This document shows, one piece after another, positions 1-64,000 of a stretch of DNA of 64,000 nt (position 1 is the first letter of the stretch; each line of letters opens with the position of its first letter). This DNA comes from Alphaproteobacteria bacterium (lineage in GTDB: Bacteria; Pseudomonadota; Alphaproteobacteria; Rs-D84; CASDRH01). Both the position numbers and the translations under genes were made by a program. Under the pieces are notes generated by a model. The model ran no database searches and was not told the DNA's origin. It was given only the letters and a program-made list of their open reading frames with translations. The stretch lies in NCBI GenBank assembly GCA_025210155.1, contig JAOASE010000004.1:1-64000 (forward strand), given 5' to 3'.

Positions 1-24
1 TATAATGAGGATATCTTAAGACTT

Positions 25-101
25 CGGGAAGTCGCTCAGTCTGGTAGAGTACTACGTTTGGGACGTAGGTGTCGCAGGTTCAAATCCTGTCTTCCCGACC
101 A
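25..101 (+). tRNA. tRNA-Pro (UGG)
   Basis: A full cloverleaf is visible. The acceptor strand CGGGAAG pairs with CTTCCCG. The anticodon stem CTACG/CGTAG encloses loop TTTGGGA with anticodon TGG. The T-loop is GTTCAAATC, and CCA is encoded at 99-101. The 3' end from base 85 doubles as the left attachment repeat of the adjoining element. The end of the recombinase frame lies antisense inside the T-arm and acceptor. Confidence 0.97.
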
Positions 102-1588
102 TTTGAAAAAGATTCATAATCCTTCAGTTCGTTGAAGGGTTTTTTTATGGAAAAACAAAGACTTCCGTGTTCTAAATGCAAGTTCCAAAGTAAATAATTG
201 ATAATAGCCCTTTTTTTAGGCACTTCGGAACTATTAAATAAGCTATAAGCCTTAGACATTAGCAAAACTAAGCCTTCTAGTGTCTTTTTAGACTCATCAT
301 CTGCACTAGTATAATCTTGTATTCTGTCTTCTATTTCATTCTTTCTAGTATTTAAAGCTAGTATCCTTTTGTCTAGCATATCTGTTGTAATACTATTAGT
401 TTCAGAAAATGCATCAAGTAGCTTTGATATTTTTCCATCTATAGAATGATATTCTTTGCTTAAGGTATTTATAGCTTGTTTTGAAAATTCTTCTTGCTTG
501 TTTTGAAATTGATTAAGGCTTTCTATTATTCCATCTAATACATCTTGGGGCATTTGAAATGATTTAAATAAATCGTTTATTTGCTCTAAGAACACCTCTT
601 CTCTAATAGGCTTTTGAATACAATTTCCTTTAGCGTGAGAACAAGTTAAATATATATATGTTTTACCGCTTGGCTTAACTTTCTTAATAGGAGTAAGTAA
701 ACAACCACAAGAACACCTTACAAGCCCTTTAAATGGGCTAAATTCTTCTTTGACCTTCTTATTATCTATCTTTCCTTTATATGTGCCTTGCTTATCTAAA
801 ACTTGCTGGCACTTATCGAATAAAGCTTTTGAAATTATAGCTCCGTGAATATGAGAATATAGCTCGCCTTTAACTTTCATAACTCCATAATAAAAAGGAT
901 TCTTTATCATAGTATGAAGTTGAGATTTTGAAATATCTTTATTATTAGAAGTTTTTAAACCTAGCTCTTTTGTTATTGGCTTAAGCTCTTCTAGTGAATA
1001 AAGTCCTTTTGAATATTCTTCAAATAGCTTTCTTATAATAAAGGCTTTGTTTTCATCTATAACTACAATAGCTTTGTTGTTATCGTCTCGTTTGTTAAGA
1101 TAACCTATAGGAGCTTTTGATAACCAAACCCCCTGCTCTCTAAGATACTTTCCTGACCTTTTAACATTTTCAGACAATTGAGCTACATAAGATTCTGATA
1201 TCATTGTTTGAAAATTCCAAATCATAAAATCATTAGCAGTAGATTCTTTATCTATAATTTTGTTTTCTCTTATAAAATGAAGCTCTATATCGCCTTTTTG
1301 AATTGGCTCTTTAAGTAAAACTGTTTCTTTAAAACTTCGTTGAAGCCTATCAACTGTATTAACTAATATAGCAATAGGTTTTTCTTTTTGAGATAAAGCA
1401 AAATCAAGCATTTCATTGAATTCTTTTCTTTCGCCTTTTGTTGAACTTTCAGTAATTTCATATTCTTTGACAACATTCAATGCTTTCTTAGTTGCATATT
1501 TCCTAAGAGTATCTAATTGAGCTTCAATAGAAGCCCCTTCCTCTTGTTCTTTAGAACTCACTCTTGTAAATATTACAGCCTTTTTCAT
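80..1588 (-). CDS. Large serine recombinase (integrase of the element)
   Basis: This 502-residue protein has an N-terminal resolvase domain with the catalytic serine in R9-V-S11, followed by VDRLQRS, the usual DRL-R motif of the active site. A recombinase domain follows, then a zinc ribbon at about residues 290-325 (CSCGC, then TCSHAKGNC) and a coiled-coil-rich C-terminus. This is the large serine recombinase architecture that catalyses integration and excision. The frame ends seven codons into the tRNA-Pro 3' end (last residues NGREDRI, TGA stop at 80-82), so its C-terminus is set by the integration junction. In a circular form the frame would run on (see 7221-7319). Start: ATG at 1588, with no other gene upstream in this direction until the endonuclease at 1612. 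Confidence 0.92.
   Translation of the reverse strand: MKKAVIFTRVSSKEQEEGASIEAQLDTLRKYATKKALNVVKEYEITESSTKGERKEFNEMLDFALSQKEKPIAILVNTVDRLQRSFKETVLLKEPIQKGDIELHFIRENKIIDKESTANDFMIWNFQTMISESYVAQLSENVKRSGKYLREQGVWLSKAPIGYLNKRDDNNKAIVVIDENKAFIIRKLFEEYSKGLYSLEELKPITKELGLKTSNNKDISKSQLHTMIKNPFYYGVMKVKGELYSHIHGAIISKALFDKCQQVLDKQGTYKGKIDNKKVKEEFSPFKGLVRCSCGCLLTPIKKVKPSGKTYIYLTCSHAKGNCIQKPIREEVFLEQINDLFKSFQMPQDVLDGIIESLNQFQNKQEEFSKQAINTLSKEYHSIDGKISKLLDAFSETNSITTDMLDKRILALNTRKNEIEDRIQDYTSADDESKKTLEGLVLLMSKAYSLFNSSEVPKKRAIINYLLWNLHLEHGSLCFSIKKPFNELKDYESFSNGREDRI
85..103. repeat. Left attachment repeat (attL core)
   Basis: TCCTGTCTTCCCGACCATT, the 3' end of tRNA-Pro plus two bases. It matches the copy at 7301-7319 in 18 of 19 positions. 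The single difference (T here, C there) is base 9. This copy keeps the base needed to pair in the tRNA acceptor stem. Confidence 0.85.
121..146 (+). terminator. Intrinsic terminator supplied by the element behind tRNA-Pro
   Basis: Stem CCTTCAG/TTGAAGG with a TTCG tetraloop is followed by G and seven T. It lies inside the element (and inside the recombinase coding sequence on the other strand), 20 bases after the tRNA. It therefore replaces the chromosomal terminator that the insertion moved to 7333-7363. Confidence 0.8.
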
Positions 1589-1611
1589 TCTATTGCCTTA
1601 ATTTAACTTTA

Positions 1612-2247
1612 TTAAATTGTTTTAGATTGAGCAATATCTATTAACATATTTTTTAAATCAATACCTGTTTCATTTTTAATAAATTCCCAAGCATCATCTC
1701 CAAAATAATATTTACCACCTAAACCAGTATATATCGTTTTTATTGTATCTTGAATTTTTATTGCTTGAGATCTGTTTGGATAAAAAAACATAATCCTAAT
1801 AGGAATATAACCATGAGACTTAATACACTTAGCCCTAGTATGTTCTTTTGTAATATGATCTCCATCAGTCGTAGCATCTCTCCACTTAATTTCATACGCA
1901 TGATTATCTACAAGACAATCTATTTCAAATTTTTTTGGTCTATTCCCTTGATTATTTTCTACCTTTTCTTTTTCTTTGGCATCTCTGAACTTTTCTTTAA
2001 AACACTCTATTGTTATGTCTTCTAGGAAACTTCCTGCATATTTGTATAAAAACCTTCCTTTATTTTGATATAAATCAATTTTATACCCTTCTTCTTCAGA
2101 AATTCCTAAAACTTGATAAATTAAATAATGATCTAAATTATCATTTTTCATTTCCTCTTCTCTGTTATGCATTTTTTCTTTTAGCTTATCACTATAAGAT
2201 TGCGATATAGATATTATCTTTTCTCTAAAATTATTCATTATTTTCAA
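1612..2247 (-). CDS. ApaLI-like type II restriction endonuclease
   Basis: This 211-residue protein carries a PD-(D/E)xK nuclease signature: D110, then E119-I-K121 within the segment around EIKWRDATTDGDHI. From memory this segment resembles the ApaLI restriction enzyme family, whose prototype cuts GTGCAC; the specificity here is inference only. The gene overlaps the end of the methyltransferase gene by 17 bases, so it is translated after it. That arrangement fits a restriction-modification pair in which methylation comes first. It would protect the element's host from foreign DNA and stabilise the element by post-segregational killing. Confidence 0.75.
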   Translation of the reverse strand: MKIMNNFREKIISISQSYSDKLKEKMHNREEEMKNDNLDHYLIYQVLGISEEEGYKIDLYQNKGRFLYKYAGSFLEDITIECFKEKFRDAKEKEKVENNQGNRPKKFEIDCLVDNHAYEIKWRDATTDGDHITKEHTRAKCIKSHGYIPIRIMFFYPNRSQAIKIQDTIKTIYTGLGGKYYFGDDAWEFIKNETGIDLKNMLIDIAQSKTI

Positions 2248-3334
2248 CCTCTCCTATTATTACTATAGCCTTTCTATCTATTTTTTTCTTCTCTGTTGAT
2301 TGTTCTAATTTCTTAAAAGACTTTTCGAAACTTTCTCCATCATCTTTTATTTTAATCGCAATCAAACCATCTTCTGAGTTTAAAAAACCATCAATACCTG
2401 AATTCCTATGAACTATATGTCCTGATAAATTACTTATTATATTTCTTTTATTTATATTATTATCTTCTTTAAATTCAAAAGAATTTTGTTTATTATTAGA
2501 AGCCTTACATAGCTGACTTTCTGTTTTTATAGGGTTTTTTAACCTCTTATCAGATAAATCAATTGCATCTTGAGACATATCTATCCCTATATAATTTCTG
2601 TTTAATATTTTAGATGCTACCAAAGTAGTTCCACTCCCACAGAATGGATCAAGAATAACATCTCCTTCTTCAGAGCATAACTCTATTATTTTTTCTAATA
2701 AATGGATAGGCTTCTGAGTTGGATAATTAACTCTTTCTTTGGCTTTTGGGTTAAGAAATGGAATATCCCAAACATCTCCTAAAGGGACTCCATTTTTCTT
2801 TTTTGCTATTTCCTCCGAATATATAACTTTATTATCCTTATCTCTCATTCTATTATTTAATATTTGATCAACATTTGTAGTTTCTGAATATCCCTTATAT
2901 TGCTTAAAGAATTTGTATTTATTTGTTTTTGAATAAAAGAATATTGTTTGATGATTATTTATTAGTCCTTTTTTTGAATTTGACCATTTCTTGTAATTCC
3001 ATATTATTTCATTCCTAAAATTATTATATCCAAATATATTATCTAATAATACTTTTATATAGTGAGAAGCATTATTATCACAATGAATAAATATACTACC
3101 TGTATCTTTTAATATATCTTTCATCTTTTTAATTCTAATTTCTAAAAAATCAATATATTCTGATATGTCCTCCCAAGAATCATTGAACTTATACTCAATA
3201 TTATCTCTTTTAACCTTGTATTCTTTTTGAGAAAAAAATGGTGGATCTAAATAAATTAGATCTATAGAATTTTTTTCAATCTTATCCATAATATTAAAAC
3301 AATCTCCTAGAAATAATTTATTAACATTTTTCAA
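2231..3334 (-). CDS. DNA methyltransferase of the R-M system (beta class)
   Basis: Motif IV DPPF is at residues 30-33 and the SAM-binding motif I, DPFCGSGTT, follows at about 229-237. This IV-before-I order defines the beta class, with the target-recognition region between them. DPPF suggests N6-adenine or N4-cytosine methylation. At 367 residues it has a C-terminal extension of about 100 residues after motif I, containing a second small alpha/beta-looking segment (IAIKIKDDGESFEKSF). Its 3' end overlaps the endonuclease start, and it begins two bases after the putative replication gene upstream. Confidence 0.88.
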   Translation of the reverse strand: MKNVNKLFLGDCFNIMDKIEKNSIDLIYLDPPFFSQKEYKVKRDNIEYKFNDSWEDISEYIDFLEIRIKKMKDILKDTGSIFIHCDNNASHYIKVLLDNIFGYNNFRNEIIWNYKKWSNSKKGLINNHQTIFFYSKTNKYKFFKQYKGYSETTNVDQILNNRMRDKDNKVIYSEEIAKKKNGVPLGDVWDIPFLNPKAKERVNYPTQKPIHLLEKIIELCSEEGDVILDPFCGSGTTLVASKILNRNYIGIDMSQDAIDLSDKRLKNPIKTESQLCKASNNKQNSFEFKEDNNINKRNIISNLSGHIVHRNSGIDGFLNSEDGLIAIKIKDDGESFEKSFKKLEQSTEKKKIDRKAIVIIGEVENNE

Positions 3335-3336
3335 CT

Positions 3337-4464
3337 TTACAACCTTTCCTTATAATTATCTAATTTTAGTGAATTCATACTTTGAATTTTTGATTTTACA
3401 TCCTTGAAAGTATTATATAGATAATTGTTCTTGAAATCAATCTTTTCTATATCTTTTTTTATTCTGTTATAAGTCTTATCTAAGCCCTTGTAATTCCTTA
3501 TCCCTTCCTCTTTTATCAAGCTTAAAGCTCCTAAACATTTAATAGCTTTACTATGATTTAAACCGTGATTTAGAAGCTTTTGATATAAAACCTTACTTTC
3601 ATCTTCTGCTAATACTACCACCGCAAGAGATGGATTTATATATTTATCCCAAAAATTAGTTAAAATCCTTTTTGCTATTACCTTATTAAAAAGCTGATTT
3701 ATCTGTATAGATTGTGGATTTAAGCCATTATCTCTTAAAGCTTTCCGTATAAGGGTTTTATTATTAAGCCTTACTTCAATTCTCAGCACTTGTAAACAAT
3801 CTAATTGTGATTTAGAGAATAAGTCTCTTTGAGGATAGTTATCGCCTTCTAAAGCCTTTTTATCGCTTATTTTAGATTGTTGCAAATCCTTAACCTTATC
3901 GTAGAAAGTTAATTCATAGCTATTTGTTCTGAACTTTATACTATGCCCTTCATTTCTAAAGTCTGTTTGGTTGCTATCAAGTTTTTTAGATATATCCATT
4001 TTAGCTATTGATTTTGTTATTAGACTCACAGGACAATTATCAAGTATTATGTTTTTTCCAAAGTGAATAGCTACAAGGTCGGAAGTTTTTAAAGCTTCTT
4101 TTGTAGTTTCTACATACATAGATTTTAAAGCCTTATGAAGTTTATCTATCACTTCTTTAAAGTCTGTATTTTCTAGCTCGTCGAAGTTATTTCCATATAA
4201 CAACTTAGGAGCTGAGAATTGTACCTTTAAACCTATATTATAACCTTTACCGTCTTTCATAAGTTTCTTTGAAAGAGTTAATTGAGGCTTATATATACCT
4301 TCTTTCTTATCTCTAGCACTAGCATTTTGATAACATTCATAATGACCTTGTGAAAGTTTATAGTAAGGATATTCAAATATTCCTCTTGCCGATGGATTGA
4401 AAGCTTCGTATTCTGTTATTTTGAAATCTGTTTCTTTCAGAAATATTGTTATTGTATCTATCAT
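3337..4464 (-). CDS. Putative replication initiation protein
   Basis: This 375-residue protein resembles phage/plasmid replication proteins of the gene II/X (CRI) type in its general layout. The N-terminus begins MIDTITIFL, the middle holds short beta segments, and an LRIEVRLN motif near residue 225 is followed by a helical, basic C-terminus. I could not identify a definite HUH or tyrosine active site by eye, so the family is a suggestion. Its start overlaps the stop of the SpoVG-like gene by one base (ATGA-type junction), so the two are co-translated. A replication role would fit an integrative plasmid-like element. Confidence 0.45.
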   Translation of the reverse strand: MIDTITIFLKETDFKITEYEAFNPSARGIFEYPYYKLSQGHYECYQNASARDKKEGIYKPQLTLSKKLMKDGKGYNIGLKVQFSAPKLLYGNNFDELENTDFKEVIDKLHKALKSMYVETTKEALKTSDLVAIHFGKNIILDNCPVSLITKSIAKMDISKKLDSNQTDFRNEGHSIKFRTNSYELTFYDKVKDLQQSKISDKKALEGDNYPQRDLFSKSQLDCLQVLRIEVRLNNKTLIRKALRDNGLNPQSIQINQLFNKVIAKRILTNFWDKYINPSLAVVVLAEDESKVLYQKLLNHGLNHSKAIKCLGALSLIKEEGIRNYKGLDKTYNRIKKDIEKIDFKNNYLYNTFKDVKSKIQSMNSLKLDNYKERL

Positions 4465-4706
4465 TATCTTGATTCCTTTAGTTTGTTAAATATTGTTGTT
4501 TCTATTATTGAGCTTGTTTCTCTGTTTATAGGGTATAAAATGCTATGATTTTGTTTTTGTGGGTATGTTATCCTATAACCACCGCTAAGCTTTTTATGAA
4601 TTCCTATTGATGAGATATACAGGCTGTTATCTATTATTAGATTTGCAAAGCCTATAAGTCCGCTTCTTTCAGTTATGAAATCTATATTACACTCTGTTAT
4701 TTTCAT
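4464..4706 (-). CDS. SpoVG family protein
   Basis: This 80-residue protein matches the SpoVG fold pattern from memory: an N-terminal strand, a short repeat of hydrophobic strands (GFANLIIDNSLYISSIGIH), then a YRITYPQK segment and YPIN before a C-terminal helix. SpoVG proteins are small nucleic-acid-binding regulators in Firmicutes and are also carried by mobile elements. It sits between a 58-codon gene (overlapping its start) and the putative replication gene, so a regulatory role in element copy control is possible. Confidence 0.7.
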   Translation of the reverse strand: MKITECNIDFITERSGLIGFANLIIDNSLYISSIGIHKKLSGGYRITYPQKQNHSILYPINRETSSIIETTIFNKLKESR

Positions 4707-4863
4707 TACCTTGCTCCTTCTTTAGTTGTTTTTGTCTTTCATCTTCTTCATATAGCAATAGAATAACACCCATCAAATTATCACAAGCTCCTTGAAGCTC
4801 TTCATTTGATAGTTGGTTATCGTAAAGCCTGCCTATTGCAGTATGTAAAGATTCGTTTGCCAT
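4687..4863 (-). CDS. Small hypothetical protein, 58 residues
   Basis: The frame reads from ATG at 4863 to TAA at 4687: MANESLHTAIGRLY, then a Leu-rich helix (NLMGVILLLYEEDERQ) and a polar Lys/Glu tail. It overlaps the start of the SpoVG-like gene by 20 bases, which suggests translational coupling. The composition looks coding and helical. I do not recognise the family; a small regulatory protein of the element would fit. Confidence 0.6.
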   Translation of the reverse strand: MANESLHTAIGRLYDNQLSNEELQGACDNLMGVILLLYEEDERQKQLKKEQGNENNRV

Positions 4864-4890
4864 ATCTAAAATATATGACTTTAAAATTAA

Positions 4891-4940
4891 AATTCCCTAG
4901 GAATAGCAAGGGATAGCTGAAGAATAGCAGTTGCTTGAGA
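4891..4940. other. Short hairpin and reiterated boxes in the element's control region
   Basis: The gap between the two minus-strand gene groups holds TCCCT (4894-4898) facing AGGGA (4909-4913), and three related boxes AATAGCA, GATAGCT and AATAGCA within 35 bases. It is the only sizeable non-coding space in the leftward gene set. A promoter/operator or a replication origin are both possible; the sequence alone does not decide. Confidence 0.3.
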
Positions 4941-4975
4941 ATTTAAAAGCAGATTGTTTGGATATTTAAAAGCGT

Positions 4976-5983
4976 TTACTGTATAGATAAAACATCTTCT
5001 TCAATATCTTGTTGATTAAACGTGTTTTTAAATACAATGCTGTTAGACTGCAATGTCGGGAATAATATTTTCATAAGAGCTGTATTTTTATTGAAGATGT
5101 TTCTTATAACTTGGTCTAATCTATCTAATTTTGTAAAGCTTACATCTTCTCTAGAAATCTTTTTATTGGGGTTTTCAAATACATATTCAAAAACCTCTCT
5201 TTGTTTTCCTTCATTAAGCTTTTTGATTCTGCTTTCAATTACTCCATCTGAAAGAAAGATAGTATTATTTTTATATAAGATATTATATGTTTTAATAACT
5301 TCTATCTCTTTTGAATTTTCTTCTATATTTTCAATTCCTTTGCAAAACTGATTATAAAAATCATCAAAATCTTGTTTTAGAAGAATTACTAATTTATCGA
5401 TTTTAACCACCTCCAATAACATTGGGGTATTATTTATTTCAAGATTTTCATCAGAACTTATATCTTTTAAAACAATAATATCAAGGCTTTTTAACTTTAA
5501 TAAGAAATTAGCTATATTATCTGGAGATAGGTCTTTTTTAAAAACAAAATCTAAGCCTTTTAATTTAAAGGCTTCTCCTAAGTTTTTATCTCTTTCGTCT
5601 TTTAGGAAATTTAATATAGGCAAATATAAGCTTCTTATTTTAATACTGGAGTTTTCTATTAAATCATATCTTTTTAGAGAGCCTGTCTTTTTAAAGTGCT
5701 GAAAGTTAATATACTTTTTTATGATTTCCTTATATTTTAAATCGAAAAGACCTGTTTTTTTTATCTTGCAATAATATGAAGGATTAACAAACTTCCAATC
5801 CTGCTCTTTTTTTATCATAGAATAATCTGTTGCCATTTTATTTATTACAAGCTGAACATCTTGCTTTGGAACATCGCTCCAATAAGAGTTCCAGAAATCT
5901 ATAGTTGAGCCTTCTGGAGCAAGCTCAAATAATTCATTTACCTTATTTGCTATATGGTATATTTTTTCTTCTGAATTTAACAT
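4976..5983 (-). CDS. Hypothetical protein of the element, 335 residues
   Basis: I do not recognise this protein. It is Lys/Ile-rich and mixed alpha/beta, with no signal peptide or membrane segment. The segments around residues 1-60 (STIDFWNSYWSDVPKQDVQ) and 260-300 could be winged-helix-like, a weak impression only. A ribosome-binding site AAAGGTAG precedes the ATG. It is divergently transcribed from the RelA/SpoT-domain gene across a 134-base AT-rich region (5984-6117) that must hold both promoters. It could be a regulator or an auxiliary replication/defence protein. Confidence 0.7.
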   Translation of the reverse strand: MLNSEEKIYHIANKVNELFELAPEGSTIDFWNSYWSDVPKQDVQLVINKMATDYSMIKKEQDWKFVNPSYYCKIKKTGLFDLKYKEIIKKYINFQHFKKTGSLKRYDLIENSSIKIRSLYLPILNFLKDERDKNLGEAFKLKGLDFVFKKDLSPDNIANFLLKLKSLDIIVLKDISSDENLEINNTPMLLEVVKIDKLVILLKQDFDDFYNQFCKGIENIEENSKEIEVIKTYNILYKNNTIFLSDGVIESRIKKLNEGKQREVFEYVFENPNKKISREDVSFTKLDRLDQVIRNIFNKNTALMKILFPTLQSNSIVFKNTFNQQDIEEDVLSIQ

Positions 5984-6117
5984 CGAATTACTACCTTTCT
6001 TAAATTACAACTTTATAATAAACTTTAGAATACAAATAGAACAAATTCAAGAATAAAAGTTCTTGAAATAATTATACATTCTGATACCATTTTTAGAAAT
6101 TAAAAGGAAAAAAAATT

Positions 6118-7215
6118 ATGGATTACTCTAAATCAAAATTAGATAAGATAGCTTCTAAGATAAGACATAAAAAAGATTTAACAAAAGCAGAATCTTTAAT
6201 ATTTGAAGATTTTCGAAAAAATCATTCTAAAATACTAAATTCCTTTCAAACTTTAATAAGACGAAAATTAGATAGACCAAAGTGGAAAACTGTTATCTTT
6301 GCTCAAAGATTAAAAAAAAGAAATACTATTTTTGATAAAATATCACATAGACATAATGGAATGGATTTGTTAAGAATGAATGATATTGCAGGTTGTAGGT
6401 TAATATTCAATAACATTCAAGAATTAAACACTTTTAGACAAGTTATACTAGACACAAACAATAGAAGCTATAAAAGATGTAATGAGTTAGATAAATATGA
6501 TTATATTCAAAAGCCTAGAGATACTGGATATAGAGGAATCCATGATATTTATGAAGAAATAACAGAAAATAACATAAAGCTTAAAATTGAAATACAATAT
6601 AGGACTAAAGTTCAACATTACTGGGCTACCGCTTGTGAGATTTGGGATTCAAATTTTAATAAAAGAAGTAAATTTGGAGAAGGAAATAAAGGAGAAAAGC
6701 TTTTCTTTAAATTGATTTCAGATTTTCTAAACTATTCCTTTGATGAAGAAGATTACTGCCCTAAAAAAAATCTAAGGATATTTAAAAGAATTGTAAAATT
6801 AAAAAAATCTATAACATATTTGACACGTTTAAGAACTATTGAGAAAATTAAGATTGATAAAAAAATTAAAAAAAATATATTATTTAATAATTTCTTACTA
6901 GATAAATGGTCTTTAGATTTAAAAATAGAACAAATAAAACAACAAAAATTTAATGACAAATCTATAAACACATATAATGATTTAGAAAAATCTTCCGAAT
7001 ATAGCGATATAGTTTTAGTTATGACCGAGGGAAAAGACCTTAATAGAGCTTACAATAACTATTTTAATGATATAAATTCCTTTTTGAAAAAAATAAATAC
7101 TGCCCTATTAAAAATAAAGAATGAATATCCTGTTAGATTTTTTATCTACTCTTTAATATTTTGTAATTTACTAGAGAGAGATGACTTGAAAAATTTAAAA
7201 AGGGGAAAGTTCTAA
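6118..7215 (+). CDS. RelA/SpoT-domain (alarmone synthetase-like) protein
   Basis: The RelA/SpoT nucleotidyltransferase core spans about residues 55-185. It contains DIAGCR (89-94), KPRDTGYRGIH (132-142) and the catalytic-type EIQYRT (158-163) followed by H167 and WA. No HD hydrolase, TGS or ACT domain is present. The remaining roughly 180 C-terminal residues are Lys-rich, helical and unrecognised. Short single-domain synthetases can make (p)ppGpp-like messengers or modify tRNA as toxins (toxSAS, CapRel). No separate antitoxin gene is adjacent, so the C-terminal half may be regulatory. This is the only plus-strand gene of the element and lies at its edge, a common place for defence cargo. RBS-like AAAAGGA precedes the ATG. 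Confidence 0.85.
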   Translation: MDYSKSKLDKIASKIRHKKDLTKAESLIFEDFRKNHSKILNSFQTLIRRKLDRPKWKTVIFAQRLKKRNTIFDKISHRHNGMDLLRMNDIAGCRLIFNNIQELNTFRQVILDTNNRSYKRCNELDKYDYIQKPRDTGYRGIHDIYEEITENNIKLKIEIQYRTKVQHYWATACEIWDSNFNKRSKFGEGNKGEKLFFKLISDFLNYSFDEEDYCPKKNLRIFKRIVKLKKSITYLTRLRTIEKIKIDKKIKKNILFNNFLLDKWSLDLKIEQIKQQKFNDKSINTYNDLEKSSEYSDIVLVMTEGKDLNRAYNNYFNDINSFLKKINTALLKIKNEYPVRFFIYSLIFCNLLERDDLKNLKRGKF

Positions 7216-7220
7216 ACCAC

Positions 7221-7319
7221 CTAAAGATTTAGAAGTTCGTTTAATTGTGAAACATCGAATTCTTTTAGATATAATGTGTCTTGTAGGAGTTCCAAAACTG
7301 TCCTGTCTCCCCGACCATT
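7221..7319 (-). other. Displaced 3' coding tail of the recombinase (P arm of attP)
   Basis: Reading the minus strand from the right repeat gives 32 sense codons in the recombinase frame. They start NGRGDRTVLELLQ, continue with LYLKEFDVSQLNELLNL and end at TAG (7221-7223), five bases past the stop of the RelA/SpoT gene. In the integrated state this segment has no start codon of its own. In a circular element it would be joined in frame to codon 495 of the recombinase, giving a 527-residue protein in place of the 502-residue form. The prediction follows directly from aligning the two repeats without a gap; that the circle forms is inference. Confidence 0.6.
7301..7319. repeat. Right attachment repeat (attR core)
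   Basis: TCCTGTCTCCCCGACCATT, 18/19 identical to 85-103. If the base-9 difference is original, the crossover lies in the ten bases to its right (7310-7319), leaving the tRNA base intact on the left. Upstream of it only a weak tRNA T-arm-like resemblance is seen. Confidence 0.85.
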
Positions 7320-7327
7320 AAGTTTTA

Positions 7328-8503
7328 TTATATGTCATCCTCCACGGGATGGCACTTTTTTTTATTTAACTTTTTTTGAATTTCATCATTTAACTTTATA
7401 ATATCAAAGTTTATAACCTTTTCTTTTGAAATCTTAATATATTTGTCTACATTTTTTGATGTTATTAAATGCCTTCCTTCTTTTATAGAATTTATTTGGT
7501 AATTATTCATATCAATATTGTAATGAGATGTATCTTTATAATTTGATATATCATCTAAATAATCCATATCTTCAAAAGCGTAAAACTTTAAATTTTTATA
7601 CTTATCAGAAAGATTTGCCATATATCTCACTATTCCATAATGAATATTTGCTAAATTTTGGGATCTAATATATTTTGCAAACCTACCTCTAAAATATGGG
7701 GGCATTATTATATAAAAATTTGTATTTGGATATTTTTCTATATATTTTATCAAATATTTTTCTATATATTTTTTTGATGTTTCTAATTGATCTTTAAAAT
7801 TCTCATCAGGACTGTCAATTAAAATCTTTTTAGTTGAGGTCTCTTTTAAGTCGTTCATAGCTGCCATTATTCGCTTATAGCTTTTATATTCAACCCACTT
7901 ATCTACTCCACCGAACGTAGCAATATGTCTCTTATGAGAAAACCAATTATAAGGATAATTAAGAGATAACTGCTTTTCATTCTTTAATTTAAAACCTGAA
8001 AATAATATATTTTTTAATATATACTTATCGTTAAAATATATTTTAAAATCATTGAACTTGTTGTCATCATATAAATATGAATAATTTGATGTATTACTTA
8101 TATCACTGTCTATGAAACACCCATCAAAAGAATATACAATAGATTTTAAATTTTTCTTCTTTTTAAAAAGGTAATCTAATACGACAGCTCTTTCATCAAA
8201 TGAACCTCCACTCATTGATATATTTGCAAATGTTCCCCCTAATTTTTTACTTACAAAATCTGCTGAGGTATTTTGTATCATAGATGTGCCAAAAATAATT
8301 GAGTCAAATTTCTCTGACATTGAATTTATAACTCCGGCATTTTGAGTTCTGGCATCTTCATATAAAACCACATCTCTATTAAAAAATGGTTTATGAAAAA
8401 TCATTAGAGGATCATTTATATATGAAATAATTATATATAAATATATTGGAGCTATGATAGTAAATAAAAATATTTTACTGTATTTTTTATAATTTTTTTC
8501 CAC
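7328..8503 (-). CDS. SGNH-like/DltD-like membrane-anchored protein, partner of the MBOAT acyltransferase
   Basis: The 391-residue protein has one N-terminal membrane segment (about residues 10-29) and an extracytoplasmic domain. IIFGTSM near residue 68 matches the GDS/GTS serine block of SGNH hydrolases, and NISMSGGSFDERA gives the following Gly-containing block. A possible catalytic D-x-x-H is DTSHYN in the C-terminal third. Such proteins act with AlgI-type MBOAT proteins to O-acetylate polysaccharides or cell-wall glycans. The MBOAT gene lies 15 bases upstream in the same direction, so the two form an operon. The substrate cannot be told from sequence. Confidence 0.75.
   Translation of the reverse strand: MEKNYKKYSKIFLFTIIAPIYLYIIISYINDPLMIFHKPFFNRDVVLYEDARTQNAGVINSMSEKFDSIIFGTSMIQNTSADFVSKKLGGTFANISMSGGSFDERAVVLDYLFKKKKNLKSIVYSFDGCFIDSDISNTSNYSYLYDDNKFNDFKIYFNDKYILKNILFSGFKLKNEKQLSLNYPYNWFSHKRHIATFGGVDKWVEYKSYKRIMAAMNDLKETSTKKILIDSPDENFKDQLETSKKYIEKYLIKYIEKYPNTNFYIIMPPYFRGRFAKYIRSQNLANIHYGIVRYMANLSDKYKNLKFYAFEDMDYLDDISNYKDTSHYNIDMNNYQINSIKEGRHLITSKNVDKYIKISKEKVINFDIIKLNDEIQKKLNKKKCHPVEDDI
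7333..7363 (+). terminator. Original terminator of tRNA-Pro, displaced by the element
   Basis: Stem TGTCATCC/GGATGGCA (one G-T pair) with loop TCCACG is followed by eight T. Only the remnant of the attachment site precedes it on the plus strand. Excision would bring it to about 30 bases behind the tRNA. It overlaps the last codons of the minus-strand gene ending at 7328. Confidence 0.75.
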
Positions 8504-8518
8504 TTTTATATCCTTAAA

Positions 8519-9910
8519 TTAAAAATTAAAATATATAAACTCTTGATATTCTTGTACGAAAATACTTTTCACTGAAAATAAAAATAAGAATATATAAAAC
8601 GCTAATTTATATTTATTATACTTATAATTTTCATCTAATACTTTTAAACTATTTTTACTAAAAAATATTATAATAAAAGATAATATTAATATAATATGGT
8701 CTTTACTACATAGATTAAAATTCGAAATATTTTCTCCTATCCCAACCATTCCTTTAAGAACCTTACCTGCAGTTTCCATATTTTCTGCTCTGAAAAATAT
8801 CCATGTAAAATTAACAAATAAGAATGTTATTATTATTGAAACAAATCTGTTTAAAATAATATTTGTTTTAGAAAAAATTCTATGAATTACAACCGCGATA
8901 CCATGAAAAGTTCCCCATATTACAAACATCCAACTGGCTCCATGCCAAAAACCACCTAATAAAAATGTTAAAAATAGATTAATATATGTCCTTAAAGATC
9001 CTTTTCTATTTCCACCTAACGGAATATATACATAATCTTTTAAAAACTTTCCAAGAGTAATATGCCATCTGTTCCAAAAATCCTGAATGTTTTTTGATTT
9101 ATAAGGGGAGTTAAAATTTATTGGCAACTTAATATTAAATAATAATGCTATTCCAATAGCCATATCACAATATCCTGAAAAATCAAAATATAATTGGAAT
9201 GTATAACTTAGGCTTGTAAACCAAGAATGTAATATATCTAAACTTTGGGCAGAATATCCTGTCCTTACGTACTGGGCAAAATGATCTGCTAAGATGGCTT
9301 TTTTAAAAATTCCTATAGAAAACAAAAATAAACCTGTAATAACATTTTTATAATTAATTTTTAAATTTTCTTTATCTTCAAACTGAGGCATCATCTCCTT
9401 ATGATGAACTATTGGTCCTGCTATTAATTGTGGGAAAAAGCAAACGAATAAAGAATAATTCATAAAGTTATAATGTTTTGTTATTCCCTTTTTACTATCT
9501 ACTATATATGCTATTTGTTGGAATGTAAAAAATGATATGGCGAGAGGCAATGCTAATTTTAACAATTCAAAATTTGAATTGAAAATAGCATTTATATTGC
9601 CAATAAAGAAATCTGCATATTTGAAATATCCTAGTAGAAAGAGATTAAATATTATACCTAGATAAAATAAACTATTTTTCTGAATTTTGGATTTCGCATC
9701 TCCTATACCTCTACCTATATAAAAATTAAAAAGCATAGATACTAATATTAAAGGAAGGTATATAGGATTGTAGTATGAATAAAAAAATAAACTAGATAAA
9801 ACCAGGATAACTCTTGATAAAATCTGATTCTTATGTTTTAGAGATATCCAATAAGATATACCTACTATAGGTAAAAATATATAAATAAAAACAAATGATG
9901 AAAACAACAT
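8519..9910 (-). CDS. MBOAT family O-acyltransferase (AlgI-like)
   Basis: A polytopic membrane protein of 463 residues. The signature block INFNSPYKSKNIQDFWNRWH, then LGGNRKG and FLLGGFWHGASW with the catalytic-type histidine, identifies the AlgI/PatA branch of MBOATs. These move acetyl groups across the inner membrane to an extracytoplasmic acceptor. A longer frame opens with TTG at 9961. I chose ATG at 9910 because AAAGGA lies at the right distance upstream and the protein then starts with a clean membrane segment (MLFSSFVFIYIF). It is co-transcribed with the SGNH-like gene downstream. No alginate or other polysaccharide genes are adjacent. Confidence 0.88.
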   Translation of the reverse strand: MLFSSFVFIYIFLPIVGISYWISLKHKNQILSRVILVLSSLFFYSYYNPIYLPLILVSMLFNFYIGRGIGDAKSKIQKNSLFYLGIIFNLFLLGYFKYADFFIGNINAIFNSNFELLKLALPLAISFFTFQQIAYIVDSKKGITKHYNFMNYSLFVCFFPQLIAGPIVHHKEMMPQFEDKENLKINYKNVITGLFLFSIGIFKKAILADHFAQYVRTGYSAQSLDILHSWFTSLSYTFQLYFDFSGYCDMAIGIALLFNIKLPINFNSPYKSKNIQDFWNRWHITLGKFLKDYVYIPLGGNRKGSLRTYINLFLTFLLGGFWHGASWMFVIWGTFHGIAVVIHRIFSKTNIILNRFVSIIITFLFVNFTWIFFRAENMETAGKVLKGMVGIGENISNFNLCSKDHIILILSFIIIFFSKNSLKVLDENYKYNKYKLAFYIFLFLFSVKSIFVQEYQEFIYFNF

Positions 9911-10035
9911 TATTATTTTCCTTTCATAAAATCCTTTCTTAAACAATGAATGACTTTTCAAAATTCATTGCCTACTTTTGACAACTTATCATAAATGATA
10001 TTTTTTATAAAGGAAATATTCAGATTTTTTTAAAT

Positions 10036-10059
10036 AAAAAACCTAGCGGGTTGCTAGGT
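10036..10059 (-). terminator. Intrinsic terminator after the 78-residue ORF
   Basis: Stem ACCTAGC/GCTAGGT with a five-base loop is followed on the minus strand by a T run (TTTTTTATTTA). It separates the small gene at 10084-10320 from the MBOAT operon downstream. Confidence 0.85.
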
Positions 10060-10083
10060 CTTTTCGAGGGAATTTTCTTTGTT

Positions 10084-10320
10084 TTAAATAAATAAAATAA
10101 CCTTCTCTATTATTTCTTCAGGATAATATTTCATTACTTCAAAAAAGGCATCTTCTCCTCTTTTAAATAAATCTATGAGATACTTAACAGAGTGTTCTTC
10201 TCTATTACATCCTAATATAATTTTAGGAAGACTTCCTTTGAAATCGGTAAGTATAATATTTGCTTCTGGATTTAAAAATTGCTTTATCATAACGATAGGT
10301 TTAAATTTTTTGTTTGACAT
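10084..10320 (-). CDS. Hypothetical protein, 78 residues, divergent from fur
   Basis: I do not recognise the family. The protein is compact and soluble-looking with a mix of Lys/Glu helices (EEIIEKVILFI at the end) and one Cys (ILGCNREEH). No Shine-Dalgarno sequence is seen before the ATG. The Fur box lies 10 bases upstream of the start codon, so transcription probably begins within or very near it and the message may be almost leaderless. The position suggests control by Fur, hence a possible role in iron or metal homeostasis; this is inferred from context only. Confidence 0.65.
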   Translation of the reverse strand: MSNKKFKPIVMIKQFLNPEANIILTDFKGSLPKIILGCNREEHSVKYLIDLFKRGEDAFFEVMKYYPEEIIEKVILFI

Positions 10321-10329
10321 TTAAATGAG

Positions 10330-10342
10330 AATGATTATCATT
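10330..10342. promoter_or_regulatory. Fur box
   Basis: AATGATTATCATT is a perfect 6-1-6 palindrome that matches the centre of the classical Fur consensus (GATAATGATAATCATTATC). It sits between the divergent starts at 10320 and 10383, so it can control both genes, including fur itself. Confidence 0.8.
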
Positions 10343-10382
10343 TGTATTTGAAATTAATTAGGAAGTCAAGGAAAAATTTTAT

Positions 10383-10796
10383 ATGAATGAAAATGCAATT
10401 AAAGACCTACTTAAGAATATTGGCTTAAAAATAACTGAAAATAGAATCATAATATCTAAGATAATATTAGATTCTTTTGACCATATGACCGTAGAACAAG
10501 TATTACTTAAGGCGAAGAAAATAAATCCTAGTATTGGCCTGGCGACCGTATATAGAACTTTAAATTCTTTAGAGAAAGAGTCTCTTATAAAAAAACATAT
10601 TTTTGCAAAAAATATCATAGCTTATGAAAATATACTGGAAAAACATAGGCATGATCATTTAATAGATATAGATAACAAAAATGTTATTGAATTTACCAAT
10701 GGTAAATTAGAAAAATTACTTAATGATATAGCTAAAAATAATGGATATGAATTGCTATATCATGACCTGAAACTTTATGGGAAAAAACGTAGTTAG
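10383..10796 (+). CDS. fur: Fur family ferric uptake regulator
   Basis: At 137 residues it has normal Fur size. The N-terminal winged helix (residues 1-80) includes IGLATVYRTLNSLEKESLI, the Fur recognition-helix block. The dimerisation domain begins with the metal-binding KHRHDHLI cluster. The CxxC structural zinc motif near the C-terminus is absent, as in many alphaproteobacterial Fur proteins. A Fur box lies about 40 bases upstream, which suggests autoregulation. The flavodoxin gene follows 66 bases later on the same strand. Confidence 0.9.
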   Translation: MNENAIKDLLKNIGLKITENRIIISKIILDSFDHMTVEQVLLKAKKINPSIGLATVYRTLNSLEKESLIKKHIFAKNIIAYENILEKHRHDHLIDIDNKNVIEFTNGKLEKLLNDIAKNNGYELLYHDLKLYGKKRS

Positions 10797-10862
10797 GTGT
10801 TTAATTTATTTTTGAATAAATAACTATAAATTTCATTTAATAAAATTATAAGGATATTAAAT

Positions 10863-11297
10863 ATGAGTATTAAAATATTATATGGTTCAGAAACTGGAAA
10901 CTCTATTAACTTAGCTGATAAAGCTGCTGCTAATTTTAAAGCTGCTGGTAAGGAAGCTGAAGTTCTTGATATGGGACAGGTTTCTTTTGATAGTTTAAAG
11001 GGATATGAAAGTGTTATTGTTATTACTAGTACTTTTGGTGATGGAGAACCTCCGTTTAACGCTGCTACACTTCATGAAGAGTTAAAGAGTAAAAATGGAG
11101 AGGAGCTAAAAGATCTTAAGTTTGCAGTTTACGCGCTTGGACAATCTTTTTATCCACTATTTGCACAAACTGGTGTTGACTTTGACGAGTATTTAGAAAA
11201 TAATGGAGCTTCAAGAATTAAGGAAGTTTTCAAGTCAGATGATGACTTTGAGGAAACGTTTGAACCTTGGTTAGAGGAAGTTAAGAAATCGATATAA
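10863..11297 (+). CDS. Flavodoxin-like protein (MioC/short-chain type)
   Basis: The 144-residue single domain begins with the FMN phosphate-binding loop GSETGNS (residues 8-14). TSTFGDGEPP in the middle is the isoalloxazine-stacking loop seen in MioC and cytochrome P450 reductase-type domains, and YALGQSFYPLF gives the second flavin loop. The protein is acidic at its C-terminus, as electron carriers usually are. Being next to fur, it may serve as the low-iron replacement for ferredoxin; that is inference from position. Confidence 0.88.
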   Translation: MSIKILYGSETGNSINLADKAAANFKAAGKEAEVLDMGQVSFDSLKGYESVIVITSTFGDGEPPFNAATLHEELKSKNGEELKDLKFAVYALGQSFYPLFAQTGVDFDEYLENNGASRIKEVFKSDDDFEETFEPWLEEVKKSI

Positions 11298-11356
11298 AAT
11301 TATTAATTTGTTAATAATTTTGAGCCTGAAATCCTCTGATTTTATTGGAGGGTTTC
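11296..11356. other. Two consecutive hairpins between the flavodoxin and DUF397-like genes
   Basis: A perfect 11-bp inverted repeat AAAATTATTAA/TTAATAATTTT (11296-11321) overlaps the flavodoxin stop codon. GAAATCCTC/GAGGGTTTC (11328-11356) follows with an 11-base loop. Neither ends in a good T tract on the plus strand, so they may be leader or processing structures for the next gene rather than a simple terminator. Confidence 0.45.
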
Positions 11357-11404
11357 AAATCTAAAAAAATTTATTTTATCTTTAAACTTTAAAACAAAAA
11401 CAAA

Positions 11405-11614
11405 ATGGGAAGTTCTCAAAATTCAACTAATTCTTTTAAAACAAGTTCATTCTGTAGTGAAGATTGTTGCTGTGTTGGCGTTAAAAAAGACGGTGAGACA
11501 TTCGTAGTAACCAACACTACTGGTGGACAGCCTGAAGTGAAATTCACTCAGGATGAATGGGAAGCCTTTATCAAAGGTGTTAAGAACGGAGAGTTTGATC
11601 CTGAAAAACTTTAA
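11405..11614 (+). CDS. DUF397-like small protein with a Cys cluster
   Basis: This 69-residue protein ends VKFTQDEWEAFIKGVKNGEF, the hallmark end of DUF397 proteins, which in actinomycetes read roughly LRFTPAEWRAFLAGVRDGEFD. The start FKTSSF and a central V-x-V strand also align. A C-x-x-x-CCC cluster (CSEDCCC) is conspicuous. DUF397 genes are typically paired with an XRE-type regulator in Actinobacteria; no such partner is seen here. Function unknown. No clear Shine-Dalgarno precedes the ATG. Confidence 0.75.
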   Translation: MGSSQNSTNSFKTSSFCSEDCCCVGVKKDGETFVVTNTTGGQPEVKFTQDEWEAFIKGVKNGEFDPEKL

Positions 11615-11632
11615 TAAGTTTTGTTTAAAATT

Positions 11633-11670
11633 AAAAGAAGTTGATAGTATTTTTATCAACTTCTTTTTTT
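11633..11670 (+). terminator. Bidirectional intrinsic terminator
   Basis: Stem AAAAGAAGTTGATA/TATCAACTTCTTTT is followed by T residues on the plus strand and has a T-rich flank on the minus strand too. It can stop both the DUF397-like gene and the convergent autotransporter gene. Confidence 0.9.
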
Positions 11671-11689
11671 ATATCTTAATATATTATTA

Positions 11690-14600
11690 TTAGAACATGT
11701 ATTTACCTTTTAAGTATAGAGTGTCTGAATCAAAGTTATCTCTATTTTCTATTTCATAATCAAATGATAACTCATGTCCCTTTTCATTTAGGTAAGTAAT
11801 CCCTGCTCCCATTCTAATTATACTTCTTCCCATATCTGGTGATAAGTAACTAGTTCCTGCAAGGCCAGTTCCAGCATTTGTTGTGTGGATTGCAAATGCA
11901 TTATCATTTAGCTCTCTTGCGAATTCTAATTTTGCAGTTGGCATTAGAGTTTCGTAATTATCTAAGTGGAAAACATAGCCATATTCCATACCTAAACTTG
12001 CTTGGAAGCTGTTAAAAGAAATAGATTCTACTGATAGATTTGAGGAACTTCCTTTTTCATCATAACCATCTTGATTAACATGTACATATGAAGCTTTTGC
12101 AAACGGTGCGAACACCATTCTATCTCTATATGTGTAAATTTTACCAAGCTTTGCCATTGCAGAAATTTGACTTGAATCATAATCTGCCTTAGCTATATCT
12201 GAACCAGCATTTCTCTTTTGGTCATATGATCCAATACCATATCCTAATACAGTATCTAAGAATGTTCTGTCATCCATAAGGTATGAACTGTATAGTGATA
12301 ATTGGATTGTCTCCATATCTGTTTCAAAAGAATTTCCATCTCCTTCTGCATCTCCTGTTGAGTACGTTAAAGATACACCGGCAAGTAATTCATTAGAAAG
12401 TTTTTGATCATAACCAACTGTGATTCCGAAACTATCTGCATCGTAACCACTTGAGCTTAGGGTACTACCTCCAGATTTAGTTTCTCCGTCATAAGAGTCT
12501 TTTTGAGATGATATTTGAACCCAAACACCTTCTTTTTTATTGTCTATCCCAAATAGATTATCAACATCAGACATAATTGCGGCATCTATTGATGCTAACT
12601 CTGAATTTTCGCTTAGCACATCTTTGTATCTTCTAGCCATTTGTCTTCCTTGAACCACATCTAAAACTGCAGATGAAGCAGAAGCCGCTGAAGTAACTGA
12701 AGATTGGAAAACAGCGTTGCTAGGAGCTAAAGAAAGAACACCTCCTTGAGCTGGTGAAGTTGCAGGAGCTTCTACCAAGAACTTATATATAAGTTGATCT
12801 ACTCCTTCATTATCAACAATTGAAAGTTCTCCCTCTCTATCAACCCCTAATAAATCTAAAGATAAAGTTGATATATCTGTGTCACCAAGCTCTACTTCTG
12901 ATAATATTATATACTCTAAAGATTCTACAGATGATGAGGCTGATGAATCTACTGTAAGTTCAAAATTAACATTAGATAACGTTAATAATGTAGTCTCATT
13001 AGTAGTCATTAATGGTGAAGATAGGTTTTCAGAATTCAGTGTTAGACCTATTGTTGAATCAGATATATTAACAGTTTCTCCACCTTTGATAATTGGGAAC
13101 TCCATAGTTGCATTTGTTATGTTTACAATGTCATTACCCTCTCCCATATCTATATCATAAGTTGTTCCTGATAAAACACCATTACCTGAATAGTTTAATG
13201 TGTTATCAAACGATTCTGCTTCTCCATGAATTGAACCATAATCCATTTCAATAGCAGCATACGAAGTACCTTCAATCAAACCATTATTGATTACAGTTAA
13301 ATCAGTATCTATTATATCCTTTCCTGTTTGATCTCCATTAGTATGCTGAGCTCCGAATGAAATACCTATTTGTCCAGATATAACACCTGTTTCAGTATTT
13401 TCTAATGTTCCTATATCACTTTCTAAGAAATGTATTGCTACTGTGTTCTTTTTACCAGCATATTCAACATCTTCACTTCCCGCTGTGATGTTACCTGAGT
13501 TGATTATTCCCCCAGTTATATTATATCCAAAAGAATGTATACCTCTATTTAAACCTGAAATATCTCCTGAATTGTTTATTTGGTTTAGTGTATGAGATCC
13601 ACCCCATGAAATTAATTTTATAGCATCACCTTTAGAAGTAATTTCACCGGCGTTTAAGACATCATTTAAATTTGTTTCATCTAGGAAAATTGCACCACTA
13701 TACTTTTCACTTTCATTTCTTATTATTCCTGTTGATGTATTTTCAATATTTCCATCTATATTACTATAACCAACGTATAAAGCTGTATTAGTATCACCTG
13801 ACTTAGTAGTTGTTGCCTCTATAGTTCCACTATTTAATACCCCCTTAAAACCATCATTTATATTTTTTAATTGAACTCCATACCTAAGAGATGAAATTGT
13901 CCCCGTATTCTCAAACATATTTGAAATAGTAATTCCATCCATATAAACTCCGTCACCAGTACGTGATGTTGAAATTATCGTTCCTGTATTGCTAAAATTA
14001 TTAATTGAGGAACCAGATGAAAGATTTATTCCTGTAGCATTAGCGTTTATAATACCGTTGTTTGTAAGATCTCCATTTATAGCAAAGTTTCTAAAATAAA
14101 TAAGATCACTACCTCCACCAAGGTTTCCATTGTTAGTAAGATTACCATTTAATGTTGAATTCTCTGCATATATTGCATTTCCCTCTGTTGTTATATCTCC
14201 ATTATTAATAAAATCTCCATTTAAAACTGATGAGGCACTGAAGCTTATCATATGAGAAGCATAATTTCCTAGATGATATATATCTGCATTATTAATTATA
14301 TCTAAATTATTTTCATTAGATATACTAATATAATTTTCAATTGTTTCTTCATAATAATTAAATCTAATTTGAGATTCTGGATTACTGTCATTTCCACCAA
14401 TGTAAAGTGTGTCTATTCCTGAGGCTGCTGCTATATCATGGATTTGAATTTTAGATCCACTATTCCCTCCAGATATAGCGTTTCCTGTCAAATTAGTATC
14501 ACAAACTCCTCCTGAACATGTTATAGCCAAATCCATTGATGAGGCATCTGTTCCAGAAAAATCTAAATTCCTTTGACCATATTCCATAACTAACTGATCT

Positions 14601-16024
14601 CCAACTCTATAGACAAATCCACCATAATTACTATCGGTGCCCAATAGAGCAACTCCTATTGTAGATGTGTCGATAGTTGAACCTGGTGATAAATTTGCTA
14701 TTATAAACTGGCTATCAGAGTCCCCTGTTAACACAGCATCTGTTGTTGATAACCTAAAAATTGTATTTTCTACATTATTAAAACCTGTATTTCCCATTAT
14801 AGGATTTGTATCATTAGATACTGTTAATGAAGTATATGCTACTGCATCATATATATTAAATTCTTCTATTCCATTATGAGTAAATCCCCAAGTGAATTTT
14901 TCAGTTAAGTTCAATGTATCATGCCCAGATCCCATATCTATATCATATGTACTTCCTGATAAGGTTCCTGTACCAGAATAAGTAAGAGTATTATCTGCGG
15001 CTAAATCTTCGAAGGTTATTGCAGCTCCTGTACTAGATAATAAATTTGAGTCTTTGTTTATAACTTTTCCACCTATATTTGATCCTGTTCCAATAAGTAC
15101 CCCTTCCAAAATTCTACTTCCATTCCAAATATATACATCTCCAGCTATATTTCCTGATAATTTTAATTGGCCTCCTATTGATGTATCTCTTATGCTTAAA
15201 ACATCTTTATAATTAGATGTTAAGTCACTTGAAATATTCACATTTCCATCTATCGTTGTATTGTATATATAAATTGCTTCCCTATCTAATGAGGTAACGC
15301 TACCTGAAACATTTACGTCACCCGCAATTCTTGTGACTCTATCAAGAACAAGTCCTCTATGACCAGAATCAATATCACCATCATATGTTACACTTCCAAA
15401 GTTTCCACCATTTAAATAGAATCCATAATCCTTAGTTGTGGAGATATTACTTGTTACTGATAAAGCACCTGTGATATTTACGGCACTTAATTGAAGACCC
15501 TTTCCTCCTGTTGATGTGATTCCTGAATCTAATGCTGTATAATTAAAACTATCCGCCATAACACTTTGTAATACAATTGATTCATTTTTTGCAAGAACGT
15601 CAGCCTTTATATCTATTGCTCCAGAAAAGGTACCTCTGTTTAAATATAAACCGTATCCATCTCCATTATTTGTAATATTTGAAACTATTGAAAGATTATT
15701 TAAGGAAAGACCAGATAATGATATATCTAAAGCTGAGTCATTTGCCCCTCCACCACTTCTAACTATACTATATGGATTACTTTCATCACCTGAGTCAATT
15801 GTAAAACTAGATACATTAGTGGGATTATTAATATAAAATTCATCCTCTCCTAAATTAATTTCCGTTCCTGATATTGTAGACAAACTACAATTATTAGATC
15901 CATCGCATGTTATTTGAGCATTCACAGATGATAAATCTTCTCCGGCATTAGTCCATTCTATAGCCGATGCATTAGACACAAATGATAAAGATAGTAAAAA
16001 TGTATATATAGATATTTTTTTCAT
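11690..16024 (-). CDS. Autotransporter adhesin-like protein with beta-helix passenger
   Basis: This 1444-residue protein starts with a signal peptide (MKKISIYTFLLSLSF, cleavage after ASA). The long Gly/Asn/Ser/Thr-rich passenger of beta-helix type carries many N-N-G-x-I turns. The C-terminal roughly 290 residues form an autotransporter beta-barrel that begins near GVWVQISSQKDSY and ends in an aromatic residue (KYMF). The passenger contains two related halves: ITCDGSNNC and ITCSGGVC mark their starts, and LSGSTYDIDMG and LSGTTYDIDMG recur near the end of each. The longer frame from 16105 has no signal peptide in place. ATG at 16024 is preceded by GGAGAG, so I chose it. Likely surface adhesin; ligand unknown. 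Confidence 0.92.
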   Translation of the reverse strand: MKKISIYTFLLSLSFVSNASAIEWTNAGEDLSSVNAQITCDGSNNCSLSTISGTEINLGEDEFYINNPTNVSSFTIDSGDESNPYSIVRSGGGANDSALDISLSGLSLNNLSIVSNITNNGDGYGLYLNRGTFSGAIDIKADVLAKNESIVLQSVMADSFNYTALDSGITSTGGKGLQLSAVNITGALSVTSNISTTKDYGFYLNGGNFGSVTYDGDIDSGHRGLVLDRVTRIAGDVNVSGSVTSLDREAIYIYNTTIDGNVNISSDLTSNYKDVLSIRDTSIGGQLKLSGNIAGDVYIWNGSRILEGVLIGTGSNIGGKVINKDSNLLSSTGAAITFEDLAADNTLTYSGTGTLSGSTYDIDMGSGHDTLNLTEKFTWGFTHNGIEEFNIYDAVAYTSLTVSNDTNPIMGNTGFNNVENTIFRLSTTDAVLTGDSDSQFIIANLSPGSTIDTSTIGVALLGTDSNYGGFVYRVGDQLVMEYGQRNLDFSGTDASSMDLAITCSGGVCDTNLTGNAISGGNSGSKIQIHDIAAASGIDTLYIGGNDSNPESQIRFNYYEETIENYISISNENNLDIINNADIYHLGNYASHMISFSASSVLNGDFINNGDITTEGNAIYAENSTLNGNLTNNGNLGGGSDLIYFRNFAINGDLTNNGIINANATGINLSSGSSINNFSNTGTIISTSRTGDGVYMDGITISNMFENTGTISSLRYGVQLKNINDGFKGVLNSGTIEATTTKSGDTNTALYVGYSNIDGNIENTSTGIIRNESEKYSGAIFLDETNLNDVLNAGEITSKGDAIKLISWGGSHTLNQINNSGDISGLNRGIHSFGYNITGGIINSGNITAGSEDVEYAGKKNTVAIHFLESDIGTLENTETGVISGQIGISFGAQHTNGDQTGKDIIDTDLTVINNGLIEGTSYAAIEMDYGSIHGEAESFDNTLNYSGNGVLSGTTYDIDMGEGNDIVNITNATMEFPIIKGGETVNISDSTIGLTLNSENLSSPLMTTNETTLLTLSNVNFELTVDSSASSSVESLEYIILSEVELGDTDISTLSLDLLGVDREGELSIVDNEGVDQLIYKFLVEAPATSPAQGGVLSLAPSNAVFQSSVTSAASASSAVLDVVQGRQMARRYKDVLSENSELASIDAAIMSDVDNLFGIDNKKEGVWVQISSQKDSYDGETKSGGSTLSSSGYDADSFGITVGYDQKLSNELLAGVSLTYSTGDAEGDGNSFETDMETIQLSLYSSYLMDDRTFLDTVLGYGIGSYDQKRNAGSDIAKADYDSSQISAMAKLGKIYTYRDRMVFAPFAKASYVHVNQDGYDEKGSSSNLSVESISFNSFQASLGMEYGYVFHLDNYETLMPTAKLEFARELNDNAFAIHTTNAGTGLAGTSYLSPDMGRSIIRMGAGITYLNEKGHELSFDYEIENRDNFDSDTLYLKGKYMF

Positions 16025-16177
16025 AAAATCTCTCCAAAATAAAATTCTCTGTGAACATTGTATCATAAATTTCGGTTTAAAAAAAGAATTTTTTGTAAAT
16101 TTCAACCAACAGTATTGGACAACGACAAGAATAATAGTCTTATGTTAATAGGCAATAAAAACAATCTCTTATATATA

Positions 16178-16209
16178 AAAAAAATAATCCCTGAATTTTA
16201 TCAGGGATT
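16178..16209 (-). terminator. Terminator of the ATP synthase operon
   Basis: Stem AATCCCTGA/TCAGGGATT with a six-base loop is followed on the minus strand by ATTTTTTTTATAT. It begins within a few bases of the atpG stop codon. Confidence 0.92.
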
Positions 16210-16213
16210 TTAT

Positions 16214-17080
16214 TTATTCATCGCCAAGTCTTCCGGCTACGATGTCGAGAAGTTCATTTGTGATTTCCTCTTGTCGTTTTTCCTGTTGGACCTTGCTCAT
16301 TTGCTCAATTTGTTCTTTAACATTCTTTTCAGATCTATCTAGAAGCATTGTTCTGTTAAAGTGTTCTGCTAGCAAAGAATTAATCAAAATTTTGTAAATC
16401 TCTACGAAAATGTATTGTCTCACAAGAGCCTTGTAGTTGTCCTTTTTATTTCCAACTATCATTGGTATTTGCCCTCTTTTCCATTTCTTTTTACTAATTC
16501 TTGAAAGGAATTCTTCATCAAGTGGGAATACTTTTTCTGTGATAGTTTCTAGCATAACATTGTCTTTCTTTTTGTTATAAACTAGATATACATTTTCAAC
16601 GCCCTTCTCGTATTCATCCCTTAATCTTAGAACTATATCTTCTGCTACTTTAACAACGGACTTGATGTTCGTTGGCATTTTATAGAAATCAACAACCTTA
16701 TCTTTTTCTGTAAATCTGGCATAAAGAGATTTACCATAAATAAGATATCTAGCATTAGCTCTTTGTTCTGGATTTATTTTCTTCTCTTCATTTATTACTA
16801 ATTGATTGAAGTTTCCTACTAGACCTTGGTCAGTTCCTATGAATATATAAAGGCTTTTTTTCTTGTTGTTAGGGATTGTATCCTTACTTTGAAAACCTTT
16901 ATTTATAAGATATATTCTCAAACCATCAATAATGTTTTTAGCGTAGAAATTCATACCTTCCGATGCTTTGTTATATTGATTGATTTGAACAAAAGACATC
17001 ATCTTCATACTTTTAATAATAGTTTGAAGTTTGACGGCAGTGTTAATCTTTTTCTTAATAGTGTCTTTAGTCTCTATCAT
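16214..17080 (-). CDS. atpG: F-type ATP synthase subunit gamma
   Basis: The 288-residue protein forms the central rotor shaft. The N-terminal helix (KKKINTAVKLQTIIKSMKMMSFVQINQ) is the conserved gamma start. The C-terminal helix block, HFNRTMLLDRSEKNVKEQ through KRQEEITNELLDIVAG, matches the other end of the coiled coil. It is the last gene of the operon, followed at once by the terminator. A 175-base gap holding an interspersed repeat separates it from atpA. Confidence 0.95.
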   Translation of the reverse strand: MIETKDTIKKKINTAVKLQTIIKSMKMMSFVQINQYNKASEGMNFYAKNIIDGLRIYLINKGFQSKDTIPNNKKKSLYIFIGTDQGLVGNFNQLVINEEKKINPEQRANARYLIYGKSLYARFTEKDKVVDFYKMPTNIKSVVKVAEDIVLRLRDEYEKGVENVYLVYNKKKDNVMLETITEKVFPLDEEFLSRISKKKWKRGQIPMIVGNKKDNYKALVRQYIFVEIYKILINSLLAEHFNRTMLLDRSEKNVKEQIEQMSKVQQEKRQEEITNELLDIVAGRLGDE

Positions 17081-17083
17081 TTT

Positions 17084-17245
17084 ATCATTCGTCTTTTAAA
17101 CGAATTTAATCCGAAATAACGATTGTTAAAATCCAGTCATTTATTATTTATAAACTCCTTAGAATTTTAAAATCAATTTCGAATTCCTTCGCTTAAAATA
17201 CTCTGCTAAAAACATAATATTTTCTGCGAAGAATTCGTTTCATCA
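17084..17245 (-). repeat. Interspersed intergenic repeat, copy upstream of atpG
   Basis: This copy shares with those before atpF and atpE the order (minus strand) ACGAATTCTTCG, GTATTTTAAGCGAAG, TTAAAATTCTAAGGAG, TTTATAAATAATAAATGACT and AAAAGACGAA. GAATTCTTCGC faces GCGAAGGAATTC, so a large stem is possible. The short leader frame seen in its sisters is broken here after four codons. Confidence 0.6.
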
Positions 17246-17255
17246 TTTTAGTTTT

Positions 17256-18779
17256 TTATTTATCTTCGTCTTTACTTATATAACCTGCTTTTAGAAGCGT
17301 TTTTTCCATTAGGTTATAAAGTTTCTTTTCTATTTCATCAGTGAATTTAGCACCTTTTTCAAGAGCTTCAATTTCTTCACTCATTTTATCTCTTACAGTC
17401 TTAATAAGAAGTTCTTCTGCAGCTTCAAGATTTTCTAGAGAAACTGTATCAGCAAGACCTGAAATGATCATATACATAGAAATTGTTTGATCTCCTACTG
17501 ACATAGGTTTCAATTGGTCTTGTTTTAATATCTCTCTAACTCTAGCACCTCTGTCTAGGATTTTTTTAGTTGCTGCGTCAACCTGAACACCGAACTTAGT
17601 GAAACTTTCTAGTTCTTCGAATTGAGCATAACTGTTCTTTAAATCACCTGACAATTTCTTGTAAACAGGAAGTTGAGCATTAGAACCCACACGAGAAACT
17701 GAAATACCTATGTTGATAGCTGGAAGGAAACCTTTTTGGAATCTGTTGTTAGATAACATGATTTGTCCGTCCGTGATAGATATCAAGTTTGTTGGGATAT
17801 ATGCTGAAACGTTTTCACCTTGAGTTTCGCAAATTGGTAGTGCTGTTAAACTACCCTTTCCTTTAAGGTTTGAAGCTCTTTCAAGAAGTCTTGAGTGTAG
17901 GTAGAAAATATCACCTGGGTATGCTTCTCTTCCTGGAGGTCTTTTTAGGTATAATGCTACTTGTCTGTAGGCTTTTGCGTGTTCTGTTAAGTTGTCGTAT
18001 ACGCAAACAACGTCTTTACCTTTATCCATAAAATATTCACCAATTGCTGTGGCAGAATATGGAGCTAAGAATTGTTGACCCGATGGGCTGTCACCTGTAG
18101 ACACTACTATAACAACATTTTTGAATGCATCATGTTTCTTTAGTGTTTCTATCATATTGGCAATAGAAGATGCTTTTTGACCTATAGCACAATAAACTGA
18201 GATTACGCCTGTATCTTTTTGGTTTATTATTGCGTCTAGAGCGATTGCTGTTTTACCCGTTTGTCTATCACCTAGGATAAGTTCTCTTTGCCCTCTTCCG
18301 ATAGGAATGATAGAGTCAACTGCTTTGATACCTGTTTGGAATGGCACTTCAACACCTTCTCTTTCCATAATACCTGCAGCTTCTTTTTCGATAAGGTATT
18401 TAGTTGTGAATTTTTCTAATTCTTTTCCGTCTAATGGATTTCCTAGAGGATCAACAACTCTACCTAGGATGCTATCACCAACTGGAACTGAAGCTAATTC
18501 ATTTGTTCTGTAAGCTTTATCACCTGATTTGATAGCTTCTCCATCTGTAAGAACAACTGCTTTTACAGTTTCTTCTGATAGAGACATAACGAAACATTTT
18601 CTATCTTTAATTTCTACGATTTCGTCTACTTTAACGTCTGACAAACCTTTGATTTCTATGATATCACCGACGATACTTTCTACGAAACCAACTTCACTTA
18701 TTTTTGTAGAACCAACACTTTTTTCTCTATTTGAAAAGTTCTTCATTGAGCTCTCTATTGTTTCTTTTAATTGACTCAT
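17256..18779 (-). CDS. atpA: F-type ATP synthase subunit alpha
   Basis: The 507-residue non-catalytic nucleotide-binding subunit of the F1 hexamer. P-loop GDRQTGKT is near residue 170, followed by VYCAIGQKAS. The conserved alpha signature PAINIGISVSRVGS near residue 360 is intact. Its start codon lies 19 bases after the stop of atpF. Confidence 0.97.
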   Translation of the reverse strand: MSQLKETIESSMKNFSNREKSVGSTKISEVGFVESIVGDIIEIKGLSDVKVDEIVEIKDRKCFVMSLSEETVKAVVLTDGEAIKSGDKAYRTNELASVPVGDSILGRVVDPLGNPLDGKELEKFTTKYLIEKEAAGIMEREGVEVPFQTGIKAVDSIIPIGRGQRELILGDRQTGKTAIALDAIINQKDTGVISVYCAIGQKASSIANMIETLKKHDAFKNVVIVVSTGDSPSGQQFLAPYSATAIGEYFMDKGKDVVCVYDNLTEHAKAYRQVALYLKRPPGREAYPGDIFYLHSRLLERASNLKGKGSLTALPICETQGENVSAYIPTNLISITDGQIMLSNNRFQKGFLPAINIGISVSRVGSNAQLPVYKKLSGDLKNSYAQFEELESFTKFGVQVDAATKKILDRGARVREILKQDQLKPMSVGDQTISMYMIISGLADTVSLENLEAAEELLIKTVRDKMSEEIEALEKGAKFTDEIEKKLYNLMEKTLLKAGYISKDEDK

Positions 18780-18798
18780 TCTTTATATCCTTTGCCTT

Positions 18799-19566
18799 TT
18801 ACTTTTTAACCTTGTATGAAGCGTTAATTGCTTTATCAATTGCTTTTTTAAAGTTCTTTGTATAGCTTTCTACATTCCAAGCTATACTTTTAGAATTTAT
18901 GATTATTTCTATACCTGTAGATCTTTCTTTGTTATGAGAAAATTCTACAAAATTATTTTTATTTTCTGATTTAACAATCTTTTCAATTTCAGCTTTATCT
19001 TCTTTAGAAACTGTGTAAGAAGTTAATACTTTGATTGCTTCTTTAGTATTTTCCTTAAGATTTATACCCTGTTTTCTTTTATAGTCTTTGTTAGAAAGTT
19101 TAGATATGAATAGTTTTGTAATTCTTTCTTCTAAAGTTTCATCTGATAGATCTTTGATTGCTGAACTTATTTCTTTTTCAAATAATCCTGAAACCTTTTC
19201 TTTCATAGAGTTATAGAAGTCTTCACTTTCTTTTTGTAAAGATTGGTGAATACCTTCTCTTTTTTCTGTTTCTACTATATCTAACTTTTCGTTTAACTTT
19301 TGTCTTTCAGCTGATGCCCAATCTTCTAGTTCATCCTCTTTTTGAATTTTGTATTCTTCAAAAGAAGCTTGCATTTCTTCTAGTTTAAGACGTTCTTTAT
19401 CCGCCTTAGATTCTGCTATCTTTCCAGCTTTTAATCTTTTTTGAATTTCTTTTTCTCTTGCATCCATTGCATTTGTTATTGGTCTATATAGGTATTTCTT
19501 TAATATCCACATTAATATAAAGAAATTTAACATTTGGATTATTATTGTAAATGCATCTATTTTCAT
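18799..19566 (-). CDS. atpF: N-type ATP synthase subunit b with delta-like C-terminal extension
   Basis: At 255 residues it is about 100 longer than a usual b subunit. One N-terminal membrane helix (FTIIIQMLNFFILMWILKKY) is followed by a long Lys/Glu coiled coil to about residue 150. A globular segment then ends FKKAIDKAINASYKVKK. No separate delta (atpH) gene exists in the operon. In N-type ATPases the long b subunit is thought to take over the delta role, and this length fits. A short leader frame (19563-19625) ends in an ATGA overlap with this start. Confidence 0.88.
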   Translation of the reverse strand: MKIDAFTIIIQMLNFFILMWILKKYLYRPITNAMDAREKEIQKRLKAGKIAESKADKERLKLEEMQASFEEYKIQKEDELEDWASAERQKLNEKLDIVETEKREGIHQSLQKESEDFYNSMKEKVSGLFEKEISSAIKDLSDETLEERITKLFISKLSNKDYKRKQGINLKENTKEAIKVLTSYTVSKEDKAEIEKIVKSENKNNFVEFSHNKERSTGIEIIINSKSIAWNVESYTKNFKKAIDKAINASYKVKK

Positions 19567-19625
19567 TTTTTACCTTCGTCTTTTGCACGAATTGTTGCAA
19601 AAACTGCGTTTAAAAATTCAGTCAT
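19563..19625 (-). CDS. Possible 20-codon leader peptide coupled to atpF
   Basis: ATG at 19625 opens a frame MTEFLNAVFATIRAKDEGK and stops with TGA overlapping the atpF ATG. A good Shine-Dalgarno (AAGGAG) lies 13 bases upstream of the ATG, better than anything directly before atpF except GAAGG. It lies inside the interspersed repeat. It could couple translation of atpF, or be a chance product of the repeat. Confidence 0.35.
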   Translation of the reverse strand: MTEFLNAVFATIRAKDEGKK

Positions 19626-19722
19626 GTATTATTTATACACTCCTTAAAATTTTAAAACTTGTTTTAACTCTCTTCGCACAAAATACTTGTTTAAAATACT
19701 TATACGAAGAATTCGTCTTTTT
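19570..19722 (-). repeat. Interspersed intergenic repeat, copy upstream of atpF
   Basis: It has the same block order as the copy upstream of atpG, with the core TGTATAAATAATACA (TGTAT and ATACA facing each other across five bases). It begins with GACGAATTCTTCGT and ends with GCAAAAGACGAAGG, whose GAAGG can act as the atpF ribosome-binding site. Confidence 0.65.
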
Positions 19723-19788
19723 CTAAATTTTTCTTTAAAGATTTTTTGGAAGGAAATCTTTGAAAACCTTTTATTAAATAACTATTAA

Positions 19789-20070
19789 TTATTTAACGAA
19801 TTGTTCTGTTGCAAAAGTCCAGAATGGGTTTGCAAAGATCAAAATCATTGAGATTAATAGTGAATAAATAGCAGTTGATTCGATCATCGCCATTGCTACG
19901 AACATTGTACTTCTTAAGTTTGAAGATTCATCAGGTTGTTGAGCCATACCTTTGATAGCTGCTACGGCTGCATTACCTTCTCCAAGAGCTGGACCAATTG
20001 AGCCCATACCCATACATATACTAGCACCGATGATTGAGGCCATTGCTATTGTACTTACCATACTTTCCAT
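19789..20070 (-). CDS. atpE: F-type ATP synthase subunit c, two-carboxylate Na+-type
   Basis: The 93-residue double-hairpin rotor subunit. Helix 1 carries GPALGEG with Glu31 where Na+-dependent c subunits such as that of Ilyobacter have Gln. Helix 2 carries IEST with the ion-binding Glu64, Ser65 and Thr66, and Tyr69 follows. Ser and Thr beside the Glu, plus the Tyr, are the known Na+ signature. A second Glu in helix 1 is the two-carboxylate motif described for the Fusobacterium rotor. Ion specificity is inferred from this. The polar loop RQP-type turn reads QQPDE. Confidence 0.95.
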   Translation of the reverse strand: MESMVSTIAMASIIGASICMGMGSIGPALGEGNAAVAAIKGMAQQPDESSNLRSTMFVAMAMIESTAIYSLLISMILIFANPFWTFATEQFVK

Positions 20071-20135
20071 AATATTTTTCCTTCGTCTTTTGCGTAAACT
20101 AAAGTTGAAATATCAATTATTAAATTATTGGTCAT
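20055..20135 (-). CDS. Possible 26-codon leader peptide overlapping atpE
   Basis: ATG at 20135 opens MTNNLIIDISTLVYAKDEGK and runs six more codons to TAA at 20055-20057, overlapping the first codons of atpE. GGAAG lies about 15 bases upstream of the ATG. The AKDEG residues are shared with the atpF leader because both come from the same repeat (GCAAAAGACGAAGG). Coupling or chance cannot be decided here. Confidence 0.3.
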   Translation of the reverse strand: MTNNLIIDISTLVYAKDEGKILWKVW

Positions 20136-20229
20136 GTATTACTTATACACTTCCAAAATTTAAAATCTATTTCAACATATTTTCCACAAAATACTCGTAT
20201 AAATCCATAACACATACTTTGTGAAAATT
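20083..20229 (-). repeat. Interspersed intergenic repeat, copy upstream of atpE
   Basis: The core GTGTATAAGTAATACATGAC is shared with the atpF copy, with TTTTGGAA before it and GCAAAAGACGAAGG at the end. The upstream third (GTATTTTGTGGAAAATATG) is more diverged. The remaining gap bases to 20346 hold no gene I can support; there is one small GGAC/GTCC inverted repeat near 20278-20289. Confidence 0.6.
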
Positions 20230-20346
20230 TTATTTACATTTTTTCTGTTTTATGAACATTGCTGTTCTGTTTATTTTGGACTGTCGTCCGTTTTGCTTTA
20301 CCTTCCCTACTGTTAATGTTTCAGCATACCCGGTAAAAATTTCGTT

Positions 20347-21114
20347 TTATTTGGTCATATACTTTTCAGATTCTCTATAATCTTCTTCTGTTAAATCACC
20401 CATTGCAGATGATATATATACAAGACCTAGTACTGAGAAGATATATGCTTGGATTGATCCAGTTAATATTCCATATAATTGCATTACTATTGGAAATACC
20501 AATGGTGAAAGTGCCAATAATATTGCTATAATTACTGTTCCACTCATTATGTTTCCATATAACCTAATTGCTAAAGAAGCCGTATTAGAAATGTTACTCA
20601 ATATGTTAAACGGCAACATGAATGGCTTTGGATATAAATATGATAGAAAATATTTTTTTACACCTTCATGTCTTATTCCATAATAGAACACTGAGAACAA
20701 TATTAATAAACTAAATGCTAAAGTCGTACTGAAAGAACCTGTTGGAGGTTGATATCCTTCCCATGTTTGACTTATTGGGCTATAGAAATATAGCGGTAAT
20801 ATTGAAGATAAATTTGATATAAATATGAATAAGAATAAACTACCTATAAGTGGAAGGAATTGAGATGGTTCCCTTCTTGATATTTGAGCTATCTGGCTTT
20901 TAGTTCCTTCTACTACTACCTCTACTACGTTTTGAAGTCTTGGTATTTTTATATCACCCTTTAAATTCTTTGTTAAAAGTTTTAGTGATATTGCTATGAA
21001 TAGCATTATTATCCAAGTTCCAACTATGGTCATGTTAATGTTAACCGGTATAGTACGACCCATAATTTCGAAGTTCTTTGCATAAAAGACTATTGTATCT
21101 GGCGATATATCCAT
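20347..21114 (-). CDS. atpB: F-type ATP synthase subunit a
   Basis: The 255-residue polytopic stator subunit. The essential arginine lies in SLAIRLYGNIMSG, the conserved helix facing the c ring, and the last helix block QAYIFSVLGLVYISSA is present. It starts with DISPDTIVFYAKNFEIM, lacking a long N-terminal extension. A 172-base gap with an interspersed repeat separates it from atpR. Confidence 0.96.
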   Translation of the reverse strand: MDISPDTIVFYAKNFEIMGRTIPVNINMTIVGTWIIMLFIAISLKLLTKNLKGDIKIPRLQNVVEVVVEGTKSQIAQISRREPSQFLPLIGSLFLFIFISNLSSILPLYFYSPISQTWEGYQPPTGSFSTTLAFSLLILFSVFYYGIRHEGVKKYFLSYLYPKPFMLPFNILSNISNTASLAIRLYGNIMSGTVIIAILLALSPLVFPIVMQLYGILTGSIQAYIFSVLGLVYISSAMGDLTEEDYRESEKYMTK

Positions 21115-21132
21115 ATTACTTTCCTTTGCAAT

Positions 21133-21282
21133 ATTACGGTTTCAAATATTTTACCTTATCTAATCGCAAGAAATAATTTTAATCTTTGGCAATTGAGTAT
21201 TACCTATACACAATACCAAATATGAAAATCATTTTTGCTTCTATCTAAAGCAAACTATTTAAAACTCTGAGAATAAAGCTTT
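21133..21282 (-). repeat. Interspersed intergenic repeat, copy upstream of atpB (type B)
   Basis: On the minus strand it reads TAGTTTGCTTTAGATAGAA, then AAAATGATTTTCATATTTGG, the core GTGTATAGGTAATACTC, AATTGCC and TTGCGATTAGAT. All these blocks recur in the same order in the copy upstream of the CoA-ligase-like gene (30757-30985). Confidence 0.75.
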
Positions 21283-21286
21283 CCTA

Positions 21287-21583
21287 TTAACTTTTTTCGT
21301 TTTCTTTAATTTGTTTTTTTACTTTTGATACTGATATCTTTTTTATTATGATAAAAGCTATCATTGCTCCAGCCAACCCTTCTGCATTAAATTGTTTCAC
21401 AATTATATAGAAAGAAACTGCGACAAAAAGCATTCTAAGTATGAAGCTTTTAAGCAACATAGCTTTATCTTTGTGTATAGCATCTTTCTCTCTACCCATC
21501 TTTTCTATTGTTTTAAACATCGCATAGAAAAAGATTGCAAACAGTGGAATGCCTAATAAAAATCCATATATTAAATTATTCAT
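21287..21583 (-). CDS. atpR: N-ATPase subunit AtpR
   Basis: A 98-residue membrane protein with three predicted helices. The central helix contains SFILRMLFVAVSFYIIV, where an Arg in the membrane is a feature of the AtpR family. AtpR occurs only in N-type ATPase operons and is thought to help load or assemble the c ring. It overlaps the atpQ stop by one base. A diverged second copy lies at 28816-29085. Confidence 0.85.
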   Translation of the reverse strand: MNNLIYGFLLGIPLFAIFFYAMFKTIEKMGREKDAIHKDKAMLLKSFILRMLFVAVSFYIIVKQFNAEGLAGAMIAFIIIKKISVSKVKKQIKENEKS

Positions 21584-21912
21584 TATTTCTTTTCCTCAGA
21601 GGCTTGCTCGTTAGCAATTCTCTTTGCCCTATTTTTATCTATTTGTTTTAGCTCTTTACGAGTTATTATAAATGTATTAATTAAGCCAACTCCTAATCCT
21701 ATTAAGATGCTTGTTAGCATATAATTATCGTTGTGCTTGCAACTGTAGTAATGACCTATGAATAATGCAATAACTATTGGCAGAGCAAGACCGAAACCTA
21801 TTTCTCCAAGAATGTTATATTCATGAAGATCTCCTACTGGACGTTTTTTTCTAGATTTAGAATTAATCTTATCCTTTATTACTGCTCTTAGTCTTTTTTC
21901 TTTTTTCTTCAT
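21583..21912 (-). CDS. atpQ: N-ATPase subunit AtpQ (AtpZ/AtpI-like)
   Basis: The 109-residue protein has a basic N-terminus of about 25 residues and two membrane helices, GEIGFGLALPIVIALFIGHY and LTSILIGLGVGLINTF, then a charged tail. The Gly-rich first helix and G-x-G-x-x-N second helix match the AtpZ/AtpI-type family. Gene order atpC-atpQ-atpR-atpB is that of N-ATPase operons. A paralogue lies at 29085-29399. Confidence 0.85.
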   Translation of the reverse strand: MKKKEKRLRAVIKDKINSKSRKKRPVGDLHEYNILGEIGFGLALPIVIALFIGHYYSCKHNDNYMLTSILIGLGVGLINTFIITRKELKQIDKNRAKRIANEQASEEKK

Positions 21913-21936
21913 AGCTAGCCCCTCCTACAATTTTAG

Positions 21937-22323
21937 TTATGAATTTCTATGCATAAATCTTGCCATACTAGACTCAAGATATGCTAAAGCTTTTCTTGTT
22001 TCAGCATCACTATTTTGCATTTGGTTAAACTCACAATCTAATTTCTCCATCATATCTTCAAGACTTTCTCCCTCGATAACTCTGAAACTAGATATATGAA
22101 CGTTTTTACCTTTCTTAACGCAAACTCCGAAACCTAAACCAATATAATATCCATCAGGATCTCCACCCTTTTCCCAAATCTTCATCAAATTGGGAGGGAA
22201 TGAAGACGTCATATCTATGTGCTTTCTTTTAAGCATAAATTGACCACTGATGCCATCAATTCTTATCTTTTCAATATGACGTTTCTCAATAAGTCCTGTA
22301 GGTGTTGTTATTACAACTCTCAT
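21937..22323 (-). CDS. atpC: F-type ATP synthase subunit epsilon
   Basis: The 128-residue regulatory F1 subunit. The N-terminal beta-sandwich starts MRVVITTPTGLIEKRHIEKI. The C-terminal helices (MMEKLDCEFNQMQNSDAETRKALAYLESSMARF) are present. It starts three bases after the atpD stop. Placement second in the operon is another N-type trait. Confidence 0.88.
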   Translation of the reverse strand: MRVVITTPTGLIEKRHIEKIRIDGISGQFMLKRKHIDMTSSFPPNLMKIWEKGGDPDGYYIGLGFGVCVKKGKNVHISSFRVIEGESLEDMMEKLDCEFNQMQNSDAETRKALAYLESSMARFMHRNS

Positions 22324-22326
22324 ATC

Positions 22327-23730
<1,404 letters not shown>

Positions 23731-23774
23731 TTAATGGAAAACCTATTATGAAATATAATATTTTTTCCACGCCC

Positions 23775-23802
23775 ATTATACATAAGATAAGGGTTTTTGC
23801 AA
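23775..23802 (-). promoter_or_regulatory. Proximal promoter of the atp operon
   Basis: On the minus strand TTGCAA and TATAAT are 16 bases apart, about 50 bases before the atpD start. The TTGCAA form recurs before tRNA-Arg and fusA, so it seems to be a strong local -35. Confidence 0.7.
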
Positions 23803-23866
23803 CTTTTTTTTCCTATTTTTTCACCCATTTTATAAGACTTTGTTTTATCTTAGGAAATATGAAAAT

Positions 23867-23895
23867 ATTATAACATATTTCGGGAGATTTCTCAA
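23867..23895 (-). promoter_or_regulatory. Distal promoter of the atp operon
   Basis: On the minus strand TTGAGA and TATAAT are exactly 17 bases apart, 143 bases upstream of atpD. Confidence 0.6.
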
Positions 23896-23921
23896 ATTTT
23901 TTAAACAATTTTACGAATCAT

Positions 23922-23950
23922 AAAAAAATAGCCAACTTTATGGCTATTTT
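23922..23950 (-). terminator. Terminator of the ECF sigma operon
   Basis: Stem AAAATAGCCA/TGGCTATTTT with a six-base loop is followed on the minus strand by further T. It lies 22 bases after the stop of the metal-sensor-like gene and insulates the atp promoters. Confidence 0.9.
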
Positions 23951-23972
23951 TGAAGGAGCTTTACATTTTAAA

Positions 23973-24365
23973 TTAATGCCTTTCAAAGATTCTTTTTCTC
24001 TCTTCTAGAGGCATATTTTCGACTCTATTTAGGAAGGTTTCAACCTTTTCTTTTCTCAATTTCAAAACTTGATCTTCCATTAGAGCAAATTCATTTCTTA
24101 CCTTCTTGATATCCACTTCTTCTTCAAGCAAATATTCACTAACTTTTTCCATGTTTGGTAAGATCATAAATTTTAATTCTCTCATATCTTTTCGTGAAAA
24201 TATTTGTCTTACGATCATTATACCTTTACCATGACCTCTTCTAAGATGTTCCATTGGCCATTTTCTATGCATTGGCCTATTACTTCCAATGATAATTCCC
24301 AATAGGAATACGTTTAATAAAATTGAAATCACTATGTATTTGTTATTAATATTTTTATTTTTCAT
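23973..24365 (-). CDS. Periplasmic ZraP/CnrX-like heavy-metal sensor protein
   Basis: The 130-residue protein has one N-terminal membrane anchor (YIVISILLNVFLLGIIIG), a His/Met/Arg-rich stretch (RPMHRKWPMEHLRRGHGKG) and two long amphipathic helices with L-x-x-x-R repeats. This is the layout of CnrX/ZraP-type periplasmic metal sensors. It is the last gene of an operon headed by an ECF sigma factor with a small membrane anti-sigma candidate, as in Cnr systems. A 12-bp hairpin (24387-24423) lies between it and the EF-hand gene. Confidence 0.65.
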   Translation of the reverse strand: MKNKNINNKYIVISILLNVFLLGIIIGSNRPMHRKWPMEHLRRGHGKGIMIVRQIFSRKDMRELKFMILPNMEKVSEYLLEEEVDIKKVRNEFALMEDQVLKLRKEKVETFLNRVENMPLEERKRIFERH

Positions 24366-24386
24366 ATTTTCACCTATATCTTATTT

Positions 24387-24423
24387 AGAGATGGTGCGAG
24401 TAAGAGAGTCCCGCACTATCTCT
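24387..24423 (-). other. Intercistronic hairpin
   Basis: AGAGAT-G-GTGCG faces CGCAC-T-ATCTCT, a 12-bp stem with one wobble pair and a 13-base loop. No T run follows on the minus strand, so partial termination or mRNA processing is more likely than full termination. Confidence 0.5.
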
Positions 24424-24440
24424 ATTTTAGTAAAAAGAAA

Positions 24441-24944
24441 TTAACTTTCAGAAGATCTTCTTCCTCTTCTGCCATTACCTTTTCTTCTTTCTTTTTTAGC
24501 TTCTCTTAATGCTTTGAATTCTTCTTTAGATAGTTCACCATCGCCATCTGTATCAAATTTTTCAAATATCTTACCTTGATTTTCACCAGATCTTTCTTTA
24601 CCGTTACCTTTTCTTTCTCTATCATTTTCAGCTCTTCTTTTCTTTCCAGCTTCTCTCATGGCTTTTAATTCATCTCTAGAAAGTTTTTCATTACCATCAG
24701 TGTCAAACTTTTCAAATACTTCGTCTAATGAAGGCATTTTATCTTTCATCATACCTTTCATAGCAGATCTTTCTTCTTCTGAAAGTTTTCCGTCTTTATC
24801 TGTATCGAATTTTTCTAACATTTTTTCTCTGTTAAATCCACCTTTATTTCCTTCACCTCTTTTTCCACCGAAAAATGCTTCTGATTGACCAGCACTTATT
24901 ACTGCAAATAATGCTGCTAAACTTAATAATGTTACTTTTTTCAT
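24441..24944 (-). CDS. Secreted EF-hand protein
   Basis: The 167-residue protein has a signal peptide (MKKVTLLSLAALFAVISA, then GQSEA). Three EF-hand loops follow: DTDKDGKLSEEE, DTDGNEKLSRDE and DTDGDGELSKEE. The second lacks the usual Gly at loop position 6. Between them are highly basic Lys/Arg/Gly stretches. Expected to bind Ca2+ in the periplasm. In an operon with sigma factor, anti-sigma and a metal-sensor-like protein it may act as sensor, buffer or output of the envelope response. Confidence 0.85.
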   Translation of the reverse strand: MKKVTLLSLAALFAVISAGQSEAFFGGKRGEGNKGGFNREKMLEKFDTDKDGKLSEEERSAMKGMMKDKMPSLDEVFEKFDTDGNEKLSRDELKAMREAGKKRRAENDRERKGNGKERSGENQGKIFEKFDTDGDGELSKEEFKALREAKKERRKGNGRRGRRSSES

Positions 24945-24968
24945 TTTATATATCCTTTTATTGTATTG

Positions 24969-25280
24969 TTATTGTTTTTCCTCAATGTAATACCCATATG
25001 CGATGCTAGACACCATGTAATCATCTGAATTAATTAATTGAGAGTTATTTCCCCCACTAGAAAGTTCCTCCAACCTAGTCCCTAGAGAAAATCCGATTAA
25101 TAGCAAAATTATTGCTAATATTGTTTCTTTTAAAATTAAAAAGTCTAATTTGAAAGATAAAATTGATTTAATAGTTTCTGAAAAATCAGAAATGGAATTT
25201 TGCAGTCTAGGAAATTGTTTTGTAGACGCAACCTCTTTCATTATTTTTTCTTTTAATTTTGTTTCTATTGTTTTGCTCAT
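24969..25280 (-). CDS. Probable membrane anti-sigma factor (CnrY-like position)
   Basis: The 103-residue protein has a soluble N-terminal half of about 45 residues, one membrane helix (ILKETILAIILLLIGFSLG) and about 30 extracytoplasmic residues. It starts 11 bases after the sigma factor gene ends. Size, topology and position are those of a small anti-sigma factor that holds the sigma at the membrane. No zinc-binding ZAS motif is seen. The assignment rests on context. Confidence 0.55.
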   Translation of the reverse strand: MSKTIETKLKEKIMKEVASTKQFPRLQNSISDFSETIKSILSFKLDFLILKETILAIILLLIGFSLGTRLEELSSGGNNSQLINSDDYMVSSIAYGYYIEEKQ

Positions 25281-25291
25281 TATATGACCTT

Positions 25292-25858
25292 TTAAATTTC
25301 ATAATTTTCTTTGTTTAGTATATCTAGCATTTTCTTTTTTGTTCTTGTGAGCAATGTTTCTATAGCCTTCTCCGATGATTTCATTATTTCAGAAACTTCT
25401 TTTATACTCATCTCTTCTAGATACCTTAATATTATAACCTTTTGTTCTCTGCTCTTTAAATTCTTTATTACTAATATTACTAATGATTTATTTGATGTTT
25501 CATTTAAGAGATTATCCTCTAAATTAGAGCTAATTGTAGGAATGTTACTTTTATACTCTTCTATAAACTCTTTTTCTCTTTTAACCTTTCTTAAGTCATC
25601 ATAAGATTGGTTTTGTAATATTCTGTAGAACCATGTTGAAAACTTTGCTTTATCACTATTATAGTACTTAGCCATTTTCCAAATTTTTAAAAATACCCTC
25701 TGAACTAGATCCTCATAGTCTTCTATATATAATTTTTTAGCATAAGATATCGCTTTATTTAAATATCTATCCACTAGAATAGAATAGGAAATTTCATCTC
25801 CTTTTGCGATATTTTTCATCAGGTCTTCATCTGATAACTTATGTAAATTATAACTCAT
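25292..25858 (-). CDS. ECF-type RNA polymerase sigma factor
   Basis: The 188-residue protein has region 2, with YEDLVQRVFLKIWKMAKYY and KAKFSTWFYRILQNQSYDDLR, and region 4, with KSREQKVIILRYLEEMSIKEVSEIMKSSEKAIETLLTRTKKKM. It heads the operon with the anti-sigma candidate, the EF-hand protein and the sensor-like protein. Upstream on the minus strand, GAGGGGTTG and CGTATTA about 15 bases apart could be a self-recognised ECF promoter; this is weak. It is divergent from tRNA-Arg. Confidence 0.92.
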   Translation of the reverse strand: MSYNLHKLSDEDLMKNIAKGDEISYSILVDRYLNKAISYAKKLYIEDYEDLVQRVFLKIWKMAKYYNSDKAKFSTWFYRILQNQSYDDLRKVKREKEFIEEYKSNIPTISSNLEDNLLNETSNKSLVILVIKNLKSREQKVIILRYLEEMSIKEVSEIMKSSEKAIETLLTRTKKKMLDILNKENYEI

Positions 25859-25952
25859 TCGTTTTTATATATCCTACCCTTATAATTTATAATACGTATG
25901 GATTAAAAACAACCCCTCATTTTTTCTTTAAAAATTTTTTTGAAAAAAAATG

Positions 25953-25980
25953 TTGCAATATTAATTTTGTTTATTATAAT
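25953..25980 (+). promoter_or_regulatory. Promoter of tRNA-Arg
   Basis: TTGCAA and TATAAT are spaced by 16 bases, ending 19 bases before the mature tRNA. Confidence 0.8.
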
Positions 25981-25999
25981 GTTGCTCATATCAAACGAT

Positions 26000-26076
26000 G
26001 TGCCCGTAGCTCAGCTGGATAGAGCAACTGCCTTCTAAGCAGTAGGTCAGAGGTTCGAATCCTCTCGGGCACGCCA
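26000..26076 (+). tRNA. tRNA-Arg (UCU)
   Basis: Acceptor GTGCCCG/CGGGCAC, D-arm GCTCAGCTGGATAGAGC, anticodon stem CTGC/GCAG around loop CTTCTAA with anticodon TCT, T-arm AGAGG/CCTCT with loop TTCGAAT, discriminator G and encoded CCA. All arms are intact. Confidence 0.97.
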
Positions 26077-26105
26077 CTTTATTTCACCCATGGGGTGTTT
26101 TTTTT
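26062..26105 (+). repeat. Direct repeat 1: tRNA-Arg 3' end plus terminator
   Basis: This 44-base segment (starting CTCTCGGGCACGCC) is 42/44 identical to 26233-26276, which lies 171 bases downstream. It includes the tRNA 3' end and the whole terminator. Confidence 0.9.
26085..26105 (+). terminator. Terminator of tRNA-Arg
   Basis: CACCC/GGGTG with a three-base loop is followed by eight T. A second, weaker copy (CAACC) lies at 26256-26276. Confidence 0.75.
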
Positions 26106-26148
26106 ATTTATTAAGTTTTGTGCATGGATTCAAACCTTCGGTTCTCAA

Positions 26149-26208
26149 TTCCGCCACGGCGGACTTTGTCCTTGCTTGCGGGCCGGTCGTAAACGATTTC
26201 AATTCACT
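26149..26208. repeat. Structured interspersed element, copy A
   Basis: CCGC (26151-26154) faces GCGG (26178-26181) around an inner stem GGAC/GTCC, followed by CGTAAACGA and TTTCAATTC. Copy B at 30857-30940 has the same layout with both stems changed in a compensating way. It lies inside the 127-base insert between the two tRNA-Arg 3'-end copies and is visibly richer in G and C than its surroundings. No ORF is seen in 26077-26353. Confidence 0.6.
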
Positions 26209-26232
26209 TTGTTTTTGAAATCTACTCCCATT

Positions 26233-26276
26233 CTCTCGGGCATGCCACTTTATTTCAACCATGGGGTGTTTTTTTT
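26233..26276 (+). repeat. Direct repeat 2: partial copy of tRNA-Arg 3' end plus terminator
   Basis: It has two mismatches to 26062-26105; one changes CACGCC to CATGCC and one weakens the terminator stem. A duplication of a tRNA end around a short insert is what site-specific integration into the tRNA leaves, or a slipped duplication. Confidence 0.9.
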
Positions 26277-26280
26277 TGGG

Positions 26281-26315
26281 AAAAATAAATAAAGGGACTT
26301 TTGTTAAAGCCCCTT
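26281..26315 (-). terminator. Terminator of the SDR-tetR operon
   Basis: On the minus strand AAGGGGCTTT faces AAAGTCCCTT (one mismatch) with loop AACA, then TATTTATTTTT. Confidence 0.75.
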
Positions 26316-26353
26316 GAGATAAATTAGATAAAAAATTTTTATGATAACTTAGG

Positions 26354-26929
26354 TTATTTCTTTATACTATCCCAAACTACATCGACATAAATATCATCTA
26401 TGGATTTTAGTTTTTTGTTTTTATGCTGTCTAACTATTGTTTGCATATTTTGCCAAACTATATCTTGCAGAATTTCTAATTCAATATCCTTTAGTTCACC
26501 TTGGTTCTTAAGATTTTCAAATCCATTGTATACAAATGAATATTTTTTTTCTATTTCTTCTCTAACATCTTTACTTACGTGAGCACCTAATTCTGTTAGC
26601 TCTATAAACTTTAGAGACTCATAGTTTTTAAGAAAGTATTCCATCATGTGTTTTATGGAGATTTTAATGTTGGAACTTTCACAATCATCTTCTTTTACAA
26701 AGGCATTTATTCCGCTTAAAAGCTTTTCTTTTATACCTTTATACAAAGAATTTACTAAATCTTGTTTTGTTTTAAAGTGAACGAAAAGAGTACCTGAAGC
26801 TATTCCAACATCTTTAGTTATTTGAGCTGTTGAGGTTTTATCTATTCCTTGTTTTGCGAATAGTTTTAATGCGCTTGCAAGTATCTTTTCTTTAGTTGTC
26901 ATTTTATATAAATTCCTTTTATCTAGCAA
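26354..26929 (-). CDS. TetR family transcriptional regulator
   Basis: The 191-residue protein has an N-terminal HTH: KEKILASALKLFAKQGIDKTSTAQITKDVGIASGTLFVHFKTKQDL is the TetR DNA-binding block. The helical C-terminal ligand domain is unassigned. It overlaps the upstream SDR gene by 11 bases, so both share one promoter with a palindromic operator at 27767-27786, most simply this protein's own site. The ligand is probably a substrate or product of the SDR. Confidence 0.92.
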   Translation of the reverse strand: MLDKRNLYKMTTKEKILASALKLFAKQGIDKTSTAQITKDVGIASGTLFVHFKTKQDLVNSLYKGIKEKLLSGINAFVKEDDCESSNIKISIKHMMEYFLKNYESLKFIELTELGAHVSKDVREEIEKKYSFVYNGFENLKNQGELKDIELEILQDIVWQNMQTIVRQHKNKKLKSIDDIYVDVVWDSIKK

Positions 26930-27740
26930 ATCTGCTCATGATGATTTTATCATAACATCTATCACTAAAATGTTTTCTCATCCATAGAGTGGCTTTAGCC
27001 ATATACCCAGCTGCATACCTTGTTTTAGGTCTTCTGCTTCGTATTGATTTTTGTACCACCTTGGCAATAACATCTGGAGATGAACCGTTTCTTTCAATTT
27101 GAGACATCATCTTTAATGTATGTTCTAGAATTCCTTTATAAGCGTAATTCTTAGAAATTTCTTTCATTGGTTCTTCTAGTACTTCTGCGAAGTTTGTATG
27201 TATTATGCCTGGTTCAATAATAATAACGTCTATTCCAAACTTTTTCAACTCTATTCTTAGGCAATCTGACCAACCTTCTACAGCATGTTTTGTTGCGTGA
27301 TAGGCAGATCCCAGTGGTGAATATATTTTACCACCAATAGATGTAGTATTTATTATTTTTCCAGATTTTTGTTTTCTCATATATGGGATTGCTAATTGTG
27401 TTAACTTTACTAACCCAAAGAAGTTTACTTCAAATTGATATCTTAAGTCTTCCATAGGTATTTCTTCTACAGTACCGTAAAGCCCAAATCCAGCATTGTT
27501 ATATAGAACATCGATTCTTCCATTTTCTTTTATGATTTTTTTGAAAGACCTCTCTATGCTTTCTGTTTTAGAAACATCCATTTCTATAGGAAGACCACCC
27601 TGTTCTTTTAAGTCTTCCATTTTATTTAGACTTCTTGCTGCACAGTAAACTTTATGCCCTTCTTTGATTAACCTTAATGCTGTTGCTTTACCAATTCCTG
27701 ATGAAGCACCTGTTATAAGTATTACTTTTTTTCTTTTCAT
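26919..27740 (-). CDS. Short-chain dehydrogenase/reductase
   Basis: The 273-residue protein has cofactor motif TGASSGIGKAT near the N-terminus, NNAGFGLYG, catalytic Ser in NTTSIGGK and Y-x-x-x-K in YHATKHAV. It is a classical SDR using NAD(P)H. The long C-terminal part (EPGIIHTNFAEVLEEP through ATLWMRKHF) resembles the group acting on retinol or steroid-like and lipid substrates, but the substrate is not readable from sequence. It is first gene of a two-gene operon with tetR. Confidence 0.92.
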   Translation of the reverse strand: MKRKKVILITGASSGIGKATALRLIKEGHKVYCAARSLNKMEDLKEQGGLPIEMDVSKTESIERSFKKIIKENGRIDVLYNNAGFGLYGTVEEIPMEDLRYQFEVNFFGLVKLTQLAIPYMRKQKSGKIINTTSIGGKIYSPLGSAYHATKHAVEGWSDCLRIELKKFGIDVIIIEPGIIHTNFAEVLEEPMKEISKNYAYKGILEHTLKMMSQIERNGSSPDVIAKVVQKSIRSRRPKTRYAAGYMAKATLWMRKHFSDRCYDKIIMSRFAR

Positions 27741-27766
27741 TTTTTCCTCCGAATTACATTTTATTT

Positions 27767-27786
27767 ATGAGTGAGCGCTCACTCAT
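27767..27786. promoter_or_regulatory. TetR-type operator
   Basis: ATGAGTGAGCGCTCACTCAT is a perfect 20-bp palindrome located 27 bases before the SDR start codon. TTGACA on the minus strand lies just upstream of it (27794-27799), so a bound dimer would block the promoter. Confidence 0.85.
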
Positions 27787-27824
27787 ATTATGGTGTCAAA
27801 AAAGATTCGAGTCAAGGGAAAAAT

Positions 27825-27853
27825 AAAAAGGACCGGTTTTTACCAATCCTTTT
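27825..27853 (-). terminator. Terminator after the secreted-protein gene
   Basis: On the minus strand AAAAGGA pairs with TCCTTTTT around an inner GGT/ACC pair, followed by ATTTTT. Confidence 0.8.
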
Positions 27854-27877
27854 GATTACGCCTTAGATAAATCTATA

Positions 27878-28339
27878 TTATTCTAGACCTGCTCTTTTTT
27901 TGAAAATTTCAACTATTCCATCTAATTGCAATTTACATTTAGGCTCAACAGATTCATAAGCAAGGTTTTTTACATATTCTGAATATTCTGAGTTGCTTTT
28001 TAAATGATTTCCATCTCTTAAGTAAACGAATTTATCTTCTAAGCTTTTTTTAGATTTAAATTCTGCAGAATTTTTTACTTCACTAGAAACAGAGTCTTCA
28101 ATTATGCTTTTAAAACCATCCCTAACATTTGGTAGATCAAATTCATTCCATGGAGAATTTGATTTTGCGGCTTGAGATATTTTATCAGTTCCCTTTTCTT
28201 CTTTACATATTTCTAGGGCTTTATCTCTTATTTGCTCTTCGCTTAAGCCACCTAACTCTTCTTTAAGATATTCATCTCTAACTGCCATTGCATTAAATGG
28301 AACTGATGCCAAGAATAATGTTATTAATATTTTTTTCAT
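27878..28339 (-). CDS. Secreted hypothetical protein, 153 residues
   Basis: Signal peptide MKKILITLFLASVPFNAMA is followed by a charged, helical mature domain of about 134 residues with two Cys (EICKEE and EPKCKLQ) that could form a disulphide. I do not recognise the family. It starts 12 bases after the preceding secreted Lys-rich protein gene ends, in the same operon. Confidence 0.75.
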   Translation of the reverse strand: MKKILITLFLASVPFNAMAVRDEYLKEELGGLSEEQIRDKALEICKEEKGTDKISQAAKSNSPWNEFDLPNVRDGFKSIIEDSVSSEVKNSAEFKSKKSLEDKFVYLRDGNHLKSNSEYSEYVKNLAYESVEPKCKLQLDGIVEIFKKRAGLE

Positions 28340-28351
28340 GTTTTATCTCCC

Positions 28352-28732
28352 TTACTTAACTTCTGCTCTTATTATGTCTCTTAAAAGATCTTTTTCTTTT
28401 TTTGTCATTTCTCTTAATTCTTTTCTTTCTGCTTTAGCGCCTTTTCTACAAGATTTTTTGCAGTCTCTTTTTTCTTTACCTTTTAGGCTTTTACAAGTTT
28501 CCATGCAAGATTTCTTATCTGACTTAATTTCAGCTTTTTTTTCTTTTTTTTCAGCTCTAAGATCTTTCTTTTTCGCTTTTTTAATACAGTTTTTAATTTT
28601 TCTATTTCTCTTTTTTTCTTTTTGAATAGATGAATATTTTGCTTCACAATCACTTTGAACGTCTGCATAACTTGAACTAGTAAATGACAGTACTGCTACT
28701 AAACTCATTAGAGTTAAAAATTTTAATTTCAT
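28352..28732 (-). CDS. Secreted Lys-rich hypothetical protein with Cys pairs
   Basis: Signal peptide MKLKFLTLMSLVAVLSFTSSSYA precedes a mature part of about 100 residues that is extremely Lys/Arg/Glu-rich. It contains six Cys in the pattern DCEAKY, KNCIKK, SCMETC and DCKKSC, suggesting disulphide-linked helices. Family not recognised. A good promoter lies upstream (28785-28813). Confidence 0.75.
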   Translation of the reverse strand: MKLKFLTLMSLVAVLSFTSSSYADVQSDCEAKYSSIQKEKKRNRKIKNCIKKAKKKDLRAEKKEKKAEIKSDKKSCMETCKSLKGKEKRDCKKSCRKGAKAERKELREMTKKEKDLLRDIIRAEVK

Positions 28733-28784
28733 TGTTTTTCTCCTAATTTTTTTTCGATGGTCTCGGTTTAACCTTTACCCGGTA

Positions 28785-28813
28785 ATTATAACAGAAAAAC
28801 AAATGTTTAGCAA
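28785..28813 (-). promoter_or_regulatory. Promoter of the two secreted-protein genes
   Basis: On the minus strand TTGCTA and TATAAT are exactly 17 bases apart, about 50 bases before the start at 28732. Confidence 0.7.
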
Positions 28814-28815
28814 AT

Positions 28816-29085
28816 TTATTTTAGAGGAAATCTTTTTAGGATTATAAAGAAAGCAAACACAGATCCTAGGAGACCTTCAAGACCTAAGAATTGTATTAAT
28901 AGATACATAATTGCTGAAATGATAATAGCTTTTTTAAGGAAAGTTTTTTTAAGGAGATTTTCTTTATCTTCTATATCTGAAGATTTTAAATCTTTAGAGA
29001 CCTTCAACATGCTGTTGAAGAAAAATAGGAAACCTGGAACTGCAATTATAAAACCTATCAGCACATTTAGGTAATTAAACTCCAC
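28816..29085 (-). CDS. Second AtpR-like membrane protein
   Basis: The 89-residue protein has three predicted membrane helices. It aligns with the AtpR of the operon at 21287-21583: FLLGIPLFAIFFYAM against FIIAVPGFLFFFNSM, LLKSFILRMLFVAVSFYIIV against LLKKTFLKKAIIISAIMYLL, and the last helix LAGAMIAFIII against LLGSVFAFFII. The membrane Arg of the central helix is replaced by Lys. It overlaps the AtpQ-like gene by one base, the same junction as in the ATPase operon. Confidence 0.7.
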   Translation of the reverse strand: MEFNYLNVLIGFIIAVPGFLFFFNSMLKVSKDLKSSDIEDKENLLKKTFLKKAIIISAIMYLLIQFLGLEGLLGSVFAFFIILKRFPLK

Positions 29086-29399
29086 TACTTCTTTCCTTTT
29101 GTTTTATGTTTATGGTGATTTTTATAAAATCTTGAAATTTCCTTGTGTAAAAGAATTATCGTATTAAGAGCGCCAAAACCTAAACCTATATATAAGCTTT
29201 CTAGCATTATATTTGTACCGGCTCTATCTGAATAGTAGTTGCCAAGCCATATAGCAGCTATTATAGGTAGAAAAAGCCCTACAAGAACCTCTAGAACTAT
29301 ATTATACTTATGATAGATCTTTTGATTATCTTGTGGAGCTTTCTTTTTGTTATTAGAAGCCTTCACTTTTTTATTATTTAAAGTTTTTGCTTTTACCAT
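29085..29399 (-). CDS. Second AtpQ-like membrane protein
   Basis: The 104-residue protein has a Lys/Asn-rich N-terminus, then two helices, VLEVLVGLFLPIIAAIWLGNYY and LESLYIGLGFGALNTIILLHKE. These match the AtpQ at 21583-21912 (GEIGFGLALPIVIALFIGHYY; LTSILIGLGVGLINTFII-RKE) along the full length. It follows the CoA-ligase-like gene by 18 bases. Duplicate AtpQ/AtpR away from any ATPase gene is unexpected. Confidence 0.75.
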   Translation of the reverse strand: MVKAKTLNNKKVKASNNKKKAPQDNQKIYHKYNIVLEVLVGLFLPIIAAIWLGNYYSDRAGTNIMLESLYIGLGFGALNTIILLHKEISRFYKNHHKHKTKGKK

Positions 29400-29417
29400 A
29401 ACTTCTACCTTTGGATT

Positions 29418-30743
29418 TTATTTACTATATCTTCCATGTAACTTGGACATGTTGATTATAACGTGCACAGCACCTTCCGGTGTTCTGAATACAGGAATAT
29501 TATTTTTATAGAAAATATGTCTTCCTTTTAGAACTTCTTGTCCACCTACGAATGCACATACAACGTTTTTGTTAGATTTTTTACATACCTTAGAAAACTC
29601 TTCTGCTACTTCGCTAGCATAAGTGTTCGTTGGGCAGTATAAAGTTAGAATAGTATCTATTTCTGGATCCTCTGAAAGTACTTCTAATGTTTTTGCATAT
29701 CTTTCACCTGTTGCATCACCAACTATATCTACCGGATTTGTTTGAGACCAAGTTGGAGGTAAAATTGCATCTAATTTAGCTTTTGTTTCTTTTGAAATAT
29801 CATTAAGAGTAATTCCGAAATCTTTGAACATTTGTACTGAAATGCTTGAGAAACCACTACTATTTGTTAGAACTGCAACTCTTTCTTTGCATGGGAATAC
29901 ATTTGCGTTTAACATTATTAAACTTGTGTATATATCGTTTACTGATTTAATTCTTACAACGCCTGCATTTTCTAAATCTTCAGTTGTAACACCATCAACT
30001 TCTTCTGAAGCTGTTTTGATTAAAACTATTGGTTTTTTCTTTGAAACTCTTTTGGCTACTTCTAAGAATTTTTCTTTATTGTGAATTTTTTTCATATAAA
30101 GAACCATAGATTCGCAGCTGTCATCATTTTCTAAGTATTCAACAACTGTTGGGAAATCTAAGTCCATTTGCTCACCTAAACTGAATATGTGTGAAAAACC
30201 AACGTTTACAGAAGTTGCATAATCAGGAACTGAACATGCTACTGCACCTGATTCTGATACTAGAGCTATTTTACCTGGTAATGCTTTTATGTTTGCGAAT
30301 GAAGCATTCATATTGTTATTTGGAGCTAAGATACCTATACAGTTTGGTCCCGCGATTCTTACACCATATTTATCTGCCATTTCTTTTGCAGCATCGAATG
30401 CATTTTTACCATCTTCTGAGATGATATCCATATCTAAACCGTCTGTGATTATAACTGCTGATTTAATTCCTTTTTGACCACATTCTTCTATTACAGCTGG
30501 GATGAATTTTCCTGGAATACAAATAGCTACAGTGTCTACTGCTTTTGGTAGAGCTGATATAGATTTATATGCTTTCAACCCTTTTATTTCATCTCTTTTA
30601 GGGTTTATTGGATATATTTCACCTTTAAAATCTTCTGCGATATTTCTGATTAAAATTTCTCCTACAGAGCCTTCTCTGTCTGAAGCTCCTACTACTGCGA
30701 TACTTTTTGCGTAAAAGAAATTTTCTATGTTGTTAATGTTCAT
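29418..30743 (-). CDS. ADP-forming acyl-CoA synthetase alpha-subunit-like protein
   Basis: The 441-residue protein has an N-terminal CoA-binding Rossmann domain (SIAVVGASDREGSVGEILIRNI, then IYPINPKRDEIKGLKAY). A succinyl-CoA-synthetase-like domain (LVSESGAVACSVPDYA, VGFSHIFSLGEQMDLDF) follows, and a third domain starts near VAVLTNSSGFS. No ATP-grasp beta part is fused or adjacent. At the place where active enzymes have the phospho-histidine motif SHTG, between KKPIVLIKTAS and NAGVVRIKSV, I see VDGVTTEDL, so the histidine seems to be missing. The protein may be inactive or regulatory. Preceded by a type-B interspersed repeat and GGAAGG. Confidence 0.8.
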   Translation of the reverse strand: MNINNIENFFYAKSIAVVGASDREGSVGEILIRNIAEDFKGEIYPINPKRDEIKGLKAYKSISALPKAVDTVAICIPGKFIPAVIEECGQKGIKSAVIITDGLDMDIISEDGKNAFDAAKEMADKYGVRIAGPNCIGILAPNNNMNASFANIKALPGKIALVSESGAVACSVPDYATSVNVGFSHIFSLGEQMDLDFPTVVEYLENDDSCESMVLYMKKIHNKEKFLEVAKRVSKKKPIVLIKTASEEVDGVTTEDLENAGVVRIKSVNDIYTSLIMLNANVFPCKERVAVLTNSSGFSSISVQMFKDFGITLNDISKETKAKLDAILPPTWSQTNPVDIVGDATGERYAKTLEVLSEDPEIDTILTLYCPTNTYASEVAEEFSKVCKKSNKNVVCAFVGGQEVLKGRHIFYKNNIPVFRTPEGAVHVIINMSKLHGRYSK

Positions 30744-30756
30744 TTTTTTTCCTTCC

Positions 30757-30985
30757 TAGTTTCGTATATTTCACTTCATCTAATCGCAATAAATAATTTT
30801 AATATTCGGCAATTGAGTATTAACTATACGCAATACCAAATATGAAAATCATTTTTAATTCCACCACTTCGGATTAAAAATCCTTGCTTGTGGCAAAACG
30901 TAAACGAATTGTTGCGGTCGCTTATGCTTCCTTTCAATTCTACTTTTTTTCTATCTAAAGCAAACTATCCAAAACGCCTTCTGGA
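30757..30985 (-). repeat. Interspersed intergenic repeat, copy upstream of the CoA-ligase-like gene (type B, interrupted)
   Basis: It shares all blocks of the copy at 21133-21282 (TAGTTTGCTTTAGATAGAA; AAAATGATTTTCATATTTGG; GCGTATAGTTAATACTC; AATTGCC; TTGCGATTAGATGAAG). The upstream third is split by about 90 bases containing structured element B. Confidence 0.8.
30857..30940. repeat. Structured interspersed element, copy B, inserted in a repeat
   Basis: CCAC (30861-30864) faces GTGG (30890-30893) around an inner stem GGATT/AATCC, followed by TTGCTT spacing, CGTAAACGA and TTTCAATTC as in copy A. It interrupts the surrounding repeat, which is continuous at 21133-21282, so its arrival as a discrete insert can be seen directly. 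Confidence 0.65.
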
Positions 30986-31011
30986 AAATTTGCCTGACGA
31001 AGATTATTACA

Positions 31012-32007
31012 CTACTTTCTTATTTTCTTTAAATCATAACTTTTCTGCTTTTTTCTCCACTGAGCTACGTTCTTGTTATGCTCTTTTAGAGTTTTTGCGA
31101 ATATATGTCCGCCTTCGCCGTCTGCTACGAAAAAGATAAAATCTGTTTTAGCTGGGTTCATAACCGCTTCTAATGCGTCTCGTCCAACATTACATATTGG
31201 TTTTGGAGGTAAACCATAGTTCATGTAAGTGTTATATGGATTTTTTCTTTCCAGGTGTTTTTTATAAAGTTTTTTTGACTTCATATCACCTAAACCTTTG
31301 GTAACAAAGTAAACAACAGTTGAGTCTGCTTGTAATTTAATTCTCTTATTTAATCTATTTAGGAATACTGAAGCTACTATTGGTTTTTCTTCCTTTAGAA
31401 GAGTTTCTCTTTCTACTATTGAGGCTAAGATTAACGCCTCTTCTTTTGTTTTTAATATTTTAGTTGCTTCTTTATCTCTAGCTTCCCAAAGTTCATCTAA
31501 CTGTTTTGTTAAGTCATTAGACATATTTTTAACTATATCTTCTATAGATTCTTTTTTAGTATATGCGTATGTATTTGGGAACAAACTTCCTTCCTCTATA
31601 TTTTTAGGGAACGAACCTTTTATCTTTTTGTTTTTAAATATATTTTTAATTTGCTTTACTGTGCTACCTTCTGGGAATGTTATGTAGCTTTGTTTTACTA
31701 AACCTTGGTCGAATTTCTTTATAAGATTCTTTACGTCATCTTTTTCTGTTATTGAATATTCACCTACTTTGAATGATGAATTTCTTGAAAGTAATTTGAA
31801 ATATGTAGCTGAGACTATGATATCTTGTTTATATAATTTTTCTGCTACTGAATATGCTCCCTCACCTTTTGCTATTTCGAAAGAGAACTCTTTTCCCTCT
31901 TCTATAGGTAGATAGATTCTGTTTAGGAATGAGTAATTATAAATATACCATAAAGATATAACCATGATTATTAATAGAGTTATAAATTTTCTTAGTATGT
32001 TATTCAT
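31012..32007 (-). CDS. mltG: Endolytic murein transglycosylase MltG
   Basis: The 331-residue protein has one N-terminal membrane helix (ITLLIIMVISLWYIYNY), a LysM-like segment and the YceG core. The catalytic Glu is in ASIVERET, followed by VASVFLNRL, LQADSTVVYF, NPYNTYMNYGLPPKPICN and FVADGEGGHIFAKTLKEHN, all typical of MltG. It cuts nascent glycan strands in the inner membrane. It follows fabF, the usual alphaproteobacterial neighbour. Confidence 0.93.
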   Translation of the reverse strand: MNNILRKFITLLIIMVISLWYIYNYSFLNRIYLPIEEGKEFSFEIAKGEGAYSVAEKLYKQDIIVSATYFKLLSRNSSFKVGEYSITEKDDVKNLIKKFDQGLVKQSYITFPEGSTVKQIKNIFKNKKIKGSFPKNIEEGSLFPNTYAYTKKESIEDIVKNMSNDLTKQLDELWEARDKEATKILKTKEEALILASIVERETLLKEEKPIVASVFLNRLNKRIKLQADSTVVYFVTKGLGDMKSKKLYKKHLERKNPYNTYMNYGLPPKPICNVGRDALEAVMNPAKTDFIFFVADGEGGHIFAKTLKEHNKNVAQWRKKQKSYDLKKIRK

Positions 32008-32036
32008 AATTTATCCTATTATGTTTTTTATAAGAA

Positions 32037-32106
32037 AAATCGGAATTTTAAAAATTAATTCATATAGTAAAAATTATATGTGAGTTAATCTTCTCAATTC
32101 CGATTT
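32037..32106 (-). terminator. Large two-stem hairpin/terminator between fabF and mltG
   Basis: An 11-bp outer stem AAATCGGAATT/AATTCCGATTT encloses an inner imperfect stem TTAATTCATATA facing TATATGTGAGTTAA. On the minus strand TTTTTC follows. It could terminate the fab genes or act as a partial attenuator for mltG. Confidence 0.7.
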
Positions 32107-32129
32107 ATGATTTCTATAGCTTTAAGATA

Positions 32130-33395
32130 TTAGTCTTCAAATTTTTTGAAGATTAAACTTGCATTAGTACCACCAAATCCGAATGAATTAGATAGTGCGT
32201 ATTTAATATCTTTTTGCTTATTGTCTCCTCTAACGATATCAATAACTTCTGTTCCTTCTTCAGGATCATTACAGTTAAGAGTCGCTGGGATTATGCTGTC
32301 TCTCATAGCTAATAGAGAGTAAACTGCTTCAACAGCACCTGCAGCACCTAATAAGTGACCTACTGATGATTTAGTTGATGACATAGATACATCTGTACCT
32401 TCGAACATGTTTTTAACAGCTGTAAATTCTAACATATCTCCGCCTGGAGTTGAAGTTCCGTGAGCGTTAATGTAGTCAACATCTGAAGGTTTGATTTCTG
32501 CTTTTCTAAGAGCTTGTTTCATTGCTCTGAAACCACCATTACCTTCTGGAGCTGGAAGTGTCATGTGGTAAGCGTCTCCACTCATACCATAACCAACTAC
32601 TTCACCATAAATTTTAGCACCACGAGCTTTTGCATGTTCATATTCTTCTAGTACTAGAACACCAGCGCCTTCACCCATTACGAAACCGTCTCTTTCTTTG
32701 TCCCAAGGTCTTGAAGCTACTTCTGGAGTATCGTTATATCCTGTAGATAAAGCTCTTGCAGATGCGAAACCTGCGATACCTAATCTTGTTACTGCTGCTT
32801 CAGCACCACCTGCAACCATAGCTAGGGCGTCGCCTCTTCTAATCATTTCAAATGCGTCACCAATAGCGTGAGTACCTGTTGCACATGCTGTAACTGGAGC
32901 TGTATTTGGTCCTCTTAGACCATATTTAATTGATAAATGTCCTGATGCTAAGTTAATTAGCGCTGATGGAATGAAGAAAGGAGAGATTCTTCTTGGTCCT
33001 TTTTCATTTAAAATTGTTGAAGCTTGCCAAATACTTTCTAAGCCTCCGATTCCTGATCCTATAGATACACCAACTTCGTCTTTTTCTTCGTCCGTTAGGC
33101 CGTTCATAATGCCTGAGTCTTCAACAGCGTCAACACCTGCTGCTATACCGTATACGATGAAGTCATCCATTTTTTTTCTATCTTTTACGTCAACGTAAGC
33201 GTCTGCGTTAAATTCACCTTTAGCTTCGCCTAATGGAACTTGACCAGCAACTTTAGCTGCTAAATCTTCACATTCACATTTTGTTATTTTGCTAATACCG
33301 CTTTTCTTTTTCAGCAAACCTTCTTCCCAGTTAGCTTCTAATCCATGGCCTAGAGGAGATACAATCCCCATACCAGTTATCACAACTCTTTTCAT
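32130..33395 (-). CDS. fabF: 3-oxoacyl-ACP synthase II
   Basis: The 421-residue condensing enzyme of fatty-acid elongation. Active-site Cys is in VTACATGTHAIGDA, first His in NAHGTSTPGGD, second His in SSTKSSVGHLLGAAGAVEA, and the Gly-rich end is SNSFGFGGTNASLIF. In the canonical order it would directly follow acpP; here a three-gene operon and a YbjQ gene intervene. Confidence 0.96.
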   Translation of the reverse strand: MKRVVITGMGIVSPLGHGLEANWEEGLLKKKSGISKITKCECEDLAAKVAGQVPLGEAKGEFNADAYVDVKDRKKMDDFIVYGIAAGVDAVEDSGIMNGLTDEEKDEVGVSIGSGIGGLESIWQASTILNEKGPRRISPFFIPSALINLASGHLSIKYGLRGPNTAPVTACATGTHAIGDAFEMIRRGDALAMVAGGAEAAVTRLGIAGFASARALSTGYNDTPEVASRPWDKERDGFVMGEGAGVLVLEEYEHAKARGAKIYGEVVGYGMSGDAYHMTLPAPEGNGGFRAMKQALRKAEIKPSDVDYINAHGTSTPGGDMLEFTAVKNMFEGTDVSMSSTKSSVGHLLGAAGAVEAVYSLLAMRDSIIPATLNCNDPEEGTEVIDIVRGDNKQKDIKYALSNSFGFGGTNASLIFKKFED

Positions 33396-33547
33396 AAGTT
33401 ATCCTTTTACTTTGTTAAATTTTTCGTTTTGTTAATCGTATTTTGATAATACTTTGGCAAAATAATTTTACTACATTTTATATCTTGAAAAAGATTTTGC
33501 AAGATATTTATTAAAATATAGCCCTTGCCAGAGTTCAAATTTTATTT

Positions 33548-34915
33548 CTAGTCGTTCCAGAAAACTTCATCTTCTGGTACTAGCTCTATGATTCTTGGGC
33601 TTAAGAACACCAATAACTCTGTATTTGGATGAATGATTGTTTCATCACCTTCTACAAAATAGTGTGTTGGAATACCTAAAATTAGTATATTTTCACCCAA
33701 TCTTGAAGGTAGCTTAAATGTAGATACGTCACCTTTTGAAGTTCTTAGAACCATTTTCATGTCTAGCTTATCTTTTTTAACATCTCTTTCTTTGAATTGA
33801 CTTTCCATCATTACAAATAGATCTGTTTCAAGTCTAGGATCTCTTGAACATTTACCTATGTCAAATCTACCTTGCCAGTGATTAGGAAGAACATATGTTC
33901 CTCTTGAAATAAGAACTGGGCTTGCAACTGGTTTCAAGAAAGTATGCAGAGATTTGATATCTAAGTTTTCTGAAACTGAGATAGCTCTACCTATAATTCC
34001 TTTTGAAGAAACTTTTATTGTGTCTCTTTTGAAAGCTTTAATCATATTTATCCAATTAATGCTATTGCTTCCCTTAGGATAAACTCTATATATGTCCATA
34101 TCGTAAGCTACTAGGAATCTTTCTTTTTGGAATTCTAGAAGAGTTTTTCTCATAGTGTTTTCCGCGATGAAGTCACCTTCTATAATTATTACTTTATCTT
34201 CCCAGTCAACTATAAGGTTATTAAGTCCAGCACCTCTTAGAGCGTCTTCTACAGAAAGGATTACCTCTTTGTCGAATGGTAGATGGATATTCCATTTGCC
34301 AGTTCTGCTTAAGTGAAGCCTATTTCTTCTAGCATCATATGTATAATAAAGCTTAACTTGTTTAGAAACGAAAGATAAAACATTTTCTAAACTTCCATCT
34401 ATACTTTCTATGCTAACTTTTTCCGAAAGATCTTCGTAAGAATATAATTCAACGCCTGTTTTATCTAGGATTTTAAGAATAACTTTTTCAAGTGGAACAT
34501 CTTTAAACTCAACCTTTTCTACTATAAGTTTTGGAAGGTCTGCACCGCCGTCCATTCTTTCAACGAAAAATGCTCCTGGTTGAACGGCTTGAGTTGATGT
34601 TATGCTTTGAGAATTCCAATCAACATCACATCTCAAAGGAAGTTCTAAGTTTAGCTTTTCTGCTAAGTCTTGAGTTTTTAAGAATTTCTTTTTGTATACT
34701 GGAGTATATGTTTTTTCTTCTTCTACAGTAACTTCTTCTTTTTGGCTTAAAAGAACTTGCTTTTGACTATCTGTCATTTCACCAGTAAGGAAACTTTTGT
34801 AGTCATCTCCTTCCATGTTCATATAACCGGTATAACCAACATATTTTTCTGAATAGTTGTAACAGCCCGTTAACAAAATTAATCCTAATATATTTAATGC
34901 TTTAGTTAGTTTCAT
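33548..34915 (-). CDS. Secretin-like outer-membrane lipoprotein (PilN-like)
   Basis: The 455-residue protein has a lipobox ending LILLTGC with Cys18. A secretin N-domain-like stretch (KLIVEKVEFKDVPLEKVILKIL, then IESIDGSLENVLSFV) resembles STN/N0 domains. The C-terminus ELLVFLSPRIIEL is like the conserved last strand of secretins (LLIFLTPRII). At this length it is short for a full secretin but similar in layout to type IVb pilus PilN lipoproteins. It ends a three-gene operon. Together with the pilin-like proteins at 38787-41959 it suggests a pilus or type II-like machine. Confidence 0.6.
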   Translation of the reverse strand: MKLTKALNILGLILLTGCYNYSEKYVGYTGYMNMEGDDYKSFLTGEMTDSQKQVLLSQKEEVTVEEEKTYTPVYKKKFLKTQDLAEKLNLELPLRCDVDWNSQSITSTQAVQPGAFFVERMDGGADLPKLIVEKVEFKDVPLEKVILKILDKTGVELYSYEDLSEKVSIESIDGSLENVLSFVSKQVKLYYTYDARRNRLHLSRTGKWNIHLPFDKEVILSVEDALRGAGLNNLIVDWEDKVIIIEGDFIAENTMRKTLLEFQKERFLVAYDMDIYRVYPKGSNSINWINMIKAFKRDTIKVSSKGIIGRAISVSENLDIKSLHTFLKPVASPVLISRGTYVLPNHWQGRFDIGKCSRDPRLETDLFVMMESQFKERDVKKDKLDMKMVLRTSKGDVSTFKLPSRLGENILILGIPTHYFVEGDETIIHPNTELLVFLSPRIIELVPEDEVFWND

Positions 34916-34926
34916 ATAATTACTCC

Positions 34927-36054
34927 CTACGCAACCATTTTTAACTGTTCTACTTGTTTTTTTATTTCATCAGATAGTTCTGAAGATGCGCTACTTTCAG
35001 AAAAGTCACTACCCCCATTATTTAATGAGTCTGAATTTTCTTTTACTTGCTCTGTGTAATAAGATAACATTTCTTCAGGAGTTCTCGCATCATCTCCTTT
35101 ATACTTTGATAATAGAGATCTATAATTTTCTGATGACTTTTCTGCTAGAACTTTATTTATAGTTTTTATTATATGTTTTGAAAGATCTATTAGAAGTGGG
35201 TAATGTTTATATTCTTCTAAAGACTTCGCCTTATTTTCAACAGCTACCAATGAAAGGATATTTTGTGAATTTTTGTAATACTCTTCGCAAGTGTATAGAT
35301 GTCTTATATTCCATTCTAAACCATTTACGTGATGATCATTAGTTTCTTCTTTAATTTCTAATGATTGTCCTGCCGTTGAGTAAGATCTATTAATATTATC
35401 TTTTATCTTTGCAACTCTAACCTTTTCTTGGAATGATGAAAGATGTTCAGAGTTTTCTTCCTTAGAAAGAATATTTCTCTTATTAGCTGGCTCAGGAAGT
35501 TTTTCTTCAGCTATTTGAACTTCTTTTGGTTTAACAGCAATAACTTCTTCACTATATGGTTCTTTTGTATCATTTTCTTGAGAAATTTCTAAAGATATTT
35601 CTTCTACTTTTTCGTCCTCTTCATGGTGAAGTATGTTGCTAAATTCATCTAGCTTTTCCTTAAATTTATCTTTTAGATCTGAACCAGACCCTCCAAATTT
35701 ACTTAATGAAGAAATTATTAAATCTTTTGATTTTACTATTTCTTTTGCTTCATACAAATTATTGTTTAGGATAAAATCTAAGTGGATGAACTTTGTTGCT
35801 TTCTTATAGCAATCCACTGCTATTTCATAATCAAGGAATTGATTTAACTTTTGAGATAAAACCTCTTTAAGTTCATTAGACTGAGAAGATACTAACTTTG
35901 TTAACTCTTCTTTCCAATTTTCACCAAAAGACTGTTTAGAGAACGCTTTAATTTTTTCAAGACTATCATAAGTATTAGAGAAGTCTTTTAGTTCATCTAA
36001 AATCCTTTTTTCTATAATACCTTTGTTACTTTTGTCCTTACTAAAAAATCCCAA
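34927..36054 (-). CDS. Hypothetical cytoplasmic protein, operon with the secretin-like gene
   Basis: This 375-residue protein has no signal peptide. The N-terminal half is helical and Lys/Glu-rich (about 1-145), a low-complexity acidic linker spans about 145-220, a second helical domain (LEWNIRHLYTCEEYYKNSQNILSLV) follows, and the tail is Ser-rich. I do not recognise it. It sits 11 bases upstream of the secretin-like gene and 19 bases downstream of another unknown, so it probably serves the same structure. Confidence 0.7.
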   Translation of the reverse strand: MGFFSKDKSNKGIIEKRILDELKDFSNTYDSLEKIKAFSKQSFGENWKEELTKLVSSQSNELKEVLSQKLNQFLDYEIAVDCYKKATKFIHLDFILNNNLYEAKEIVKSKDLIISSLSKFGGSGSDLKDKFKEKLDEFSNILHHEEDEKVEEISLEISQENDTKEPYSEEVIAVKPKEVQIAEEKLPEPANKRNILSKEENSEHLSSFQEKVRVAKIKDNINRSYSTAGQSLEIKEETNDHHVNGLEWNIRHLYTCEEYYKNSQNILSLVAVENKAKSLEEYKHYPLLIDLSKHIIKTINKVLAEKSSENYRSLLSKYKGDDARTPEEMLSYYTEQVKENSDSLNNGGSDFSESSASSELSDEIKKQVEQLKMVA

Positions 36055-36073
36055 TTCTCCCTCCTGAAATAGA

Positions 36074-37018
36074 TTATGCAGATTTGATTTTTGCTTTTAA
36101 TTTTTCAAGTATATCATTTCCATAGTCTGAAAACATAGGTAAATATTTTTCATATTTTGGAAGTTTCGATGTTAATTCAAACTTATCTACTTCTTCTGAA
36201 GATAGAATTCCTTCAGCTTGCTTAAGAGCACTATAAGCTGTTTCGAATGCTGCTAAATCCTCAAACTTAACTATAAGTTCTTGAGCTTCATCACCTGCGT
36301 ATTCCCTAATAAGATCTTTTATGCCTCTAACCCAGTTAGGCATAAACGTTTTAAAATAGTCATCATTTTGGAATTTTTCTAAATCATCTGGCGAGTGTTG
36401 GAATGATTTAATTCTATCAAAAAGAGCTTTCATTTTAGCATCTGGTTGTTTGATTTCTGCTTTAGCCTCTGATTTAACTTCTGGCTTTGCATTTTTATTT
36501 TCAGACTTAGTATCTTCTTTTTTAACAGAAGGCTTAGGAGTTTCTGGAATACCGCCTCCTCTATGCATCTTCATGATATTAAGGGCAGCTTTTTGATCCT
36601 TACTACCTTTTCTCTTTCTCTGTTCTGCGTTTGTAACTTTCTTAATAACCAACTCATCCTTAGCATAATATTTTTCAAAATATTCTGGCATATATTCTCT
36701 TATAGGATCAACCCCAAAAGGAAGTAAGTGCTTTTTAATTTCGTCATCTTGAAGTTCATCATTTTGTAACATTATAATATGAGCATTAAGTCTTGCTCCT
36801 CCAGGAAGGTGCTTTACTCTTTCAACAACTTCAGCTGAAACTTTTTTAAACATGTCATTAAGCATCTTAGGACCGCCCTCTAAGATGTGAAATTGTCTGT
36901 ATAAATTGATAAGTCTATAAGCCTCTTCTAACTGCTTTTGCTCTTCTTCAGTTAGAATTGTTTCTGTGTCTTTTAACTTTATATCTACTTGTGAAGCATT
37001 TACTTGTGACTTACTCAT
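36074..37018 (-). CDS. Hypothetical cytoplasmic protein, first gene of the secretin-like operon
   Basis: The protein has 314 residues from the ATG at 37018, chosen because AAGGAG lies directly upstream; the longer frame from 37075 has no such site. A helical N-domain (EEEQKQLEEAYRLINLYRQFHIL), a Lys/Glu/Ala-rich linker at about 170-205 and a C-terminal helical domain (PNWVRGIKDLIREYAGDEAQ) are visible. Both it and the next gene share the two-helical-domains-plus-linker layout. Family not recognised. Confidence 0.7.
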   Translation of the reverse strand: MSKSQVNASQVDIKLKDTETILTEEEQKQLEEAYRLINLYRQFHILEGGPKMLNDMFKKVSAEVVERVKHLPGGARLNAHIIMLQNDELQDDEIKKHLLPFGVDPIREYMPEYFEKYYAKDELVIKKVTNAEQRKRKGSKDQKAALNIMKMHRGGGIPETPKPSVKKEDTKSENKNAKPEVKSEAKAEIKQPDAKMKALFDRIKSFQHSPDDLEKFQNDDYFKTFMPNWVRGIKDLIREYAGDEAQELIVKFEDLAAFETAYSALKQAEGILSSEEVDKFELTSKLPKYEKYLPMFSDYGNDILEKLKAKIKSA

Positions 37019-37099
37019 CCCTCTCTCCTTGAAATATTTATATTTAATAATATCAAATTTATTGATAAGTTTCAAGTTTTTATTGATTTATTCAAGGAT

Positions 37100-37417
37100 T
37101 TAAAAAACCTTAACAGCAGTACCGGTTGCAGTAATCATAAGCATGCTATTATTCTTTCCAAGAACTTCGAAATCTAAATCTAATCCGATTATTGCGTTAG
37201 CACCCTTTTCCATCGCCATTACTTCAAGCTCTCTAAGAACTTTTTCCTTAGCTTTAGCAAGTTCGCTTTCGTAAGATCTAGTTCTACCACCAACAAAATC
37301 TCTTATTCCGGCAAACATGTCTTTGAATACATTAACACCTGTTACTATTTCCGTAGAAACTAGGCCTAGATAATCTATTTTTTTCGCTTCTATTGTTGAT
37401 GTTGTTGTAATTAGCAT
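37100..37417 (-). CDS. YbjQ/UPF0145 family protein
   Basis: The 105-residue protein has the family pattern: MLITTTSTIEAKKIDYLGLVSTEIV start, GVNVFKDMFAGIRDFVGGRTRSYE, AKEKVLRELEVMAMEKGANAIIGLDLDFE, and a final hydrophobic strand MLMITATGTAV. These proteins form pentameric rings; function is unclear, with a proposed heavy-metal-binding role. It lies between acpP and the secretin-like operon. Confidence 0.9.
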   Translation of the reverse strand: MLITTTSTIEAKKIDYLGLVSTEIVTGVNVFKDMFAGIRDFVGGRTRSYESELAKAKEKVLRELEVMAMEKGANAIIGLDLDFEVLGKNNSMLMITATGTAVKVF

Positions 37418-37500
37418 AATAATCTCCTCTATTTCTTAAATACAAAATACCATAAGAAGATTTTTTTTACAATGATATAAAATTGGATTATTTTGAAATA

Positions 37501-37533
37501 AAAAAAGGACCGAAAAATTTTCCGGCCACTTTT
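37501..37533 (-). terminator. Terminator after acpP
   Basis: On the minus strand AAAAGTGGCCG pairs imperfectly with CGGTCCTTTT, followed by a run of seven T. It isolates acpP from the YbjQ gene. Confidence 0.75.
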
Positions 37534-37556
37534 AATAAAGTTCTAAAATTCTTTGA

Positions 37557-37787
37557 TTAAGAATTTGCGTCAATATATTCAACTGCATCAGACACTTTTA
37601 AGATTTTTTCAGCTTTATCATCTGGAATTTCCACGCCGAATTCTTCTTCAAATGCCATAACTAATTCAACAGTATCAAGACTATCAGCTCCTAGATCTTC
37701 AGTAAATGAAGATTCCATAGCTACTTTATCAGCTTCTACACCTAGGTTATTAACGATAATTTCTTTAACTTTTTCAAAAGTTGCCAT
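37557..37787 (-). CDS. acpP: Acyl carrier protein
   Basis: 76 residues, acidic, with the phosphopantetheine attachment Ser36 in [10 protein letters not shown] and the [16 protein letters not shown] helix. It is the central acyl carrier for FabD, FabG and FabF encoded around it. It has its own promoter at 37864-37892. Confidence 0.97.
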
Positions 37788-37863
37788 TTTAGTTTTCTCC
37801 TTAATTAATTAAAATCAAATTTTTTGCACTTAGGCAAAATCGTCATGAGACGATGTGAATAAA

Positions 37864-37892
37864 AGTATATAACACCGTTTTTGCAATGTCAA
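37864..37892 (-). promoter_or_regulatory. Promoter of acpP
   Basis: On the minus strand TTGACA and TATACT are 17 bases apart, ending 76 bases before the acpP start; near-consensus. Confidence 0.8.
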
Positions 37893-37952
37893 GCCTTTAT
37901 GCAAAAAATTTAATTCACACTTATACCTTTGTTTTTACTGGACTTTTACCAA

Positions 37953-38690
37953 TTAAACTCTTAACATTCCGCCGTTTACGTGTAATGTTTGACCCGTAAC
38001 ATATGAAGCTTCATCTGATGCTAAGTATACACATGCATTAGCGATATCTTCAACTTGACCCATTTTCTTAGCAGGAATTTTAGTTAGAAGATCTTCTCTA
38101 GCTTTTTCTGGAATAGCATCTGTCATTTCTGTAGCAATAAATCCTGGAGCCACACAATTTACAGTGATTCCTCTTGGAGCTACTTCTATAGCCATAGATT
38201 TACTAAAACCTATTAGACCAGCTTTTGAAGCTGCGTAGTTAGCTTGACCAGCATTACCCATAACACCTACGATTGATGTCATGTTGATAACTCTACCAGC
38301 TCTATTTTTCATCATGTGTGGTAAGAATGCCTTTGTTAAAGCGAAGTTAGATGAAAGATTTACATCTATAACTTGTTGCCAATCATCTTGAGACATTCTC
38401 ATCATTAGAGTATCTTTAGTGATTCCAGCATTGTTTACTAGAATATCTAGTTTTTCAACTTTAGTTAAAACTGCTTCAGCGAAGTCAGCGACTTTTTCTA
38501 CGTTACCTGCTTCGTAAGCCATACCAATAGCATTTGCACCAATTTCACTTGCAACTGCTTGTGCTTTTTCTTCACTTCTTCCTGTGATGATTACTGTAGC
38601 ACCTTGTTTATGCATAGCTTGAGCGATAGCTTTACCTATACCTCTTGTTCCGCCTGTTACTAAGGCTGTTTTACCTGTTAAATCTAACAT
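37953..38690 (-). CDS. fabG: 3-oxoacyl-ACP reductase
   Basis: The 245-residue SDR has the TGGTRGIGKA cofactor loop, NNAGITKDTLMMRM (a FabG-specific block), catalytic Ser in NMTSIVG and YAASK, and the ending YVTGQTLHVNGGM. It reduces 3-oxoacyl-ACP with NADPH. It lies between the pilin-like pair upstream and acpP downstream. Confidence 0.96.
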   Translation of the reverse strand: MLDLTGKTALVTGGTRGIGKAIAQAMHKQGATVIITGRSEEKAQAVASEIGANAIGMAYEAGNVEKVADFAEAVLTKVEKLDILVNNAGITKDTLMMRMSQDDWQQVIDVNLSSNFALTKAFLPHMMKNRAGRVINMTSIVGVMGNAGQANYAASKAGLIGFSKSMAIEVAPRGITVNCVAPGFIATEMTDAIPEKAREDLLTKIPAKKMGQVEDIANACVYLASDEASYVTGQTLHVNGGMLRV

Positions 38691-38786
38691 AATATTAATT
38701 TCCTTCTTTTGTTTGTTTTTAACGTTTTATTATATTATTCATTTGCTTGTAAAATTGCAAGTAGAAATGATTAAGATATTGTATCA

Positions 38787-40361
38787 TTAGAATACTTCAC
38801 CTTCCCAACCGCCTTCTTCCATAACTTTAGAATTTACGCAAGATGAAGCATTATATGATGTACCTTTTGCACAACTTTTATCACAAGCATCTTTATTTCC
38901 CGCCGCACACATATTTTTAAGCCCATAATCGTCAGCAACCTCTAAGGCAGAAGAACACAAGCTAGCGTCTTTAGTTGATAGACATGCGTTAGCAAAAGCT
39001 GAAGATATACCATACTCATCTCCTTTAGATTCTGCATGTTCTACATATGCATCACAAACTTTTTTATTCCCCTTACCTACGCCAGCATTGGAACATGTAT
39101 CACTTAAATAATAATCATAAGCCCACTCCTGATCCATCTCCTCTAGTTTATCTAAGAAACCATCACAAACTGCTTCGTTACCACCTTTTTGACAAGCATA
39201 TGCCATACCATACTCACTTGAAGGGTTTGAGTCTAAGTATTTTTGGCATATTTCTGCATTACCACCTTTACAGGCATCTGCAAGCCCCTGTTCTGAAGTT
39301 GGATTCTTTGCTAAATATGCTTCACATACTGATTCAACACCATAACCGCAAGTGCTTCCCAGTTGGTCTTCACTAGGATTTGTGGCAAGCCAAGCATCAC
39401 ATACTGTTTTGTTACCACCTCTACAAGCACCAGCTAATCCACCTTGATATCCTGTGTCTAAAAAGGCTTGGCATACAGCTTCATTTCCACCTTCACATGC
39501 ACTAGCTAATTGATATTGACTTGGATTTTCCAAGGATAAAAGTTTATCACAGGCCAGATCTATTCCTTGTCTACACGCACTAGACATTCTGGATTCTCTA
39601 GTCATACTTTCCACATAAGCTTCGCAAACTGAGTCTACTTTTGATTGAGTACATGCATTTGCTACATTACTTTGATAATAGGCATTATCTGTTAGAGCCT
39701 TACAAACAGCTTCATTTTTAGTTGCTCCACATGCTTCAGCTAATGCATAAGGGTCCATACCTCTAAACATTTCTCTTAAATCAGCACTAGGTTCAAATGG
39801 CTCTTCTGGTTCATCTCCGCCTCCAGGTTCGCCTGTATTTCCACCGTTACCGCCTGAATAATCCGGATCGTTTGTATTGTTTTTTGCAAAATGCTCTAAA
39901 CCGTTTATATCTACACAAGATATTGTCATCTTTTCTATTTTATTCAGAAGATTACTGTCATTTATGATGTAGTTACAATCTTCTTCGTCGATACCTTCCA
40001 TTTTAATTTCATATAAATCATTTGATACTGCTGAAATTGAATAAGTTCCTCCAAATGGAGTTATTGCTGATTTAATCATATTAGTATCTACAAACATATT
40101 TTCAAATGTTCTATCTTCACCTAATACAACACCTTCGTCTTGGAATTTTTGATTTGCATAGCTAGTTTCTATTTGTTGGTTTATACTTCCTAACTCTTGT
40201 TTTAATTCATTCATCTTGGAATTTCTATATGCCATTTTATATGCTATAATTGCAAGCACTGTTATAACTGCCATGATACCTAAAACACCAAGCATTTCGA
40301 TCATAGACCTTCCATGTTTATTTTTTTTGATTTGAGATTGCATATCTTTATTACCTTTCAT
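38787..40361 (-). CDS. Type IV pilin-like protein with Cys-rich repeats (second of pair)
   Basis: 524 residues from the ATG at 40361 (the frame from 40400 begins inside the hairpin). After a basic leader comes GRSMIEMLGVLGIMAVI: cleavage after Gly would leave Glu at +5, as in class III pilins. A pilin-like globular part (GVVLGEDRTF, ITPFGGTY) follows, then a Gly/Glu/Pro linker. About eleven degenerate repeats of 30-35 residues are built on AC-x-GGN-x-x-VC-x-A(F/Y)L-x-x-NP. Two Cys per repeat suggest disulphide-stabilised helical hairpins outside the cell. Paralogous with the gene upstream. Confidence 0.8.
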   Translation of the reverse strand: MKGNKDMQSQIKKNKHGRSMIEMLGVLGIMAVITVLAIIAYKMAYRNSKMNELKQELGSINQQIETSYANQKFQDEGVVLGEDRTFENMFVDTNMIKSAITPFGGTYSISAVSNDLYEIKMEGIDEEDCNYIINDSNLLNKIEKMTISCVDINGLEHFAKNNTNDPDYSGGNGGNTGEPGGGDEPEEPFEPSADLREMFRGMDPYALAEACGATKNEAVCKALTDNAYYQSNVANACTQSKVDSVCEAYVESMTRESRMSSACRQGIDLACDKLLSLENPSQYQLASACEGGNEAVCQAFLDTGYQGGLAGACRGGNKTVCDAWLATNPSEDQLGSTCGYGVESVCEAYLAKNPTSEQGLADACKGGNAEICQKYLDSNPSSEYGMAYACQKGGNEAVCDGFLDKLEEMDQEWAYDYYLSDTCSNAGVGKGNKKVCDAYVEHAESKGDEYGISSAFANACLSTKDASLCSSALEVADDYGLKNMCAAGNKDACDKSCAKGTSYNASSCVNSKVMEEGGWEGEVF

Positions 40362-40395
40362 AAAAAAAACTCCCTTAATTTTCTTAAGAGAGTTT
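40361..40395 (-). promoter_or_regulatory. Hairpin burying the ribosome-binding site of the second pilin-like gene
   Basis: On the minus strand AAACTCTCTTAA pairs with TTAAGGGAGTTT (one mismatch, loop GAAAA) and is followed by a T run that runs straight into the ATG. The Shine-Dalgarno AAGGGAG is the 3' arm of the stem. The shape is that of an intrinsic terminator and an RBS-sequestering hairpin at once. The same sequence precedes the first pilin-like gene. Confidence 0.75.
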
Positions 40396-40423
40396 AACAA
40401 ATTTTTTTATTATTTTCAAATGA

Positions 40424-41959
40424 TTAATTATTCCAACCACCATCATTAATAATTTCTAAATTATAACAAGATCTTGTATCTCCTCTGTCGCAAGCTGTTT
40501 GACACAAAAGTTCACTACCTTGCTTACCACAACCAGAAGACATATTACTTACTGAGGCGCCTGAATCTATCCAAGCTTGACACACATTATCGTAACCAGA
40601 TCCTTGACATGCAAAACCTAAGTTATTGTCTGTTGGATTACTTGATAAAAGAGCTGCACATGTTGCCTCATCTTTTCCCGAGCTACATGTTTCTTGTAAT
40701 GATTGAGCGTCTGGATTAGTTTCTAAAAATGCTGCGCAAGCTCCTTCATGACCTCCTCTACAAGCACTCTTTAAGTCCCCTTGGGATTTACTAGGTAAGC
40801 TAATTAATTTTTCACAAATTAAATCGTTTCCTCCGGCGCATGCTAATCCTAAATAATATGAGCTACTAGTAACTTCTGCCATCTTTTCACAAGCACCTTC
40901 ACCGCCACCTTTACAAGCAGTATATAATTCTGAAGCTGAAGTAGAACCAGTATCCATAAATGCTTGGCAAACCACATCACTACCTCCTTGGCAAGCCCAG
41001 GCCATATCTTTTGATGCCGGATTAGATTTTAGGTATTCCCCGCAGACAACATCCGAACCACTATTACCACACGCATATTTTAATTCAGCAGATGAAACTC
41101 CAGAATCAACATAAATCTGACAGACAGAATCATTGTTACTTCCTTCACATGCATTTCTAAGAAACATTGTATCTCCTGTAGTAGCGTATTTTTCACAAGC
41201 AGTTTGTATTCCAGCACTACAAACCAATCCATAGTATGCTGGCATAGGTATATCTTCTCTAGTCATAAATTCATCGCATGCTGCTGTGTTTTTAGAAGAT
41301 GTGCATACGTACATTAAATCCATTGTTGGAATTTGACTAAGACTACTTACCAATTCTTCACTTGGAGTATATTCGTCGCCATTAGAACCTTCTGAAACAG
41401 ATGAATTATTATTGACACTACCGTCAGGGTTAACCGACCCACCTGAGGCTGATGACTTTTGAGGAGTCATACCTGCATATGTCACAAAATTATTTCCTTC
41501 TGTTATCTCATTTTCAGTTGTACAAGCAATATAAACATCATCTAACTTCGTTACAAAGTCATCATCTTGAGCTATAAATTGACATTCTTCTTCACTATCT
41601 GCATTTGTTATATCAAGCCTATATAATTTTTCACTCATGGCTGTAACATCATATTCCCCGCCAAATGGCGTTATATTAGAATCCATTATACCAGTATCAA
41701 CAAAAAGGTTTTTAAATGTTCTGTCCTCTCCTAGCACTACACCTTCATCTGTATAAGTAGTTCCTACATAATTTTTCTTTATGTTTTGAGATATACTTGC
41801 AACTTCATTTTTTAAATCATTCATTTTGGTTTGTTTATGAGCCATCCTGTACAACCTAAAACCTATCAAAACTATAATTGCGATAATTGCTAGCACCCCT
41901 AGCATTTCTATCATTGAACGACCTTTTGCTTTTTGTAATTTTTCTTTGCTTTTAACCAT
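40424..41959 (-). CDS. Type IV pilin-like protein with Cys-rich repeats (first of pair)
   Basis: The 511-residue protein has KGRSMIEMLGVLAIIAIIV as prepilin-type N-terminus with Glu at +5 after the Gly. The globular part (GVVLGEDRTFKNLF, ITPFGGEYDV) aligns with its neighbour, followed by a Ser/Gly/Asn linker. Nine or so Cys repeats (ACQGGSDVVCQAFMDTGS, ACRGGHEGACAAFLETNP) follow. The common N-domain looks like PilS-type (type IVb) pilins. The large repeat domain is not seen in ordinary pilins, so it may be a minor, tip or adhesive pilin. Confidence 0.8.
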   Translation of the reverse strand: MVKSKEKLQKAKGRSMIEMLGVLAIIAIIVLIGFRLYRMAHKQTKMNDLKNEVASISQNIKKNYVGTTYTDEGVVLGEDRTFKNLFVDTGIMDSNITPFGGEYDVTAMSEKLYRLDITNADSEEECQFIAQDDDFVTKLDDVYIACTTENEITEGNNFVTYAGMTPQKSSASGGSVNPDGSVNNNSSVSEGSNGDEYTPSEELVSSLSQIPTMDLMYVCTSSKNTAACDEFMTREDIPMPAYYGLVCSAGIQTACEKYATTGDTMFLRNACEGSNNDSVCQIYVDSGVSSAELKYACGNSGSDVVCGEYLKSNPASKDMAWACQGGSDVVCQAFMDTGSTSASELYTACKGGGEGACEKMAEVTSSSYYLGLACAGGNDLICEKLISLPSKSQGDLKSACRGGHEGACAAFLETNPDAQSLQETCSSGKDEATCAALLSSNPTDNNLGFACQGSGYDNVCQAWIDSGASVSNMSSGCGKQGSELLCQTACDRGDTRSCYNLEIINDGGWNN

Positions 41960-41992
41960 AAAAAAACTCCCTTAATTTTCTTAAGAGAGTTT
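41960..41992 (-). promoter_or_regulatory. Hairpin burying the ribosome-binding site of the first pilin-like gene
   Basis: Stem, loop and T run are identical to 40361-40395 apart from one T fewer; identity extends to roughly 44 bases. AAGGGAG in the 3' arm is the only Shine-Dalgarno for ATG 41959. Confidence 0.75.
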
Positions 41993-42021
41993 AACAAATT
42001 TTTATAACATATTCAAATACA

Positions 42022-42978
42022 TTATTTAGATGAAAATTCTTTAATATTTTCTAATGTATTGAAACAAACTAATTCTGAACCTTCTCCAAGGTCAAATCTT
42101 TTGAAAAGGTTTGTTAGAACGTTAGCAGTTCCACATTCTACAAAAGTTTTCATACCGTGTTTTGAAACCATGTTGTTAACAGATTGAACCCATTTAACTC
42201 CATTTGTTATTTGGAAAGTTAAGTGAGATTTAATTTCATCTGTAGATGCTTCTACTTCACCACTTTTGTTAGATAAGAATTTAATTTTAGGTTCTTGCAT
42301 TTCTACTTTACCTAATAACTCAGCTATTTTATCTTGAGATGGTTTCATTAATTCTGAGTGAGTTGGTGTTGACACTGGCAAAGGTAATGCTCTTTTTGCA
42401 CCAGCTTCTTTACATTTAACGCCGGCTTCTTCTAAACCTTTTTTATAACCAGAGATAACAACTTGACCTGGGCAGTTGTCATTGGCTATATCACAGTAAA
42501 AGTCTTCGCCTTTAGCTGTAACTTCATCACATATTTCTTTAATTTTTTCTACAGGAAGACCTAATATTGCCATCATACCAGCAACACCTTCTTCAACACA
42601 TTCTGCTGCAAATTTACCTCTTGCATGAACAAGTCTAACGGCGTCTTCTAAACTTAATGCTCCACTAGCAACTAATGCTGAATATTCACCTAGAGAGTGA
42701 CCTGCTACCATATCAGCGACTTCTTCTAATTTTTTACCTGAAATTTCTTCGAAAGCTCTTAATGTTGCGATTGAAGCTACTAAGATTGCTGGTTGAACGT
42801 TTTCTGGTTTACCAAGTGTAGCATCGTCGCCTTCAAACATAATTTTTGATATTTCATAACCTAAAGCTTTATCAGCTCTGTCGAATACTTCTTTAGCAGA
42901 TGAGTAGTTATCATATAAATCTTTACCCATACCTACTTTTTGACTTCCCTGTCCTGGGAATGTAAAAATTGTAGTCAT
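42022..42978 (-). CDS. fabD: Malonyl-CoA-ACP transacylase
   Basis: The 318-residue protein starts FPGQGSQKVGMGKDL, has nucleophile Ser95 in GHSLGEYSA, the substrate Arg region LVHARGKFA, and catalytic His in VSTPTHSELM. It loads malonyl groups on ACP. First gene of the fatty-acid cluster; the pilin-like pair separates it from fabG. Confidence 0.96.
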   Translation of the reverse strand: MTTIFTFPGQGSQKVGMGKDLYDNYSSAKEVFDRADKALGYEISKIMFEGDDATLGKPENVQPAILVASIATLRAFEEISGKKLEEVADMVAGHSLGEYSALVASGALSLEDAVRLVHARGKFAAECVEEGVAGMMAILGLPVEKIKEICDEVTAKGEDFYCDIANDNCPGQVVISGYKKGLEEAGVKCKEAGAKRALPLPVSTPTHSELMKPSQDKIAELLGKVEMQEPKIKFLSNKSGEVEASTDEIKSHLTFQITNGVKWVQSVNNMVSKHGMKTFVECGTANVLTNLFKRFDLGEGSELVCFNTLENIKEFSSK

Positions 42979-43053
42979 TTTTTATCCTTTGTATTTTGTT
43001 AAATTTCTTGTTAATGCTATATTTTTTGTTTTTAAAAATCAAGATTAAAGTAT

Positions 43054-43485
43054 TTAGCAGAACTTCTCAAATTCCTCTCTGATTCTTTCTGCTCTAATTT
43101 CCATATCTTTTTCTTCCATTTCTGTTAATGGTTTATTCCATATAGTATCTGGCCAGTGAGGATCATTTTTTGTTCTGCAAATTACATGAACGTGAAGTTG
43201 TGGTGTCATGTTTCCTATTGCGGCAACATTAATTCTATCGCAAGGGAAAAGCTCTTCCATAACGTTTGATGCTAAAGTTATTTCACTTTGCAGCTGCATT
43301 TGATCTTCTTCTGTTAATTGGTTCATTTGTGTTATTGGATCGCCATTTTCTTTTAACTTTCTTGGTATTAGAAGTATCCAAGGACATTCTTCTTTGTTAG
43401 TCATTAGAACTGTTGAAAGCGGTAAATCTATTATGTAAGATTCGTTGTCGAAATTTTTTAATAATGCAAATTCTTTTTGTGACAT
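43054..43485 (-). CDS. HIT family protein
   Basis: The 143-residue protein has a histidine triad variant PQLHVHVICR, where the first His is Gln (Q-x-H-x-H), typical of one proteobacterial HIT subgroup. WILLIPRK and INVAAIGNMTP fit the fold. Likely a nucleotidyl hydrolase or transferase; substrate unknown. Confidence 0.88.
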   Translation of the reverse strand: MSQKEFALLKNFDNESYIIDLPLSTVLMTNKEECPWILLIPRKLKENGDPITQMNQLTEEDQMQLQSEITLASNVMEELFPCDRINVAAIGNMTPQLHVHVICRTKNDPHWPDTIWNKPLTEMEEKDMEIRAERIREEFEKFC

Positions 43486-43539
43486 TTTATTTATCTCCTT
43501 ATGTTAATATGGAGGGACTTTATTCCCTCCAGTGATTTC

Positions 43540-44304
43540 TTATTTAATGTATTTTCTACAAAGTTCTAATTCTTCTGGAGTATCTACGTCTGCAGGTGCT
43601 TCCTTAATTAGTTTTATCTCTTTTAGAAGTTTAACATAAATTGACATGCCTAGTTCCATAACTCTAAGTTGCTCAAGCATTTCTCTTTTTTCTAAAATGC
43701 CAACTGGAGATGAAATGAACTTTTTAAGAGATTCTACTTTGTAAACGTAAATTCCTACGTGGTCGTAAATTTCTCTTTTATTATCTGCATCTCTGTCGAA
43801 TGGAATTAAAGATCTTGAGAAGTATAAAGCCCTTGCTTCATCTTCACCTTCTTTAAAACCAGCGGCTACTTTTACAAAGTTTGGTTGATAGTAATCTTTT
43901 TCATCCATTATCTTTACTGGAGTTGTTACATCAGCGCCTGTCTTTTCTTGTAGTTCTACAAGAGCTGTAATTGCGTTAGGATTAACGTTAATAGCGTCTC
44001 CTTGGAAAGATACTGCTCTATCATATTTTGTTCCATCTGGATCTATCTTTTGTAGAGCTGCGTAGATTCTATCTGAACCTGAAGGAAGAGTTGGATCTGT
44101 TAAGATTGCTTCTCCACCGTTTTTAACTATTTCTTCTACAATTTCAGGATCGCCTGCTGCAACACATACATCGTAGTCAGTCATATTTTTAACGTTTTCG
44201 TAAATTCTTAAAATCATTGATTTGCCGTTGATATCAGCAAGAGGTTTGTTTGGACATCTAGTCGAAGCAAGACGAGATGGTATAAATACTATTGTTTTTG
44301 ACAT
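43540..44304 (-). CDS. kdsB: 3-deoxy-manno-octulosonate cytidylyltransferase
   Basis: The 254-residue protein starts IVFIPSRLASTRCPNKPLADINGKSMI, has AILTDPTLPSGSDRI, QGDAINVNP and HVGIYVYKVESLKKF. It activates KDO as CMP-KDO for lipopolysaccharide, so the organism has, or had, an LPS core. Confidence 0.95.
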   Translation of the reverse strand: MSKTIVFIPSRLASTRCPNKPLADINGKSMILRIYENVKNMTDYDVCVAAGDPEIVEEIVKNGGEAILTDPTLPSGSDRIYAALQKIDPDGTKYDRAVSFQGDAINVNPNAITALVELQEKTGADVTTPVKIMDEKDYYQPNFVKVAAGFKEGEDEARALYFSRSLIPFDRDADNKREIYDHVGIYVYKVESLKKFISSPVGILEKREMLEQLRVMELGMSIYVKLLKEIKLIKEAPADVDTPEELELCRKYIK

Positions 44305-44320
44305 TGTATATTCCTTATTA

Positions 44321-44661
44321 TATCAAGGTTTTCAAATTTTTGATTAACTAATCGTAAAAGGTAATTATGTCGAGTATTAATTATACACTTCCAAATTACT
44401 TTTATATCTATTTAATTCAAAACTTCAAAAACTCTAAAACTAACCTTTTAGGAAAGTTTTTCGTTAATTTATAGTTCGTTCTTGGACGAACCGTATAAAT
44501 TTGCCTTTCTTAATATTTATAGCTTACCTTTAGAAAGCTGTATAAATTCATAAGTTTAGCTTTGTTATTTTGAGGTATTATAATAAAAAATGCAAGGAAA
44601 AAATTTAATATATATTTAAATTAGTATTTATGGTATAATCTATTAAAAATTTGGAGGAGTT
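44321..44661 (-). repeat. Intergenic region with a type-B interspersed repeat copy upstream of kdsB
   Basis: On the minus strand TTTGGAAGTGTATAATTAATAC (core about 44368-44389), then CTCGACATAATTACC and TACGATTAGTTAA, match the copies before atpB, atpE and the CoA-ligase-like gene. Farther out lie GTTCGT/ACGAAC (44474-44491) and AT-rich sequence. The plus-strand end holds TATAAT (44634-44639) and GGAGGAG for the gene at 44662. No ORF is supported. Confidence 0.6.
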
Positions 44662-44910
44662 ATGGAACTTTATAATATAATTGGTGGAATTGGTGTTTTT
44701 CTATTAATACTGGATTATTTTTTATTAGAAACTGGTAGAGTTAAACCTCATGATATTTCTTATTGTGGGATAAATATTGCTGCCTGCGTATGCGTTCTTT
44801 ATTCTTTAGCATTCGCATGGAATCTACCCTCTTTTATAATTCAAGTATCTTTTATTGCTATAAGTATATATGGTATTAACAGAGGCATAAAGGATAGAAA
44901 AAAAGGTTAA
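44662..44910 (+). CDS. CBU_0592-like small membrane protein
   Basis: 82 residues, three hydrophobic segments (YNIIGGIGVFLLILDYFLL, INIAACVCVLYSLAF, FIIQVSFIAISIYGI) and a basic tail. The pattern IGGIGVFLLILDYFLLETG, WNLPSFIIQ and ISIYGINRG matches, from memory, the CBU_0592 family of small membrane proteins. Function unknown. Strong Shine-Dalgarno GGAGGAG precedes the ATG. It converges on rplQ. Confidence 0.8.
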   Translation: MELYNIIGGIGVFLLILDYFLLETGRVKPHDISYCGINIAACVCVLYSLAFAWNLPSFIIQVSFIAISIYGINRGIKDRKKG

Positions 44911-44935
44911 TTTAGAATTCACTCTATTTATAAAA

Positions 44936-44960
44936 AAAACTCCCTATTGGGAGCTTTTTT
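44936..44960. terminator. Bidirectional terminator between the CBU_0592-like gene and rplQ
   Basis: CTCCC/GGGAG with loop TATT has an A run before and a T run after, so it works for both converging transcripts, including the end of the ribosomal cluster. Confidence 0.88.
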
Positions 44961-44990
44961 ATTTTTTGCTGTAAGGCATTTAGTCTTGGA

Positions 44991-45569
44991 CTACTTACCT
45001 CTACCACTAGCTTTTTGAACTGTAGCTTTTGGAGCTGACTTAGTTGAAGCTGCTTTTTTAGCTGTAGATTTTGCAACTTTTGGAGTTGTATCTTTAGCTA
45101 CTGCTGGAGCTTCTGCTTTTGGAGCAGCTGCTTCCATTTGTTTTTGCATTTCAGCAATTACTGCTTTTTCTGCTGCAACTTGAGCTTTTTGTTTAGCACC
45201 TTTAGCATCTTCGTTTCTTTCAACGTATTCAATGATTGCCATAGGAGCAGCGTCACCGTATCTGAAACCAGCTTTTAATACTCTTGTATATCCACCGTTT
45301 CTATCAGCGTATCTTTTACCTAATTCGTTGAATAGTTTTTTAACTGATTCTTCACATCTTAAGAAAGCGAATGCTTGTCTTCTTGATGCTAATGTATCTT
45401 TTTTAGCTAATGTGATCATCTTATCAGCAAAAGTTCTTAGGTCTTTCGCTTTTGGCAAAGTTGTTTTGATTTGTTCATGTTCGATTAATGCACAAACCAT
45501 GTTTGAAAGCATTGCTTTTCTGTGTGATGATGTTCTATTTAATTTTCTTCCTGACATTCTGTGTCTCAT
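44991..45569 (-). CDS. rplQ: Ribosomal protein L17 with long C-terminal extension
   Basis: The L17 core starts [20 protein letters not shown] and ends at about residue 120 with the [14 protein letters not shown] block. A roughly 70-residue Ala/Lys-rich tail follows ([21 protein letters not shown]). Typical L17 is about 117-140 residues, so 192 is long. Similar Lys/Ala tails end L15, L22 and S3 here. A 118-base leader with two hairpins separates it from rpoA. Confidence 0.95.
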
Positions 45570-45596
45570 TGTAGTATACCTTTCTTCTTTTGCTTT

Positions 45597-45664
45597 ACAT
45601 CAACTTGTGATGTGGATTTAATTTCATCTTGCCCTCACCTAATAGCTTAAGCGAAAGGCAAGAT
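45597..45664 (-). other. Two hairpins between rpoA and rplQ
   Basis: ACATCA/TGATGT (45597-45613) and ATCTTGCC/GGCAAGAT (45626-45664) flank short loops. They could regulate or process the rplQ message; neither ends in a T run on the minus strand. Confidence 0.4.
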
Positions 45665-45687
45665 TAAATAATTATTTTATTGAATTA

Positions 45688-46719
45688 TTAGCTATATGGA
45701 TTTTCATATTTTTTAGCTAGTTCTTCAATGTTCTCTGGTCTCCACCCTTCTACTTTCATACCAAGGTGTAAGCCCATAGCTTCTAGTTGACTCTTAATTT
45801 CGTTTAGAGATTTTCTACCGAAGTTAGGAGTTTTCAACATATCGTTTTCAGTTTTTTGAACTAGATCTCCAATGTAAAGGATTTCGTCGTTCTTTAAGCA
45901 GTTGTCTGCTCTAACTGATAATTCTAGTTCATCTACTTTTTTCAATAGAGCCTTAGGGAATGGTAGTTCTTCTTCTACTTCTTCCGCTGTAACTGTTTCA
46001 GGATCTTCAAAGTTGATGAATAATGTTGCTTGATCAGTCATGATTCTAGCTGCTAATGCAACTGCATCTTCTGGAGTCATAGCACCATTTGTTTTAACTG
46101 TTAGTTCTAGTTTGTCGAAGTCTGTTCTTTGACCAACTCTGGCTGGTGATACTTTGTAAGCAACGTTTAGAACTGGTGAGAAGATTGCGTCTAAAGAAAT
46201 GTATCCGATAGGTGCGTTTTCTACTTTTAGTTCTTCTGAAGTTTTATAACCTTTGTTTGTATCAGCAAATAGTTCGATATTAATTTCGCCTTTGCCGTCT
46301 AGGTTACAAAGTACCAAGTCTTTGTTTAGAACTTCTACGCCATTAGCTTCTTCGATGTCGCCTGCAGTAACTACGCAAGGACCAGTTGCTTTTAACGTTA
46401 ATTTCTTTTGTCCCATAGAATGTGATTTTAAGCTAACTTGTTTTAAGTTAAGCATAAATTCTATGATATCTTCTTTCATACCTACTTTTGATGAGAATTC
46501 ATGTAAAACGCCATCAATTTTCATTCCTACAAGAGCTGTACCTTGTAAAGATGATAGTAAGATTCTTCTTAAAGCTGTTCCTAAAGTCAGACCGTAGCCT
46601 CTCTCCAATGGTTCTGCAACTAAAACAGCTTCATTTTCTCTCGCTGTTTTTTCAATTGTTACTTTTTCTGGTTTTATTAGATCTTGCCAATTATGTTCTA
46701 TCACTGTATTATCTCCCAT
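45688..46719 (-). CDS. rpoA: RNA polymerase subunit alpha
   Basis: 343 residues from ATG 46719 (MGDNTVIEHNWQDLIKPEKV). The longer frame starts with TTG at 46767 and adds residues not seen in RpoA. The N-terminal dimer domain (ERGYGLTLGTALRRILLSSLQGTAL) and the C-terminal DNA- and activator-binding domain (LKTPNFGRKSLNEIKSQLEAMGLHLGM) are both complete. No clear Shine-Dalgarno is seen. Confidence 0.96.
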   Translation of the reverse strand: MGDNTVIEHNWQDLIKPEKVTIEKTARENEAVLVAEPLERGYGLTLGTALRRILLSSLQGTALVGMKIDGVLHEFSSKVGMKEDIIEFMLNLKQVSLKSHSMGQKKLTLKATGPCVVTAGDIEEANGVEVLNKDLVLCNLDGKGEINIELFADTNKGYKTSEELKVENAPIGYISLDAIFSPVLNVAYKVSPARVGQRTDFDKLELTVKTNGAMTPEDAVALAARIMTDQATLFINFEDPETVTAEEVEEELPFPKALLKKVDELELSVRADNCLKNDEILYIGDLVQKTENDMLKTPNFGRKSLNEIKSQLEAMGLHLGMKVEGWRPENIEELAKKYENPYS

Positions 46720-46782
46720 GTTTGGATTTGGACTATATTTTTTTGTTCGCTTTGAAAACCAAAGCAAGGGTTAATTAAAAAA

Positions 46783-47169
46783 TTAAACCCTTCTAGCTTT
46801 CTTAGCTCTACAACCGTTGTGTGGTACTTTAGTTATGTCAACGATAGTTTGAACAACTAGACCAGCTGATTGTAAACCTCTGATTGCAGCTTCTCTACCA
46901 GAACCTGGACCGTGAGTTTTAACTTCAACGCTTTTCATTCCATGTTCCATAGCTTTTTTAGCCGCATCTTCTGCAGTGATTGTTGCAGCATATGGTGTAG
47001 CTTTTTTAGCACCTTTGAAGCCGTGGCAACCTGATGTAGACCAGCTTACTACTGAACCTGAAAGGTCTGTAATTGTGATTCTTGTGTTATTGAAAGTAGC
47101 TAAAACGTGTGCAATTCCAGCAGGAACGTTTTTTCTTTCTCTTTTTTTAACTTTTGATACTGTAGCCAT
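46783..47169 (-). CDS. rpsK: Ribosomal protein S11
   Basis: 128 residues. The N-terminal [15 protein letters not shown] and the C-terminal [18 protein letters not shown], containing the universally conserved PHNGCR, identify it. It lies 17 bases after rpsM. Confidence 0.97.
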
Positions 47170-47186
47170 TTTTAATTAACTCCTAA

Positions 47187-47555
47187 CTATTTCTTCTTAC
47201 CTGCTATCGCAACGGCTTTACCTTTACGAGTTCTAGCATTAGTTCTAGTATTTTGACCTCTTACTGGAAGTCTTTTAGTGTGTCTGATACCTCTGTAACA
47301 TCTAAGATCTTGAAGTCTTTTGATATTCATAGAAACTTCTCTTCTTTTGTCACCTTCCACACTGTATGTAGAGTCGATTAAATCACGGATTTTGATAATT
47401 TGATCATCTGTTAATGATGAAACTCTCATATCGTCTTTAATTTTTAATTTTTTGCAGATTTCTACTGCTGTTGTTCTTCCAATTCCATAAATATAAGTAA
47501 GAGCAATAACAACTCTCTTTTCATTTGGAATATTTACACCTGATATACGTGCCAA
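47187..47555 (-). CDS. rpsM: Ribosomal protein S13
   Basis: 122 residues. [26 protein letters not shown] and [29 protein letters not shown] are the S13 ends. First gene of the alpha operon, with its own promoter. No adk lies between it and secY, contrary to many relatives. Confidence 0.97.
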
Positions 47556-47593
47556 TTTTTGTCTCCTTGAGTATTATCTTAAAAATTGTTTTT

Positions 47594-47621
47594 ATATTAT
47601 GCAATCTGTACTAAATGTCAA
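47594..47621 (-). promoter_or_regulatory. Promoter of rpsM-rpsK-rpoA-rplQ
   Basis: TTGACA and TAATAT, 16 bases apart on the minus strand, end about 39 bases before rpsM. Confidence 0.75.
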
Positions 47622-47722
47622 TAAAAAAGTTTCTTTTTATTTCATCGCCGGGTCAGCTCAACAAAAAGATCTCGAGTAAATGCTTTTTCATGTCAAATAG
47701 ATGATTTACACCTTTGGGTTTT

Positions 47723-47749
47723 GCTGAGAGGTTACCTTTTGCTCTCAGC
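47723..47749 (-). other. Hairpin after secY
   Basis: GCTGAGAG/CTCTCAGC with an 11-base loop, directly behind the secY stop. There is no T run on the minus strand, so a Rho-independent end is doubtful; partial termination or 3' protection is possible. Confidence 0.5.
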
Positions 47750-47757
47750 GCGCAACC

Positions 47758-49089
47758 TTATCTAAATCTTCTTTTTTGTTTACCAGCAGATTTCATGATA
47801 GCTTCATACTGGCTAGAGATTAGATGAGATTGAATTTGTGAAATTGTTTCCATAATAACGTTTACTATGATTAACAATCCTGTTCCGCTTATCAACATAA
47901 CACCAAAGTTTCCTGTTACATAGTCTGGTAATAAGCAGATTACTGCTAGGAAGCCAGCTCCGAAAACTGTTAGTCTAGTTGTTATATAATCAAAGTATTT
48001 AGCAGTTGATTCACCTGGTCTAATTCCTGGGATGAATGCTCCACTGTCTTTTAAATTTTCTGCTGTTTCTTCTGGATTAAAGTGCAATGATGCAAACATA
48101 AATGAGAAGAATACTATTAATAAACCTACTACTATGATATAAGTTAAGCTTCCGATTTGTAGGAATGAGTTAACTAATTGTAGTGAGTTAGATTGTACGC
48201 CTGCTTTACTTAAGAAAGTAGCAATAAGAGCTGGGATACCTACTAGCGATTGAGCGAAGATTGGAGGTAATACACCTGCAAGGTTTAGCTTCAATGGCAT
48301 GTGTGTCATATTTTGGTTACCCATCATATTAGCTCTTTTTGGATAATGGATTGATATTCTTCTTTGAGCCATTTCTACGAAAACAGTTACGTAGAATAAT
48401 GCTAGAATACCTGCAATAATAGCCATTAATGTTATAGGTTGGATTTGACCAACATTAGCTAATTGAGTTAATTGCATAAATCTTGTTGGGAATGTAGTTA
48501 TGATACCAGCAAAGATTATTAATGATGATCCTTGTCCAATACCTTTAATAGTGATTTGCTCACCCATCCACATAACAAGCATAGTACCTGCTAGTAATGA
48601 AACCATTGTTGAAAAGATGAAAAATCCACCTGGGTTTATTACAGCACCTTCTGTTGCCATAAGTCCCATAGCCATACCGTAACCTTGGATTAAACAAATC
48701 AAGATTGTTAGATATCTAGTGTATTGATTTATCTTTTGTTGACCTGAAGGACCTTCTTTTCTTAGTTGAGAAAGTGACGGTGTAACAAAAGTCATCATTT
48801 GCATAATGATTGATGCAGAGATGTAAGGTATGATGTTCAATGCGAAAATCGTCATTCTAGATAACGCACCACCAGTGAATGAGTTAAAGATATCTAGTAA
48901 TCCAGACCCCTCACCTGAGAATAATTCTTTCAACGCAGACGCATCAACACCTGGTAATGGTATGAAAGAACCCACTCTATAAATTATTAAGACCATGATT
49001 GTGAAGAAAATCCTCTGTTTTAAAGCAGAAGATTTCTTCAAATCTGTCATTGATATGCTTGATGCTATTTTTTCAGCAATAGAACTCAT
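47758..49089 (-). CDS. secY: Protein translocase subunit SecY
   Basis: 443 residues with ten membrane segments. GSFIPLPGVD, plug-domain sequence GGALSRMTIFALNIIPYISASIIMQ, and GPSGQQKINQYTRYLT mark SecY. I chose ATG 49089, with AAGGTG at good distance, over the TTG at 49095. It forms the membrane pore for Sec export, here used by the autotransporter, lipoprotein and EF-hand protein among others. Confidence 0.96.
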   Translation of the reverse strand: MSSIAEKIASSISMTDLKKSSALKQRIFFTIMVLIIYRVGSFIPLPGVDASALKELFSGEGSGLLDIFNSFTGGALSRMTIFALNIIPYISASIIMQMMTFVTPSLSQLRKEGPSGQQKINQYTRYLTILICLIQGYGMAMGLMATEGAVINPGGFFIFSTMVSLLAGTMLVMWMGEQITIKGIGQGSSLIIFAGIITTFPTRFMQLTQLANVGQIQPITLMAIIAGILALFYVTVFVEMAQRRISIHYPKRANMMGNQNMTHMPLKLNLAGVLPPIFAQSLVGIPALIATFLSKAGVQSNSLQLVNSFLQIGSLTYIIVVGLLIVFFSFMFASLHFNPEETAENLKDSGAFIPGIRPGESTAKYFDYITTRLTVFGAGFLAVICLLPDYVTGNFGVMLISGTGLLIIVNVIMETISQIQSHLISSQYEAIMKSAGKQKRRFR

Positions 49090-49100
49090 ATGCAATCACC

Positions 49101-49643
49101 TTATTTTTTAGATTTATTTTTCTTTTCTAATCTAGAAACTTTTTCTTTGTTTTTAGCAGGAAGTTTACCTTCTACTTTTTTAGCTTCGATAAGTTTCACA
49201 GATCCACCAGCTTTTTCAACAGCTTCTTTAGCACTGTCTGAACATTTAGCTACTTCTAATTTTAAAGCTGATTTAACTTCACCTTTAGCAATAACTTTAA
49301 CGCCGTTTTTAGCTTTTGAAATTACGCCTGCTTCTACTAGAGTAGCTTCGTTAATTTTAGCTGATGCTTTTAATTTTTTGCTATCTACAGCTGCTTGTAA
49401 TTTTTCTAAAGTTACTACAGCGTAAACTTTTTTGAATACAAAGTTTGAGAAACCTCTAGTTGGTAATCTTCTGTGTAAAGGAGTTTGTCCACCTTCGAAA
49501 CCATTGATAGATACGCCTTCTCTAGATTTTTGTCCTTTGTGACCTCTACCAGCAGTTTTACCTTTACCTGATCCGATACCTCTACCAACTCTCATTTTAG
49601 AGCTTTTAGCACCTTTGTTGTCTGATAACATATTTAATTTCAT
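49101..49643 (-). CDS. rplO: Ribosomal protein L15
   Basis: 180 residues, longer than the usual 145-160, because of a Lys-rich tail (KLPAKNKEKVSRLEKKNKSKK). The core GRGIGSGKGKTAGRGHKGQKSR is the L15 signature. Confidence 0.96.
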   Translation of the reverse strand: MKLNMLSDNKGAKSSKMRVGRGIGSGKGKTAGRGHKGQKSREGVSINGFEGGQTPLHRRLPTRGFSNFVFKKVYAVVTLEKLQAAVDSKKLKASAKINEATLVEAGVISKAKNGVKVIAKGEVKSALKLEVAKCSDSAKEAVEKAGGSVKLIEAKKVEGKLPAKNKEKVSRLEKKNKSKK

Positions 49644-49673
49644 TTTTTAATTCCTTTTTTTAAAATTTTTATA

Positions 49674-49856
49674 TTATTCAACAATTTCTACCAAGTGAGA
49701 TACTTTTTTAACCATACCTCTAACTTCTGGCGTGTCTTTTAATTGTTTTGTAGAATTAATACCTCTCAAGCCTAAGCCTTTAACAGTAGCTCTTTGTTTT
49801 TCATTTCTACCGATAACGCTTTTTACTTGTCTTACTGTAATCATTTTATCTGCCAT
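49674..49856 (-). CDS. rpmD: Ribosomal protein L30
   Basis: 60 residues. RQVKSVIGRNEKQRATVKGLGLRGIN and VRGMVKKVSHLVEI are the conserved L30 blocks. Position between rpsE and rplO is canonical. Confidence 0.95.
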   Translation of the reverse strand: MADKMITVRQVKSVIGRNEKQRATVKGLGLRGINSTKQLKDTPEVRGMVKKVSHLVEIVE

Positions 49857-49873
49857 CTTTGTTACCTCTTAAA

Positions 49874-50431
49874 CTATTTAGCTTCTTTTTCTTCTTTTAC
49901 TAATTTAAGATTGATGTCTCTTCTGTTAGTAATTTCGTTTACTTTAAGACCTCTTCTGTCTGCAACTGATTTAGGAGAAAGAGTTCCTTCTAAAGCTTTG
50001 AAAGTTGCTCTGATCATGTTATGAGGGTTTGATGTACCTAATGATTTTGCTACGATATCTTGGATACCTAATACTTCGAATACAGCACGCATTGGACCAC
50101 CAGCGATAATACCTGTACCTGAAGGAGCTGATCTTAATACTACTCTACCAGCACCAAATGTTGCTTTAACGTCTGAGTGTAAAGTTCTACCTTCTTTTAA
50201 TGGTACTTTAATCATGTTCTTTTTAGCTGCTTCTGTAGCTTTTTTAACCGCAGTTGGAACTTCGATTGCTTTTCCTGTACCGAAACCTACTTTACCATTT
50301 TTGTCACCAACAACTACGATAGCTGCGAAAGACATGTTTTTACCACCTTTAACAACTTTTGTAACTCTGTTGATGAAAACTAATTTATCAAATAGACCAT
50401 CATCTGCTTTTTTATTTTGTTTTATAGCCAT
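49874..50431 (-). CDS. rpsE: Ribosomal protein S5
   Basis: 185 residues. [21 protein letters not shown] and the [21 protein letters not shown] block are S5-specific. It ends with a Lys/Glu tail. Confidence 0.97.
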
Positions 50432-50449
50432 TTTATTATTTCCCTTTTA

Positions 50450-50797
50450 TTAAAATTCTAAACCGTTTTCTCTAGCAGCATCAGCCAAAGCTTTAACTCT
50501 TCCGTGATATTTAACACCACTTTTATCGAAGATTACTTTAGAGATTTTTTCTTTTTTAGCTAGTTTAGCTATTTCTGCACCTACAAGTTTCGCAGCTTCA
50601 ATACCGTAAGTTTTTTCAGCTTTGAAGTCTTTTGATTTTGTAGAGAAAGAGCATAATGTTTTAGCTTCTTTATCACAAACTATTTGAGCATAGATGTTTT
50701 TTAAAGTTCTGTTAACAACTAGTCTTGGAAGACCACCTTTGTTATTCTTTTTTAACTGGTATCTTGCTCTAGCTTTTCTTTTATCAGATAAGTTCAT
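50450..50797 (-). CDS. rplR: Ribosomal protein L18
   Basis: 115 residues. KARARYQLKKNNKGGLPRLVV at the start and VIFDKSGVKYHGRVKALADAAREN at the end identify this 5S-rRNA-binding protein. Confidence 0.96.
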   Translation of the reverse strand: MNLSDKRKARARYQLKKNNKGGLPRLVVNRTLKNIYAQIVCDKEAKTLCSFSTKSKDFKAEKTYGIEAAKLVGAEIAKLAKKEKISKVIFDKSGVKYHGRVKALADAARENGLEF

Positions 50798-50845
50798 TTC
50801 TTTATTCCTTATATAATTTTATCTATTTCTGGTTTTTACCGAAGA

Positions 50846-51385
50846 TTATTTCTTCTTACCTTCTTTTCTACGAACATATTCGCCTTTGTATCTAATACCT
50901 TTTCCTTTGTATGGTTCAGGTTTTCTGTAGGCTCTGATTTCTGATGCAACTTGTCCAACTAATTGTTTATCTGCAGAAGTTAATTTAATTTCTGTAGCAC
51001 TTGGACATTCTGCTTTAACACCTTCTGGAAGTTTGTAAATAACTTCGTGAGAGAATGCTAAAGATAAGTTTAATGCATTACCTTGTAGTTGAGCTTTATA
51101 ACCAACACCTTTTAGTTCTAGTTCTTTAGTGAAACCTTCAGAAACACCAACTACTGCGTTGTTAATATTAGCTCTAGTTGTTCCCCACATAGCTGTAGAA
51201 AATTTGTCATTTTCTTTAACTGGAGCAACGATTACCTTGTTATCTTCTATTTTTACTGTAACAGCGCTAGGTACTATAGCAACTCTTTGCTCACCTAATT
51301 TACCTTTAACAACTACTTCGTTGTTTTCGATAGAAACTGTAACGCCGTCTTTGATCTCTACTGGATATTTTCCAACTCTTGACAT
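50846..51385 (-). CDS. rplF: Ribosomal protein L6
   Basis: 179 residues. MSRVGKYPVEI start, MWGTTRANINNAVVGVSEGF and the C-terminal RKPEPYKGKGIRYKGE are characteristic of L6. Confidence 0.97.
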   Translation of the reverse strand: MSRVGKYPVEIKDGVTVSIENNEVVVKGKLGEQRVAIVPSAVTVKIEDNKVIVAPVKENDKFSTAMWGTTRANINNAVVGVSEGFTKELELKGVGYKAQLQGNALNLSLAFSHEVIYKLPEGVKAECPSATEIKLTSADKQLVGQVASEIRAYRKPEPYKGKGIRYKGEYVRRKEGKKK

Positions 51386-51407
51386 CTTAAATTTCCTTAT
51401 TCTCTAA

Positions 51408-51806
51408 TTAAAATACTGTACAAATGATTTCGCCACCAAGGTTCTTTTCTCTAGCAGTATGATCCGCCATAACACCTTGTGCAGTTGAAAGTATCGCAAC
51501 ACCCAAACCGTTCATAACAGCAGGAATTTCAGCTGATTTGCTGTATACTCTTCTACCTGGTTTAGAAACTTTTTTAACTTCTTTGATTGCGCCTTCGCCT
51601 TCGAAATATCTAAGAGTAATAGTTAATTCTTTAACACCAGCTCTTAATTCTTTTTCGTCGTAGCTTGTAATGAAACCTTCTTCTTTAAGAACTTCTAAAA
51701 CAGCTTTTCTTAATTTAGAAGATGGGCACGCTACTGATTCTTTTTTTGCCATTTGACCATTTCTGATTCTGGCTAACATATCTGCAATTGTATCTGAAAT
51801 TTGCAT
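51408..51806 (-). CDS. rpsH: Ribosomal protein S8
   Basis: 132 residues. MQISDTIADMLARIRNGQMA and GLGVAILSTAQGVMADHTARE are the S8 signatures. A 101-base gap precedes it (to rpsN) with a TCCC/GGGA hairpin at about 51830-51841 and a TATAAT-like box on the minus strand, possibly an internal promoter. Confidence 0.97.
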   Translation of the reverse strand: MQISDTIADMLARIRNGQMAKKESVACPSSKLRKAVLEVLKEEGFITSYDEKELRAGVKELTITLRYFEGEGAIKEVKKVSKPGRRVYSKSAEIPAVMNGLGVAILSTAQGVMADHTAREKNLGGEIICTVF

Positions 51807-51907
51807 TTTTCTTTTCCTTTTCTTACAGTATCCCTTGTGGGACTTATAAAAATTAATATTATATTACAACATCTTTGGCATCAATAATTGTAACAGATTT
51901 TATTAGA

Positions 51908-52213
51908 TTACCAGCTTGATTTTCTTACGCCTGGTAACTTACCTTCATTCGCAAGCTCTCTAAGAGCGATTCTGCTGATTTTGAACTTTCTGTAGAAACC
52001 TCTAGGTCTTCCAGTGATTTCACATCTGTTTCTAATTCTTGTAGCAGATGAATTTTTAGGTAATTTGTCTAGAGCCATATTAGCCTTTACTCTGTCTTGA
52101 GCAGAAGCGTTTTTATCTCTAGCTATAGCTAATAGTTTCTTTCTTTTAGCAGAAAATTTAGCTACTAATTTTTTTCTTTTTTCGTTTCTGTTGATCATTC
52201 CAACTTTTGCCAT
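51908..52213 (-). CDS. rpsN: Ribosomal protein S14 (zinc-free long form)
   Basis: 101 residues with one Cys ([17 protein letters not shown]) and no CxxC pairs, so it is the C-minus type that does not bind zinc. The C-terminal [25 protein letters not shown] is conserved. Confidence 0.97.
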
Positions 52214-52230
52214 AATCTCAATCCTTCTAA

Positions 52231-52770
52231 TTAGTTAAAAAACGGGAAGTTAAACATAGATAATAAAGCTTTAGCTTCTTCATCATTTTTTGCAGTTGTA
52301 GAAACTACGATATCCATACCTCTGATTTTATCGATTTTGTCATAGTCGATTTCAGGGAATATAATTTGTTCTTTAATACCGAATGCATAGTTTCCGTTTC
52401 CGTCGAAAGATTTACCGTTAATACCACGGAAGTCTTTTGTTCTTGGCAACGCAACATTGATTAATCTGTCTAAGAATTGGTACATGTTTTCTCTTCTTAG
52501 AGTAACTTTAACACCAATTGGCATACCTTCTCTTAATTTGAAAGATGCAACTGATTTTTTAGCTTTACAAACAACTGGTTTTTGACCTGCGATTCTTGTC
52601 ATATCATCTACAGCACCGTTAATTCTTTTTTTATCGTCAGTAGCTTCACCTACTCTCATATTTAAAACGATTTTATCTAGTTTTGGAATTTGGTAATCAT
52701 GAGAATAACCAAATTTCTCTTTCATTTCTTTTTTAATTTTTTCTACGTATAAGTCGTGTAACCTAGCCAT
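52231..52770 (-). CDS. rplE: Ribosomal protein L5
   Basis: 179 residues. [37 protein letters not shown] and the [19 protein letters not shown] block identify L5, a 5S-rRNA contact protein. Confidence 0.97.
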
Positions 52771-52836
52771 TTTATTTTTCCTTCAATTTGCTGTGCCCCA
52801 GTCGGGCATCCAATATTGCGCCTAACCTTGTGAAGC

Positions 52837-53163
52837 TTAAGCGATTACTTCACCAGTTCTTTTAGAAACTCTTACTTTTTTACCATCTTCTAAAGTTTTA
52901 TAACCAACTTTAGTAGCTTTGCCGTCTTTTGGATCAACTAAAGCAACATTTGATGCGTTGATTGGTTTTTCAATTTCAACGATACCTGCTTTTTTACCCA
53001 TAGCGTCAGCTTTTTGGTGTTTTTTAACGATATTAATTCCAGCCACGATAACTTTGTTTTCTTTTGGCATAGATTTAACAACTTTACCTTTTTGACCTTT
53101 GTTTTTACCAGTCAAAACGATTACTTCGTCATCTTTTTTAACTTTTAACTTAATATTAGTCAT
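52837..53163 (-). CDS. rplX: Ribosomal protein L24
   Basis: 108 residues. The KOW motif DDEVIVLTGKNKGQKGKV and GINIVKKHQK are the L24 hallmarks. The 66 bases to rplE contain a GCCC/GGGC hairpin at about 52797-52809. Confidence 0.96.
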   Translation of the reverse strand: MTNIKLKVKKDDEVIVLTGKNKGQKGKVVKSMPKENKVIVAGINIVKKHQKADAMGKKAGIVEIEKPINASNVALVDPKDGKATKVGYKTLEDGKKVRVSKRTGEVIA

Positions 53164-53191
53164 TGTTCTATATTCCTTCTTAATATTTAAA

Positions 53192-53557
53192 TTATAGTAC
53201 TTCTGGAGCTAGAGATACTATCTTTTGGAATTTACCTCTAAGTTCTCTTGCCACAGGGCCAAAGATACGAGTTCCGATTGGCTCTAAGTTTGTGTTCAAC
53301 AATACTGCTGAATTGTGATCGAACTTTAATGAAGAACCATCTTTTCTTTTAATTTCTTTAGCTGTTCTAACAACTACAGCTTTGTAAACTTTTCCTTTTT
53401 CAGCTTTACCTCTAGGAATAGCGTCTTTAACAGAAACTACAATAACATCACCGATAGAAGCATATCTTCTTTTAGAACCGCCCAATACCTTAATACATTG
53501 AACAGATTTTGCTCCTGAGTTATCTGCAACGTCTAAAACTGTTTGCATTTGTATCAT
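53192..53557 (-). CDS. rplN: Ribosomal protein L14
   Basis: 121 residues starting [17 protein letters not shown] with [19 protein letters not shown], and ending [19 protein letters not shown]; a standard L14. Confidence 0.97.
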
Positions 53558-53582
53558 ATCTAAATACCTCTTACCTTACTTT

Positions 53583-53822
53583 TTATTTTTTATCTTCAAC
53601 TAACAATTCCCAAGTTTTAGTCTTAGAAAAAGGTTTAGTTTCTATAATTTTTACTATTTCACCAACTTTTGCAACATTTTTTTCATCATGTGCGTGAAAT
53701 TTTTTGTTACTTTTAATGAATTTTTTATAAAGTGGGTGTTTGAATTTTCTTTCAACGTCAACCACGATAGTTTTATCCATCTTAGTACTTACTACTGTTC
53801 CTTGCAAAACTCTTTTTGGCAT
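53583..53822 (-). CDS. rpsQ: Ribosomal protein S17
   Basis: 79 residues. [25 protein letters not shown] and [21 protein letters not shown] are S17 blocks. It overlaps rpmC by one base. Confidence 0.96.
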
Positions 53823-54046
53823 TATTTTGCTCCTTCTTTAATATTTTGCTTTTTAGCTTCTGTTTGAAAAGTTTTTAATCTAGCGATATCTCTTCTTACT
53901 TTTCTAATTTCTGAAACGTTGCTTAACTTTCCAGTTGCTAAACCAAATCTCAAGTTCATTAAAGTTTTCTTTAACTCAACGATTTTTTCTTGCATTTGAT
54001 CAACAGTCGCTGTTCTCAATTTTAAAATGTCGTTCTTTTTAGCCAT
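53822..54046 (-). CDS. rpmC: Ribosomal protein L29
   Basis: 74 residues of two helices: [25 protein letters not shown] and [18 protein letters not shown]. Its place between L16 and S17 is canonical. Confidence 0.94.
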
Positions 54047-54096
54047 CTTATATAACCCTTTTTATAATGTTTTTGCAACACTTTTTTTTATTTTTT

Positions 54097-54513
54097 TTAT
54101 TCGAATTCTCTTCTAGCTACGAATTTACATTTAACTGGAAGTTTGTAAGCTGCTGCAGTCAAAGCTTTTTCAGCTATATCAGCAGGTACACCGTCTAGTT
54201 CGAAGATTACTCTACCTGGTTTAACTCTGCAAGCCCAGTAATCTACAGCACCTTTACCCTTACCTTGTCTTACACCGATTGCTTTTGATGTAACTGGAAG
54301 ATCTGGGAAGATTCTAATCCAAAGCTTACCTTGTCTTTTCATTGTTCTAGATACAACTCTTCTGGCAGCCTCAATTTGTCTTGAGTTAACTCTTTCAGAT
54401 GATAGAGCTTTTAGACCGAATTTACCAAAGCTTAGTTCAGTTCCGCCTTTAGCCTCACCTCTAATTCTGCCTTTGTGCATTTTTCTAAATTTTGTTCTTT
54501 TTGGCATTAACAT
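54097..54513 (-). CDS. rplP: Ribosomal protein L16
   Basis: 138 residues. [40 protein letters not shown] and the [10 protein letters not shown] end fit L16. Confidence 0.97.
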
Positions 54514-54558
54514 TTTCTATATTCCTTATATTTTTCGTCTTAACAATAAATCTTTTTA

Positions 54559-55224
54559 TTATTTTTTACCTTTTGCAGGTGCTTTTTCTTCAACATAAGT
54601 TGTTTTATCGCCAGTATAAATCCAAACTTTAATTCCGATAACGCCGTAAGTTGTATTTGCTCTTGCGATTCCGTAAGAAATGTCAGATCTTAAAGTATGA
54701 AGAGGAATTCTTCCTTCTTTTGACCACTCAACTCTTGCGATTTCAGCACCATTTAAACGACCACCGATAGAAACTTTAATACCTTTAGCGCCCATTCTCA
54801 TAGCATCTTGTAAAGCTCTTTTCATTGCTCTCTTATATGAAATTCTTTTTTCAATTTGTCTAGCAATGTTTTCAGCTGTGATTTTTGCATCTAATTCAGG
54901 TTTTTTAACTTCAACGATGTTTAATACAACATCACCTTCCGCTACTTTTTGAACTTCTTTTTTAAGAGTTTCAATTCCCTCACCTTTTTTACCGATGATA
55001 ACACCAGGACGAGATGCGTGAATGTTAATAACAGCTTTCTTAGAAGATCTTTCAATAACAACTTTTGATAAACCAGCTGATGCCAACCTTTTTTCTAAGA
55101 ATTTTCTGATTTTAATATCATTATGCAATAATTTAGCATAATCTTTTTTCTCAGCGAACCATTTTGATCCCCAAGTTTTGTTAATAGTTAATCTTAGACC
55201 TATTGGATTAATTTTTTGTCCCAT
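54559..55224 (-). CDS. rpsC: Ribosomal protein S3
   Basis: 221 residues. [12 protein letters not shown] start, KH-type motif [17 protein letters not shown], and [20 protein letters not shown]. It ends with a short Lys-rich tail. Confidence 0.97.
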
Positions 55225-55237
55225 ATCTAGTACCTTC

Positions 55238-55651
55238 TTATTTAGCTTCTTTTACTTTAGCTGTTTTTTTTGCTTCAACTGTTGGAGCTTTTTCTTCAAC
55301 AACAATAGTTAAATTTGCAAAGTGTTTGAACACTTTAGCTGCACGGCCTCTAGCTCTAGCACGAAATCTTTTTAATTTCATTGCTTTTCCAACATAAGCT
55401 TCTGACACGATCAATCTATCAACATCTAAGCCGTGATTTTTTTCTGCATTAGCCATTGCTGAAAGAACTGCTTTTTTAACTTCGTTAGCAACTCTTTTCT
55501 TAGAGAAAGTCAATAAGTTAAGTGCTGTTTCAACGTTCTTACCTCTAATTAAACCAGCAACTAGGTTTAATTTTTGAGGAGATGTTTTCAACATTTTTAC
55601 GAAAACTCTCGCTTGATTCTTTTCGATTCCATATCTTTTTGTTTCAGTCAT
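55238..55651 (-). CDS. rplV: Ribosomal protein L22
   Basis: 137 residues. [21 protein letters not shown] and [12 protein letters not shown] are L22 blocks. A roughly 20-residue Ala/Lys tail follows the usual end. Confidence 0.96.
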
Positions 55652-55671
55652 TTTTTCAAACTTCCCTTATA

Positions 55672-55950
55672 TTATTTCTTTTTAGCTTTTTTATCAGCGC
55701 CGTGACCATAATAATTTCTAGTCGGAGCGAACTCACCTAGCTTATGACCAATCATTTCTTCACTTACTAATACAGGAACGAATTTGTTTCCATTATGAAC
55801 AGCGAATGTTAAGTCAACCATGTTAGGTAGAATAGTTGATGCTCTTGACCAAGTTTTAATTGGTTTTCTGTTGTTTTCAGCGTTTGCTTTTTCAACTTTT
55901 TTCAAAAGCGACGGGTGTATGTAAGGCCCTTTCCAAACTGATCTTGTCAT
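55672..55950 (-). CDS. rpsS: Ribosomal protein S19
   Basis: 92 residues. [19 protein letters not shown] and [19 protein letters not shown] are the S19 signatures. Confidence 0.97.
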
Positions 55951-55971
55951 TTTTCTAATTCCTTTTATTTA

Positions 55972-56805
55972 TTATTTCTTTTTAGCTTTATGTCTTGTAG
56001 TGATAATAAATTTATCAGTTCTCTTATTACTTCTAGTTTTAACACCACGAGTTTTCTTACCCCAAGGAGTAACAGGATGCACACCGAAGTTAACACCTTC
56101 ACCACCACCATGTCTGTGGTCGATTGGGTTCATGGCAGTACCTCTAACAGTTGGTCTAACGCCCATCCATCTTTTTCTACCAGCTTTACCGATTTTAACG
56201 TTTCTGTTATCAGGGTTTGATACAACACCGATAGTTGCGAAACATTCAGATCTAACCAATCTTAATTCACCTGAAGATAATTTAATTTGAGTGTAATCAC
56301 CATCTTTACCTGCTAATTGAGCATATGCACCAGCAGATCTAGCTAATTGACCACCTTTACCAGGTTGTAATTCAATGTTATGAATAATTGTACCAACTGG
56401 AATCGCTTTTAATGGAAGCGCATTACCTGGTTTAATATCTGCAGTTTCTGAAGTTACAATTTTATCACCAACTTGTAATTTTTGTGGAGCTAAAATATAT
56501 CTTTTTTCACCGTCTTTGTAGTTAACCAATGCGATAAATGCAGTTCTATTTGGATCATATTCCAATCTTTCTACAACACCTTCAACACCAACTTTATTTC
56601 TTTTGAAATCAATGATTCTATAAAGTTTTTTGTGTCCACCACCAATATGTCTAGTAGTAATTCTACCAGTATTGTTTCTACCACCAGTTCTTTTCAAACC
56701 AGCAGTCAATGACTTTTCAGGTCTACCTTTGTAAAGTTCAGATCTATCGATAAGAACTAGACTTCTCATACCAGGTGTAATCGGTTTAAACGTCTTTAAT
56801 GCCAT
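55972..56805 (-). CDS. rplB: Ribosomal protein L2
   Basis: 277 residues. [22 protein letters not shown], and the peptidyl-transferase-proximal [13 protein letters not shown], are intact. Confidence 0.98.
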
Positions 56806-56830
56806 TTTTCTATACCTTCTTAATTATTCT

Positions 56831-57154
56831 TTATTTAACATTTTCTGTTATATCTATGTTAGAACCTTCTTTTAGAGTAACGTAAGCTTTCTTAAAGTCA
56901 GCTTTTTTACCTCTAACGCCTCTAAATACTCTTCTTTTACCAGATTGGTTCAATGTGTTCACAGAAACAACCTCAGCACCATAAATAGATTCTACAGCAT
57001 TCTTAATTTCTTCTTTTGTTGCACTAGTAGCTACTTGGAAAGCAATCTTTCCATGAGAAGCAACTAAAGTACCCTTCTCTGTAATCAAAGGTTTTACTAG
57101 AACTGTAAAATCTCTTTCTGTAGCTTTTTTTATTGTCTTTTTAGTTTCAGCCAT
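56831..57154 (-). CDS. rplW: Ribosomal protein L23
   Basis: 107 residues. VLVKPLITEKGTLVASHGKIAFQV and VVSVNTLNQSGKRRVFRGVRG fit L23, at the exit-tunnel docking site. Confidence 0.96.
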   Translation of the reverse strand: MAETKKTIKKATERDFTVLVKPLITEKGTLVASHGKIAFQVATSATKEEIKNAVESIYGAEVVSVNTLNQSGKRRVFRGVRGKKADFKKAYVTLKEGSNIDITENVK

Positions 57155-57167
57155 TTTCTAAATTCCT

Positions 57168-57791
57168 TTATTTCGCAAATCTTGCTTCAAGTTTTGCAAC
57201 AGCTTCTTTAGTTAAAACTAACTTTTCATGTTTCAAGATATCATAAACGTTTGCACCTTGAACTGGAAGAACGTCAGCATGTTTAATATTAGCAGATGAC
57301 TTTTTGAAGTTTTCATCAAGAGCTTCACCACCAATAACTAATACTTTATCTAAACCTAATTTTGTGAATTGGGCTTTTAAAGTTTTAGCACTTGCTGCTT
57401 TAGTTTTTTCACTGTCGATAACGATTAAGTTCTTTTCTTTCATTTTAGAAGATAAAGCCATTTTCAAACCTAAAGCTCTAACTTTCTTTTGAAGAGAAAA
57501 ACCGTGATCTCTTACTACAGGACCGTGTATCTTACCACCACCTCTCATATGATGAGATCTTAGCGAACCTTGTCTTGCAGCACCAGTGCCTTTTTGTTTA
57601 AAAGGTTTTTTACCAGTTCCAGATACTTCTGAAACAACTTTAACCTTGTGATTACCAGATCTTCTTTTAGCTAATTGCCAAAGAACAACCCTGTGTAATA
57701 TACTTTTTTGAGGATCCAATCCGAAAATATCTTTTGATAGATCGATTTGTTCAACAACTTTATTATCTAATGTTAATACATCTAATTTCAT
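57168..57791 (-). CDS. rplD: Ribosomal protein L4
   Basis: 207 residues. The tunnel loop GTGKKPFKQKGTGAARQGSLR and the RGGGKIHGP block are conserved. In enterics L4 also represses the S10 operon; whether it acts on the leader at 58808-58935 is open. Confidence 0.97.
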   Translation of the reverse strand: MKLDVLTLDNKVVEQIDLSKDIFGLDPQKSILHRVVLWQLAKRRSGNHKVKVVSEVSGTGKKPFKQKGTGAARQGSLRSHHMRGGGKIHGPVVRDHGFSLQKKVRALGLKMALSSKMKEKNLIVIDSEKTKAASAKTLKAQFTKLGLDKVLVIGGEALDENFKKSSANIKHADVLPVQGANVYDILKHEKLVLTKEAVAKLEARFAK

Positions 57792-57803
57792 AATCTACCT
57801 CTC

Positions 57804-58475
57804 TTAAGCTTTCAATACCGCTGGAACAGGCAAATCTTTTTGTTCTTTTTTAACCGCGTCTTTAATTACAACGTAAGAACCTTTAGATCCTGGTACAGCA
57901 CCTTTTACTAAAATTAAACCATTTTCAACATCAGTAGATACAACTTTTAAGTTTAAAGTAGATTGTAGTTCATCACCATAGTGACCAGCCATCTTCTTAC
58001 CTTTGAAAACTCTACCTGGGTCTTGACATTGACCAGTTGAACCGTGAGATCTATGCGAGATAGATACACCGTGAGTAGCTTCTAAACCACCAAAGTTCCA
58101 TCTTTTCATAGCGCCGGCAAAACCTTTACCCTTAGTATATGCTTGGCAATCTACGAATTGACCATCAACAAAGTGATTAGCAGCTAATTCGTCGCCAGCT
58201 TTTAATAAACAATCTTTTGAAACGCGGAATTCTACAAGCTTTCTTAAAGCATCAACTCCATTCTTTGCGAAATGACCTTTCAATGATTTTGAAATATGCT
58301 TATCTTTAGCAGCTTCAAAACCCAATTGAACAGCATCATAACCATCTTTTTCTTCAGTTTTTGCACAAACAACTTTACAGCCATTCATTTGCAAAACTGT
58401 AACAGGTACGTGAGCATTATTTTCATCAAACACCCTAGTCATACCTATTTTTTTAGCTATTAAACCAGTTCTCAT
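57804..58475 (-). CDS. rplC: Ribosomal protein L3
   Basis: 223 residues. [16 protein letters not shown] start and [13 protein letters not shown] with [20 protein letters not shown] are L3 blocks; the Gln methylated in many bacteria lies in STGQCQDPG. Confidence 0.97.
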
Positions 58476-58498
58476 TTTATTTTCCTATACTTACCTTT

Positions 58499-58807
58499 TT
58501 ATAGTTCTATTTTAACTTCTACACCAGATGAAAGTTCTAACTTTCCAAGAGCGTCAACAGTTTGTGGATTTGGATCCAAAATATCGATAATTCTTTTACA
58601 AGTTCTTATTTCGAATTGTTCTCTTGACTCTTTGTTTACGTGCCAAGATTTGTTAACTGTAAAGCACTCTCTTTTTCTAGGAAGAGGTATAGGCCCTTTC
58701 ACAGTAGCGCCAGTTCTTTTAGCTGTATTCACTATTTCTTTAGTGCTTTCATCTAAGGCGTTGTGATCAAAGGCTTTTAATTTGATTCTTATACTAGAAT
58801 TTAACAT
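58499..58807 (-). CDS. rpsJ: Ribosomal protein S10
   Basis: 102 residues. [37 protein letters not shown] and [19 protein letters not shown] are the S10 signatures. First gene of the S10 operon, behind a structured leader. tuf does not precede it. Confidence 0.97.
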
Positions 58808-59035
58808 CTATTCTAATTCCTTTAATAATTTTAAATAATCCGCAGCTTATCAGGGGTTTCCTATATAGTTCTGCGAGTTCTTAAATTTCAATTACTTACA
58901 TGGATTCTTTGCTGAACCTATGCAAGTGATTTGAAAATATATCCTTTTGAATTTAAATGCAAGGAAAAAATGTAAAAAAATCAACTTTTTTTGATTCCCT
59001 ATTATAAATGCAAAATAAATGGTGTAAATTAGTGA
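58808..59035 (-). promoter_or_regulatory. Promoter region and structured leader of the S10 operon
   Basis: On the minus strand a 13-bp imperfect stem runs between CTTGCAT-A-GGTTC and GAATC-C-ATGTAAG (58895-58926). A second stem, CTCGCAG and CTGCGGA (58839-58877), follows, then AAAGGAATT before rpsJ. Upstream, TATAAT with TTTACA 16 bases before it lies at about 58999-59026. The structures sit where r-protein autoregulatory leaders occur. The 342-base gap to 59149 holds no ORF I can support; its far end carries the promoter of the gene at 59150. Confidence 0.5.
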
Positions 59036-59092
59036 TTTTTCTAATAAAAAATCTCAAACAACACACCAACATAATGGTTAATTATTTTTTTC

Positions 59093-59120
59093 TTGACATA
59101 TATTCTTCCACTGGTAAAAT
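59093..59120 (+). promoter_or_regulatory. Promoter of the gene at 59150
   Basis: TTGACA and TAAAAT with 16 bases between them, ending 29 bases before the ATG. Confidence 0.75.
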
Positions 59121-59149
59121 ACCTGTAAATACTTATTAAATGTTAAAAT

Positions 59150-59602
59150 ATGAAACAAATACTATTAGACTTATCAAGTCTAGGCGAGATAACAATCTCC
59201 ATGAAAAAAACTGAGAATGAAATTACCTTTCAAATAAAAAGAGAGGAAGAAGAGCACTATAAAGTGGAAATAAAGTCTTCAAACCCTAAGAAAGATAAAG
59301 ATTTCTCAAAAAGTATCGAGAAATGGTCCCTTCTCCCAAGACACAATGAGAAACCACTTTCAAAGGAAGAGTTAAAATCTTTTATTGAAACCCTACAGGC
59401 ATTCATTTCTGCATACATTCCTTCAATAGAAGATGTACACATAACACCTACAATTGTGAAATTTAAAAAAGAATATGAGCATGGCTTTATATTCAATCCG
59501 GAAATTCCACATGAGGCGCTTGAGTATTGCGAAGCTGTTGATATAAACAAAATTGGATTCAAATTAAAAGAATTGCTGGATATCAGATTTAAAAAATCTT
59601 AA
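59150..59602 (+). CDS. Hypothetical protein, 150 residues
   Basis: I do not recognise the family. The start MKQILLDLSSLGEITISMKK suggests a beta-hairpin, a Lys/Glu-rich middle follows, and the C-terminal half (SFIETLQAFISAYIPSIEDV; LEYCEAVDINKIGFKLKELL) is mixed. No signal peptide or membrane helix. It is the only plus-strand gene inside the ribosomal region, with a near-consensus promoter but no Shine-Dalgarno at the ATG. It splits fusA from rpsJ. Confidence 0.75.
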   Translation: MKQILLDLSSLGEITISMKKTENEITFQIKREEEEHYKVEIKSSNPKKDKDFSKSIEKWSLLPRHNEKPLSKEELKSFIETLQAFISAYIPSIEDVHITPTIVKFKKEYEHGFIFNPEIPHEALEYCEAVDINKIGFKLKELLDIRFKKS

Positions 59603-59621
59603 CAAATCTGATAAAGAAAAC

Positions 59622-59649
59622 AAAAGCTCCTAGTTACAGGAGCTTTTTT
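59622..59649 (+). terminator. Terminator of the gene at 59150
   Basis: AAGCTCC/GGAGCTT with an eight-base loop then T residues. Just before it a perfect 10-bp inverted repeat TATCAGATTT/AAATCTGATA (59581-59613) spans the stop codon. Confidence 0.88.
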
Positions 59650-59652
59650 AAT

Positions 59653-59680
59653 AAAAAATCCTCCGCTGACTAAACGGAGG
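59653..59680 (-). terminator. Terminator of fusA / candidate RNA
   Basis: CCTCCG/CGGAGG with a nine-base loop, followed on the minus strand by ATTTTTTATT. Confidence 0.88.
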
Positions 59681-59820
59681 AACCGATGGTCCGGCTTTAC
59701 CATTTTCGTTCGCCACTACCAATGGTTCTGAAAGAGGCGTTGATTACAAGGACTGGTCAAGCCCCCTCTTTCGAATTGCGACTTTACCATCCAAAATGAT
59801 AGCAGCTGTCGCGTCCTGTG
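59653..59820 (-). ncRNA. Candidate structured RNA of unknown family downstream of fusA
   Basis: This stretch is clearly richer in G and C than its surroundings and folds into a chain of stems. From the 5' side of the minus strand these are GCGAC/GTCGC (59778-59812), GAAAGAGG/CCTCTTTC (59730-59772), an 11-bp stem GAACCGATGGT/ACCAATGGTTC with one mismatch (59680-59728), and a terminal CCTCCG/CGGAGG hairpin followed by ATTTTTT. No ORF fits. I compared it by memory with tmRNA, RNase P RNA, SRP RNA and 6S RNA and found no convincing match. It could be an independent RNA or the processed 3' end of fusA. Confidence 0.4.
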
Positions 59821-59884
59821 TTAATTGATAATTTGAAATACGATTTGTCTCCAAATCTGATCAAGAGTTATCTTTAAAAAGAAT

Positions 59885-59927
59885 TAGTGTGAGGATTGAA
59901 TCTAGCCTTAAATTCTATCTCACACTA
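59885..59927 (-). other. Hairpin directly behind fusA
   Basis: TAGTGTGAG faces CTCACACTA across 25 bases, and GGGC/GCCC lies just before it on the minus strand at about 59937-59947. With the candidate RNA, the whole 366-base gap between 59602 and 59969 is structured. Confidence 0.5.
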
Positions 59928-59968
59928 TTTCTTGTGGGCATAGCCCGGGTTTAAATATTATTTATCTT

Positions 59969-62053
59969 TTATTCGCCTTTTGCTTTAGCGATAATTTCTT
60001 CTGCTACGTTGTTTGGAACTTCAGCATAGTGACTGAATACCATTCCGAACACAGCTCTACCTTGAGACATAGATCTTAAAGTATTAACGTAACCGAACAT
60101 GTTTGCTAGAGGAACTTTAGCAGTAACTACTCTAACGTTATGTCTTGTATTCATTTCAGCAACTTGACCTCTTCTAGAGTTGATGTCACCGATAATGTCA
60201 CCCATGTATTCTTCTGGAGTTTCTACTTCAACTTCCATCATAGGTTCTAGTAATTTAGGTTTCGCTGATTTAGCTGCTTCTCTGAATGCTGCTCTTGCTG
60301 CGATTTCGAATGCTAGAACTGAAGAGTCAACGTCATGGTAAGCACCGTCTTCTAATGTAGCTTTAAAGTCTTCACAAGGGAAACCTGCTAGCACACCAGT
60401 TTGCATTGCTGATTTCAAACCTTTTTCAACACCTGGGATGTATTCTTTTGGAACGTTACCACCAGTGATAGTAGATTCGAATTCAAAACCGAAACCAGGT
60501 TCTTGTGGTTCAAACTTGATCTTAACTTTCGCGAATTGACCAGATCCACCAGATTGCTTCTTGTGAGTGTAGTCTTGAGTAACTTCTTGAGAGATTGTTT
60601 CTCTGTATGCCACTTGTGGAGCACCAACGTTACATTCAACTTTAAATTCTCTTCTCATTCTGTCTACGATAATGTCTAAGTGTAACTCACCCATACCTTT
60701 AATGATTGTTTGACCAGATTCTTGATCAGTAGTAACTCTGAAAGAAGGATCTTCTTTAGACAATCTTTGAAGAGCTATAGACATTTTTTCGATGTCAGCT
60801 TTAGTTTTTGGCTCAACAGCTACTTCAATAACTGGTTCTAGAGCATCAATAGATTCTAGGATGATTTGGTGAGATGAATCAGCCAATGTATCACCTGTGT
60901 TAGTATCTTTCATACCTACTAGAGCTACGATATCACCTGCATAAGCTTCTTTGATTTCTTCTCTTGTGTTCGCGTGCATTAATAACATACGACCAATTCT
61001 TTCTTTTTTACCTTGGTTAACGTTCATCACATAAGAACCTGATTCTAGTTTACCAGAATAAACTCTTGCGAATGTTAATGAACCAACATATGGATCGTTT
61101 GCGATTTTAAATCCTAATACAGCTAGAGGTTCATCATCACTTGCTTTTCTTGCAAGAGGAACTTCTTTATTTTTAGGATCAACACCTTCGATAGATGCGA
61201 TATCTGTAGGAGCTGGTAAGTAATCAATAACAGCGTCTAATAATGGTTGAACACCTTTATTTTTAAATGCAGTACCACAAAGAACTGGGATAACCTCCAT
61301 TGTTAAAACACCTTTTCTAATAGCGCCCTTAAGCTCTTCAACAGAAATTTCACCTGTGTCTAGGTATTTTTCCATAAGTGCTTCATCCATTTCAACAGCT
61401 TTTTCTATTAGCTTTTCTCTCCATTCTGCACATTTTTCTTTTAAGTCAGCTGGAATTTCTACTACATCGTAGTTAGCACCCATTTCTTCATTAGTCCAGA
61501 TGTAAGCTTTATTTTCAACAAGATCAACTAAACCTTTGAAATTTTCTTCTGCACCAATTGGATATTGGATAGCGATACCATTTGTAGAAAGTCTATCTTG
61601 GATCATACCAACACACATTTCAAAGTCAGCACCCATTCTGTCCATTTTGTTAATGAAACACATTCTAGGAACTTTATATTTGTCTGCTTGTCTCCAAACT
61701 GTTTCTGTTTGAGATTGAACACCTGATACAGATTCGAATACTGCTACAGCACCGTCTAATACTCTAAGAGATCTTTCAACTTCCATTGTAAAGTCAACGT
61801 GGCCTGGTGTATCGATGATGTTAATTCTGTGGTCATTCCAGAAACAAGTTGTTGCAGCTGAAGTAATTGTAATACCTCTTTCTTGCTCTTGTTCCATCCA
61901 GTCCATAGTTGCTTCACCTTCGTGAACCTCACCTATTTTGTGTGATTTACCAGTGTAGAATAAAATTCTTTCAGTACATGTAGTCTTACCCGCGTCGATG
62001 TGCGCCATAATACCAATGTTTCTGTATTTTTCAATTGGTGTTTTTCTTGCCAT
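59969..62053 (-). CDS. fusA: Elongation factor G
   Basis: The 694-residue GTPase drives ribosomal translocation. G1 is AHIDAGKTT, with [17 protein letters not shown] and NKMD as further GTPase motifs. Domain IV contains [10 protein letters not shown] and the C-terminus [21 protein letters not shown]. Neither rpsL/rpsG before it nor tuf after it is present, so the str operon is broken up here. Confidence 0.98.
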
Positions 62054-62116
62054 TTTTTGGTTTCTCCATTTTATATTCTTCGCATTGTTTTTGCGAGGTT
62101 TTTTGAAATTTCGTTT

Positions 62117-62145
62117 TTTATAACAATTTTAATTATAAATTGCAA
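62117..62145 (-). promoter_or_regulatory. Promoter of fusA
   Basis: TTGCAA and TATAAA, 17 bases apart on the minus strand; the leader then holds TCGCA/TGCGA (about 62080-62096) before GGAG and the ATG. Confidence 0.7.
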
Positions 62146-62189
62146 GCGAAAAGAATAAATATGAATAGAAAATATTAAAAGATCTATTT

Positions 62190-63527
62190 TTATTTAACTA
62201 ACAATTTTTTCAAAGTTGATTTCATTTTAAAATAAGAATGTAAACCAACTAAAAATTTAGAAAGTGACAATCCTATTATAGCACCATTAATACCAAATAA
62301 ATATGCTCCTAAATAAATTGATGATGATATACTTATAAATTGAATTAATGCACTTATTACAGAGTATTTTAATTTTCCCATAAGGCTCCATAGAGCATGT
62401 CCTTCCATTATTAAAATATGAGACATATATGAAAAACTTGTTATTAGAAGATAATTTTTACCGTATTGAATTATTTCTGGATTATCTGTGAATATGCTAA
62501 CTAAACTTCCGCCTATCAGGTAGAAAGTTGCTGAACAAGCTAAAGAATATATAATTCCAAAATTAGACACATAGTTTAATGCCTTTTTAATTCTGCTATA
62601 ATTTTTAACACCTATATTTTGCCCAACAAATGTACTTAATGCTATTGCTGAGGCAATCGTTATTATAATAAAGAAACCTTCGATCTTGGTTGCCGCTCCA
62701 ATCCCTGCTATTGCATCTAATGATATAGAAGAAATTGTTTTGTTTAAAACCACAGGGAAAAAACCTATTAGGATATAATAGAATGAAGAAGTTGCAGATA
62801 TCTTTAATACATTGTTTAGAAGTGGTTTGAAATTTTTGAATACTCTTTTATCAAGACAAAGCATATTTCCTTTTAGCATTTTAGCCGTCATGTAGACAAC
62901 TGCGACCACTCTACTTAAAGAAGTCGCTAGAGATGCGCCAAAGATTCCTGTTGCTGGTATTATGAAAAATCCGAAAATAAAAATTGGGTCTAAAATTGTG
63001 TTTGTTAAAAAACTTAATACTAGGGAATTTCTTGGAGTTTTTGAATCTCCTTTTGCAAAAAATAATTTTTCTCCAACTATTGTATAAATAACACATGGAA
63101 CTGCTAAGAACCATATGTGCATGTATTTTAAAATCATAGGCATAGATTCTTGATCCGCTCCAGTTTGTAAGAATATGTCTTTGCAAAATATCAAACCAAG
63201 AATGGAAATTAATATTCCAAAAACTATAGCTATCATTAAAATTTGTGATGAGACTATTTTTGTCTCCTCTATTTTCTTTTGACCGACATATTTACTTGAT
63301 AGATTCAGAGCTGCCATTCCGAAGCCAAATAGAAGATTTAAAACTGACATAACTATTGGGCCGATAAATCCCATTGCGATTAGAGCTTTTTTTCCTAGCA
63401 TAGATATAAAGTATGTATCTACAAATTGAAATGTCATTATCATTAACATCGCAGTCATAGCTGGAATTGCAAATTTTATTAATTGTGATTTTATATTACC
63501 TTCTGTGAAATTTATCGCTTTAGACAT
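62190..63527 (-). CDS. MATE family efflux transporter
   Basis: The 445-residue protein has about twelve membrane segments in two related halves. The start IKSQLIKFAIPAMTAMLMIMTFQFVDTYFISMLGKKALIAMGF, and the mid-repeat with PRNSLVLSFLTNTILDPIFIFGF, are typical of MATE (NorM/DinF-like) Na+- or H+-coupled drug and metabolite exporters. Substrate unknown. With a Na+-type ATPase in this genome, Na+ coupling would be logical but is not shown. Confidence 0.92.
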   Translation of the reverse strand: MSKAINFTEGNIKSQLIKFAIPAMTAMLMIMTFQFVDTYFISMLGKKALIAMGFIGPIVMSVLNLLFGFGMAALNLSSKYVGQKKIEETKIVSSQILMIAIVFGILISILGLIFCKDIFLQTGADQESMPMILKYMHIWFLAVPCVIYTIVGEKLFFAKGDSKTPRNSLVLSFLTNTILDPIFIFGFFIIPATGIFGASLATSLSRVVAVVYMTAKMLKGNMLCLDKRVFKNFKPLLNNVLKISATSSFYYILIGFFPVVLNKTISSISLDAIAGIGAATKIEGFFIIITIASAIALSTFVGQNIGVKNYSRIKKALNYVSNFGIIYSLACSATFYLIGGSLVSIFTDNPEIIQYGKNYLLITSFSYMSHILIMEGHALWSLMGKLKYSVISALIQFISISSSIYLGAYLFGINGAIIGLSLSKFLVGLHSYFKMKSTLKKLLVK

Positions 63528-63960
63528 TTCATACCTTCATTTTATATTTTATTAGCCAGATTAATATATGTATGAGATATAAAATTGCAAGATAATTCTT
63601 TTAAATTCAAATAGTATTTACCCCTATTATTTTGTCCTAATAGTATAATTATTTGGAAATATTCAGCATATTTTAAGTTTTGATAAATTGAGTCTTTTTA
63701 AAAAGATTCGACACTGTGGTTAAAGTTATGATTCAATTTTAAAAATTAAATCTTATATATGATACTCTTCCCTATAACTTGTTGAAGTAGAGATTCAATT
63801 TAAGACTCTTAAATGGCGTTTTTAGGTATCGATTCTAAATTGCTATTTTTAGGTTAAATTTGATTAATTAAAGTTATGATTCAATTTTTGTTTAGGATAT
63901 GTTTCTCTTGCTTTATTCAAAATGAAGTTGTAATTATGTGTTTATAATTAATTTAGAATT
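63528..63960. other. AT-rich intergenic region with a 21-base direct repeat
   Basis: TTAAAGTTATGATTCAATTT with one more T occurs exactly at 63720-63740 and 63868-63888. A related AGAGATTCAATTTAAGA lies between them near 63790. No terminator or convincing ORF is seen. The spacing suggests operator-like sites for a gene off the right end or for the MATE gene. Confidence 0.5.
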
Positions 63961-64000
63961 ATGGAAATTATGGGTTTTATAGAGTATATAAATAAGCATT
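63961..64000 (+). CDS. Possible start of a gene running off the window
   Basis: ATG at 63961 opens MEIMGFIEYINKH and stays open to the window end. A TATAAT box lies about 20 bases upstream. The second ATG (63970) is preceded by GGA. Too short to judge. Confidence 0.25.
   Translation, partial: MEIMGFIEYINKH

Follow-up and report, generated by a model that had tools for sequence, protein, structure and literature searches.

What becomes of a recombinase when its own attachment site lies inside its gene? The window analysed here, a 64,000-nucleotide stretch of an alphaproteobacterial contig, raises this question, as a recombinase gene near its start runs into the 3' end of a tRNA-Pro gene and the repeat at that junction has a second copy beyond position 7300. 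The sequence-only reading of this stretch proposed that excision swaps the C-terminus of the recombinase, that the longer, free form is the original protein and that integration trims it. Our analysis indicates that the region from about 104 to 7319 is very probably a small integrative element, with a predicted circular form. It would belong to a family of large serine recombinases that use tRNA 3' ends, carry attP in their own last codons and have their C-terminus exchanged on integration.

The element at tRNA-Pro

The gene that enters the tRNA encodes a large serine recombinase (LSR), since its 502-residue product combines resolvase, recombinase and zinc-ribbon domains. The Pfam matches to all three (the resolvase one N-terminal) are over cut-off (Table 1), and R-x-S as well as the other catalytic-domain residues are invariant in the LSR alignment. 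Re-reading the sequence confirms that the frame terminates within tRNA-Pro, at TGA 80-82. Open reading frames and Pfam searches give no tyrosine integrase within 104-7319, which sets the element apart from the islands that tyrosine integrases form at tRNA genes.

The two repeats differ at a single position, T at 93 against C at 7309. Base 93 faces A29 of the tRNA acceptor stem, where T can pair but C, as in the far copy, could not. Because only T pairs correctly there, the crossover should lie to the right of base 93, that is within the run CCCGACCATT (94-103 and 7310-7319), which necessarily holds it. The core is found in the 1.03-Mb genome at these two sites only.

When 7319 is joined to 104 without a gap the recombinase frame stays open, as had been predicted. 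The result is a 527-residue composite that ends ...NGRGDRTVLELLQDTLYLKEFDVSQLNELLNL at TAG 7221-7223, five bases past the stop of the RelA/SpoT gene (7213-7215). In the window sequences the free and the integrated form diverge from residue 499 onward, so the change of C-terminus is a replacement with extension and not a simple trimming. Thus, of the proposed swap, the site inside the gene and the altered end hold, while the trimming gives way, family-wide, to a replacement of the tail by tRNA-antisense codons. An open stretch of 25 codons says little by itself, because 13-27% is expected by chance (27% for stretches within the window, 13% for shuffled far arms). The far arm also carries a recognition motif at the exact spacing of a free site, and this argues better for the junction than openness does.

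The final LSR codons (AAAAAACCCTTCAACGAACTGAAGGAT) form, on the opposite strand, an intrinsic terminator directly behind the tRNA. A terminator at the equivalent place is present in at least 20 of 49 relatives. At most of the relatives' far ends that were found by profile, a hairpin and then a T run follow the core, as would be expected for a displaced tRNA terminator.

Table 1. Features of the element and its flanks, in window coordinates.
Feature	Position	Strand	Remarks
tRNA-Pro(TGG), attB gene	25..101	+	ARAGORN; left intact
T-loop motif TTTGAAC in tRNA arm	78..84	-	TGAAC 16 nt after TGG (attB spacing)
Large serine recombinase gene	80..1588	-	502 aa in integrated form; Pfam Resolvase 7e-22, Recombinase 6.7e-14, Zn_ribbon_recom 4.1e-7; PHROG 95 integrase 7.8e-73
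Near attachment repeat	85..103	+	18/19 identical to 7301-7319; predicted crossover within 94-103
A5 run setting gene one frame off family	106..110	+	29 nt against 30 nt spacing
Intrinsic terminator for tRNA, antisense of last recombinase codons	118..148	+	10-bp stem and T run
ApaLI-like restriction endonuclease, cargo	1612..2247	-	Pfam RE_ApaLI 1.5e-90
N6/N4 DNA methyltransferase, cargo	2231..3334	-	Pfam 1.1e-59
Replication protein	3337..4464	-	PHROG 702 4.4e-6; beside recombinase in sister elements
SpoVG-like protein	4464..4706	-	Pfam SpoVG 2.1e-6, slightly below curated cut-off
Protein without family match	4976..5983	-	No match in Pfam, PHROG, NCBIfam
RelA/SpoT-domain protein, convergent with stranded tail	6118..7215	+	Pfam RelA_SpoT 1e-14; PHROG 4773 5.1e-52
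Stranded-tail DNA, family frame	7195..7317	-	WSGRQDSFGTPTRHIISKRIRCFTIKRTSKSLGGLELSPF; open, then stop
Stranded tail, frame actually used by recombinase	7221..7319	-	Ends ...LNELLNL, TAG
TTTTGGAAC in far arm	7289..7297	-	GGAAC 21 nt after TGG (attP spacing)
Far attachment repeat	7301..7319	+	18/19 identical to 85-103
Original host tRNA terminator, moved to far side	7333..7362	+	9-pair stem and T8, z -4.3

Related recombinases and their free forms

A search of genomes from the same order gave about 50 related LSRs with 30-45% identity. Nearly all of them (about 45) terminate inside tRNA 3' ends, and many isoacceptors are used: tRNA-Gln, Glu, Asn, Pro, Arg, His, Leu, Lys, Tyr and Gly. TGG, the complement of CCA, is in frame in 42 of 47 related genes and lies nearly always 30 nt after K-P-F-x; a few odd spacing values among the 47 appear to be artefacts of the motif search. 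With TGG in frame at this distance, acceptor and T-arm are read in antisense, and the integrated C-termini accordingly have the form W.G..DSN. The spacing is 29 nt in the window LSR and in one phage (L123/L124).

Legionella and Neochlamydia plasmids show the identical geometry of recombinase and tRNA. A Legionella adelaidensis plasmid has a recombinase within tRNA-Asn and, in addition, a 36-residue remnant joined in frame to a tail. Within the set, the window element falls in a group with G149, G141, G055 and G172, because in these four the LSR is accompanied by a replication protein that shares 42-43% identity with that of the window. No viral contigs related to the window replication or RelA/SpoT protein were found.

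Free forms are seen among phages. The ends of contig G137:C4 (41,304 bp, with an endolysin gene) overlap by 99 bp, and we therefore take it to be a circular phage of 41.3 kb. Its LSR gene crosses the attP core GGGCGCGCCA uninterrupted and ends with a tail of 30 residues, WRALADDFRTLYADDVRKFAANWNWVVPLAA. The LSR of viral contig L134 is likewise uninterrupted, and its tail, ...WRALADDFRTLHYEKLRNLAANWNWALPMAA, differs from that of G137:C4 by substitutions and no gaps. In the integrated prophage G057 the matching tail, WRTLVDDFRTKYALEIQKMQAANWDWCLPLAA, is stranded 36 kb away at the far end and comes in frame once the ends are joined. A second phage group (L125-L128, L131) has a different conserved tail, R.EI.AL...L..V....AA; its member L132, integrated in tRNA-Gln, no longer has the tail. 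Read from these sequences, attP lies inside the gene and the C-termini are exchanged between free and integrated relatives. The longer tail that the sequence-only reading anticipated in free relatives is thus present and conserved, and its counter-case, short forms outside tRNAs, is the opposite of what the tailed phage forms show. In an AlphaFold model of L134 the tail is a helix (residues 483-506) of low confidence, with pLDDT about 50.

Core identity as the sole criterion did not find the far ends of most elements, since the shared core may be only CCA. Far ends were recovered by a composite-ORF search together with a tail profile, which reveals a tail in frame at the far end of elements in G058, G055, G040, G162, G171, G092, G141, G149 and others. 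The sister elements that share the replication protein (G149, G141, G055) have far-end tails of the form W...[DE][FL]RT.YY.DI.

Some candidate sites were rejected. Partial tRNA copies beside the recombinases L033, L035, L037 and L074 were discarded as free sites. Between the intact tRNA-Asn and the partial copy, G005 has an island with a tyrosine integrase; G141 has an intact tRNA-Gln about 5 kb upstream. No intact tRNA was seen near the partial copies of L033 and L037, which probably have the same explanation as those of G005 and G141. A far site in G055 (oriented 10668-10682) was rejected because it lies inside a host gene.

Recognition arm and tail

In free and far arms CGA[AG]C begins 21 nt after TGG, while in tRNA arms [CT]GAAC begins 16 nt after it. 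The far motif of the window, GGAAC, has one mismatch against the CGAAC of the family. Seven arms list a first match at 14, due to an earlier CGAAT, and their sequences have CGAAC at 21. There is some circularity in the spacing count, since a profile that contains W...RT served to find part of the tails; the forms found without this profile (G137, L134, G057, five G192 sites, L125-L128 and L131) agree on the spacing. In the Listeria integrase the zinc-ribbon motif lies 5 bp farther out in attP than in attB (Rutherford 2013, PMC3783163). The tail-side arms differ in the same way, +21 against +16, window included, and by this measure the difference is the known attP/attB spacing rule of serine integrases. 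A near-universal T-loop as target would account for the wide choice of tRNAs.

The window copy departs from the family in one respect. Its spacing of 29 nt, where A5 stands and the family would need A6, puts the reading of the composite one frame away from that of the family. Its far end does not match the family tail: over nine offsets the best P is 0.04 in the actual frame and 0.12 in the family frame. In sister elements the frame used by the window tail is stopped early. At the DNA level the window arm matches sister G149 at 23 of 30 positions, against 17 of 60 beyond the arm. The proposal that the 25-residue tail (LYLKEFDVSQLNELLNL) is the original end of the protein is not supported, as this tail is offset in frame and matches the family in neither frame. 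A tail swap is expected in the window copy too, and judging from the 1-nt offset the tail used upon excision differs from that of the family.

It is quite conceivable, although we do not favour it, that an error in the assembly or a frameshift of recent date has produced the 29-nt spacing. In that case KWSGRQDLNLRHLRPKRSTLPD would be the C-terminus, real or ancestral, of the integrated form, and the free tail would be the family-frame reading. With A6 the ending would indeed be K-W and the spacing 30 nt, as in the relatives, and in the family frame D.F.T stands at the family position. However, the element's remaining genes appear intact, phage L123/L124 shares the 29 nt and, beyond the arm, the score of the tail in the family frame does not exceed chance.

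An exchange of C-termini need not matter to the protein. The far end could be kept as a DNA recognition arm that is open in the recombinase frame by accident, so that the protein changes without any role for the change. The arm and its CGAAC motif coincide with the first ten tail codons, 25 open codons are not rare, and cassettes that lack an LSR likewise bear arm and tail. Past codon 12, however, the tails evolve in a coding manner: pooled from codon 13 on, pN/pS comes to 0.57 when read in the LSR frame but to 1.25 and 1.70 in the remaining frames. Six out of seven independent pairs have their lowest value in the LSR frame, a result with a chance P of about 0.007 (binomial, one third each). 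Further, frame shifts are compensated, as the tail of L131 stays in the LSR frame although L125 and L127 have another frame relative to TGG, and more than 20 tails are open across 24-51 codons. We therefore regard an accidental reading frame as unlikely. Conservation of this kind indicates that the tails are conserved as coding sequence and not as a site alone, and since the family tail is under protein-level selection the tailed form of the enzyme presumably does work.

Possible role of the exchange and comparison with known systems

The exchange of C-termini suggests the following course. In the free circle the enzyme would be made with the element-encoded tail, as in the free phage relatives, and would recombine attP with a tRNA 3' end, with the crossover beside CCA. 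Its zinc ribbon would read the T-loop motif TTCGAAC in attB and, to judge from the spacing, the same motif in attP at a distance greater by 5 bp. Integration would rebuild the tRNA and place the last recombinase codons, which double as terminator, directly behind it. At the same time it would strand the tail at the far end and supply a new enzyme C-terminus from the tRNA antisense. Most likely the swap ties activity or stability of the enzyme to the free or integrated state, and a switch of activity or direction, as the sequence-only reading suggested, is plausible.

Another possible role of the tail is that of a degradation tag, which would make the free enzyme unstable until integration removes it. 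For this there is precedent in mycobacteriophage BPs-type repressors, where attP lies within the gene and integration alters the product (PMC4557955, PMC9934374). Every phage tail examined ends in -AA (PLAA, PMAA, HLAA, AIAA, KVAA), similar to ssrA-type tags. Tails of non-phage elements and cassettes end SIRI, RPAL, KEIL or LIPR, however, and that of the window LNL; a universal degron was dropped, as -AA is confined to phage tails, and the tag reading as such seems improbable. BPs immunity thus resembles the present family in an attP inside a coding gene and a C-terminal tail removed by integration. It differs in the gene concerned, which there codes for the repressor and here for the recombinase itself, and in that here codons antisense to the tRNA take the place of the tail.

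With large serine integrases of the A118/Listeria LI, phiC31 and TP901-1 type the family shares its domains and, with the LI integrase, the attP arm that is 5 bp longer through a shifted zinc-ribbon motif. Unlike them, it targets many tRNA 3' ends and has attP in its own last codons, with a changing C-terminus. In SSV-type archaeal viruses the attachment site lies inside a tyrosine integrase gene, tRNA genes are used and integration splits the gene. The site within the integrase gene and the use of tRNAs are common to both systems, but there a tyrosine integrase is split and here a short tail is exchanged.

Some relatives resemble integrons, as they carry small cassettes of one gene each in rows, with the attachment site repeated. 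The enzyme here is a serine recombinase, while that of integrons (IntI) is a tyrosine recombinase with folded attC sites; the docking site here is a tRNA end, and the genome of the window holds no extra core copies. More tentatively, such rows might form a tRNA-docked serine-recombinase cassette system, in which last codons, attachment site and tRNA terminator are one DNA stretch. Each incoming phage, element or LSR-less cassette might then supply its own tail to the resident recombinase, and the state of the array would set its activity. A non-exhaustive search of the open-access literature found no description of a serine-recombinase integrase with attP in its own 3' end, nor of serine-recombinase cassette arrays at tRNAs.

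In general, the apparent reading of the universal T-loop and CCA end would explain how one serine recombinase family can occupy many tRNA genes. The family would further provide an integrase whose own sequence records its integration state, a property known until now from phage repressors. Finally, serine integrases are widely used genome-engineering tools, and the swapped tails offer a ready test of how a C-terminal extension may control them.

The recombinase end of the window and its cargo

At the tRNA-Pro of the window, the terminator of the tRNA on one strand consists of recombinase codons on the other, and the same overlap is found in many relatives. The contig starts only 24 bases before this tRNA. 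Contig breaks near the recombinase also occur in several relatives; such ends may reflect a mixture of integrated and empty states in the sample. The element carries an ApaLI-like restriction-modification pair.

Features at the compared loci
Feature	Locus	Position
Contig start to tRNA	window	1-25
Terminator/recombinase overlap	window	118-148
Restriction-modification pair	window	1612-3334
Tyrosine-integrase island, G005	L109, with L035	9081-19851
Second-recombinase remnant, 36 residues, fused in frame to tail	L101, Legionella adelaidensis plasmid	about 3935-4140
Cassettes, G192 contig 6	L098	9580, 10394, 11018
Cassettes, G192 contig 1	L077	4328, 4989, 6319
Array, G051: tRNA-Asn, two cassettes, recombinase	L237 and L032	8268-14400 (L237)

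Other insertions at tRNA-Asn

In genome G005 a tyrosine-integrase island, carrying a type III-like restriction system, sits in the tRNA-Asn of the large serine recombinase element, ahead of that element. On the Legionella plasmid an intact large serine recombinase lies at tRNA-Asn, ~11 kb away from the remnant.

Cassettes and recombinase tails

Genome G192 contains rows of small gene cassettes without the recombinase, with acetyltransferase, CutA-like and methyltransferase genes; the attachment core, together with a terminator and a tail that stays in frame (the element-encoded C-terminal codons), marks the limits of every cassette. These rows are similar to integrons, but the recombinase is of the serine type. 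In the G051 array the recombinase is frame-shifted, and the tail of a cassette is fused to its final codons: here the new recombinase tail is supplied by cassettes that insert at tRNA-Asn.
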